Shown one piece after another: positions 1 through 36,645 of a stretch of 36,645 bases of DNA. Source of the DNA: an uncultured Clostridia bacterium (GTDB lineage: Bacteria > Bacillota > Clostridia > Christensenellales > Borkfalkiaceae); the NCBI GenBank assembly GCA_947632505.1, contig CANRPN010000007.1, forward strand, positions 1 to 36,645, read 5' to 3'. Positions within the stretch are counted from its first letter, which is position 1. Each line of letters begins with the position of its first letter. The translations under genes and the position numbers were made by a program. A model generated the notes under the pieces. That model worked only from the letters and a program-made list of their open reading frames with translations, was not told the origin of the DNA and did no database searches.

Positions 1-89
1 TTTTGCGTATAGCCATTTTGCAAGCGATACTTTTTGAAATTTTGTCCGAACTCCATAAAAGAAAGTATATCAAAAGGGCAAAAAATCAT

Positions 90-118
90 TTGACAAATAT
101 GTGTGTTGCACATATAAT
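90..118 (+). promoter_or_regulatory. Sigma-A type promoter of the zinc-ribbon protein gene
   Basis: TTGACA at 90-95 and TATAAT at 113-118 are separated by exactly 17 bases, a consensus vegetative promoter. The spacer carries an inverted repeat, ATGTG/CACAT (99-113), which could be an operator. A ribosome site GGAGG (135-139) and the ATG at 148 follow. Confidence 0.85.
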
Positions 119-147
119 AAAGGTACTATCACTATGGAGGTAAGAAT

Positions 148-1089
148 ATGAAATGCAGCAAATGCGGCGCCGAAGTATCCGACGCCAACGCTTTTTGTCC
201 GCAGTGCGGCCAGCCGCTCTCGGCAAATGCACCCGCGGGCCAAACTGCTCCGCAACAGCCTCAGGGCGGCTATCCCCAACAGGGAGCTCCCGAGTATGCA
301 CAGCAACAGCCCGTATACGTACAGCAACCCGTGTATGTACAGCCCCAGCCCGTATATGCACAACCCCAACCTGTGTATGCGCAGCCACGGCCCGTTATGG
401 CTTCTCCCGCCGAAAAAGCGGCTCTGTTTTCAACAGCGGGCGGAATATGGATGCTTGTCGCGGCGATCGTATTCACGATCAACTTGATCACTTCGCTCGT
501 GAACGGTGTCCTCACCCTCAATATCAGCGCGATCGTGGGGGTAGTTCTTTTGATCCTGATGGACATCGGTTTCTGGCTCACTTTTGTGAGCGGCAGAAAA
601 AAACAACTCGGCACGAAGGGGATCTCACTAATCAAAGTTCCGTACATCATACAATTCGTATTTTTGGTACTTTCGTTCGCTTCCGATCTGCTGGTGTGGT
701 TCTTCACCTTGAACGTGATCAGCCTTGTGGTGGGCATTCTCACTTTCGTGTTCCAATGCATTTGTTTTGCCTCGGTGAAAAAGACCCTCGACATGGCCGG
801 CGCGATCAACGCGAATCATTCCGTCGCAGGCCGCAAGGCGGGTGTGTTTGCCGCAGTTGTGATGATCATCTCCGCTTCGCTCACCCTTGCAAGCGACATC
901 ATTTCCTATTTTATGACGGAATTGATCCTTGAAGCGCTCAAAGCTACTCCCGTTGCCTTTCTCGCCAAATTACTCGGTAGCGGTAACGTGATGACGCTCG
1001 TGGCGGCAGTGGTTGCCTTCCTGGCGAGCATCGCTGTGGCGGTCGTCCTGTTGCAATTCGCAAAACGCATCAAAAAAGCGAACGGGTGA
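148..1089 (+). CDS. Zinc-ribbon multi-pass membrane protein
   Basis: A 313-residue protein of unknown exact role. Residues 1-24 form a small zinc ribbon with two CxxC knuckles (C3/C6 and C17/C20). Residues about 27-85 are a disordered Pro/Gln/Tyr-rich linker built from repeats of QPVY(V/A)Q. The remaining residues contain about six hydrophobic segments with short loops, the last ending in a basic RIKKANG tail. Zinc ribbon plus low-complexity linker plus membrane domain is a common architecture for uncharacterised Bacillota proteins. The start is fixed by GGAGG eight bases upstream and a consensus promoter. The next gene follows within 20 bases, so the two are probably cotranscribed and end at the hairpin at 1659. 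Function cannot be assigned. Confidence 0.85.
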   Translation: MKCSKCGAEVSDANAFCPQCGQPLSANAPAGQTAPQQPQGGYPQQGAPEYAQQQPVYVQQPVYVQPQPVYAQPQPVYAQPRPVMASPAEKAALFSTAGGIWMLVAAIVFTINLITSLVNGVLTLNISAIVGVVLLILMDIGFWLTFVSGRKKQLGTKGISLIKVPYIIQFVFLVLSFASDLLVWFFTLNVISLVVGILTFVFQCICFASVKKTLDMAGAINANHSVAGRKAGVFAAVVMIISASLTLASDIISYFMTELILEALKATPVAFLAKLLGSGNVMTLVAAVVAFLASIAVAVVLLQFAKRIKKANG

Positions 1090-1106
1090 GCCACGGAGAT
1101 ATGCCG

Positions 1107-1649
1107 ATGAAAAAATACCTTCTCATTTCCGCAACCATCATGTTTGCCATGCTCTTCGCTTTTACGGGTTGCGACCTATTGCCTTTTGTGCAGAAAGAAC
1201 CCGATCCTTTTGAGGCAGACGGGCTTGAAACCGTACGCCCTTACATCCTCGAAAACCCAAACTATACGGTAACGAACGGCGTGTTAGGCGTAGACTTGGC
1301 GATAAAAACATACGTCACGGATGATTGTATCTTGAAGAACACCTTTAAACGTTTCGACTATTACGTTACGGTCGGCGACAAACTCTATACCTTCTTTAAA
1401 ATGGACGTCGGTTCAACATCGTCTCTAAAAATTGAGACGCAAGAAACACGCGACTCTCTCACGAAAGAATATACTGATTGTTTTAAGAAAGATTGGGTAT
1501 TCGATGAAGATTCGCAATGCTATCGTGTTGCAGATGGCGATTTAACAATCGGCGAGACAAGCGTCACTATCCATCTCGGTTATCTTACCTATCGGTTTGA
1601 GGACATCGGACGGACAAAAATTTCCGTGCCGAACGTCATTAAACCGTAA
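1107..1649 (+). CDS. Small secreted lipoprotein, unknown function
   Basis: A 180-residue protein beginning with a lipoprotein signal: MKK, a hydrophobic stretch, then the lipobox FTGC with Cys22 as the predicted lipidation site. The mature part is hydrophilic with several Tyr-rich beta-type segments and no domain I recognise. Upstream in-frame starts exist (GTG 1086, ATG 1101), but GGAG at 1095-1098 is correctly spaced (8 bases) only for ATG 1107, which also puts the positive residues at the N-terminus. It lies just after the zinc-ribbon protein gene and before an intrinsic terminator, suggesting a two-gene operon. The mature protein would be anchored to the outer face of the membrane. Confidence 0.8.
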   Translation: MKKYLLISATIMFAMLFAFTGCDLLPFVQKEPDPFEADGLETVRPYILENPNYTVTNGVLGVDLAIKTYVTDDCILKNTFKRFDYYVTVGDKLYTFFKMDVGSTSSLKIETQETRDSLTKEYTDCFKKDWVFDEDSQCYRVADGDLTIGETSVTIHLGYLTYRFEDIGRTKISVPNVIKP

Positions 1650-1658
1650 AACTCTCCC

Positions 1659-1693
1659 AAAAAATGGGCAACGGATTCCGTTGCCCATTTTTT
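1659..1693 (+). terminator. Intrinsic terminator of the zinc-ribbon/lipoprotein operon
   Basis: A 16-bp perfect stem (1659-1674 with 1678-1693), GC-rich in its upper half, with an ATT loop and ending in a run of six T. It begins 10 bases after the lipoprotein stop codon. Confidence 0.93.
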
Positions 1694-1698
1694 ATTAT

Positions 1699-1722
1699 GC
1701 CCGCCCCCGCGCGGGGGCGGGC
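1699..1722. repeat. 24-bp perfect GC-only palindrome
   Basis: Two exact complementary 12-base arms made only of G and C (GCCCGCCCCCGC and its reverse complement) with no loop. It follows the terminator directly. It has no T-run of its own, so it may be a repeat remnant or a transcription roadblock rather than a terminator. Confidence 0.8.
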
Positions 1723-1786
1723 AATGTAGTTGCTTCCCAATTCCTGCAAGTTAAAAAGACCCTTTGCAATATACGCATTCAATAAA

Positions 1787-1832
1787 GTAGAGATTTCTCG
1801 ACACGCCTCGTTCCTCGGCGGCTCGAAATGAC
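1787..1832 (+). repeat. Dispersed palindromic repeat, copy A
   Basis: Begins GTAGAGATTTCTCG and ends CTCGAAATGAC. The same ends occur at 4049-4089, 13191-13231 (inverted) and 36474-36554, always between genes, with a variable GC-rich middle (here CGCCTCG...CGGCGG). This looks like a REP-type extragenic palindrome family. Confidence 0.8.
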
Positions 1833-2159
1833 AGAAAAGAAGCGCGCGAGGCAAATTGACAAATAGCGTCATGTCGATGCCGCACGAAGTTTCCAATTTT
1901 CTTGCCTTAGGGGGATTTTACTTCCGCCTAAGGCGACCCACCAAACGAGGAGCAAGGAATTGTGCGAAACTAAGCAAAAGATTTTTTGTGAATATGATCC
2001 TCTGCGCGTTGGAAAACCACGCTTTTCCATAAGCGCACTGCATTTGCCGCATACCTGCGGCTTCTTGTAAGACAACGCGAACGAGAGAGCAAGTGAGTTA
2101 AGGCGCGCACGCATGTTTCCTCACGGAAAGAGATCGCGAAGCGAGATCTTTCGTGAACT

Positions 2160-3971
2160 TTATTCGAGTATCGCCTTGATCCTTCTCACGCCCGCCGACG
2201 AGGATTGCTCTTTCTGGATCTTGAAATGCCCTAAAACGCCCGTGTGTTCCACGTGAGGGCCGCCGCACATCTCCTTGGAAAAGTCGCCGATGGAGTACGT
2301 TTTTACCACTTCGCCGTACTTGCTGTCGAATACGCCGACGAAATGTTCCGCCCGCGCCTCGTCGAGGCTCATCTCTTTATAAACGACGGGGAGATCTTCT
2401 GCGATCTTTTCATTGACAAGATCCTCCACCGCCTTGATCTCCTCGGGCGTCATGGCGCGCTCGAAATTGAAGTCGAACCGCATGCGTTCGTCGGTGATGT
2501 TGCTCCCCTTTTGGTTGCAATCGGGGGAGAGCACCGCCTTTAAGGCCGCATTCAAAAGATGGGTGGCCGTATGATATTTTACCGCCATTTCGGAGTGGCT
2601 CTCCAAGCCGCCCTTCGCCTCTCCCTTTGCGAGGACGCGGCTCTTTTCCTGGTGCTCTTTGAACGCCTCGTTAAAGCCCGCTTCGTCCACCGTGAGCCCT
2701 TTCTCCGCGGCAAGTTCCTCGGTGAGTTCGAGCGGAAAACCGTACGTATCGTACAAACGGAAGGCCGCCTTGCCGCCGATGACCGTTTCGGGAACATATG
2801 CGGGGTTGCTCTTTGCCATAAATTCGTTCTTGCGGGCAAGGCCTGTGACGCACTTTTCGAACTCTTTCATGCCCGTGACGAGCATCGTTTCAAAGCGTTC
2901 GGACTCCTTTTTGATCTCATCGAGAATGAAACTTTTCTTCTCTTTGAGGAGAGGATACGCCTCGTCGTACACCTTTTCAATGTAGATTTCGGCGACGTTT
3001 TGCAGAACGTCCGAAGAAATTTCAAGCTGGCGGCAATAGCGGATGGCCCGCCGCATGATCCTGCGCAGAATGTAGCCGGCGCCCGTGTTGGAGGGCAGAA
3101 CGCCCATCTTGTCGCCGATGAGCATGACCGTCGTACGGGTATGGTCGGCGATGATACGCATGGCCCGCTGCGCTTCTCCGCCGTCGTCGTAGGTTTTGCC
3201 CGAGGCGCGTTCGAGTTCGGCAATGACTTCGGTGAAGAGGTCGGTCTTGTACGCATCGTGCAAGCCGTTCAGAAAGAGCAGCATGCGGTCGAAGCCGAAG
3301 CCCGTATCCACATTCTTGTTTTCGAGGGGCGTGTACCCGTTTTCGAGCTTTTTATACTGCATGTATACGTCGTTGCCGATCTCCACATAGTCGTCGGGGA
3401 AAACGGGATTTTCCTTGTCTGCATCGAGGGGATAGAACCACTCATTGTCGGGACCGCAGGGAGTGCCGACCGTGCCTTCGAGTTCCCACCAATTATCCTC
3501 TTTGGGAAGATAAAAGACGTGCTCGGGCTTGATGCCGAGCCCGATGAGAAGCTGCGCCGTTTCGTCGTCGCGGGGGGCGGAGTCGTTGCCCTCGAACACA
3601 GTGGTGCAGAGCTTGTCCTTGTCGAGGCCGAAAACGTCCGTCAGGATTTCGAACGTCCACGCCGTTTTCTCTTTTTTGAAATAGTCGCCGAGCGACCAGT
3701 TGCCCATCATCTCAAAAAAGGTGAAGTGGGAGGGATCGCCCACCGAGTCGATGTCCACGGTGCGCATACAGCCCTGCACGTTGCAGAGGCGCTTGCCCGC
3801 GGGGTGAGGTTTTCCGAGAAGATAGGGCATGAGGGGCTGCATGCCCGCTACGTTGAACATGACGCCCGTCGAGCCGTCGCCGATGAGGGACACCGCGCCG
3901 ATGTCGACATGCCCCTTGCTCTTATAAAAGTCGAGCCATTTTTGTCTGAGTTCTTTTGCTGTGATCTTCAT
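2160..3971 (-). CDS. alaS: Short alanyl-tRNA synthetase (AlaRS-related, no C-terminal domain)
   Basis: Charges tRNA-Ala with alanine. The 603-residue protein has a class II catalytic core (HFTFFEMMGNWSLGDYF, a variant of the usual HHTFFEMLGNFSFGDYF; GTPCGPDNEWFY; DTGFGFDRML) and an editing domain with metal ligands H467/H471 (HTATH) and C569/H573 (CGGPH). It stops about 30 residues after the CxxxH, so the DHHA1 and C-Ala domains of the usual ~875-residue bacterial enzyme are missing. The in-frame ORF extends to 4091, but ATG 3971 starts the conserved MKITAKELRQKWLDFYKSKG and has AAGGA 11 bases upstream; the extension is repeat sequence. No T-box motif is visible upstream. It could be the sole AlaRS or a paralogue of a full-length one elsewhere. 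Confidence 0.9.
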   Translation of the reverse strand: MKITAKELRQKWLDFYKSKGHVDIGAVSLIGDGSTGVMFNVAGMQPLMPYLLGKPHPAGKRLCNVQGCMRTVDIDSVGDPSHFTFFEMMGNWSLGDYFKKEKTAWTFEILTDVFGLDKDKLCTTVFEGNDSAPRDDETAQLLIGLGIKPEHVFYLPKEDNWWELEGTVGTPCGPDNEWFYPLDADKENPVFPDDYVEIGNDVYMQYKKLENGYTPLENKNVDTGFGFDRMLLFLNGLHDAYKTDLFTEVIAELERASGKTYDDGGEAQRAMRIIADHTRTTVMLIGDKMGVLPSNTGAGYILRRIMRRAIRYCRQLEISSDVLQNVAEIYIEKVYDEAYPLLKEKKSFILDEIKKESERFETMLVTGMKEFEKCVTGLARKNEFMAKSNPAYVPETVIGGKAAFRLYDTYGFPLELTEELAAEKGLTVDEAGFNEAFKEHQEKSRVLAKGEAKGGLESHSEMAVKYHTATHLLNAALKAVLSPDCNQKGSNITDERMRFDFNFERAMTPEEIKAVEDLVNEKIAEDLPVVYKEMSLDEARAEHFVGVFDSKYGEVVKTYSIGDFSKEMCGGPHVEHTGVLGHFKIQKEQSSSAGVRRIKAILE

Positions 3972-4048
3972 ATTCTGACAATTCCTTGATTTTGTTTTTG
4001 TTGATTTATGGATATTATGCGTGCGGCTCTTTCGAATGCCCTTTTGTT

Positions 4049-4089
4049 GTAGAGATTTCTCGATTCCGCTTTGCTCCACTCGAAATGAC
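4049..4089 (+). repeat. Dispersed palindromic repeat, copy B
   Basis: GTAGAGATTTCTCG, a short GC-rich middle and CACTCGAAATGAC. Its inner part (GATTCCGCTT..GCTCCACT) is nearly identical to the inverted copy at 13191-13231. It sits in the alaS-cysS gap. Confidence 0.85.
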
Positions 4090-4110
4090 AAAACAGAACA
4101 GTGAGCGTAG

Positions 4111-4138
4111 CGTCACTCCGAGCAGTAACGGCAATTAC
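4111..4138 (+). repeat. Second dispersed repeat type, copy 1
   Basis: The 28 bases starting CGTCACTCCGAGCAGTA and ending CGGCAATTAC match 14446-14473 with only a few changes. Downstream both copies also share AAACCGAGCC and CGCAA-AA blocks, though at different distances. The remaining bases up to the cysS stop at 4218 contain no gene I can support. Confidence 0.7.
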
Positions 4139-4217
4139 AAAGTCCACAACGGAAGGTCTTCGAGAAAATCTTGCTACGTTCAAGCACGTTCAAACCGAGC
4201 CAAGGCGCAACAACCGC

Positions 4218-5603
<1,386 letters not shown>

Positions 5604-5607
5604 AAAA

Positions 5608-6246
5608 TTACCTTTCTTCGTCCCGCTTTTTGAGTTCCTCTTCGAGGGCGAACACCCGCTCGCGAAGGGCGCACAGCTCTTTGACGATGGGGTCCTCCTT
5701 TTCGGGCAGGAGGTCCTGCACCCGCTCGCCGTTGATTTTAATGACTCTCCCGGGTACGCCCACAACGGTGGCATAGGGGGGAACTTCGCCCAAAACGACC
5801 GCTCCCGCGCCGATCTTGGCGCCCTCGCCGACGGTGAATCCGCCGAGCACTTTTGCGCCGCTCGAAATGGTGACGTTCTTTCCGATCGTGGGGTGCCGTT
5901 TTCCCGTCTGCTTGCCCGTACCGCCGAGCGTGACCCCCTGATAGATGACGGTGCCTTCCCCGACCTCGGCCGTTTCGCCGATGACGACGCCCGCGCCGTG
6001 GTCGATGAACACGCCCGCGGCGATCTTGGCGGCAGGGTGGATCTCGATCCCCGTCGTAAATTTCGCCCACTGCGACGTCATGCGGGCGAACAGTTTCAAG
6101 TGCATGCGATAGAGCCTGTTCGCCCAACGGTGCCACGACAGGGCATGTACGCCCGAATAGGTGAGCCAGATCTCGAATTTACTGCGCGCGGCGGGGTCGT
6201 TCCGCTTCGCCGCGGCGATGTCTTTTCTCAATCTCGAAAAAAACAT
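5608..6246 (-). CDS. cysE: Serine O-acetyltransferase
   Basis: Transfers acetyl from acetyl-CoA to serine, the first step of cysteine synthesis. The 212-residue length fits the short Bacillus-type CysE. A helical N-terminal third leads to a left-handed beta-helix of hexapeptide repeats (about 70-180) with the family segments IDHGAGVVIGETA, GVTLGGTGK, KRHPTIG and VPPYATVVGVPGRV. The C-terminal 30 residues (LRERVFALEEELKKRDEER) form a short charged coiled coil. Upstream of ATG 6246 the ribosome site is weak (AAAGAG). The gene is first in a two-gene operon with cysS; no T-box leader is seen in the 39 bases before it. Confidence 0.95.
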   Translation of the reverse strand: MFFSRLRKDIAAAKRNDPAARSKFEIWLTYSGVHALSWHRWANRLYRMHLKLFARMTSQWAKFTTGIEIHPAAKIAAGVFIDHGAGVVIGETAEVGEGTVIYQGVTLGGTGKQTGKRHPTIGKNVTISSGAKVLGGFTVGEGAKIGAGAVVLGEVPPYATVVGVPGRVIKINGERVQDLLPEKEDPIVKELCALRERVFALEEELKKRDEER

Positions 6247-6285
6247 GGCGGTCTCTTTGTGAAGTCTCTAAGGCAGTTTATGCGT

Positions 6286-6930
6286 TCAGACGGACGCGCC
6301 GCCCGTCTCTTCCCGTTTGAGGGGGATGGTGTCGATCTTGTATTCGGCGAGACAGCGGTCCCGCATGTCCTCGTTAAAAATTTTTTGGGTAAGCAGATAT
6401 TCAAACACGACGTCGCGCACGCTCTCGGCTTTCAGTTCCTGGCCGCATACGGCGAGCAAACGGTTGACATCGAACGCCTGCATGCGGACGACGAGCGCAA
6501 TGGCCATCACGGTATTTTTCTCGGGGTAAAATTTCCCCTGTACGATCCCCTTCCACACGATGGGATCAAGATCGAGCTTTCCGCCCAAGCTCGCGGGGGT
6601 TTCGCCGTACTTTTTAAGCACTTCGGGCAGAAGTTTTGCGAAAGTCAGTTTGCGGAATCTGTCTTTGAACCGTTCGCCGAAGAGGGGGTAGCAGAAGTTG
6701 AAAGTGAACTCGGTATCCGCGAGCCCCGCTTTGAAATTTTTGAGCACCTCCTGCCAATTATCCTGGTAGACGATCCGCATGAATTTGGAATCCTTTCGGG
6801 AGATGTTTCCGTCCGCGTTCACCGTGAGCATATCGGGCATTTTATAGCCCTCGATCGCGGCGATGCGCACATAATCGGCGAACTGCGACGCGAAAAATTC
6901 ATCCAATTCTCTGACGTAACTGTATTCCAT
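6286..6930 (-). CDS. Uncharacterised protein with a C-terminal HTH-like domain
   Basis: A 214-residue soluble protein. I do not recognise residues 1-105. Residues about 110-205 (TPASLGGKLDLDPIVWKGI..KFYPEKNTVMAIALVVRM..DVNRLLAVCGQEL..DVVFEYLLTQKIFN) resemble an all-helical, XRE-like module seen at the C-terminus of many Clostridia proteins with the pattern LFSKIR..YHPSKETAIALALAL..DLLARAGY. That similarity is from memory of the pattern, not a search. It may act as a DNA- or protein-binding module. The promoter at 6938-6966 places the transcription start within one base of the ATG, and there is no Shine-Dalgarno site, so the mRNA is predicted to be leaderless. Its end lies 40 bases before cysE, so it may be cotranscribed with cysE-cysS. 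Confidence 0.8.
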   Translation of the reverse strand: MEYSYVRELDEFFASQFADYVRIAAIEGYKMPDMLTVNADGNISRKDSKFMRIVYQDNWQEVLKNFKAGLADTEFTFNFCYPLFGERFKDRFRKLTFAKLLPEVLKKYGETPASLGGKLDLDPIVWKGIVQGKFYPEKNTVMAIALVVRMQAFDVNRLLAVCGQELKAESVRDVVFEYLLTQKIFNEDMRDRCLAEYKIDTIPLKREETGGASV

Positions 6931-6937
6931 GGGCAGT

Positions 6938-6966
6938 ATTGTACCATTTTACGCAAAAAAAAGCAA
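6938..6966 (-). promoter_or_regulatory. Promoter of the 6930 gene, predicted leaderless start
   Basis: Minus-strand TTGCTT (6966-6961), 17 bases, TACAAT (6943-6938). The expected transcription start is about 6931, one base before the ATG at 6930. Confidence 0.7.
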
Positions 6967-6984
6967 AGTATTTTCGCATAAAAC

Positions 6985-7012
6985 GCAAAAAAAACGGAGC
7001 TTTGCAGCTCCG
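6985..7012 (-). terminator. Intrinsic terminator of lgt
   Basis: On the minus strand a 7-bp stem CGGAGCT/AGCTCCG with a GCAA loop is followed by eight T. It starts 10 bases after the lgt stop. The core CGGAGC...GCTCCG recurs in the terminators at 14524, 17104 and 36351. Confidence 0.9.
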
Positions 7013-7022
7013 CTGAAAAAAA

Positions 7023-7805
7023 TCAATTCTTCTTTGTGCGCCTTACGGCATAAAAAAGCAAAAGCGCGGCTCCGACCGCTACAAGAAGCAGTGAGAGAAT
7101 TTGTGCGGGCGAAAGCCCGGGAAGCAGCGCACCGCGGTCGTCATCGCGTAAAAATTCTATGAGAAAACGAAAAACCCCATAGAGAATACAGTAGAGCGGA
7201 AAGGCCCTTTTCTTAGCAAACCGCCAAAGAAAAAACGCAAGAAGGAGCAAAAATACGGCCTCGTAGAGTTGCGTGGGGTGGATCTTTACCGCGCCGCCGT
7301 AATGCTCGTAAGGAATGGAGCCTTCGGGAAATACCACGCCGAACGCACAATCCGTCGGCTTGCCGTAGCAGCAACCCCCGAAAAAGCAGCCGATCCGCCC
7401 CAAACAGTGCCCCGCGGGAATGCAGGGAGCCAAATCGGATAATCTTTCGGAAACGGAAACGGTGCGCCCCTTTTTGAAACGCAAGATCGGCAGGAAAATT
7501 GCCAACGCTCCCAAAAGCCCGCCGTAAAAAGTTGCTCCCCCAAAGACAAATTCGCCGTATTCTGCGAACTTGAAGAGCGCGTCCAAAAGCATGGCGGCAG
7601 GAAATGCCGCCGCCAACGCAATGAGAAGCGCTTCGATCGCAAAAGAGTTTTCGCCCGTAAGCCCTCTGTGCCGGTGCACAGTAAGGCCCGCAAACAGTCC
7701 TACCGTAACTCCCACTCCCGCGATCAAAAACAAAGTATAGGGGTAAAAAGTCAACCCGAACAGGGTAAAAGAAGGAAGCACGCCGTTATGGTTTTCTTGC
7801 GGCAA
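7023..7805 (-). CDS. lgt: Prolipoprotein diacylglyceryl transferase
   Basis: Moves diacylglycerol from phosphatidylglycerol to the lipobox cysteine of prelipoproteins at the membrane; needed for the lipoproteins at 1107, 16761 and 31498. 260 residues with about seven membrane segments. Family motifs: TFYGGLLGA (92-100), HCLGRIGCFFGGCCYG (133-148, the Clostridia form of GRxGNFxNGE) and HPTQLYEA (176-183). The listed start is TTG 7805, overlapping the upstream gene by 20 bases; an in-frame GTG at 7781 just before the first membrane segment is an alternative, and neither has a clear ribosome site. The overlap suggests translational coupling. A terminator follows at once. Confidence 0.95.
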   Translation of the reverse strand: MPQENHNGVLPSFTLFGLTFYPYTLFLIAGVGVTVGLFAGLTVHRHRGLTGENSFAIEALLIALAAAFPAAMLLDALFKFAEYGEFVFGGATFYGGLLGALAIFLPILRFKKGRTVSVSERLSDLAPCIPAGHCLGRIGCFFGGCCYGKPTDCAFGVVFPEGSIPYEHYGGAVKIHPTQLYEAVFLLLLAFFLWRFAKKRAFPLYCILYGVFRFLIEFLRDDDRGALLPGLSPAQILSLLLVAVGAALLLFYAVRRTKKN

Positions 7806-8175
7806 AACAGCTCTGCAAAAGTCCCATTAAAACGGCGACCAACGTGCAAAGCGAAAGCGTAAAAGAAAAGCCCTCCACAAAGAAGCATTCCAGCACCAGG
7901 CACCCGACTTGCATTAAAAAACCAAGCACGGAGAGCGCTGCCCCGCCCCCTTGAAACGAGTACGCGCGTATCCCCCCGATGAGCGAAAAAAGGGCGCCGC
8001 CGATACCGAGGGCGATGAATCCGATCATATAACCGATCGGCATCGCGCCGTTTACGCCGGTTGCAGATGCAAAACCGACGCAAGTCTTTGCGCATGCCGC
8101 CCACATGATCCCGCCAATGAGCCCAAAAATGGCGCCCAAAATGGCAAACACGAGGGCCGCTGTGTTCTTTTTCAT
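7786..8175 (-). CDS. Small four-helix membrane protein
   Basis: 129 residues, almost entirely hydrophobic: segments at about 6-28, 45-70, 78-98 and 102-125, with a short basic C-terminus (AARKP). Gly- and Ala-rich helices recall small DUF4064-type membrane proteins, but I do not assign a family. ATG 8175 has GGAGGA seven bases upstream. The end overlaps lgt by 20 bases, and the preceding small gene ends 28 bases upstream, so the three probably form one transcript from the promoter at 8408-8436. Confidence 0.8.
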   Translation of the reverse strand: MKKNTAALVFAILGAIFGLIGGIMWAACAKTCVGFASATGVNGAMPIGYMIGFIALGIGGALFSLIGGIRAYSFQGGGAALSVLGFLMQVGCLVLECFFVEGFSFTLSLCTLVAVLMGLLQSCFAARKP

Positions 8176-8202
8176 GGTTTTATCCTCCGAAAAATTTTAT
8201 TT

Positions 8203-8220
8203 CTAACCGATTTCGGTTAG
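8203..8220. promoter_or_regulatory. Palindrome CTAACCGA-TT-TCGGTTAG
   Basis: An 8-bp perfect inverted repeat with a 2-base centre at the end of the small basic protein gene, just before the four-helix protein gene. A related sequence, TTAACTCAATTTCGCTTAA, lies at 8455-8473 in front of the XRE gene. Both could be sites for that regulator. Confidence 0.5.
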
Positions 8221-8385
8221 CTCCGTATTTTCTTTTCTGCCGCCCTTGCGCAGCTTTTTATATATCCGCTTCGCACCTTCTTCGAGCAAACAGAAGAGAA
8301 TGAAGAAAAAAAGTGCCGAAAAAAAGCGAACATGAAAGAAAAAGCCCCATTTTGTATTTTTTAATCGCCTCGTCCTTTTTTTCAT
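8203..8385 (-). CDS. Small basic single-pass membrane protein
   Basis: A 60-residue protein: basic N-terminus (MKKRTRRLKNTKWG), one hydrophobic segment (about 15-36, rich in Phe) and a basic, charged tail. An in-frame ATG exists at 8409, but it overlaps the -10 box of the promoter at 8408-8436 and lies upstream of the predicted transcription start (8401), so ATG 8385 is the first usable start. Its ribosome site is weak (AAGG ten bases away). First gene of the probable operon with the four-helix protein and lgt. No function can be assigned. Confidence 0.6.
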   Translation of the reverse strand: MKKRTRRLKNTKWGFFFHVRFFSALFFFILFCLLEEGAKRIYKKLRKGGRKENTELTEIG

Positions 8386-8407
8386 CTTCTTTTCGCCTTT
8401 TTCCGAC

Positions 8408-8436
8408 ATTATAACTCATTTAAGTTTGTATGTCAA
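8408..8436 (-). promoter_or_regulatory. Consensus promoter of the small-protein/lgt operon
   Basis: Minus-strand TTGACA (8436-8431), 17-base spacer, TATAAT (8413-8408); predicted start 8401. It diverges from the XRE gene. TAACTCA-type direct repeats (8412-8418 and 8456-8462) lie within the shared intergenic space. Confidence 0.85.
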
Positions 8437-8494
8437 CTGTTTTTGGTTATTATTTTAACTCAATTTCGCTTAAAATGATGGGGAGGAGGGGAAA

Positions 8495-8782
8495 ATGGAC
8501 GTATTGGAAAAAATAGACCGCCTGCGCTTGGAACGCGGGTGGTCGGTAAACAATCTCGCCATGGAGGCGATGCTGACTCAGTCAACGTTAAACAATCTCT
8601 ATTCTCGCCATGCCGAGCCGAAACTCTCCACGCTTCGGGCGATCTGCTCGGCCTTCGGGATCACGCTTGCGGAATTTTTCTCGGAAGAGCAAGAAACCGA
8701 GGACGGGGAGCTTGTGCGGCGCGTCCGCGCGCTTTCCGCCGAACAAAAGCACGGCCTTTTGCTCCTCTTGCGCAAAATGTAA
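8495..8782 (+). CDS. XRE-family transcriptional regulator
   Basis: 95 residues. The Cro/C1-type helix-turn-helix occupies residues 5-60 (LRLERGWSVNNLAMEAMLTQSTLNNLYSRH, then LSTLRAICSAFGITLAEFF). The rest is a short charged region ending in EQKHGLLLLLRKM. The ATG has a very strong ribosome site (GGGGAGGAGGGG). It is transcribed away from the lgt operon, with a likely promoter TTGTAT (8427-8432)/TATTAT (8449-8454). By position it probably regulates itself and the divergent operon. Confidence 0.88.
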   Translation: MDVLEKIDRLRLERGWSVNNLAMEAMLTQSTLNNLYSRHAEPKLSTLRAICSAFGITLAEFFSEEQETEDGELVRRVRALSAEQKHGLLLLLRKM

Positions 8783-9002
8783 GATAATCTTTTTCTTTTT
8801 TCGTCAAATTCCCCCCAATTCTCCGTTTCTTTTGTAAAAAAGTTACGAAAATTTTTTTCATATCTCTAAAAAATCACATTTTTGAAATGTTTTTTTGAAA
8901 AAATTTCGTTTTTCAATATGTTTTTGCAAAAATTGCTTGCGATTTTTCATCATCTGTGTTAAAATCTTACATAGAAAGAACCCACAATAGGAGAGAATCG
9001 CC
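8783..9002 (+). promoter_or_regulatory. AT-rich deoR upstream region with promoter at 8937-8965
   Basis: The stretch is strongly AT-rich with runs of T and A. TTGCGA (8937-8942), 17 bases, TAAAAT (8960-8965) forms a plausible promoter. AGGAG at 8989-8993 precedes the ATG at 9003. No gene is visible here. Confidence 0.7.
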
Positions 9003-9761
9003 ATGAAGAAGGATCGCATTGAAGAAATCGCCGAGCTCCTCGACAAGCGCGGCAAACTCACACTCAATCAGCTCGACACATTTTTCCCCGACGTTTCACA
9101 GATGACGCTGCGGAGAGACCTGTTGCAGCTTGAACAGGCAGGACGCATAATCCGCGTGCGCGGCGGCGCGATGTCCGTGAAGGAAGTGCAGAAGGTGAGC
9201 AACGAGCCCTACGCGAAAAAGACCGCCATGCACACCGACGAAAAGATCCGCATTGCCCAAAAGGCGGCCAGCCTCATCGAAGAAAACTGCTCCCTCTTTA
9301 TCGACGGCGGCACCACGGCAATGTGTCTCGCAAAGGAGCTGCCCGACATCAATATTCACGTCTTTACGAACGGGCTTGCGGTTGCAATCGAACTTGCACA
9401 AAAAAAGAACCTCAACGTAACGATGCTCGGCGGGCAGGTGATGAAGGAGAACCTCTCCACTGCCTCTCCCGTAGCGAGGTCCTATTTCGAGAACACGAAT
9501 TTCGAACTTGCCATTATCTCCGCCTCGGCCTTTACCCCCGCAAACGGATTTTCCTGCGGCTCCATGGTGGAAGCGGACCTTCTGAAAATGGCGCGCCAAA
9601 AAGCAAAGGCAATGTACATGATGCTCGACAGTTCGAAGATCGGCAAGATCATGCCTCACACCTTTGCGAGATTGGAGGACATCGACGTGCTCATTACGGA
9701 CGACGAGTTCCCTGCCGATCTCAAAGAGGAATTTTTACAGAGAGACATCGTTGTCATGTAA
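9003..9761 (+). CDS. DeoR/GlpR-family transcriptional regulator
   Basis: 252 residues. N-terminal winged HTH (about 5-58, with VSQMTLRRDLLQLEQAGRIIRVRGGA, the family signature), then a DeoRC sugar-phosphate-sensing domain (about 75-240) with the motifs DGGTTAMCLAKEL and TNGLAVAIEL and LGGQV. Members usually repress sugar-use operons and respond to a phosphorylated sugar. No sugar operon adjoins it, so its target is elsewhere or the gene is solitary. It ends at a strong terminator and converges on the DegV gene. Confidence 0.93.
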   Translation: MKKDRIEEIAELLDKRGKLTLNQLDTFFPDVSQMTLRRDLLQLEQAGRIIRVRGGAMSVKEVQKVSNEPYAKKTAMHTDEKIRIAQKAASLIEENCSLFIDGGTTAMCLAKELPDINIHVFTNGLAVAIELAQKKNLNVTMLGGQVMKENLSTASPVARSYFENTNFELAIISASAFTPANGFSCGSMVEADLLKMARQKAKAMYMMLDSSKIGKIMPHTFARLEDIDVLITDDEFPADLKEEFLQRDIVVM

Positions 9762-9787
9762 CAAAATCGTATAAAAGCTTATAAAAG

Positions 9788-9833
9788 CGCCGCGGCGTGC
9801 AAGACTTGCACGCCGCGGCGGTTTTTATTTTTT
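9788..9833. terminator. Very strong terminator between deoR and degV
   Basis: A perfect 16-bp stem (9788-9803 with 9805-9820) with a one-base centre, then a T-rich run at 9822-9833 on the plus strand. On the other strand CTTTTAT follows, so it may act in both directions. The plus-strand T-run overlaps the degV stop. Confidence 0.93.
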
Positions 9834-10640
9834 CGAAACATAAACGATCCCTGCGGCGTTTGGGCCGATGTGCGCGCCGACGGCGCAGCAGATGGGAAAA
9901 ACGGAGCAATTTTCCCGTCCGACCTGCTTCATGATCTCTCGGGGAGGCTCCTCACTGTCTGTCTGCAAAAAATAAACGGGATAACCGGGATCGGCGCCCT
10001 CCCGCAAAAAGGTTTGTGAAACCGCAAGAAGCGCCTTTTTCTGTCCGCGCGCCCTACCTGTGACTTCCACCGTCCCCGCTCCTCCGATCGTGATGATGGG
10101 CTTGATGCCGAGCAGCTCCCCTACAACGGCGGCGCTCTTTTTCAGCCTTCCTCCCTTGTACAGATATTCCAGAGTGTTCAGATAGGCAAACAGCCGAATG
10201 CGGGGACGCAATTCATCGAGAATGGCAACGACTTCCTCCGCGCTCCTGTCGCGGTATTTGGCTGCCGTCTCCACGAGGATACGGAGCATAGCGGTCGTGC
10301 AAAGCGAATCGTATAGGTGCACCCGTGAGAAATTTCCCGCTTCCTTTGCAAGCCGCGCGGAATTGAGGGTGCCAGACAGCTGCGAAGAAATGAGGATCGC
10401 AAGGGTCTCCTCCCCCTCTGTCCGCGCGAACGCCTCCGAAAACTGCTCTTCGGAGGGTTGAGAGGTGTGCGGAAATTCGCCCGCGATCAACCTTTGATAA
10501 AATGCTTCCTTGCTCAGTTCCGCGCCGTCGAGATACGCGCTCTTACCAAAAACAACGGTGAGCGGAACCACCTCCACGCCGAGCGATTTTGCTTCTTCCT
10601 GCGAAATTTCCGACGATGAATCGGTGATAATTTTCAGCAT
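9825..10640 (-). CDS. DegV-family fatty-acid-binding protein
   Basis: 271 residues, normal for DegV/FakB proteins, which hold a fatty acid and, in the FakA/FakB system, present it for phosphorylation. Visible motifs: the N-terminal IITDSSSEIS, TSQPSEEQF, the SSQLSGTLNSARLA loop, LEYLYKGGRLKKSAA and the C-terminal GAHIGPNAAGIVY. The ATG has GGAGGGG upstream and a promoter at 10689-10717. No fakA homologue lies nearby. Confidence 0.93.
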   Translation of the reverse strand: MLKIITDSSSEISQEEAKSLGVEVVPLTVVFGKSAYLDGAELSKEAFYQRLIAGEFPHTSQPSEEQFSEAFARTEGEETLAILISSQLSGTLNSARLAKEAGNFSRVHLYDSLCTTAMLRILVETAAKYRDRSAEEVVAILDELRPRIRLFAYLNTLEYLYKGGRLKKSAAVVGELLGIKPIITIGGAGTVEVTGRARGQKKALLAVSQTFLREGADPGYPVYFLQTDSEEPPREIMKQVGRENCSVFPICCAVGAHIGPNAAGIVYVSKK

Positions 10641-10688
10641 GGGCCCCTCCGAACGGCATTTTTCCGCCGTTTCCGAAAATCCACCGAA

Positions 10689-10717
10689 AGAATAGCACTA
10701 TTTGTTCACTTTGTCAA
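10689..10717 (-). promoter_or_regulatory. Promoter of the degV-family gene
   Basis: Minus-strand TTGACA (10717-10712), 17 bases, TATTCT (10694-10689), about 45 bases upstream of the ATG. Confidence 0.75.
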
Positions 10718-10760
10718 CTGATTTTTTTTGTTTTTGCAAAATTCCTTGCTGCCCTCATTG

Positions 10761-10779
10761 CGCGTGGAGAAATCTCTAC
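10761..10779. repeat. Remnant of the dispersed palindromic repeat
   Basis: GGAGAAATCTCTAC matches the outer end of the repeat family in the orientation of copy C, but the partner end (GTCATTTCGA) is missing. It lies between degV and the XRE gene. Confidence 0.5.
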
Positions 10780-10795
10780 CGAATTATAAAACAGC

Positions 10796-11008
10796 TCAGT
10801 ATTCCGAAATGCCGAGCACATAGTCCGAACGCACATCAAGCAAGGCGCAGAGCTTGGCAAACGTATCCAATGCGGGAAAAATATCCTGCTTCATGTACTT
10901 GGAAACCGTCTGCGCCGAGACCCCGATCGCCTTTGCAATATCTTTCTGCGCCACACCGCTGTGGGCAATGACCTCCCGCAGCCGCAACTGAATGTCTTTC
11001 AGTTCCAT
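10796..11008 (-). CDS. XRE-family transcriptional regulator (HTH only)
   Basis: 70 residues consisting of a single helix-turn-helix: LREVIAHSGVAQKDIAKAIGVSAQTVSKYM, then FPALDTFAKLCALLDVRSDYVLGISEY, the usual XRE ending. The frame is open upstream to 11191, but ATG 11008 starts the conserved domain, has a G-rich ribosome site (AGGGGGG), and the promoter at 11047-11075 starts transcription at about 11040, so longer versions are excluded. It is divergent from a candidate small RNA whose promoter shares the -35 region. Confidence 0.88.
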   Translation of the reverse strand: MELKDIQLRLREVIAHSGVAQKDIAKAIGVSAQTVSKYMKQDIFPALDTFAKLCALLDVRSDYVLGISEY

Positions 11009-11046
11009 AATCCCCCCTATTATTTGCACTTTTTCAAAAAAAATAT

Positions 11047-11075
11047 CGTATAATGTGCGATAAATTGCTTGACAA
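11047..11075 (-). promoter_or_regulatory. Promoter of the XRE gene
   Basis: Minus-strand TTGTCA (11075-11070), 17 bases, TATACG (11052-11047). Its -35 box overlaps the -35 box of the divergent promoter at 11069-11097. ATCGTATA occurs twice (11045 and 11076), a possible operator pair. Confidence 0.65.
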
Positions 11076-11097
11076 TCGTATATTAGGTGATTATAAT
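11069..11097 (+). promoter_or_regulatory. Consensus promoter with no ORF behind it
   Basis: TTGACA (11069-11074), exactly 17 bases, TATAAT (11092-11097). The predicted start is 11104. No ORF with a ribosome site follows before the terminator at 11194, so it is read as the promoter of a small RNA. Confidence 0.85.
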
Positions 11098-11103
11098 AGG
11101 GGT

Positions 11104-11233
11104 AGTTTCCGAAAAAACCTTTACCTCGGAAACGGTAAATCGGGCAAAAATACTTTCCCCCTAAAAAAGTTGTTTCACCTCGATTTGCCAAAAGCGCGCA
11201 CGGCAGTCCTTTCGCCGTGCGCGCCCTTATTTT
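11104..11233 (+). ncRNA. Candidate structured small RNA, about 130 nt
   Basis: Bounded by a consensus promoter and an intrinsic terminator, with no ATG and no ribosome site inside. Two adjacent arms can form: GTTTCCG (11105-11111) with CGGAAAC (11127-11133), and GGTAAATCG (11134-11142) with CGATTTGCC (11181-11189, one G-U). An alternative hairpin TTTACC (11120-11125)/GGTAAA (11134-11139) excludes both. The large loop of the second arm holds a C-rich stretch, ACTTTCCCCCTA (11152-11163). It is complementary to the Shine-Dalgarno region of the divergent XRE gene (9 pairs) and of the leader ORF at 31241 (12 pairs). It does not look like 6S, SRP, tmRNA or RNase P RNA. Novelty is an inference. Confidence 0.6.
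11194..11233. terminator. Terminator of the candidate small RNA, possibly shared with pckG
   Basis: An 11-bp perfect GC stem (11194-11204 with 11214-11224), a 9-base loop and CTTATTTT after it on the plus strand. On the minus strand four T follow the stem, so it may also stop pckG transcripts. Confidence 0.9.
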
Positions 11234-11274
11234 GTAATGCTCTTGAAACGGGTCTTTTTCCCGCCTACGCAGGG

Positions 11275-13047
11275 TTATGCTTCGCAGTTTGCTTTGAGTG
11301 TTGCAAGGCTCTCTTTGAGTTCCTCGGGCAGTCTGTCGCCGAATTGCTTATAGTAGCCCGCGATTTCGTCCGCCTCGGCGCTCCAACGCGCTTTATCCAC
11401 ATAGAGAATGCTCTCCAACGTCTCTTCGGAGAGGTCAAGGCCTTCGAGATCGATGTCTTTGGCATAAGGGACATAGCCGATCGCCGTCTCCCTTGCATCC
11501 ACCGCGTTTTGGCAACGCTTCAAGATCCAATCGAGCACGCGCATGTTGTCGCCGAAGCCCGGCCAGAGGAAGTTGCCCTCCGCGTCCTGGCGGAACCAGT
11601 TGACGTTGAAGATCTTGGGCGGATTCTTAATCTTTTTGCCCATTTCGATCCAATGTGCAAAGTAATCGGCCATATGATAGCCCGCAAAGGGTTTCATCGC
11701 CATGGGGTCGTGGCGAAGGACGCCGACGGCGCCCGTCGCAGCGGCCGTCGTCTCGCTCGACATGATGGAGCCGACGAACACGCCGTGGTTCCAATCGCGG
11801 GACTGATAGACGAGGGGTGTGGTCGTCGCTCTTCTGCCGCCGAAGATGATGGCATCGAGCGGAACGCCCTCCTTGGAATTAAATTCGGGGCTTAGGCAGG
11901 GGCAGCCCGTTGCGGGAGCCGTGAAGCGGGAATTGGGGTGCGCCGCTTTTGTTCCGCTCTCGGGCGTCCAATCGCCCCCGAGCCAATCGATAAGATGGGC
12001 GGGCGCCTGCTTGGTAAGTCCCTCCCACCAAACGGTGTTATCCGAGGGATCGATGGCGACGTTGGTAAAAATGGTGCCCTGTTTTGTTGCGGCGAGGGCG
12101 TTGGGATTGCTCTTTTCGTTGGTGCCGGGCGCTACGCCGAAGAAGCCGTTTTCGGGATTGACTGCCCAAAGCCTTCCGTCCTTGCCCACCCGGATCCACG
12201 CAATGTCGTCGCCAACGCATTCCACTTTATAGCCCTTTTCGAGATAGTGCTTGGGAGGAATGAGCATGGCGAGGTTGGTCTTTCCGCAGGCGGAGGGGAA
12301 GGCGGCCGCCACATAGTGCTTTTCGCCGCTCGGATAGGTCACGCCCAGGATGAGCATGTGCTCTGCCATCCAGCCCTCGTTCTTGCCGAGGTAGGAGGCG
12401 ATCCGCAGGGCGAAGCACTTCTTGCCGAGCAGAACGTTTCCGCCGTAAGCGGAGTTCACCGAGATGATGGTATTGTCCTCGGGGAAATGCATAATGTAGC
12501 GCTTTTCGGGGTCGACATCGCACTTGCAATGGAACCCCTTGATGAAGTCGCCGTCCTCACCGAGAAATTCATAGCAGTCGAGGCCCACTCTCGTCATGAT
12601 CGCCATGTTGAGGACGACATAGATGGAGTCGGTGACTTCGATGCCGATCTTGGAGAACGGGGAGCCCACCACGCCCATGGAATAGGGAATGACATACATG
12701 GTGCGGCCCTTCATTTTGCCGCGGGCGATGTTGCCGCAGAGAGCATATGCCTCTTGGGGGTCCATCCAATAGTTGATGGGACCGGCATCCTCTTTGTTTT
12801 TGCAGCAGATGAAAGTGCGGTCCTCCACGCGGGCGACGTCGTTTTGGGCGGTACGGTGATAGTAGCAGCCGGGGAGCTTTTCCTGGTTGAGCTTGATCAT
12901 CTCTCCCGTCTTTACGCCCTCTTTTCTGAGCTGTTCGAGCTGCGCTTCGCTGCCGTCGATCCAAACAATGTTGTCGGGCTGCGCGAGTTTTGCGCTCTCT
13001 TCGACGAACGCAAGAACTTTTTTGTTGTTGGTAAGAGCCGATGTCAT
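11275..13047 (-). CDS. pckG: Phosphoenolpyruvate carboxykinase (GTP)
   Basis: Interconverts oxaloacetate plus GTP with PEP, CO2 and GDP; in fermenting anaerobes it often runs towards oxaloacetate. 590 residues, the usual length of the GTP-type family (distinct from the ATP-type). Visible: the kinase P-loop with the reactive cysteine, FPSACGKTN (250-258, C254); RTMYVIPYSMGVVGSP near 115-130; the NSAYGGNVLLGKKC segment; and RDWNHGVFVGS further on. The ATG has GGAGG upstream. A promoter with an extended -10 (TGGTATAAT, minus strand 13119-13111) lies 64 bases before it. Single-gene unit ending at the 11194-11233 hairpin. Confidence 0.96.
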   Translation of the reverse strand: MTSALTNNKKVLAFVEESAKLAQPDNIVWIDGSEAQLEQLRKEGVKTGEMIKLNQEKLPGCYYHRTAQNDVARVEDRTFICCKNKEDAGPINYWMDPQEAYALCGNIARGKMKGRTMYVIPYSMGVVGSPFSKIGIEVTDSIYVVLNMAIMTRVGLDCYEFLGEDGDFIKGFHCKCDVDPEKRYIMHFPEDNTIISVNSAYGGNVLLGKKCFALRIASYLGKNEGWMAEHMLILGVTYPSGEKHYVAAAFPSACGKTNLAMLIPPKHYLEKGYKVECVGDDIAWIRVGKDGRLWAVNPENGFFGVAPGTNEKSNPNALAATKQGTIFTNVAIDPSDNTVWWEGLTKQAPAHLIDWLGGDWTPESGTKAAHPNSRFTAPATGCPCLSPEFNSKEGVPLDAIIFGGRRATTTPLVYQSRDWNHGVFVGSIMSSETTAAATGAVGVLRHDPMAMKPFAGYHMADYFAHWIEMGKKIKNPPKIFNVNWFRQDAEGNFLWPGFGDNMRVLDWILKRCQNAVDARETAIGYVPYAKDIDLEGLDLSEETLESILYVDKARWSAEADEIAGYYKQFGDRLPEELKESLATLKANCEA

Positions 13048-13110
13048 AAATTGACCTCCGTATGTATTTTTCCGTTGAATGGGCAGGAATGCCCAACTTC
13101 TTCCAAATAC

Positions 13111-13139
13111 ATTATACCACGAAAGTTTGTCAAAGTAAA
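13111..13139 (-). promoter_or_regulatory. Promoter of pckG (extended -10)
   Basis: Minus-strand TTTACT (13139-13134), 17 bases, TATAAT (13116-13111) preceded by TGG. The -35 is weak, but the TGnTATAAT element compensates. Confidence 0.7.
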
Positions 13140-13190
13140 CGCTTTTGCAAAAAATTTTATTGCGCCGCGGCCTTGGCTGTTCCTTTAATT

Positions 13191-13231
13191 GTCATTTCGA
13201 GTGGAGCGAAGCGGAATCGAGAAATCTCTAC
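13191..13231 (-). repeat. Dispersed palindromic repeat, copy C (inverted)
   Basis: GTCATTTCGAGTGGAGC...AATCGAGAAATCTCTAC, the reverse complement of copy B (4049-4089) with very few changes. Confidence 0.85.
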
Positions 13232-13399
13232 CTCACTTGGCGCCCCTTGCAGGGGAGCTGGCACGAACGCAAGTGAGTGACTGAGGGGGTTTTGAGAGAG
13301 CTTGTAATAACCCTTTCGGCTCACTACGTTCGCCACTTTCCCTAAAAGGGACAGCAAGAAAAGTGCGGCTCGGAATGAGGTGCTGCGTTTCCGAAAATT
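13232..13399. repeat. Third dispersed repeat type, and the rest of the pckG upstream gap
   Basis: Together with copy C, this fills most of the 352-base gap 13048-13399, which has no gene. It holds an inverted-repeat block CCCCTTGCAGGGG followed by AGCTGGCACGAACGCAAGTG and ACTGAGGGGG, then CCCTTTCGGCTCACTACG, TTCGCCACTTTCCC and GGGACAGC. The last part recurs at 36417-36470 with a longer hairpin tip. Confidence 0.65.
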
Positions 13400-14320
13400 T
13401 CAACTCTGCTCTACCGTCACATATTCGCCCGTGTCTGCGTCCTGAAAAACCACGTAGTAACCGTCATTGTCATTGTACAGCCCGGCCGGAACAAAGACGC
13501 TCGCCGCCTTTGCTTCGTCGGGAGGAGGGTCTTTGAGCGCCACGCAGAGGTATCTCGGCAGCCCCTCCGCATAGACGACCCCGAGAAGCGCCTGCTCCGT
13601 TTTCACCCACTCCGAGTGGGGAATGGAGGCGAGCAGGCTTGTATCGCGCGGATATTTTTCAAATGCCGCTTTCAGCTTGTCCGCCACTTTGTTGTAGTAT
13701 GTAAGCCCTCTCCGCGTAATGCGGAAAGGGGAACGTGCGGGCTCCTTCTCCGAGCCGTTTCCGCTCTCTCCCGCGGGGCCGACGGAATAGAAGTTCGCGT
13801 CCGCAATGGCTTCATCGTCATAGCCTGCGGCGTCGCTCAGCGGTTCCTCTTCGGGAAGAGGCACGGCGGGCGCAAGCGGTACCTGCGGCGAGGGCGAACC
13901 CGGGATCTGGTTGGGCGGCATTGGCACGGGCAGAGGGGATTTGCGTTCCTCCCGCTCGGTGAGCGCCCGCAAGAGGGGGGTGAAGTCCTCGAGGGCATTT
14001 CCGCAGCGGCCGAAAGCGATGGGTTCCGGTTCCCTGCCGACAAAGCAAAGCAGCGCGGAAAATCCCTCCGAAACGGACGGCGCGTTCCCCGCTTTGAGCG
14101 CCTCGTTCCCTTTGAGCCCGAAGGAATAGTACATCCCTCCCGCCTGCACGACGAGCATATACCTGCCCTCCGAGAGCGGGGAAAGCCCCGCAATGCGCGG
14201 CGTGACGGTGAGTTCCCGTCCCAACCGTTCGGCGTACACGGCGCCCGTGATCGGCCCGCCGTCCGCAGTGAAGCCCTTCTTCATCTGTTTGAGAATGCAA
14301 AGTCTCTTTTCGTATGCCAT
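13400..14320 (-). CDS. Unrecognised 306-residue protein with Pro-rich linker
   Basis: I do not recognise this protein. Residues 1-110 form a globular, beta-rich domain (GAVYAERLGRELTVTPRIAGL, GRYMLVVQAGGMYYSFGL). Residues about 125-200 are a disordered Pro/Glu/Ala linker. Residues about 205-306 form a second domain (RGLTYYNKVADKLKAAFEKYP, then ALLGVVYAEGLPRYLCVALKD, then DGYYVVFQDADTGEYVTVEQS). The two domains share a G(A/V)VYAE motif and an ending with aromatic beta strands, so they may be distantly related halves. There is no signal peptide or membrane segment, so it is probably cytoplasmic. ATG 14320 has AGGGAG upstream; the frame is open to 14422 without a better start. Confidence 0.75.
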   Translation of the reverse strand: MAYEKRLCILKQMKKGFTADGGPITGAVYAERLGRELTVTPRIAGLSPLSEGRYMLVVQAGGMYYSFGLKGNEALKAGNAPSVSEGFSALLCFVGREPEPIAFGRCGNALEDFTPLLRALTEREERKSPLPVPMPPNQIPGSPSPQVPLAPAVPLPEEEPLSDAAGYDDEAIADANFYSVGPAGESGNGSEKEPARSPFRITRRGLTYYNKVADKLKAAFEKYPRDTSLLASIPHSEWVKTEQALLGVVYAEGLPRYLCVALKDPPPDEAKAASVFVPAGLYNDNDGYYVVFQDADTGEYVTVEQS

Positions 14321-14445
14321 GATCGCTCCCTTTTGCCTAACAGCATAGCGCAAAAGCAGGGGGCGAAAATTGCAAACGGGTGTAAAAAAACCGCGACTTT
14401 TCGCAGTTTTCCTGTGCGGCACGCGCCCATCCGTTCAGGCCTGTG

Positions 14446-14473
14446 CGTCATTCCGCGCCGTAGCGGCAATTAC
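14446..14473 (+). repeat. Second dispersed repeat type, copy 2
   Basis: CGTCATTCCGCGCCGTAG and CGGCAATTAC match 4111-4138 with few changes; the shared downstream blocks AAACCGAGCC and CGCAA-AA follow. It lies between two genes and next to a terminator. Confidence 0.7.
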
Positions 14474-14523
14474 GGAAACCGAGCCTTGACGCAATAAGAT
14501 GCCTTCGCGCAAAGAGGGACGAG

Positions 14524-14551
14524 AAAAACGGAGCCGTTTGGCTCCGTTTTT
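14524..14551. terminator. Bidirectional terminator after the collagen-like gene
   Basis: 12-bp stem AAAAACGGAGCC/GGCTCCGTTTTT with a GTTT loop, 18 bases beyond the stop of the minus-strand gene. A-run and T-run on either side allow it to act in both directions. The surrounding 34 bases are identical to those at 17098-17131. Confidence 0.92.
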
Positions 14552-14568
14552 GCAACCGGTGTGCGGTT

Positions 14569-16761
14569 TTATTTGAGTTTGGGGTATTTCTGCCCGGAAA
14601 AATTCAATCCTTCGAGATCCCATACGCTTTCGTCCCAACCGAGAGTATCAGTATAGAATGATTTTCGATTTAACGCAGATTCGATTGCGGGAGAACCTCC
14701 CGTAACTGTAACAGTGTACGCTTTATAGCACTGTTGTTGCGTTCCATTCCCTTCGGTTAAAGCACAAATTGCATTCAACTGGCACCAGTGATTGACGTCG
14801 GTTATATCTCCATTGAAAAGACAATTTTCAACTTTACCGGCATTTCTACCGACAACACCGCCAACGCTGCATCGCGGTCCACCGCTTTTGGTCTGCGTAC
14901 TGATTTGAGCACACACAAATGCTTTTTCGACAGTACCCGTATTTTCACCGACTACGCCACCCACAAAATGGAAACATATGTCATTATAATTGGGATCTGA
15001 GTTACCAACCGCACTCAAAGAACCCGTAAATTGTACATTGCTGATTGTTCCATCGTTCTTTCCTGCAACTCCTCCGACGATCGAACTGGGATAGGAAAAC
15101 ATTCCTGCGGAATTTCTGAAATCAATGTTTGCGGAAACGGCTACATTTTTGATTTGCCCCTTATTATATCCAACAACAGCACTACACATCAATCCGGCGT
15201 TGCGTCCCCAGCTCCCTGCTACTGTAAGTGTTACCTGCTCCAATTTCAAGTTTTGGATCGTCCCTTCGTTGACACCGAAAAATCCGATCTTGTTCCCAGA
15301 GGAAACATAAATCGAAAAATTATAAATTTTATGACCCGCACCGTTAAAATCACCGGTAAATGGATTACCATCAGGTGCGAACATCGGGATTTGCAACCCC
15401 GAGCAATCAATATCCTCGGTAAGAACATATTTCCCGTTCATGTCTGTGATTTTTTGCAACTGCATAAAATCATCGATTTTGGTATATTCCGCAAGAGGAT
15501 CTTTTTCCCAATGTCCATAAATATGCAAATTGGAGTGAAGCTCTATGGGGAATTGTACTTCTTGGGTGTACTGCGCGTTATAATACCACCCCTTAAAGAG
15601 ATAATTTTGGACCTGCGGCGCTTCAAACGAGGAATAGTGAGTGCCCGCCTCGGCACGGATGGGGGAGGGGGTATCGCCCGCATTTACATGGAATGTGATC
15701 GTGTACATCGTCTTCTTCCACTGCGCGTACACGAAGAGGTTCCCCGTGATCGTCAATGGATATTCCACCGGCCGTTCAAAGGCTTCGTCGTAGTACCAAC
15801 CCACAAAATCATAGTCGGTGCGGGTGGGGTCGGGAAGTTTTTCGACAGTTTGCCCCGCAAAATATTCCGCGGGCTGCATGGGGTCGCCGTTCTGCGTGTC
15901 AAATGTAATACGGTACTTCGTTTTCGCCTGCCAGCGGGCATAGAGCGTAATATCCTTCGTGACGGGAGAGACATTCGTAAACTGCCCGTCGTTCACCGTG
16001 TTCCCTGTAAACCACCCCAAAAACGTGAAGTTTTCGCGCGTGGGGATAGGGAGCTCCAAAACGTCGCCGTAGCTTACTGTCTGCTCTTTTTTGAACTCCT
16101 TGGGAAGGTCTCCGCCCTGCGCGTCAAAGGTGACGGTGTGCTTCTCATTTGCGTGAGGATAGTTTTCCCCTTTCTCCCCTTGCAACCATTCGAGGAAGTC
16201 TTGTTCCGTGCCGCTGTGCCCGTTTTCTTTCCAAATATCATAGGCGCTCTTGCCGTCTGCGCCCGTATCGCCTTTTTCGCCCTGCGGGCCCTGAGGACCT
16301 TGCGTACCCGTGTCGCCCTTTTCGCCTTTCAGCCATTCGAGGAAGTCTTGTTCAGTGCCGCTGTGTCCGTTTTCCTTCCAAATGTCATAGGCGCTCTTGC
16401 CGTCTGCACCCGTGTCGCCCTTTTCACCCTTTTCGCCTTGGGAACCTTGCGAGCCCTCTCCTTTCTCGCCTTGCAACCATTCGAGAAAATCTTCTTCCGT
16501 GCCGCTGTGCCCGTTCTCTTTCCAAATGTCATAGGCGCTCTTGCCGTCTGCGCCCGTGTCGCCCTTTTCGCCCTGAGGACCTTGGGGGCCTTGTTCGCCT
16601 TGGGGGCCTTGTTCGCCTTGGAGCCCCTGTTCGCCCTGTACGCCCTGCGCACCCGGGTCGCCTTTCTCACCCTTTTCCCCTGCGCAAGCGCAAAACAGCG
16701 CAAGACAGAGGACAAAGAGGAAGCAATTCGTTAAAACAACGAGCAGTCTTTTCCGTTTCAT
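14569..16761 (-). CDS. Collagen-like surface lipoprotein with InlB-type and GLUG-like repeats
   Basis: 730 residues. A signal peptide ends in FCAC (Cys26, a slightly unusual lipobox), so the protein is probably lipid-anchored outside the cell. Residues about 28-220 are collagen-like Gly-X-Y tracts (GEKGDPGAQG type) interrupted by three copies of a 25-residue unit, KSAYDIWKENGHSGTE then (E/Q)DFLEWL, known from phage and surface collagen-like proteins. Residues about 225-450 hold three InlB B-type (Flg_new) repeats ending FLGWF, FVGWYY and FKGWYY. The C-terminal 280 residues are GLUG-like beta-solenoid repeats (GGVAGKNDGTI, GGVVGENTGTV, GGVVGRNAGKV). It probably mediates attachment or biofilm contacts (inference). 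ATG 16761 has AGGAG upstream; longer starts conflict with the promoter. Confidence 0.9.
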   Translation of the reverse strand: MKRKRLLVVLTNCFLFVLCLALFCACAGEKGEKGDPGAQGVQGEQGLQGEQGPQGEQGPQGPQGEKGDTGADGKSAYDIWKENGHSGTEEDFLEWLQGEKGEGSQGSQGEKGEKGDTGADGKSAYDIWKENGHSGTEQDFLEWLKGEKGDTGTQGPQGPQGEKGDTGADGKSAYDIWKENGHSGTEQDFLEWLQGEKGENYPHANEKHTVTFDAQGGDLPKEFKKEQTVSYGDVLELPIPTRENFTFLGWFTGNTVNDGQFTNVSPVTKDITLYARWQAKTKYRITFDTQNGDPMQPAEYFAGQTVEKLPDPTRTDYDFVGWYYDEAFERPVEYPLTITGNLFVYAQWKKTMYTITFHVNAGDTPSPIRAEAGTHYSSFEAPQVQNYLFKGWYYNAQYTQEVQFPIELHSNLHIYGHWEKDPLAEYTKIDDFMQLQKITDMNGKYVLTEDIDCSGLQIPMFAPDGNPFTGDFNGAGHKIYNFSIYVSSGNKIGFFGVNEGTIQNLKLEQVTLTVAGSWGRNAGLMCSAVVGYNKGQIKNVAVSANIDFRNSAGMFSYPSSIVGGVAGKNDGTISNVQFTGSLSAVGNSDPNYNDICFHFVGGVVGENTGTVEKAFVCAQISTQTKSGGPRCSVGGVVGRNAGKVENCLFNGDITDVNHWCQLNAICALTEGNGTQQQCYKAYTVTVTGGSPAIESALNRKSFYTDTLGWDESVWDLEGLNFSGQKYPKLK
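16180..16640 (-). repeat. Coding tandem repeats of the collagen-like region
   Basis: Three near-identical DNA copies of about 85-90 bases encoding the KSAYDIWKENGHSGTE unit begin at about 16205, 16346 and 16496 (spacing about 141 and 150 bases), separated by Gly-X-Y coding sequence. Their high DNA identity suggests recent duplication and a potential for copy-number change. Confidence 0.85.
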
Positions 16762-16777
16762 GTGTGTTCTCCTTTTT

Positions 16778-16793
16778 TGTACAAGTTTCTTGT
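16778..16793. promoter_or_regulatory. Operator O1 of the XRE/collagen-like locus
   Basis: TGTACAAGTTTCTTGT. It shares 15 of 16 bases with the left part of O2 (16808). It lies within the 5' leader of the collagen-like gene, just after the predicted start at 16799. Confidence 0.7.
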
Positions 16794-16805
16794 CCTTTTT
16801 CCTTA

Positions 16806-16834
16806 ATTGTACAACTTTCTTGTACATTTGTCAA
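16806..16834 (-). promoter_or_regulatory. Promoter of the collagen-like gene with embedded operator O2
   Basis: Minus-strand TTGACA (16834-16829), exactly 17 bases, TACAAT (16811-16806). The perfect inverted repeat TGTACAA-CTTTC-TTGTACA (16808-16826) fills the spacer and touches the -10. O1 and O2 start exactly 30 bp apart, so they lie on the same face of the helix. A protein bound here would block RNA polymerase. Confidence 0.85.
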
Positions 16835-16839
16835 TACTT

Positions 16840-17046
16840 ATGAAAGTGAAAATTGCGGAAAATATTCGGTTTTATCGGAAGCAGATGGGGTTGACGCAGG
16901 AGTCGCTCGCCAAAATGCTTAACGGGAAGAGAAGCCTCATCTCCAATTACGAAAACGGGTATAGCGTACCGGATATTTACACGCTGTGCCGTCTTGCAAA
17001 AATCTTCGACATTTCCCTCGACGACCTTGTGGAATGGCAGGAATGA
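16840..17046 (+). CDS. XRE-family repressor of the collagen-like locus
   Basis: 68 residues, a lone helix-turn-helix: KIAENIRFYRKQMGLTQESLAKMLNGKRSLISNYENG, then VPDIYTLCRLAKIFDISLDDLVEW. It is divergent from the collagen-like lipoprotein, and operator O2 ends 14 bases before its ATG, so it probably represses both genes. No Shine-Dalgarno site precedes ATG 16840 and no good promoter is seen; an in-frame TTG at 16807 lies inside the operator and also lacks a ribosome site. Expression is therefore probably low. The gene ends before a shared bidirectional terminator. Confidence 0.85.
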   Translation: MKVKIAENIRFYRKQMGLTQESLAKMLNGKRSLISNYENGYSVPDIYTLCRLAKIFDISLDDLVEWQE

Positions 17047-17103
17047 ACAAGACGGGAAACGCTTGTGTCGCTTGCGTCGCTTTCTCATGCGGAGGAGGAC
17101 GAG

Positions 17104-17131
17104 AAAAACGGAGCCGTTTGGCTCCGTTTTT
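17104..17131. terminator. Bidirectional terminator between XRE and flotillin genes
   Basis: Same 12-bp stem and GTTT loop as at 14524-14551, including the flanking GACGAG. It separates two convergent genes. Confidence 0.92.
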
Positions 17132-17148
17132 ATACTCTGTATTGAGTT

Positions 17149-18546
17149 TTACTCCGCTTCGGGTGACGCGTCGCCCGCAGGCTCGCCTTCCGCTTTCTGC
17201 GGCGCGACCGCCTTGGGCAGCGACAGCCCCGCCATGTTGTAAAGCTCTTCGAGCGGAGGCAGGCTCTTCAACAGCCCCGACAAAAAGTTTGCCGTGCCCG
17301 TCTTTCCGTCCGCGTTCGTGCCGCCGTCCCAAACGGTGACTTTGTCGATCTTCACCCCCGAGATCGCCTTGACCTGCTCGGCCACGATCGTTTCGAGTTT
17401 GTCGGCAATGAGCAGCCGTACCGCTTCGTCCGAAGAACCCGCGCTCTTGACGAGGGCATCCATACCTTCGGCCTGTTTGGAAAGTTTTTCTCTGAGACCG
17501 CGCGCCTCGGCGTCCATCTTCGCATAGATCGCGTCCGCTTCGCCCTGCGCCTTTCTGCGCGTCTGTTCGGCGACGGCCTCCGCTTCGATTTCGAGCTTGC
17601 GCTTTTCGATGTCCGCCGCGACGATGACGTCCGCTTCTTTGGTCGCTTTTTCGCGCGCCGCACGGGAAATTTCCGCCTTCTGCTCGGCCGAGTAGCTCTC
17701 TTCGAGCGCCTTTGCCGCCTGTACCTTTTCGGCGGTGACGGCGAGCTTCAACGCCTCCGCTTCCTTTTCGCGGAGCTGCGCCTGCGAGAGCGCGATCTCC
17801 GCCTTTGCCTTGTTTTCGCCCTCGATGGCCTGCGACTCCGCCTCTGCCACGCGGATACGCTGTTCGCGCTTGGCGTTCGCCTCGCCGATGGAACCCTTCT
17901 TGTCCTCTTCGGCGACGGAGATCTTCGCGTCGTTGATCGCCTTTGCGGCCGCCTCTTTGCCGAGCGCGACGATGTAGCCGCTCTCATCCGTAATATCGGT
18001 AACGTTTACGTTGATGAGCCTGAGACCCACCTTTTTGAGTTCGCCCTCGACGTTGCGCGAGATCGCTTCGAGGAACTTGTCTCTGTCGGCGTTGATCTCC
18101 TCGATGTTCATCGTCGCGATGACGAGACGGAGCTGGCCGAAGATGATGTCCCGCGCGAGGTCGGAGATCTGCGCGAGGGTGAGCATTCTCAGCCGTTCGG
18201 CAGCGTTTTGCATGACGCCGGGATCGGTGGAGACGCCCACGGTGAAGATGCTCGGCACGTCGATCCTGATATTCTGTTTGGAGAGCGCGCTTTTGAGGTC
18301 CACGGAAATAGACAGAGGCGTCAGATCCATGAAGGTGTACTTCTGGAAGAAGGGGGCCACAAAGGACGCGCCGCCATGGACGCACTTTGCGCTGCGGTAG
18401 GTGCCGTCGGGATTGGGACGGATCTTACCGTAGATGATCATGATCTTGTCGGGCGGGCAGGTCTTGTAGCGCACGGCGATCGTGAGTACGATGAGCACGA
18501 CGATCAAAACTGCCACGACGATCACGGCAACGATTGCAGGTGACAT
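17149..18546 (-). CDS. floT: Flotillin-like SPFH-domain membrane protein
   Basis: 465 residues. One N-terminal membrane segment (about 4-27), an SPFH/PHB domain (about 30-190, with LTPLSISVDLKSALSKQNIRIDVPSIFTVGV), then a long Ala/Glu/Lys coiled coil (about 195-370) and a C-terminal region ending in an acidic tail. Flotillins form large oligomers that organise membrane microdomains. Directly downstream of an NfeD-like gene (21 bases apart), the same pairing as Bacillus yuaF-floT. The ATG lies just after a weak AGGAG and poly-T stretch. The symbol is by analogy with Bacillus. Confidence 0.93.
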   Translation of the reverse strand: MSPAIVAVIVVAVLIVVLIVLTIAVRYKTCPPDKIMIIYGKIRPNPDGTYRSAKCVHGGASFVAPFFQKYTFMDLTPLSISVDLKSALSKQNIRIDVPSIFTVGVSTDPGVMQNAAERLRMLTLAQISDLARDIIFGQLRLVIATMNIEEINADRDKFLEAISRNVEGELKKVGLRLINVNVTDITDESGYIVALGKEAAAKAINDAKISVAEEDKKGSIGEANAKREQRIRVAEAESQAIEGENKAKAEIALSQAQLREKEAEALKLAVTAEKVQAAKALEESYSAEQKAEISRAAREKATKEADVIVAADIEKRKLEIEAEAVAEQTRRKAQGEADAIYAKMDAEARGLREKLSKQAEGMDALVKSAGSSDEAVRLLIADKLETIVAEQVKAISGVKIDKVTVWDGGTNADGKTGTANFLSGLLKSLPPLEELYNMAGLSLPKAVAPQKAEGEPAGDASPEAE

Positions 18547-18567
18547 TTTCTATTTTTTCTCCTTTTT

Positions 18568-19146
18568 TTATTTTTCCTTTCTTTTTACGACGGCGAAGTC
18601 GTCCGAATAGCCGACGATCTCCACCTCTTCATCGACGGAAATGCGTTCCCCGTCCGTGACGGCGTCGAGTTCCATGTACTTTCCCTGCGCCGTGAGCGTG
18701 ATCTTTCCCCTGCCCGAACGGGCCGTGGGAATGCTTACATAGACGGTAGCCGTCTTGCCCGTGAGCTTTTCGGGTTCGAGGTTGCCGCTGCATTGCAGTT
18801 TGGCGATCCCCCTGAGCGCAAATGCCACACCGAGCAGCGCTACCGTACCCGTAAGCACCGAGACCAAAATGGGCAGCCAAATATTCTCCGGCAAAAAGCT
18901 GGCCGTTGCAAAGCCGCACCAACCGCCGAGCGCAAAGAACGCCGTAAGGCTTTTGAGCGTAAACACGCCAAGCCCGCTGTCCGTGTCCGTATCGCCGTTC
19001 ATATCGAAATCGCCGTCTGCATCGAGGTCGCCCCCGCCGAAAGAGACGATGAGCAAAATGATCTGCACGACCAGGAGCACGCTTGCAACGACCGCGATCC
19101 AAAAGAATACCTGTTCGAGCGCGGTCATACTTGTAAACCAATTCAT
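18568..19146 (-). CDS. NfeD-like membrane protein, flotillin partner
   Basis: 192 residues. Three hydrophobic segments (about 12-35, 62-83 and 90-112) are followed by a soluble beta-rich OB-fold domain (about 120-190; LTGKTATVYVSIPTARSGRGKI..ELDAVTDGERISVDEEVEIVGYSDDFAVV), the usual NfeDb layout. An unusual Asp/Gly-rich acidic loop (GGGDLDADGDFDMNGDTDTDSG, about 37-58) lies outside the helices and could bind a metal ion. ATG 19146 has GGAGGA upstream. It pairs with the flotillin gene and resembles YuaF of Bacillus, which affects membrane fluidity together with FloT. Confidence 0.88.
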   Translation of the reverse strand: MNWFTSMTALEQVFFWIAVVASVLLVVQIILLIVSFGGGDLDADGDFDMNGDTDTDSGLGVFTLKSLTAFFALGGWCGFATASFLPENIWLPILVSVLTGTVALLGVAFALRGIAKLQCSGNLEPEKLTGKTATVYVSIPTARSGRGKITLTAQGKYMELDAVTDGERISVDEEVEIVGYSDDFAVVKRKEK

Positions 19147-19260
19147 ATCTTTTCCTCCGAGGGCGCTTTGCCCGTTCTTTTCCGATCGGGAGACGCGTTT
19201 TGCCCCTTTCGGTATGATAATACCACCATTATTCTGTTTTCAAACAAAAACCCGCTCCAT

Positions 19261-19719
19261 TTACAGATAGAGCACGGGGACTCCCTTTTTCCCCGCATAG
19301 CGCACGGTGTAGGCCGCGCCGCCCGTCGGCTTGGTGCAGTAGGCGAGCAAAATGTCTGCTCTGTCCACCATGTAGCGGTCGCGGGCGAGAAAACAGCCGT
19401 CCCGATAGACGGGAAAGAGCACCGTTTTACGGTCGCAACGGGGGAGGAGCTCCTCGAACATGTTCCTGTATTTGGGCGAAAAGCCCTTTCCGAAGCCTTC
19501 ATAGGGCAAACACGCCTCGATGCAGATCTCTTTCTCCCGTTTGAGCCAAACAAGGCAGCTCAGCGCCTCTAAATCGAATCCCTCCGCCATGCCGCACAGA
19601 AAGTTCTCGCAGCCCCCTTCGAGAAGGAGCCGCAGACGGTCGTACAGGGCGCTCTTGTCAAAATCGCGCGGAAGCTCGCGGTGTCCCGTCAGCGCGCAGG
19701 TCATGTAAAATTTTTTCAT
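19261..19719 (-). CDS. SLOG/YpsA-like (DUF1273) protein
   Basis: 152 residues of a Rossmann-like fold. Family features: N-terminal TGHRELP (11-17) and GMAEGFDLEA (43-52), then ADILLAYCTKPTGGAAYTVRYA near the C-terminus, where the GG loop would hold a nucleotide or nucleotide-derived ligand. SLOG proteins are proposed sensors or processors of nucleotide ligands; YpsA of Bacillus affects cell division. Its ATG overlaps the rsmG stop as ATGA, so it is translationally coupled to rsmG, an unusual partner for a gene next to the origin. Confidence 0.85.
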   Translation of the reverse strand: MKKFYMTCALTGHRELPRDFDKSALYDRLRLLLEGGCENFLCGMAEGFDLEALSCLVWLKREKEICIEACLPYEGFGKGFSPKYRNMFEELLPRCDRKTVLFPVYRDGCFLARDRYMVDRADILLAYCTKPTGGAAYTVRYAGKKGVPVLYL

Positions 19720-20414
19720 ACGAGGGGAGCGCTCCTCTCTCTTCCCCGTCCGCGCGGATATTTTTCAGGCGTCGGCGAAATTTTTTCGATCACTGCGATC
19801 GTCCGCTTCCCATATCCATCCGGCAGGGAAAAGCGGCAGATCTTCTCCACCCGTCCCCCGAGAAGGCGAATGGCGCGCCGTGCCTCTTCGAGTTCCTCCT
19901 CCGCCTCGCCCTTATAGGCAAGAAATCTCCCGCCGACCTTCACGAGAGGCAGACAGTACTCCGCAAGCGTGTTCATCCGCGCGACGGCGCGGGCGCAGCA
20001 GACGTCGTACTTTTCGCGGAATTTTCCCCGTGCGGCGTCCTCGGCCCGCAATTTTTCCACCGTCATACGGGAAAGACCGAGCTCCCGCACCGCACGTTCG
20101 AGAAAGGCGCACTTTTTGCCCACGCTCTCAAAGAGGGTGAAGGATAGATCGTCGCGCAAGATTTTCAGCGGAATGGAGGGAAACCCCGCGCCTGAGCCCA
20201 CTTCGGCAACGGAGGCGTTCTGCGGGAAAAACCCCTCGCCCGCGGCGGAATCAAGAAAGTGCTTGTAGAGCATCTCCCGCTCCTCCACCACGGCCGTGAG
20301 ATTGCAGGTCTCGTTGGAGCGCAGCAAAAGCGCACGGAAAGCGGAGAACGTCTCCCCGTGTTCCTCACGGATACATCTGAGAAGGCCCGCAAGATCGGGC
20401 ATATCTTGTTCCAT
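19716..20414 (-). CDS. rsmG: 16S rRNA (guanine-527-N7)-methyltransferase
   Basis: Methylates G527 of 16S rRNA using S-adenosylmethionine. 232 residues from ATG 20414, the normal length. The SAM site is VAEVGSGAGFPSIPLKIL, followed by FESVGKKCAFLERAV and the CCARAVARMNTLAEY and GGRFLAYKG segments. The frame is open to 20645, but that region is origin sequence. A promoter TTGCGG-17-TATAAT (20450-20422) puts the transcription start at 20415/20414, so the mRNA is predicted to be leaderless. rsmG next to the origin is a widespread arrangement (gidB). Coupled to the SLOG gene through an ATGA overlap. Confidence 0.95.
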   Translation of the reverse strand: MEQDMPDLAGLLRCIREEHGETFSAFRALLLRSNETCNLTAVVEEREMLYKHFLDSAAGEGFFPQNASVAEVGSGAGFPSIPLKILRDDLSFTLFESVGKKCAFLERAVRELGLSRMTVEKLRAEDAARGKFREKYDVCCARAVARMNTLAEYCLPLVKVGGRFLAYKGEAEEELEEARRAIRLLGGRVEKICRFSLPDGYGKRTIAVIEKISPTPEKYPRGRGRERSAPLV

Positions 20415-20421
20415 GCCATTG

Positions 20422-20450
20422 ATTATAGCACATTTTTCGCGGTTCCGCAA
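20422..20450 (-). promoter_or_regulatory. rsmG promoter, predicted leaderless start
   Basis: Minus-strand TTGCGG (20450-20445), 17 bases, TATAAT (20427-20422), then CA-ATG-GC-ATG. The expected first transcribed base is at or one base before the rsmG ATG at 20414. No Shine-Dalgarno sequence lies between. Confidence 0.75.
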
Positions 20451-20485
20451 GGGGAGAGAGGCGCGCTTCGCCGTGAAATTGTCGA

Positions 20486-20790
20486 TTTGTTTTTCCACAT
20501 TGTGGAATTTTTTGTGGAACGTTCTCTCTTTTTCCGCATTCTCCCGCCCTCTTCTTCTGCCCTGCCCGCACCCGTCCTGACACCTCATTTTCTCCGTTGA
20601 CATTTCCCCGCGCTGTCCACTTTTTCTCAACGGCCTTTTCCACAAAGATTTACACGCCCCGATTTTTTGAAATTTCCCCTTTTTGCTTGAAATTTTTCTT
20701 CTTTTCCGCTATAATAGGAGGAAATAAAGGGTGTGAGGCAAACTTATCCACTTTTCCACCGCCTTTATTATTATTACTATTAAGATTCTT
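20486..20790. other. oriC: Predicted chromosomal replication origin (oriC)
   Basis: Lies between divergent rsmG and dnaN. DnaA-box-like sites (Bacillus consensus TTATCCACA): TTTTCCACA at 20491-20499 and 20636-20644, a perfect palindrome TTCCACATTGTGGAA (20493-20507), and the tandem pair TTATCCACT (20744-20752) and TTTTCCACC (20752-20760). The pair is followed by a GC cluster CCGCC (20759-20763) and six trinucleotides, TTA x4, CTA, TTA (20765-20782), which read 3'-AAT x4, GAT, AAT-5' on the other strand, fitting the DnaA-trio consensus 3'-(G/A)A(T/A)-5'. AT-rich DNA follows. Gene strand bias also switches here. Confidence 0.85.
20687..20715 (+). promoter_or_regulatory. dnaN promoter
   Basis: TTGAAA (20687-20692), 17 bases, TATAAT (20710-20715). 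Predicted start about 20722, so the tandem DnaA boxes and trios at 20744-20782 lie inside the dnaN leader. DnaA bound there could repress dnaN. Confidence 0.8.
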
Positions 20791-20820
20791 ATTAAAAAAA
20801 CCACAGAAAGGAGCAAGAAG

Positions 20821-21918
20821 ATGAAATTTGTATGCGATGGGCTCTCCCTCTCGGAGGCCGTGACGAAAGCAAGCAAGGCGTGCGCCATCCGCACGACCGC
20901 ACCCATCATGGAATGCGTAAAACTGACGGCAAAAAGCGACGAAGTGATCCTTCTTGCGACGGACGGGGAACTCTCCATCCGCAAGGCGATTAAAGCGGAG
21001 GTGTTCGAGGAGGGAGAAGTATGCGTCACGGGAAAACTGCTCTCCGACTTTTTGGGCAAGCTCTCGGATGAGGAGATCACCATCAAAACGGGAGAACGCG
21101 GGCTGGAAATCTGCTACCGCGACGCCTCCTCCTTTTTGCAGACGCTCCCCGCGGAGGAATTTCCCGAGATCGACCTCGAAACGGGCGAAAATTATTTCGT
21201 TATGAAACAGGGAGCCCTCAAAAAGCTCATCGGCGAGACGGTGTTCTGCTGCGCGCAGGACGATTCCCGCCCCATCCTCAAAGGCTGCCTCTTCGAATTT
21301 AAGGAACGGCTTGAAGCGACCGCGCTCGACGGCTACCGCCTTGCCCTCTCCTCGGCCGAACTTGTTTCGGGCAATGAAGAGAGAAATATCATCTGTCCCG
21401 CCCGCACCCTCACCGAGATCTCCCGCATGCTCACCGATGACGACAAGGAGATCACCGTGTACACCCGCGGCGGAAATCTTCTCGTGAGCATAGACGGGCT
21501 GACGATCGTCTCCCGCCTCTATCAGGGCGAGTTTATCCGCAAGGAGAGCGTGGTGCCCGCCTCCTTCCTCACCGAAGTCACCCTGCCCCGCCTCGACCTT
21601 ATGTCGAGCGTGGAGCGCGCGGCCATCCTCATCCGCGGAGACAAGAACAATCTCGTCACGCTCGAAACGACGGGCGACGCCGTGACTGTCCGCTCCGCTT
21701 CCGAAATGGGCAATGTCTCCGAGAGCGTGGGCGCCAATATCCTCGGAAAGGACATCACGATTTCCATGAACGCCAAATATCTGCTCGACGGGCTGCGCGC
21801 CCTCGACGAAGAGGAATGTGTGCTCTCTTTCAACAGCCCGATCTCTCCCTTTATTCTTCAAAATAAGGAAAAGAAAGACACCCTCTATTTGATTTTACCC
21901 GTCAGAAATGCACAATAA
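20821..21918 (+). CDS. dnaN: DNA polymerase III beta subunit (sliding clamp)
   Basis: Ring-shaped processivity clamp of the replicative polymerase. 365 residues, slightly shorter than the Bacillus protein (378). Three clamp domains are recognisable: N-terminal (MKFVCDGLSLSEAVTKASKAC, LLATDGELSIR), middle (RPILKGCLFEF, LEATALDGYRLALSSAEL) and C-terminal (LLDGLRALDEEECVLSFNSPISPFILQ, ending LILPVRNAQ, with the usual P-V/M-R end). The start has AAAGGAG ten bases upstream. Unlike the usual dnaA-dnaN-recF order, no dnaA precedes it and rpmH follows it. Confidence 0.97.
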   Translation: MKFVCDGLSLSEAVTKASKACAIRTTAPIMECVKLTAKSDEVILLATDGELSIRKAIKAEVFEEGEVCVTGKLLSDFLGKLSDEEITIKTGERGLEICYRDASSFLQTLPAEEFPEIDLETGENYFVMKQGALKKLIGETVFCCAQDDSRPILKGCLFEFKERLEATALDGYRLALSSAELVSGNEERNIICPARTLTEISRMLTDDDKEITVYTRGGNLLVSIDGLTIVSRLYQGEFIRKESVVPASFLTEVTLPRLDLMSSVERAAILIRGDKNNLVTLETTGDAVTVRSASEMGNVSESVGANILGKDITISMNAKYLLDGLRALDEEECVLSFNSPISPFILQNKEKKDTLYLILPVRNAQ

Positions 21919-21922
21919 TCGC

Positions 21923-21951
21923 TTGACGAAAAGCGGGAAAAACCTTATAAT
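21923..21951 (+). promoter_or_regulatory. rpmH promoter
   Basis: TTGACG (21923-21928), 17 bases, TATAAT (21946-21951), immediately after the dnaN stop. AGGAG at 21973-21977 serves the rpmH ATG. Confidence 0.85.
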
Positions 21952-21986
21952 CAAAGCTGAAAGACGAAAATAGGAGTATATTTGTT

Positions 21987-22121
21987 ATGAAAAGAACTTA
22001 CCAGCCCAAGAAGAGACAGAGAAGCAAGGTGCACGGCTTCCGCAAGAGAATGGCGACCAAAGCGGGCAGAAACGTGCTGAAAAGAAGGAGAAATAAGGGA
22101 AGAAAGCATCTTTCCGCATAA
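21987..22121 (+). CDS. rpmH: Ribosomal protein bL34
   Basis: 44 residues, the standard length. Starts [18 protein letters not shown] and ends [12 protein letters not shown], matching the family throughout, extremely rich in Arg and Lys. It has its own promoter and the ribosome site AGGAG nine bases upstream. rnpA starts one base after its stop, giving the conserved rpmH-rnpA pair. In most Bacillota this pair diverges from dnaA; here it runs in the same direction behind dnaN. Confidence 0.98.
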
Positions 22122-22122
22122 C

Positions 22123-22449
22123 GTGAACTATCAGAAGGTCAAGAAAAAAAAGGAATTTCGCAAAATTCTTTCAACGGGCAAACGCGCGTACGGAGCGGCG
22201 CTCACAGTGGTCTATCTTCCCGCAGAAGAGACCGCGATGGCGGTTTGCGTGGGAAAAAAATACGGAAAGAGCGTGCAGCGGAACCGCGTGAAGCGGCTGC
22301 TGCGGGAAGCCTTTCGTTCCCGGGCGGACACGCTCACCCGCCCCTGCGCCTTTTTGCTCATTCCGCGGATCGCCGGAGAATATTCCTATGAGGCCTTCCA
22401 AAAAGATCTCGGCAGGATCTTCAAACGGGAAAAGCTGGCCGATGCCTGA
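22123..22449 (+). CDS. rnpA: Ribonuclease P protein component
   Basis: Protein subunit that helps the RNase P RNA bind and cleave the 5' leader of pre-tRNAs. 108 residues. The family signature GKSVQRNRVKRLLREAFR (RNR motif) is at about 48-65, preceded by the KKKKEFRKILSTGKR N-terminal segment. The start is GTG, one base after the rpmH stop, with no good ribosome site of its own, so translation probably depends on re-initiation after rpmH. The end overlaps yidD by eight bases. Confidence 0.96.
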   Translation: MNYQKVKKKKEFRKILSTGKRAYGAALTVVYLPAEETAMAVCVGKKYGKSVQRNRVKRLLREAFRSRADTLTRPCAFLLIPRIAGEYSYEAFQKDLGRIFKREKLADA

Positions 22450-22741
22450 GCTTTCCTTGCTGCTTGAAGAGAATTTTCGCTATCTCGGGAAAAAGCTGCG
22501 CCCCCGCCTTTTGCGGGGAATCTGCATACGCATGATCTCCTTCTACCAGCGCAAACTCTCCCGGCACACCTGCCTGTACGAGCCTACTTGCTCGGAATAT
22601 ACGAAGCGGTGCATCAATAACCTCGGCGTTGCGGCGGGGATCCTCTTGGGGATTTGGCGCATTTTGCGCTGCAATCCTTTTTCCAAAGGAGGCATCGACC
22701 CGGCGCCCGAACGGTATTTTCGCCGCCGCTGGCTTATTTGA
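22442..22741 (+). CDS. yidD: Membrane protein insertion efficiency factor YidD
   Basis: 99 residues. Characteristic motifs: FYQRKLSRHTCLYEPTCSEY (cysteine-containing, about 37-56) and RCNPFSKGGIDPAP (about 78-91). Thought to assist YidC-dependent membrane protein insertion. ATG 22442 overlaps the end of rnpA (stop 22449), and in-frame ATGs further upstream lie inside rnpA. The gene sits in the standard rnpA-yidD-yidC order. The N-terminal 25 residues before the conserved part (MPELSLLLEENFRYLGKKLRP) are somewhat longer than in many homologues. Confidence 0.95.
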   Translation: MPELSLLLEENFRYLGKKLRPRLLRGICIRMISFYQRKLSRHTCLYEPTCSEYTKRCINNLGVAAGILLGIWRILRCNPFSKGGIDPAPERYFRRRWLI

Positions 22742-22748
22742 CTGAAAC

Positions 22749-24170
22749 ATGATTTCTTTTCCGCTACTCCAACAGGGATTTTATATCGATCTCAATTGGT
22801 TGGGACAACTTGTCAGGATCATCATTGACGGCGTCGGCATAGTCGGCGTCGGTGTCATTGTGTTTGCGCTCATCTTAAAGGCCATCACCACACCTTTCGA
22901 CATCTACCAGCGGGTGAAAATGCGCAAACAGAACCTCATTATGGAGCAGATGAAGGACGATCTCGAAAAGCTCCAAAAGCAGTACGCGGGCGACAAGCAG
23001 ATGTACAACATGAAGATGCTCGAACTGCAAAAAAAGAACGGTTACAGTATGCTCGGGGCCTGCCTGCCCATGATCCTGTCCTTTGTGATCCTCATCGTCG
23101 CGATCACAGCCTTTCAGACCTACGCGCAGTACGCCAATCTCTCCATGTACGAGAGAATGGCCGAGGGCTATAATTCCGCCGTCCTCGAATATGCCGTGGA
23201 CGGCAAAGACTATCACTTTTTGCAGGAGGGAGAGGAGGAAAACGACCTCGTCATTACCCTCGAAAAATTCCAAACGGACGAAAACGGCAACCGCTCCTTT
23301 ACCGAGGACGGGATCGTATATTCCCTCGTCGAAGAGGGCGAAATTTTGCGGATGCAGGTGGAGAGCTCCGCAGCGGACATCTATTTCTGCTATCGCTACA
23401 ATCTCTCCCCCGCCGACGCGGCGCGCACCTATTTCATCAATGAGGACAAGCTCAAAAACAACGCCGAGATCTGGGGAAAGATCGAGGAACGGATGACAGC
23501 GGGCGCCGCTGAGGACACCGCATGCATCGAATATTTCCAGTCGCTCGGCGCAGCGGCCTCCGCAAACGTGTTCCGCACCGAGAAGAACCCCGGCTTTTTG
23601 TGGGTGAAAAACGTTTGGTATCCCGACGTCAGCTACAACCACCCCGTGCAGGAGTATTCCTCCTTTAAGAGCACTTTCAATTCGGGGATCCGTTCGGAGA
23701 ATTGGGAGGGAGAAAAGAGCATCGGCGAAGTGATCTCCGAATCCAACTATAACGCACTCACGGCCGACCTTTCCGCCGAGAAAGAGCAGGCCAACGGTTA
23801 CTTTGCGATGATCATCATCTCGATCGGGCTCATGCTCCTTTCGCAGTTTATCACCATGCGCAGCAGTAAGGCCGCCAACCAATACAACACGGTAGACGGA
23901 CAAGGCGCGCGCACACAGAAGATCATGATGGTCATGATGCCCATCATGTTTGCGGTGTTCGGCTTCTTATGGAGCGCCGCGTTTACCATTTATAATATCA
24001 TCAGCAGCGCCATCACCATTCTTGTCACCCTGCTCACAAACATTGTCATCGGCAGGATCTTCAACAAGAAGGAAGAGGAGGCGCTCAAAGCGCGTTACAG
24101 CCGCAGCGTCCCCTGGAAAAAGGACGGCAAGGATGCAAATGACGGCAAAGACAGGAAAAAGAGAAAATAA
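22749..24170 (+). CDS. yidC: Membrane protein insertase YidC/SpoIIIJ with large insertion
   Basis: 473 residues, against about 260 for typical Gram-positive YidC. Helix 1 (about 19-45) includes LILKAITTPFDIYQRVKMRKQ; K44 stands where Bacillus and E. coli have the groove arginine. The cytoplasmic hairpin QMKDDLEKLQKQYAGDKQMYNMKMLELQKKNG (about 68-98) is normal, and helix 2 (about 102-124) follows. Residues about 125-349 are a soluble insertion of about 225 residues outside the membrane, absent from SpoIIIJ and placed differently from the P1 domain of E. coli. The last three helices (350-372, 392-412, about 413-436) and a Lys-rich cytoplasmic tail follow. No lipobox is visible at the N-terminus. 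Seven bases after yidD. Confidence 0.93.
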   Translation: MISFPLLQQGFYIDLNWLGQLVRIIIDGVGIVGVGVIVFALILKAITTPFDIYQRVKMRKQNLIMEQMKDDLEKLQKQYAGDKQMYNMKMLELQKKNGYSMLGACLPMILSFVILIVAITAFQTYAQYANLSMYERMAEGYNSAVLEYAVDGKDYHFLQEGEEENDLVITLEKFQTDENGNRSFTEDGIVYSLVEEGEILRMQVESSAADIYFCYRYNLSPADAARTYFINEDKLKNNAEIWGKIEERMTAGAAEDTACIEYFQSLGAAASANVFRTEKNPGFLWVKNVWYPDVSYNHPVQEYSSFKSTFNSGIRSENWEGEKSIGEVISESNYNALTADLSAEKEQANGYFAMIIISIGLMLLSQFITMRSSKAANQYNTVDGQGARTQKIMMVMMPIMFAVFGFLWSAAFTIYNIISSAITILVTLLTNIVIGRIFNKKEEEALKARYSRSVPWKKDGKDANDGKDRKKRK

Positions 24171-24187
24171 TCCGGGAAGGTAGTTAT

Positions 24188-25114
24188 ATGGAACAAAAGG
24201 AAGTATTCAGCGGAAAGACGGTGGAGGAAGCCGTCGAAGAGGGACTCAAAGAGCTCGGCGTTACGCGCGAGGAAGTGGATGTCGAAATTTTGGACGAAGG
24301 AAAAAAGAAGCTGTTCGGGTCCATTCCCGCACAGGTAAAACTCACCTTAAAGCCGAAAAAGACGGACGGCGAACGTGCGGTGGCATTTCTCGAAGGGCTG
24401 TTTAAGCTCATTGGAGTCGATGTTGTCCCCACCGTGCGTGAAGAGGATGAAAAGATCGTGTTGGACCTTACGGCGGCAGAACCGAACAAATCTCTCATCG
24501 GACGCCGCGGAGAAATGATCGACGCCATCCAAACTTTGGCAGGAGCAGTCGCCAATACCGGCAGAAGAGATTATAAGCGGGTGGTCGTGGATTGCGGAAA
24601 CTATCGCGAAGACCGCGAGGAGACCTTGAAACGGGTCGCGGAAAAGCTGGCGGCAAAGGCAGTGCGCCTCGGCAAGAAGGTACGCCTTGAACCGATGAAT
24701 CCCTACGAGCGCAGGATCATCCATTCCGCCCTCGTGGACAATCCCGACGTCACCACCAAGAGCGAAGGCAAGGAACCCGCACGCTTTGTTGTGATCATTC
24801 CGAACAACCTCAGACCCTATGAGAAACGGGACCGTTACGGCAAGGGAAACGGCCGTTACGGGGACAGAAAGGGCGGCAGAGATGGCAAGTACGGCGATAG
24901 AAAGGGCGATCGCTATGGCGACAGAAAGCCTTATCCCAAGCGCGAATTGCCTGCCGAGGGCACGCCGCAGAGCTCGGGAACAAGCCTCAAACGCAGCGGC
25001 GGCAGCTATAAGAAGGGCGGCTTCTCGGGATTTTTCGGGACCTATCTCGGCAATTCCCGCGACAGTGAGGGTGCGGAACCGTCCGAGACGCCGGAGACGC
25101 CCGATGAAACCTGA
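24188..25114 (+). CDS. jag: Jag/KhpB-family RNA-binding protein with Gly-Arg-rich tail
   Basis: 308 residues. Jag-N domain (1-50; FSGKTVEEAVEEGLKELGV), KH-type domain (about 80-140, with the GRRGEMIDAIQ loop) and R3H domain (about 140-203; NPYERRIIHSAL, the R..H motif, and VVIIPN). These proteins bind RNA, usually with KhpA, and affect cell shape and division. Unusually, residues about 210-308 are a disordered tail with repeats of (R/K)YGDRKG, followed by Ser/Gly-rich and acidic parts, resembling RGG-type RNA-binding tails. GGAAGG precedes ATG 24188; the gene follows yidC by 17 bases, completing the rpmH-rnpA-yidD-yidC-jag unit, which ends at the hairpin at 25194. Confidence 0.94.
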   Translation: MEQKEVFSGKTVEEAVEEGLKELGVTREEVDVEILDEGKKKLFGSIPAQVKLTLKPKKTDGERAVAFLEGLFKLIGVDVVPTVREEDEKIVLDLTAAEPNKSLIGRRGEMIDAIQTLAGAVANTGRRDYKRVVVDCGNYREDREETLKRVAEKLAAKAVRLGKKVRLEPMNPYERRIIHSALVDNPDVTTKSEGKEPARFVVIIPNNLRPYEKRDRYGKGNGRYGDRKGGRDGKYGDRKGDRYGDRKPYPKRELPAEGTPQSSGTSLKRSGGSYKKGGFSGFFGTYLGNSRDSEGAEPSETPETPDET

Positions 25115-25193
25115 TGTGTTAAATGCAGCAGAAGCGTATCACGGTCGGAACGGTTTTCGGTTTTGATATCAAATAAGGGATACCGATAAAGAA

Positions 25194-25234
25194 GGCGCCG
25201 CCCGCGGACATGTCCGCGGGCGGCGCCCTTGTTT
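25194..25234. terminator. Terminator between jag and the small protein gene
   Basis: 17-bp perfect stem without spare loop bases (25194-25210 with 25211-25227; the inner bases open to form the loop), then CTTGTTT. The T-run is modest. It serves two convergent genes. Confidence 0.85.
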
Positions 25235-25243
25235 ACAGTTGTC

Positions 25244-25474
25244 TCAGTTGTTTTTCAGCCATTCCTGCGCCTTCGCCTTCGTGAAGGTCGTGATGTTCTC
25301 CTTTGCGTAGGGGGAAGTTTCGCCGCCGTACGTATAGAGGAAATAATCCCCTTCGGGAGTGACATACATCGTCGTTTCGTAACCGGCGGGATCGCCATAC
25401 CAGCCGCTCGTCACTTTTTTGACGACGGTTGCGGTTTCGGTATCGTAGACCTTTTTTGCGGTTTTCTTGACCAT
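25244..25474 (-). CDS. Small conserved-type protein, unknown function
   Basis: 76 residues: MVKKTAKKVYDTETATVVKK, then GWYGDPAGYETTMYVTPEGDYFLYTYGG, then a C-terminal ITTFTKAKAQEWLKNN helix. It resembles small Bacillota proteins with the pattern YDTETAE...ETLYRTKTGEYFLYGEGG...EEAxEW, often encoded near phage or surface genes; the function is unknown. ATG 25474 has AAAGGAG nine bases upstream. The ORF extends to 25528, but that part is Lys-rich and has no ribosome site. Confidence 0.75.
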   Translation of the reverse strand: MVKKTAKKVYDTETATVVKKVTSGWYGDPAGYETTMYVTPEGDYFLYTYGGETSPYAKENITTFTKAKAQEWLKNN

Positions 25475-25569
25475 GGTTTTTTTCTCCTTTTTTTCTTTTA
25501 TTTTACTTTTTTTGAAAATTTCCGTCAAATAGATTTCATTGATTTTATAAATTGCTTAAAAATGAACCA

Positions 25570-26121
25570 TTATACCGCAAATTGTGAATTTTTATCCGTT
25601 TTTTCTGTGAAATATGCTTCCAGCGCGCCGCAGAGTGTTTCCGCCATGCTGTAAACGAGGTTTAGCCGCGTGAGATTCAGCGCGGAGTAGGAAAACCCTG
25701 CCTTCTCCCCCACGATCCCGAGTACCGACACGTCCCCCACTTCTCCTAAACGTTTGTTTGCTCCCGAGCCCGGGCGAAGCGGGCTGTCCGAGAGCTTCAA
25801 AAGCCCGACTTCGGAGGTCTCGCCCACCGCCGCATCGATGGCGATCACTTTTGCGCCGGGGTGCGTTTCCCGCAAAAACATGCTCAAATATTTGATTTCT
25901 TTTGCCGTGATCGGGGAGCGCAGCGTTCCATATACATAACATCCCTTGTGTAAGTGTTGCAGCATAGTGCCGGCGATCGGCCCGAGACTGTCCCCGATGG
26001 CCAGATCGCTTCCGATGCAGAGCACGACGGGCGGTACCGTCTGCACGCCCAGCAGCCGTCGGAAGCCCTGTGCGAGCCCATACGGGGCCAATGTGTTTTG
26101 TACATGAAAGGCCAATTCCAT
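25570..26121 (-). CDS. yyaC: YyaC-type putative spore protease (DUF1256)
   Basis: 183 residues. Related to the Bacillus YyaC protein, which has a hydrogenase-maturation-protease/GPR-like fold and is linked to sporulation. Visible features: VVLCIGSDLAIGDSLGPIAGTML (early), the VIAIDAAVG segment, LRPGSGANKRLGEVGDVSVLGIV and a final helix. ATG 26121 has AGGGG upstream; the longer frame to 26310 has no ribosome site and overlaps the divergent promoter. In Bacillus yyaC lies beside spo0J; here it is 3.2 kb from parA. It supports a spore-forming ancestry. Confidence 0.88.
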   Translation of the reverse strand: MELAFHVQNTLAPYGLAQGFRRLLGVQTVPPVVLCIGSDLAIGDSLGPIAGTMLQHLHKGCYVYGTLRSPITAKEIKYLSMFLRETHPGAKVIAIDAAVGETSEVGLLKLSDSPLRPGSGANKRLGEVGDVSVLGIVGEKAGFSYSALNLTRLNLVYSMAETLCGALEAYFTEKTDKNSQFAV

Positions 26122-26210
26122 TTTGATTCCCCTTTGCGGCAAAGTATTGCCAAAGAAAAAATTTTTATACAATCTTCGGGAAATTGACGACAAACGGTAT
26201 AAAACAGTGG

Positions 26211-26216
26211 TATAAT
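26211..26216 (+). promoter_or_regulatory. Extended -10 promoter of the CvpA-like gene
   Basis: TATAAT preceded by TGG, an extended -10 element. TTGACG at 26184 is 21 bases away, too far for a normal -35. The yyaC promoter on the other strand overlaps (TTGTCG...TATAAA). Confidence 0.6.
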
Positions 26217-26245
26217 AGAAATATCTTAGACGGCGGAGGTTGCTT

Positions 26246-27004
26246 TTGACCGGTTTATTACTTGCTTCCGCAGGATGGGTGATCGACCTTGTATTCTTTT
26301 TGCTCCTCATCCTCGGTGTGGCGCTGGGCGCCTATAAAGGATTTGTTGCGGGCCTGTGTAAGCTCGCGGGGAAATTCGTTTCTCTCATTATCGCATTTGT
26401 GTTCTGCATCTCATTTGCGAATTTTTTGGAGACCTGCTTCCACATGACTTCGGCCATTGCCGGCGGGATCGGCTCTTCGATCGCGGGAAATGAGCTGTAT
26501 GCCCAGACGATCCCCGTTGACATCAGCGGCGCAGAGCTGGAAGGCTATCTTGGCGGTATGCAACTCAACGGTATTGCGACCTGGTTGATCGTGCGCTCCT
26601 TTGCTTCCGCTGCGCTCATCCCCGCAGGGACGACCCCGGCGGTTTTGCTCGGCAGCATTCTTGCAAAATGGATCTCCGTTGTCATTGCCTTTGTTCTGCT
26701 TCTGCTGTTGGTGCGCCTCGGCGCATGGGGACTTTCGAAGCTCCTTGGCGCTATCACGTCACGTTTGGCGCCTCTGCGCGTCGTCAATCAAGTTCTTGGC
26801 GCGATTCTGGGACTTGCAAAGGCGCTGTTTTGGATTTTTACGGTGCTGCTCATCTGTAATTGGCTTCCCTTCGAAGGACTGCACAACTTTATTGCGTCAA
26901 GTGCGGTCGTAGGCAAGATCTTTGTGAGCGAGTGGTTTCAAAGCGCGACAAGTTACGCTGTGTCCGGTGCGTGGTTCACGCAGTTCATGACTCGGTTAGT
27001 TTAA
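26246..27004 (+). CDS. CvpA-family membrane protein
   Basis: 252 residues with four or five membrane segments (about 10-30, 38-60, about 105-125, 150-172 and 195-215). The CvpA-type N-terminus is present: WVIDLVFFLLLILGVALGAYKGFVAGLCKLAGK (DxxxxxxxxxxGxxxGxxxG). The start is TTG: GGAGG at 26235-26239 is six bases before TTG 26246, whereas TTG 26240 abuts it. The family is linked to colicin V production and stress in E. coli; its exact role is unknown. The parS cluster begins 84 bases after the stop. Confidence 0.85.
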   Translation: MTGLLLASAGWVIDLVFFLLLILGVALGAYKGFVAGLCKLAGKFVSLIIAFVFCISFANFLETCFHMTSAIAGGIGSSIAGNELYAQTIPVDISGAELEGYLGGMQLNGIATWLIVRSFASAALIPAGTTPAVLLGSILAKWISVVIAFVLLLLLVRLGAWGLSKLLGAITSRLAPLRVVNQVLGAILGLAKALFWIFTVLLICNWLPFEGLHNFIASSAVVGKIFVSEWFQSATSYAVSGAWFTQFMTRLV

Positions 27005-27087
27005 TTGCTGAAAATGTAAGGCAGGCGGGAACTTCCCGCCTGTTTTGTTGTCATTTTTATGCGCGCAGAACATTTTTGAGCACTTCA

Positions 27088-27103
27088 TGTTTCACGTGAA
27101 ACA
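27088..27103. promoter_or_regulatory. parS: parS site 1 (perfect)
   Basis: TGTTTCACGTGAAACA, an exact match to the universal ParB/Spo0J binding palindrome, extended to 18 bp by A/T at the ends. Its reader, parB, is at 30129. Confidence 0.98.
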
Positions 27104-27131
27104 TGGCAAAATTCGCCAATTTGACTCGAGT

Positions 27132-27147
27132 AGTTTCACATGAAACA
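27132..27147. promoter_or_regulatory. parS: parS site 2
   Basis: AGTTTCACATGAAACA, differing from the consensus at the first base and at one central base. Confidence 0.93.
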
Positions 27148-27187
27148 ATTTTTAGGCTATTTTGGGGATACGCAAGGCAAAAAACAA

Positions 27188-27203
27188 TGTTTCACATGAA
27201 ACA
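27188..27203. promoter_or_regulatory. parS: parS site 3
   Basis: TGTTTCACATGAAACA, one central base from the consensus. It is exactly 100 bp from site 1. Confidence 0.96.
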
Positions 27204-27267
27204 ATCACCCTTTTTGCGAAAAGTGCGTGATAATTTTGAAAATCAGGAAAGAATTGGTATCAATTAC

Positions 27268-27296
27268 TTGCAATTCCAAGAGAAATGTGGTACAAT
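27268..27296 (+). promoter_or_regulatory. ftsH promoter
   Basis: TTGCAA (27268-27273), 17 bases, TACAAT (27291-27296) with TG one base before the -10. Lies 65 bases beyond parS site 3, so ParB spreading could reach it. Confidence 0.75.
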
Positions 27297-27357
27297 AATC
27301 AAGTAATAAGGCCATACTGTTGGCGTATTATAAATACTGCTGTAAAAGGAGCGAAAT

Positions 27358-29319
27358 TTGAGTAAAACATTTAAGATAGTGCTGTCAGTTGTACTTGTGC
27401 TTGTCTTAGGCGTTGGCGTCTACTTTACGCTTACCACGCTTATGAAAAACAGCAAAGAATTGGCAGCGTCTGACTTTGAGATTCTTGCTATGGGCGGCGA
27501 ACTCGACGAGAACAAGCAAAAACAGGGCATCGATAAGGGCAAAATCGTAAAAATCTATGTAGATAACTATACGGTGTACGGCTATATCGACGTCAACGCG
27601 CGTCAGTACACCTATTGGGCTAATTTTGCGAGCCTCTATAACGCAGAAGGCAAGAACATTCTCGACAAATGGCAGACAGAAGGCACCGTTGTTGAATACA
27701 GCTATTCAGACCCGAATGCAGGTGCGGGTTGGGGCAACTTCATCTACATTGCAGTGCTTGTTGTCGGAATCATTGCATTCTTCCTTGTGCTGCGTGCGAC
27801 AAGCGGCGGTGGCGGCAAAGTGATGAATTTCGGCAAGACGAAGGCGAAGGTGTCCACCAATTTGAAAGTCCGTTTCTCCGATGTGGCGGGAGCCGAGGAG
27901 GAAAAACAAGAACTTGCAGAAGTCGTGGAGTTTTTGAAGAGTCCTAAAAAGTTTGCCGACTTGGGGGCGAAGATCCCCAAGGGTGTGTTGCTTGTCGGCC
28001 CTCCCGGAACAGGTAAGACTTTGTTTGCCAAGGCCGTTGCGGGCGAGGCAGGGGTTCCGTTCTTCTCCGTGAGCGGTTCCGACTTCGTGGAGATGTATGT
28101 CGGTGTAGGTGCCTCGCGTGTGCGTGACCTCTTTGATCTTGCCAAGCGGAACCAGCCGTGTATCATCTTTATTGATGAAATCGATGCCGTGGGCCGTCAG
28201 CGTGGAGCGGGCCTCGGCGGGGGACACGACGAACGGGAACAGACCCTCAACCAAATTCTTGTTCAGATGGACGGCTTCGATTCCAACGAGGGTGTGATTG
28301 TCATGGCGGCGACCAACCGTGCCGACATTCTTGACAGCGCACTTCTCCGTCCCGGGCGCTTTGACAGACAAATATATGTTCACATGCCAGATGTTAAGGG
28401 GCGTGAACAAATTCTCAAAGTGCACGCGCGCAACAAACCCCTCGCGCCCGACGTCAACTTTAAGACGATCGCGCGCATGACGAGCGGTTTTTCGGGCGCA
28501 GATTTGGCAAATTTATTGAACGAAGCTGCAATTCTCGCGGCACGCGCGGGCAAGAAGATGATCGGGAACCTCGAACTTTACGAAGGCATCAACAAAGTCA
28601 TCATGGGCCCGCAGAAGAAGAGCCGCGTCGTGACCGAGGCGGAGAAAAAGACGACGGCCTATCACGAGGCCGGCCATGCAGTGCTTGCAAAACTATGCGA
28701 GCACAACGACAACGTGCAGGAGGTCTCGATCATTCCCCGCGGCATGGCGGGCGGCTATACCCTTACCCGTCCCGAAAACGACGACGACCGCTATACCGTG
28801 AACAAACTCAACGATTTCATCTGCATGGCGCTCGGCGGCAGAGTTGCGGAGGAGATCGTCATTCAGGACGTCTCTGCGGGCGCCTCCAACGACATTCAGA
28901 AGGTGACGCAGATGGCGCGCAAGATGGTGACGGAATGGGGCATGAGCGACCGTTTGGGCCCGATCGCCTACACGAGCGACGGCCCGGTATTTCTCGGGCG
29001 GGATTTCGAGGAACGCAACACGTACAGTGAAGAGACGGCCGGCATCATCGACGAAGAGGTCAAGCGGATCGTTTCCGCCGCCTATGAGCGTGCGAAGAAG
29101 CTGCTCATCGAAAACAGGAGCATTCTCGACAACATGTCCCGCGTTTTGGTGGAACGGGAGACGATCTACACCGAAGAGGTGGATATGCTCATGAAGGGCG
29201 CGAGCTGGGAGGAAGTCTTAAAATATATGGAGGACCACGATAAAGACGCCCCCGACGATCCTTTCGGTGTAAAGGAACACCCCGAGGAAGCCGAGAACTC
29301 TGACAAAAAATCGCAGTAA
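27358..29319 (+). CDS. ftsH: ATP-dependent zinc metalloprotease FtsH
   Basis: Membrane-anchored AAA+ protease that degrades misfolded membrane proteins and some regulators. 653 residues. Membrane segments at about 6-28 and 127-147 enclose an external domain; then the AAA module with Walker A GPPGTGKT (214-221), Walker B IIFIDE (269-274) and second region of homology [20 protein letters not shown]; then the protease domain with zinc motif HEAGH (436-440). The start is TTG 27358, with AGGAG six bases upstream. The usual neighbours tilS and hpt are absent; instead it lies between parS and parAB. The C-terminal tail is acidic. Confidence 0.97.
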
Positions 29320-29353
29320 TTTTTACGGGAGAATATAAAAAGAGGTGATACGT

Positions 29354-30127
29354 ATGGGCAAAATCATTCCGTTTTCCAATCAGAAAGGGGGCGTCGGCAA
29401 GACGACGACCTGCGTGAATATGGCGGCGTATCTTGCAAAGGCGGGCAAAAAGGTACTGCTTGCGGACATCGACCCGCAGGGCAACGCCACGACGGGGCTT
29501 GGTTTTACCAAGAGCCAGATCAAAAAGTCCGTCTACAATGTTCTCATCGAGGATGAACCCGTCAAAGAGAACATCCTCCCCACCATGATGCCGAACCTGT
29601 TTTTGCTGCCCGCAAACATCGACCTTGCAGGCGCCGAAGTAGAGCTCGTCTACAAGAAAAACAGAGAACGGGTCTTAAAAACGGCGCTCGACAAGGTGAA
29701 AAACGAGTACGATTTCATTCTCATCGACTGTCCCCCTTCTCTGGGTCTTATCACGATCAACGCGCTCGCCGCGGCAGACAGCGTGATCATTCCCATACAA
29801 AGCGAATATTACGCGCTCGAAGGGTTGAGCCAGCTCATGAACACGATCTCCCTCGTGAAACAGCACCTCAACAAGGGCCTGTACGTGGAGGGCGTGGTGC
29901 TCACCATGCACGACCGCCGTTCCCTCATCAGCCGCCAGATCGCCGAGGAGATCAAAAGGTACTTTACCAAAAAGCTGTACGAGATCATTATTCCGCGCAA
30001 CGTGCGCCTTGCGGAGGCGCCCAGCCACGGCAAACCCATTCTGCTCCACGACCCGAGATGTATGGGCGCAAGGGCGTATGCGGCGCTGACCGAAGAATTT
30101 TTGAAGAAAACCGAAGGAGGAGAATGA
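29354..30127 (+). CDS. parA: Chromosome-partitioning ATPase ParA/Soj
   Basis: 257 residues. Deviant Walker A KGGVGKTTT (about 10-18), Walker A' LLADIDPQGNATTGLG, and Walker B FILIDCPPSLGLITINAL. Binds DNA non-specifically as an ATP dimer and is stimulated by ParB; in Bacillus it also controls DnaA. ATG 29354 has AGAGGTG six bases upstream; the GTG at 29345 is less well placed. The stop is one base before the parB ATG, so the pair is translationally coupled. Confidence 0.97.
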   Translation: MGKIIPFSNQKGGVGKTTTCVNMAAYLAKAGKKVLLADIDPQGNATTGLGFTKSQIKKSVYNVLIEDEPVKENILPTMMPNLFLLPANIDLAGAEVELVYKKNRERVLKTALDKVKNEYDFILIDCPPSLGLITINALAAADSVIIPIQSEYYALEGLSQLMNTISLVKQHLNKGLYVEGVVLTMHDRRSLISRQIAEEIKRYFTKKLYEIIIPRNVRLAEAPSHGKPILLHDPRCMGARAYAALTEEFLKKTEGGE

Positions 30128-30128
30128 G

Positions 30129-31016
30129 ATGGCTAAGGGCTTAGGCAGAGGGCTTTCGGCGCTGTTCAGCGACACGGAGGAGGCCTACGAAAACGCAACC
30201 GAGGGGATCACGGGGGGCGCCACGGAGCTTGCGCTCGCAGATATTTTCCCCAATCCCAACCAGCCGCGCAAGGTGTTCGACGAAAGCGCGCTGCTCGATC
30301 TCACCAACTCCATCAAGGAACACGGCGTGATCAGCCCCATCGTCGTCAACAAGAACCCGGACGGCACTTATATGATCATCGCAGGCGAGCGCAGATACCG
30401 CGCCGCCAAAAAGGCAGGCCTCACCACCATTCCCGCCGTCATCAAGGAGCTCGACGAGCGTGAAGTACAGGAAATTTCCCTCATCGAAAACCTGCAACGG
30501 GAGGACCTCAACCCCATCGAAGCCGCATACGGAATGAAAAAACTCATGGAGGAGTACAACCTCACGCAGGAGGTGCTTGCCGAGCGGCTGGGCAAGTCCA
30601 GACCCGCGATCGCCAATACGTTGCGTCTTTTGACGCTCTCCGAAGAGGTGATCGCGCTCGTGCGGGAGGGTAAACTCTCCTCGGGCCATGCGCGCACGCT
30701 CGTACCCGTTCCCAAGGAGGAGCAGGGCGCGCTCGCGCAGGAATGCGTCAAGGAGGGCTGGTCGGTGCGTGAAACGGAGCGCGCCGTCAAGCAGTTCCTG
30801 AACCCGCCCGAAGTGCTCAATCGCCAAAAGGAGGCGAAAAACGCCCTCGCGAACGCCGAACTCAAACATTTTGTGGAGCGGCTGAGAACGACGTTCAAGA
30901 CAAAAGTTTCCCTCATCGGCACCGAAAAGAAGGGCAGGATCTACATCGACTACTACTCTCGCGACGATTTGGACCGCATCTGCGAGATGCTGGACATCAT
31001 CGACCGTCAGGAGTAA
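30129..31016 (+). CDS. parB: Chromosome-partitioning protein ParB/Spo0J
   Basis: CTP-dependent DNA clamp that loads at parS. 295 residues. N-terminal CTP-binding domain (about 35-125) with NPNQPRKVFD, the GERRYRA motif and ENLQREDLNPIEAA; central HTH domain (about 130-230; YNLTQEVLAERLGKSRPAIANTLRLL, SSGHARTLV); C-terminal dimer domain (about 240-295). GGAGGAG precedes ATG 30129. Its targets, three parS sites, lie about 3 kb upstream in the same window. Confidence 0.97.
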   Translation: MAKGLGRGLSALFSDTEEAYENATEGITGGATELALADIFPNPNQPRKVFDESALLDLTNSIKEHGVISPIVVNKNPDGTYMIIAGERRYRAAKKAGLTTIPAVIKELDEREVQEISLIENLQREDLNPIEAAYGMKKLMEEYNLTQEVLAERLGKSRPAIANTLRLLTLSEEVIALVREGKLSSGHARTLVPVPKEEQGALAQECVKEGWSVRETERAVKQFLNPPEVLNRQKEAKNALANAELKHFVERLRTTFKTKVSLIGTEKKGRIYIDYYSRDDLDRICEMLDIIDRQE

Positions 31017-31176
31017 GAACGCCGATTCACTATATCTTGTGTTTTGCAGGGGGATTCCTCTGCGTTTTGCCACAATATTTTGAAGAGAAAGTCAAAAAAT
31101 CGGCCTTTCTTGGTGAAAATATCCAAAAAAAAGCAAAAAAAAGGTAAAAGTTTCACAAAAAAATTTCCAAATAGTC
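31017..31176. other. Gap after parB
   Basis: AT-rich gap. GCAGGGGGATTCCTCTGC at about 31050-31067 forms a 7-bp hairpin followed by GTTTTGCC, a weak terminator candidate for parAB. The rest is A- and T-rich with no gene seen. Confidence 0.5.
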
Positions 31177-31205
31177 TTGACAAACCCCTCAGAGTGTGAT
31201 ATATT
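31177..31205 (+). promoter_or_regulatory. Promoter of the ABC-importer operon
   Basis: TTGACA (31177-31182), exactly 17 bases, TATATT (31200-31205). Predicted start 31212, giving a 286-base leader before the solute-binding protein ATG at 31498. Confidence 0.85.
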
Positions 31206-31240
31206 TGCGTTAGTGTTGAAATGACGATAGGGGGGAAGTC

Positions 31241-31264
31241 ATGATGCAGAAAGACGTTCGTTAA
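31241..31264 (+). CDS. Possible seven-codon leader peptide
   Basis: ATG ATG CAG AAA GAC GTT CGT TAA encodes MMQKDVR. It is preceded by an excellent ribosome site (GGGGGGAAG, 31230-31238) with ideal spacing and starts 29 bases into the predicted transcript. Its last codons form the 5' arm of the long stem at 31249-31341, so a ribosome on it would open that stem. Too short to be recognised by homology; translation is an inference from the ribosome site. Confidence 0.5.
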   Translation: MMQKDVR

Positions 31265-31341
31265 TCTTTTTTGCTACTCTTTTTTGCCGTTCGCATTGCG
31301 AACAGCATAGGGAGAGCCAAGGAGAGCAACGGACGTCTTTC
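31249..31341 (+). promoter_or_regulatory. Structured leader of the ABC-importer operon
   Basis: A 14-bp stem (31249-31262 with 31328-31341, one G-U) encloses a second 8-bp stem (31277-31284 with 31319-31326, two G-U) and a terminal hairpin GTTCGC-ATT-GCGAAC (31289-31303). There is no clear T-run after it, so it is not a plain terminator. It matches no riboswitch class I can recognise. The remaining leader (31342-31497) is GC-rich with further partial pairing. Confidence 0.6.
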
Positions 31342-31497
31342 TTGTATCGGCCGACCGAAAAGCGGCATTATCGCCCTTCTCTTTTAGGCCGCGGGATCTT
31401 TGCAGCCAAACGCCACCCCCCAGACGGCGGGCGGTTGCGGGAGAAGCGGACCGAGGACAGGGGCGGACACAAGATTCTATTTATAAGAGGTAAAGGA

Positions 31498-34026
31498 ATG
31501 AAGAAGAAACTTTTCAAAAGCGCATCCGTCATTGCTCTTTCCGCAGTGATGTCTTGCGGCGCAGCTGCTGCCTTCGCCGGTTGCGGCGGTGGCGGCACCG
31601 AAGGCGGCGGCAGTACGACGACGGTCTCCGTCTCCATGTTCTGCTCGGATAACGACAGAGCGATGAACGAACAAAACTGCAACGACTGGGCGGCTGAGTA
31701 CACCAAAAAACTGCAAGCGGACGGTACGTTCACTGCGGATCAGAAGATCAAGATCGTCTTCTCTTACCAGTCTGACCCGACCACTTATTTCAACGGACTT
31801 GCGAACTTGGTCGCTTCCAACTCCCAGCCCGACGTGTTCTACGTCTCCCCCAAATATGTGAAGGCGTGGAGCAATGCAAATAAGATCCTCGACATCTCCG
31901 ACGCACTTGCGGCAGACTCCGAGAACCTGACGGGGGAGAGAGGCATTTGGGAGGACGCGCTCGCCCTCTACGGCTATTCCAAGGACAGCAAGTACACCTC
32001 CGGCGACCGCATCACCTTCAATGAGACCACGAATAAGTTCGAAACCGTCAAAGACGGTGTGGAAGTCGGCATCTACGGCCTTCCCAAGGACTATTCCAAC
32101 TTCGGGCTCGGCTTCAACGAAGTGTTCTTCACGGACGCGGTGCGCACCGCCCTCACCACCCAAAAGACGACCGACAGAAAGGGCACTCACGGTGCGGAAT
32201 ATTACAGCAAAGATTTGACGTACGGCTCCGAAAAGGGCATTGTCACCGTAAACGGGCAGGACGCTCCCCTCATCAACATCGGCGTGCCTACCTACTACAA
32301 GCCCTATAACTTCTACCGTTTCGCAAACTACGACCAGGCAGTCGCCGCGGGCGATCCCATGGCATGCTCCGTAGAGAAGTTCACGAACGGCGAAGGCTAC
32401 TGCGTGACGATCCCCGGCTGGCCCGGAGATACTTTCGAGGACGCGAAGAACGATGCCGCTACCGCGAGCAACCCTTGGAAGGACGTCGATACGACGATTG
32501 ACGAAACCATGCAGGATCCGGATGCGACGTACGATACGACGCAGGGCTATATCACCTATACCTATGCGGAATTTTCCGCACTGATGTGGGCGATGACCTA
32601 CTATGTCAACACCTATGACTGGCAGGGCAACGGCTGCGGCGGCGTCAAGACCGCGGACGGCGTCAAGAACGTGTACGGCAGCGACCAATACGACGCAGTG
32701 CTCTATGTGCTTCCTTGGCTCGCAGGCAACGACGCACAGTACAGCAACAACTCGTCCACCAGCGCCGTCAACCCCACCAAGGGCGGACAGGCGATCCAAC
32801 CTTACGAAGTGGGCGATGCCACCTTCACCACTTCCCACAGACAGCTCAACGGCGAGAACGTGGATATTGAAATCCAGTACGGTATCAACAGCGAGAGATA
32901 CATCGAAGCCGTCGGCGCCTTCCACGCCTTCGGTTCCGACTGGAACGGTAACTCCAACAACGCGGGCGACACCACCGAGACCAAGCTCTCCGGCTTCGAC
33001 CTGTTTGCGGCGGGCAACTGCCTCTTCTACGGCGTCGGCACCTGGGACGCAAGTACGTTGAACTGGACCTCCCGTGACTATCTCCGTTACAGACTGATGC
33101 CCACCCCCGTCGCCGAGAGCCATGCGCTCTACTCCCTCGTGAAGGGCGCCGACTATCAGTACGGCGAAGGCGTAAAGGGTTCCGAATACGGCACTTATAA
33201 GTCCTCCTACACCGGTGCGGAGATCATGGCGAACCAGCTCGAACGCCAGGATCAATGGGGCGCGCGTATGGACTCCGTCGGCTACGGCGTGAGCGCATTG
33301 GTTGCAAACCAGGGCTGGAAGAAGGATGCTGCGATCGACCTCGTCAAGTGGCTCACGATCACTCCCGAAACGCAGATCACCCTGACCTACTCGGGCGCTC
33401 AGCTTCCCAACTTCAAGTATCAGTGCAACGACTATTACAACAAGGAGGGCGAATTTGCAAAGATGGTCACCCCCGATAAGCCCGATGAATTCAACGCGGC
33501 TTACAAGGTAGCGCAGGAGATGTATGCGGCCGCCGCACAGTCCGATACGAAGGATATGACCATCCAAGCATGGTTGCAGGAAAAATATCCCGACTATGTG
33601 ACGGGCGAGAAGTTCAACACCTACTATGCGAACGACAAGCTCAGCTCCCTTGCCAACCTCGGCTACGCAATGAGAGCGCTCTACCTCGTGTCCTACACGA
33701 AGGCAGACCGTGACCTTTCCCTCCGCATGCAGTACGGTCTGAATGCGGCGCGCGATGCGGCAATGTACACCTACACCGACGCATGGATCACCGTTCTCGA
33801 TCCTCGCGGCAGCGGCGCTCTGATGGCTTACAACCAGCAGGCTCCCTATGGCAACATGGGCGACATTTTGGACAGCATCCTCTATGCAAAGGATGTGACA
33901 GGCGCGGCAACCCCCATCGCAGGCAAGAGCTATGCAACGCCCGCTTGGTGGTGCCTCAAAAATGCATCCGTATCCGAACAGGAGCTTCAAAAGGCGATCC
34001 AGGAAGAAAAGAACCTGCTCGGCTAA
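31498..34026 (+). CDS. Large extracellular solute-binding lipoprotein (carbohydrate ABC importer)
   Basis: 842 residues, about twice the usual size for this protein class. The signal peptide MKKKLFKSASVIALSAVM.. leads to lipobox FAGC at about residues 27-30, then a Gly-rich linker. A family-1-type ligand-binding pattern is visible: SMFCSDNDRAMNEQNCNDWAAEY near the start, ANLVASNSQPDVFYVSPKYVKAW, and a late AAIDLVKWLTITPETQITLTYSGAQLPN segment. Rich in Tyr, Asp and Asn, as in binders of large glycans. ATG 31498 has AGAGG seven bases upstream; the ORF extends to 31342, but that lies in the structured leader. Two permeases follow. The substrate is unknown; an oligosaccharide is likely by family. 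Confidence 0.88.
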   Translation: MKKKLFKSASVIALSAVMSCGAAAAFAGCGGGGTEGGGSTTTVSVSMFCSDNDRAMNEQNCNDWAAEYTKKLQADGTFTADQKIKIVFSYQSDPTTYFNGLANLVASNSQPDVFYVSPKYVKAWSNANKILDISDALAADSENLTGERGIWEDALALYGYSKDSKYTSGDRITFNETTNKFETVKDGVEVGIYGLPKDYSNFGLGFNEVFFTDAVRTALTTQKTTDRKGTHGAEYYSKDLTYGSEKGIVTVNGQDAPLINIGVPTYYKPYNFYRFANYDQAVAAGDPMACSVEKFTNGEGYCVTIPGWPGDTFEDAKNDAATASNPWKDVDTTIDETMQDPDATYDTTQGYITYTYAEFSALMWAMTYYVNTYDWQGNGCGGVKTADGVKNVYGSDQYDAVLYVLPWLAGNDAQYSNNSSTSAVNPTKGGQAIQPYEVGDATFTTSHRQLNGENVDIEIQYGINSERYIEAVGAFHAFGSDWNGNSNNAGDTTETKLSGFDLFAAGNCLFYGVGTWDASTLNWTSRDYLRYRLMPTPVAESHALYSLVKGADYQYGEGVKGSEYGTYKSSYTGAEIMANQLERQDQWGARMDSVGYGVSALVANQGWKKDAAIDLVKWLTITPETQITLTYSGAQLPNFKYQCNDYYNKEGEFAKMVTPDKPDEFNAAYKVAQEMYAAAAQSDTKDMTIQAWLQEKYPDYVTGEKFNTYYANDKLSSLANLGYAMRALYLVSYTKADRDLSLRMQYGLNAARDAAMYTYTDAWITVLDPRGSGALMAYNQQAPYGNMGDILDSILYAKDVTGAATPIAGKSYATPAWWCLKNASVSEQELQKAIQEEKNLLG

Positions 34027-34037
34027 ACAGTACGCGG

Positions 34038-34071
34038 CTCTGCGGCGTTCCCGCTTGGGAGCGCCGCAGAG
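34038..34071 (+). promoter_or_regulatory. Intercistronic hairpin after the solute-binding protein gene
   Basis: A 15-bp stem (34038-34052 with 34057-34071, one G-U) with a GCTT loop, 12 bases after the stop, followed by A-rich rather than T-rich sequence. It is therefore more likely to protect the upstream mRNA from 3' decay than to terminate, giving more binding protein than permease. Confidence 0.8.
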
Positions 34072-34105
34072 AAAAGTATGAAAAAATTTGTATAAGGAGG
34101 AATTT

Positions 34106-35269
34106 ATGGAAGACACCGTTACCGCAAACGAAGCCGTGCAAGATGAAATCGTTGCGGAAGAGGCTGCCCCCAAAAAGAAGCAGAGAAAGCCGATCAACCA
34201 GGCCAAGCTGCAAGATAACCTTTGGGGCTGGATCTTCTGTATCCCGCTGATCATAGGCACCGTTTGGTTCGTCTATATCTGCTTAGTCTTGGCATTCCTG
34301 CTTTCGTTTACAGACTATACCATTCTCAAAGGCGATATGTTTGCATACGTCGGCGAAATGGGACAGCACATCTTCTCTACTACAAGCGAAACGGGCGAAA
34401 AGATCCTGGAACCCTTCCATTGGTATGCATACGCCTTTACGAATACGATCGTAAGTAAAACGATGACGGGCAAACAGCTCACGGAAGTGTGGCTGTACCT
34501 GTTCAACACCGTGTTCTATATGATCGGTATCCCGATCGGCATGGTGCTCTCGATGTTCTTCGCGGTCTGCATGTCCCGCGACATCAAGGGCGGCAACGTA
34601 TTCAGAGTGCTCTACTACTTCCCCTGCGTTGCAAGTACCATCTCCATCGTCTTTACCTTCAAGCTCATGTTCTCCCAGCAAGGGGTCATGAACGGAATAT
34701 TGGGGCTGAAAGACTATGGCAACGGAGGCGGCTTCCAGTGGATCAACCTGAGCGGCTTTACCGATCTCACCTGGAATAAGATCATCGCCGATACGGGCGG
34801 CACTGTCACCTCTACGTCCACGTTCATGAACGAATCGTTTTGGTGCCAGGGACTTTTGACCAAGGTCATCATCATCGTCATGAGCGTCTGGAAGGGCCTC
34901 GGCGGTACGATCATTCTGTACATAGCCGGTCTTTCGGGCGTGAACGCCGCCACCAAGGAAGCGGCGCAGATCGACGGCGCGAATGGCTGGAAGATCTTCT
35001 GGAAGGTCACCATGCCCGACCTCTACCCCGTCATTTTCTACAACATCGTCACTTCCGTCATCGGCGGTATGCAGATCTACGCAGAACCGACTCTGTTCAT
35101 CGGCGAACAGTACATCACCTCCGGGTATGTCTCGCTGATCTGGAATACGGGTCTGAACGGAATGGGCGCAAAGCCTTCGCAGGGCGCTGCCTACGGCATG
35201 ATCCTCGCAGTCATCATCTTTGTGCTCACGATGTTCCAGTTCTGGCTGGATTCGCGCAATAAGGATTAA
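34106..35269 (+). CDS. Sugar ABC transporter permease, MalF/UgpA type
   Basis: 387 residues. A charged cytoplasmic N-terminus (about 1-45) is followed by six or more membrane segments. The EAA loop that contacts the ATPase is EAAQIDGANGWKIFWKVTMPDLYP (about 290-313). A larger external loop lies between the first and second segments (FTDYTILKGDMFAYVGEMGQ). ATG 34106 has AAGGAGG five bases upstream; the in-frame TTG at 34088 lacks one. Forms the membrane pore with the next gene product. No ATPase gene is in the window. Confidence 0.92.
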   Translation: MEDTVTANEAVQDEIVAEEAAPKKKQRKPINQAKLQDNLWGWIFCIPLIIGTVWFVYICLVLAFLLSFTDYTILKGDMFAYVGEMGQHIFSTTSETGEKILEPFHWYAYAFTNTIVSKTMTGKQLTEVWLYLFNTVFYMIGIPIGMVLSMFFAVCMSRDIKGGNVFRVLYYFPCVASTISIVFTFKLMFSQQGVMNGILGLKDYGNGGGFQWINLSGFTDLTWNKIIADTGGTVTSTSTFMNESFWCQGLLTKVIIIVMSVWKGLGGTIILYIAGLSGVNAATKEAAQIDGANGWKIFWKVTMPDLYPVIFYNIVTSVIGGMQIYAEPTLFIGEQYITSGYVSLIWNTGLNGMGAKPSQGAAYGMILAVIIFVLTMFQFWLDSRNKD

Positions 35270-35283
35270 GGGAGGGAAAATTC

Positions 35284-36336
35284 ATGGAAAACATTGAAAA
35301 TACCGTAGAAAATCCCGTAGTCCAAGAAGAAAAACAGTACTCGTCCTTCCGCTATGCGGTGGGCGCCGTGCTCGCCTTCTTCGGCATCTCCACCAAAACG
35401 CACCGCGCCAGCAAGAAGCGCGCCAAGTTCGTGGGCGATGTGTTCACTTACATCATCCTGCTCTTCGGCTCCTTCCTCATGGTGTATCCCTTCTGGTGGA
35501 TGGTCGCAGGTTCCTTCGCGGATACCGAAACGAGCCGTGCTCTCTTGGAGAAGCTCGTTTGGTGGCCCGAAAAGAGCACCGTCACGGCTGATTTCATCGC
35601 GGAACACTCCGCGGGCGGCGCTTTCTGGAATTACTACTTCTTCTTCACCAAGGGCGTGCAGGTCGTTGAAGCGAGCCTTACCTTCTGGCGCGTGCTCCTC
35701 AACAACTTCATTTACTCGATCGTGCCCGTCGTCGTCGGCGTCATCACGTCGGCCTCCGCAGCTTTCTCGTTCGCCAAGATCAACTGGATCGGCAGAAACG
35801 CAGTGTTCTATTTCCTGCTCGCGGCGATCATGGTCCCCGGCCCCTCTATCATGACGGCCCAGTTCTCCATGTACGACTCGCTTGGCTGGCGCGATAACGG
35901 CTTGGTGCTCATCATCCCCGGCATGTTCGGCTCCATCATGACGGCGTTCTTCATCCGTCAGTTCCTGTTCGGACTTCCCACTTCCATCATCGAGGCGGCG
36001 AAGATCGACGGCGCGGGATATTTCCGTATCTTCTGCGGATTCATCCTTCCCCTCGCAATGCCCGCCATCATGGCGCAGGGCCTGCTGTCCTTCATGGGCT
36101 GCTGGAACAACTACATGGGTTCCTACATCATGATCCCCGGCAACTCCCATGCGGTCAACCTGCCCCACGCGATCGCGGCAATGGATGGCTTCGGCGGAAA
36201 CGGCCCGTTCAGATCGCAGCATTACGGCGCGGTCATCGCGGGTTCCGTCATCTGCGTACTTCCCGTCATGATCTTGTTTGCTTGCTTCCAGAAGCTGATC
36301 ATCGGCTCCTTGATGCTCACGGGTTCCAAGGAATAA
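35284..36336 (+). CDS. Sugar ABC transporter permease, MalG/UgpE type
   Basis: 350 residues. Six membrane segments with a typical MalG N-terminus (FVGDVFTYIILLFGSFLMVYPFWWMVAGSFA) after a charged cytoplasmic leader of about 50 residues. The EAA loop is EAAKIDGAGYFRIFCGFILPLAMP (about 238-261). GGGAGGG eight bases before ATG 35284; 14 bases after the first permease. The operon ends at a UUCG-loop terminator 14 bases beyond the stop. Confidence 0.93.
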   Translation: MENIENTVENPVVQEEKQYSSFRYAVGAVLAFFGISTKTHRASKKRAKFVGDVFTYIILLFGSFLMVYPFWWMVAGSFADTETSRALLEKLVWWPEKSTVTADFIAEHSAGGAFWNYYFFFTKGVQVVEASLTFWRVLLNNFIYSIVPVVVGVITSASAAFSFAKINWIGRNAVFYFLLAAIMVPGPSIMTAQFSMYDSLGWRDNGLVLIIPGMFGSIMTAFFIRQFLFGLPTSIIEAAKIDGAGYFRIFCGFILPLAMPAIMAQGLLSFMGCWNNYMGSYIMIPGNSHAVNLPHAIAAMDGFGGNGPFRSQHYGAVIAGSVICVLPVMILFACFQKLIIGSLMLTGSKE

Positions 36337-36350
36337 CGCAATACGTATGT

Positions 36351-36378
36351 AAAAAACGGAGCTTCGGCTCCGTTTTTT
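36351..36378 (+). terminator. Terminator of the ABC-importer operon
   Basis: 12-bp stem AAAAAACGGAGC/GCTCCGTTTTTT closed by a TTCG tetraloop. Same core as the other ACGGAGC terminators in this window. Confidence 0.95.
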
Positions 36379-36416
36379 CATGCCTTGAATGAAGTTCGGA
36401 TCCTCGGTACACTCCC

Positions 36417-36470
36417 CCCTTTCGGCTCTCTGCGTTCGCCACTTTCCCCCAAACAATTTGGGGGACAGCT
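36417..36470 (+). repeat. Third dispersed repeat type, copy 2
   Basis: CCCTTTCGGCTC, TGCGTTCGCCACTTTCCC, then CCCAAACAATTTGGGGG as hairpin tip and ACAGCTAC. Matches 13307-13345 closely except for the hairpin tip. Confidence 0.7.
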
Positions 36471-36473
36471 ACG

Positions 36474-36554
36474 GTTGAGATTTCTCCGCTTCGCTCATTG
36501 CATTCGCTACGGTCGAAATGACAATAAAAAGCGCTACGCTCCACTCGAAATGAC
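36474..36554 (+). repeat. Dispersed palindromic repeat, copy D plus partial second copy
   Basis: GTTGAGATTTCTCCGCTTCG...GGTCGAAATGAC (36474-36522), then a partial copy ending GCTCCACTCGAAATGAC (36533-36554), identical to the end of copy B. Confidence 0.8.
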
Positions 36555-36601
36555 AAAACGAAAGGCTATTTTACCAACAAATGAAAACTTTCCCAATCCT
36601 C

Positions 36602-36630
36602 TTGACAAATTTGCGTTGGCATATTATAAT
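36602..36630 (+). promoter_or_regulatory. Consensus promoter for a gene beyond the window
   Basis: TTGACA (36602-36607), exactly 17 bases, TATAAT (36625-36630). The gene it serves lies past position 36645. Confidence 0.85.
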
Positions 36631-36645
36631 AAAACCATATTTGAT

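Follow-up and report, generated by a model that had tools for sequence, protein, structure and literature searches.

The 406-bp intergenic region between rsmG and dnaN is very probably the chromosomal origin of replication (oriC) of a Gallimonas-type Clostridia bacterium. An earlier note on this DNA had proposed a replication origin at 20486-20790, and the proposal is supported by the order of the elements of a basal unwinding system (BUS), by their presence upstream of dnaN in 78 of 81 loci of the genus, and by a GC-skew minimum at the BUS in five of five strongly skewed relatives. The gene dnaA is gone from this origin and is now found elsewhere, flanked by mnmG and a recF-like gene. The origin is accordingly a single uninterrupted site and not two sites around dnaA.

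The window (36,645 nucleotides) is the entire contig C7 of a draft genome of 1.79 Mb, which comprises 130 contigs and is 88% complete. Named relatives, with up to 88% identity in DnaN, are rabbit-gut and other uncultured Clostridia, including Candidatus Gallimonas species; we take Borkfalkiaceae to be the family name of this lineage. The gene order on C7 is rsmG (-), the intergenic region, dnaN (+), rnpA, yidD, yidC, jag, yyaC (-), ftsH, parA and parB, the start of rsmG being placed, from its translation, at the ATG at 20414. The switch of gene direction from rsmG (-) to dnaN (+) that the earlier note had pointed out recurs in its relatives: of the 80 genus loci with more than 900 bp of flank, 76 have rsmG pointing away from dnaN at a distance of no more than 800 bp. 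The genes rnpA and yidC follow dnaN in 78 of 78. The partition genes and sites that had been placed nearby are present as well, parS and parAB lying 6-10 kb from the candidate origin. The parS site at 27088 is exact and those at 27188 and 27132 have one and two mismatches, respectively; three such matches (up to 3 mismatches) were seen where 0.16 were expected. Feature positions are collected in the table.

Features of the candidate origin and its surroundings (positions in the window)
Feature	Position	Strand	Remark
rsmG (gidB)	19716..20414	-	left border of origin region; TIGR00138 148.8 bits on ORF 19716-20645
rsmG-dnaN intergenic region, 406 bp, proposed oriC	20415..20820		
Distal DnaA box TTTTCCACA	20491..20499	+	invariant in 12/12 aligned sequences
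Palindrome TTCCACATTGTGGAA	20493..20507		
DnaA box AATTCCACA	20501..20509	-	inverted pair with palindrome region
Weak box-like site CTGTCCACT	20613..20621	+	from sequence
DnaA box TTTTCCACA	20636..20644	+	TTCCAC invariant in 12/12 aligned sequences
Promoter-like TTGAAA-17-TATAAT, reading through BUS into dnaN	20687..20715	+	11/12 consensus bases
BUS upstream (stronger) DnaA box TTATCCACT	20744..20752	+	1 mismatch
BUS downstream (weaker) DnaA box TTTTCCACC	20752..20760	+	2 mismatches
CCGCCT, GC cluster and spacer from box 2 to trios (CCGCC 20759-20763)	20759..20764	+	
Six DnaA-trios, bottom strand 3'-AAT AAT AAT AAT GAT AAT-5'	20765..20782	-	
Predicted unwinding element	20763..20803		least stable 40-bp duplex of window
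Likely dnaN ribosome binding site AAAGGAG	20807..20813	+	directly past predicted unwinding element; from sequence
dnaN	20821..21918	+	TIGR00663 251 bits; single match in genome
Three parS sites (starts 27088, 27132, 27188)	27088..27203	+	
parA	29345..30127	+	ParA-type matches below curated cut-offs
parB	30129..31016	+	TIGR00180 197.7 bits, cut-off 58.45

Some other genes of the contig have features of their own. ParB has in addition a match to the Noc model, whose curated cut-off of 315 bits it does not reach (238.5 bits), and YidC (22749-24170, +; 473 residues) has its family matches in separate stretches, 33-117 and about 354-424, which suggests a large internal insert. A 752-residue protein encoded at 14569-16827 (-), with collagen-like and Listeria/Bacteroides-repeat matches that are mostly below the curated cut-offs, is likely a surface protein. 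RNA families and tRNAs were searched for in the window and none was found.

Direct reading confirms the tandem DnaA boxes, the CCGCC cluster and the six trios (3'-AAT four times, GAT, AAT-5') at the positions given in the earlier note, together with the extra boxes and the palindrome upstream. The order likened there to the basal unwinding system of Bacillus subtilis is complete at 20744-20782; the succession of box, box and trios was found in 0 of 5000 shuffles and a run of six triplets in 0 of 2000. The top strand of the trio tract reads TTA TTA TTA TTA CTA TTA, beginning 12 bp past the stronger box and 4 bp past the weaker, and it is the sole run of at least five YTR triplets on either strand of the window. 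The pattern CCACN{1,12}YTAYTAYTAYTA has one match in the 88%-complete draft genome, and its reversed control has none. Five box-like sites are located in the 400 bp from 20421 to 20820, the densest such stretch of the window, against a shuffle mean of 0.26 (five or more in 0 of 2000 shuffles). Duplex stability was computed from nearest-neighbour energies, and among separate sites 20763-20803 ranks as the weakest in the window at 40 bp, third at 60 bp and sixth at 100 bp.

Both a BUS and an oriC are known kinds of element. As set out in the available text of PMC8287927, a BUS has at least three trios (3'-NAN-5') no more than 16 bp from a DnaA box, and tandem boxes of which the upstream one is nearer to consensus, the stronger box standing about 10-13 bp from the trios; here there are six trios and the distance is 12 bp. 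The same text gives 3'-GAT-5' as the commonest trio, above all beside the box, as a tendency and no requirement (PMC8287927); five of the six trios in the window are AAT.

Loci of the genus were collected through the similarity of their DnaN, without regard to the origin, and the best 80 of 144 together with the window made up the set of 81. Boxes followed by at least three trios are located upstream of dnaN in 78 of these, and the three misses (L097, L110 and L125) have a similar tract with a broken register. A stricter tandem-box pattern matched 75 of the 81 loci, compared to 0.02 in shuffles. The strong box of these 75 is TTGTCCACA in 39, its third base being G in 51, A in 20, T in 3 and C in 1, and the gap from the second box to the first trio is 4 nt in 67. 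Their trios comprise 227 TTA, 133 CTA, 7 TTG and 6 CTG; A comes first in 234 of the 373. In 39 of the 75 loci the first trio begins with G. An alignment of the window with 11 of its 12 nearest loci (L097, which has a shorter flank, was omitted) reveals invariant bases at the promoter, at the two boxes and the trios of the BUS and, further upstream, in the distal box TTTTCCACA and in the TTCCAC of the 20636 box. By pattern, the inverted TCCAC/GTGGA pair is found in 30 of the 81 loci and a promoter similar to TTGAAA-17-TATAAT in 62. The promoter of the genus stands before the BUS; at four family loci (L020, L022, L026 and L035; g3 and g11) a promoter-like sequence is found between the BUS and dnaN.

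GC skew was analyzed on the window and on nine contigs of relatives, with p values from block shuffles (smallest possible 0.0005); the sequences of G095 and G046 were used without 5 and 3 kb, G085 from 40,001 and G008 to 197,000. A strong switch from negative to positive skew is present in five of the ten contigs (G027, G095, G088, G008 and G085; p 0.0005 in each), and in all five the minimum adjoins the BUS on its dnaN side, 12-58 bp from the start of the trios. In G027, which belongs to the same genus, the minimum is at 178,357 (58 bp), and in G095 at 336,382 (49 bp); the distances in G088, G008 and G085 are 43, 12 and 15 bp. The BUS of G095 and G088 is 798 and 927 bp from dnaN, respectively, and there the minimum goes with the BUS. 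The earlier note had looked to a skew minimum at the site, and this holds for the strongly skewed relatives and not for the window itself, where the cumulative minimum is 3.2 kb from dnaN and the change point is not significant (p 0.23). Four relatives also give no support: G055 and G046 (p 0.037 and 0.052) have their minimum 3.3 and 17.8 kb away, and G092 and G042 (p 0.16 and 0.43) 6.3 and 21 kb away. Divergent genes can create a local skew minimum without replication, and the base-level precision is partly a matter of composition at the gene divergence; it is the contig-wide switch that constitutes the evidence.

The absence of dnaA from the window, which the earlier note had remarked upon, is borne out: the window is all of C7, and dnaA is a single gene on contig C17, the sole match to the DnaA domain in the genome. 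Its neighbours there are mnmG downstream and a divergent recF-like gene (Pfam SMC_N/AAA_23). The 25 kb of C17 contain one site within one mismatch of TTATCCACA and two TTWTNCACA sites, none of them near dnaA. Six dnaA loci of the genus were read (G105 and G075 were left out), and none has a DnaA box near the dnaA start; one has a box 725 bp into the open frame. Conversely, no dnaA is found in up to 4 kb of flank at any of the 81 dnaN loci of the genus, where rsmG is upstream instead. In the bipartite arrangement of Firmicutes dnaA stands immediately before dnaN, with a box cluster on either side of it; this genome is not arranged in that way.

The separation extends to the family sample. Among its 121 genomes dnaN was identified in 117, dnaA in 120 and both in 116; the two genes are on one contig in 16 of these, 5.9 (G089) to 288 kb apart, and on different contigs in the rest. 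Outside the family, 99 genomes of the order contain both genes. In 58 of them dnaA immediately precedes dnaN; in 7 it is close by in a rearranged order, in 7 distant on one contig, and in 27 on another contig, in some cases possibly because of contig breaks. A DnaN tree of 71 rows (40 of the 41 not-adjacent and 20 of the 58 adjacent genomes of the order, and 11 of the family) requires at least 12 changes of the adjacency label; given its weak inner branches and a sample enriched in split genomes, it shows only that dnaA-dnaN splits recur.

Beyond the genus the BUS is less regular. It is missing within 460 bp of dnaN in 6 of 28 readable family loci, in three of which it is located further upstream. 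In 34 further family loci a strict triplet rule detected a tract and box within 1.5 kb upstream of dnaN in 16, of which G003 and G041 are doubtful, and several of the family misses (g12, g13, g16 and g17) contain visibly decayed tracts. The loose pattern CCACN{1,12}YTAYTAYTAYTA matched 35 of the 121 family genomes, at 53 places against 24 for the reversed control, so it counts in its own genus only. Of 60 loci of the order, 20 from adjacent and 40 from split genomes, 8 and 10, respectively, have a loose form of the pattern within 400 bp (0.08 and 0.3 in shuffles), and 3 and 5 a strict one (0 in shuffles); the tight Gallimonas form of the BUS is not general.

The boxes and trios might instead be mainly a DnaA-controlled leader of dnaN, with the true origin at dnaA or elsewhere. 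The strong promoter-like sequence runs straight into the boxes and dnaN, and the GC skew of the window is itself not significant, both of which fit a leader; it is nonetheless improbable, because the skew minimum is at the BUS in all five relatives with strong skew, including those in which 0.8-0.9 kb separate the BUS from dnaN, because dnaA sits on the slope of the skew and has no box nearby in the six loci read, and because neither trios nor a weak duplex would be required of a leader. An origin at dnaA itself was rejected, since no box is nearby in those loci and there is no skew switch there on G027 and G095, where dnaA (at 35.8 and 46.6 kb, respectively) lies inside a one-sided slope. A locus with both dnaA and denser boxes, the competitor that the earlier note had envisaged, was not found, the dnaA of C17 being without a nearby box. 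A denser cluster does exist on C38 (13679-13770), where a 50-bp stretch has three near-consensus boxes and there are additional cores, and it is kept in part of the genus; that this is the origin is exceedingly unlikely, as it has no dnaA, no trios were seen, the cluster lies in the leader of a small ORF, dnaN is not on C38 and fewer than two boxes are found in eight of eight loci of other genera.

It is scarcely credible that dnaA only seems to be separate because of binning errors or broken contigs. The draft consists of 130 contigs and is 88% complete, and in 10 of the 117 family genomes with dnaN that gene is within 2 kb of the contig start, so that its neighbours there are not fully visible; yet both genes are well inside contigs in the genome studied, the 16 family genomes with both on one contig have them kilobases apart, and rsmG, not dnaA, is upstream in the 81 genus loci. 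Equally slight is the chance of a bipartite origin to which the distant dnaA locus still supplies DnaA boxes. Clostridioides difficile needs both oriC1 and oriC2 around dnaA (available text of PMC7561715), but in Gallimonas the six dnaA loci read have no box near the gene, apart from the one 725 bp into the frame, and dnaA and dnaN can be as far apart as 288 kb.

The ORF behind the C38 cluster (C38:13679-13960) is conserved, encodes 67 residues without a Pfam match and was found in 36 of 41 genomes of the genus and in 24 of 61 of the family. The boxes in its leader are usually paired in opposite orientation, their starts separated by 24 or 16 bp, and at least two near-consensus boxes are found in 13 of 20 loci of the genus and in 2 of 3 further ones, compared to 0 of 8 in other genera. 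The ORF is possibly a DnaA-controlled gene or a titration site. Another possible DnaA-box cluster, of three TCCAC cores in 36 bp including TTATCCACA, is located at C101:402-437.

The DnaA of this bacterium matches that of B. subtilis (8btg, E 5e-94). The earlier note had suggested that the lineage leans towards TTTTCCACA boxes and that the preference of its DnaA may be shifted. The first part was rejected, since TTTTCCACA is confined to the spare boxes of the window and the strong box of the genus is TTGTCCACA (39 of 75 loci); a shift stands in another form, with changes in residues that contact box and trio. In domain IV the DHTTxxH of E. coli and B. subtilis, positions which presumably touch box bases, is DH[AS]TxxY in seven of seven genus proteins read. 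Mycobacterium tuberculosis DnaA also has this Y, and actinobacteria prefer the box TTGTCCACA. DHAT..Y occurs in the family genera g4, g7 and g14 too, and the domain IV change is therefore not peculiar to the genus. In the ISM, the trio contacts of B. subtilis, Asn187, Ile190, Ile193 and Arg202, correspond to Asn, Val, Met and Arg, and Glu228 to Ala. The ISM is 5-7 residues longer than that of B. subtilis in six genus proteins read, and longer in several other family genera as well.

According to the available text of PMC10721633, Arg202 and Glu228 of B. subtilis DnaA bond the trio guanine, growth is severely impaired by alanine at 228, and firing is reduced at an origin whose trios are all AA. 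Residue 228 and the tract were readable, under one rule, in 45 genomes of the family and order (22 without a tract were dropped); the residue varies between E, A, S and V, with Glu in 30 genomes and another residue in 15. With Glu228, G opens 92 of 134 trios, and the first trio in 24 of 30 genomes; with the other residues the counts are 16 of 77 trios and 4 of 15 genomes. The difference (genome-level rank test p 6e-6; group means, 20 vs 7, p 0.0003) is not a blind test, since the idea arose after several cases had been seen, the residues of 30 genomes (tract known or sought) being unseen at that time. GC content shows no difference between the two sets (p 0.56). Exceptions are G003 and G020, which have Glu and A-first trios, and G055, with Ala and a G-first fraction of 0.67. 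A DnaA tree with residue 228 masked requires only two changes of residue class, which makes two independent comparisons, too few for a sign test to reach significance; the two usually agree. Covariation of residue 228 with the first trio base is suggested by these sequences.

A possible, if rather doubtful, extension is that DnaA and the origin co-evolved in the reading of trios. Glu228 would have given way to Ala, Ser or Val at least twice in the order, the trios changing each time from 3'-GAT-5' to 3'-AAT-5', with residue 228 setting the first letter; and with dnaA moved out, its boxes lost and the promoter running through the BUS, occupancy of the origin would in addition gate the supply of the clamp instead of that of DnaA.

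Comparison with known systems relies on the available text of the papers cited. The BUS of B. subtilis (boxes 6/7 and trios) has the same tandem boxes, the upstream one nearer to consensus, a short spacer, a trio repeat and a weak duplex, in the same position directly before dnaN, and further upstream boxes that could loop (PMC6669920, PMC10721633). Unlike in B. subtilis, there is here no dnaA on the other side, the trios are mostly 3'-AAT-5' and not 3'-GAT-5', and DnaA differs at position 228 and in the length of the ISM. The bipartite oriC of C. difficile, also a member of the Clostridia, has a tract CTACTACTATTACTACTA beside DnaA boxes before dnaN (PMC7561715); there dnaA lies between oriC1 and oriC2, whereas here all boxes are in the single rsmG-dnaN region. 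For cyanobacteria, an origin near dnaN, with dnaA and dnaN apart, has been reported, and in Synechococcus elongatus it is likewise found at a shift in GC skew (PMC7198777); this is a distant phylum with different neighbours, and the separation described here must be a separate event. Ori-Finder work also notes that oriC is not always near dnaA (PMC10225481). Among the titles listed in a literature search, none deals with the origin of this lineage.

In the published B. subtilis model, oligomerisation along the trio strand starts from DnaA bound at the tandem boxes, and distal boxes hand over DnaA by looping (available text of PMC6669920, PMC8287927, PMC10721633). By analogy, ATP-DnaA would bind the stronger box at 20744 and the weaker one at 20752, the distal boxes at 20491-20509 and 20636 may deliver further DnaA by looping, and DnaA would oligomerise across the GCC spacer onto the six bottom-strand trios, whereupon about 20763-20803 would open for helicase loading.

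In Firmicutes, rnpA-rpmH-dnaA-dnaN is described as a conserved gene context (available text of PMC7561715). This context was broken, and an unwinding element kept, in one family of gut Clostridia and in members of several others within the order. If the covariation of residue 228 with the first trio base holds, natural variation would provide a testable one-residue rule for the reading of trios by DnaA. The loss of dnaA from the origin separates what an origin needs from what is custom, and it cautions against placing an origin by its dnaA.
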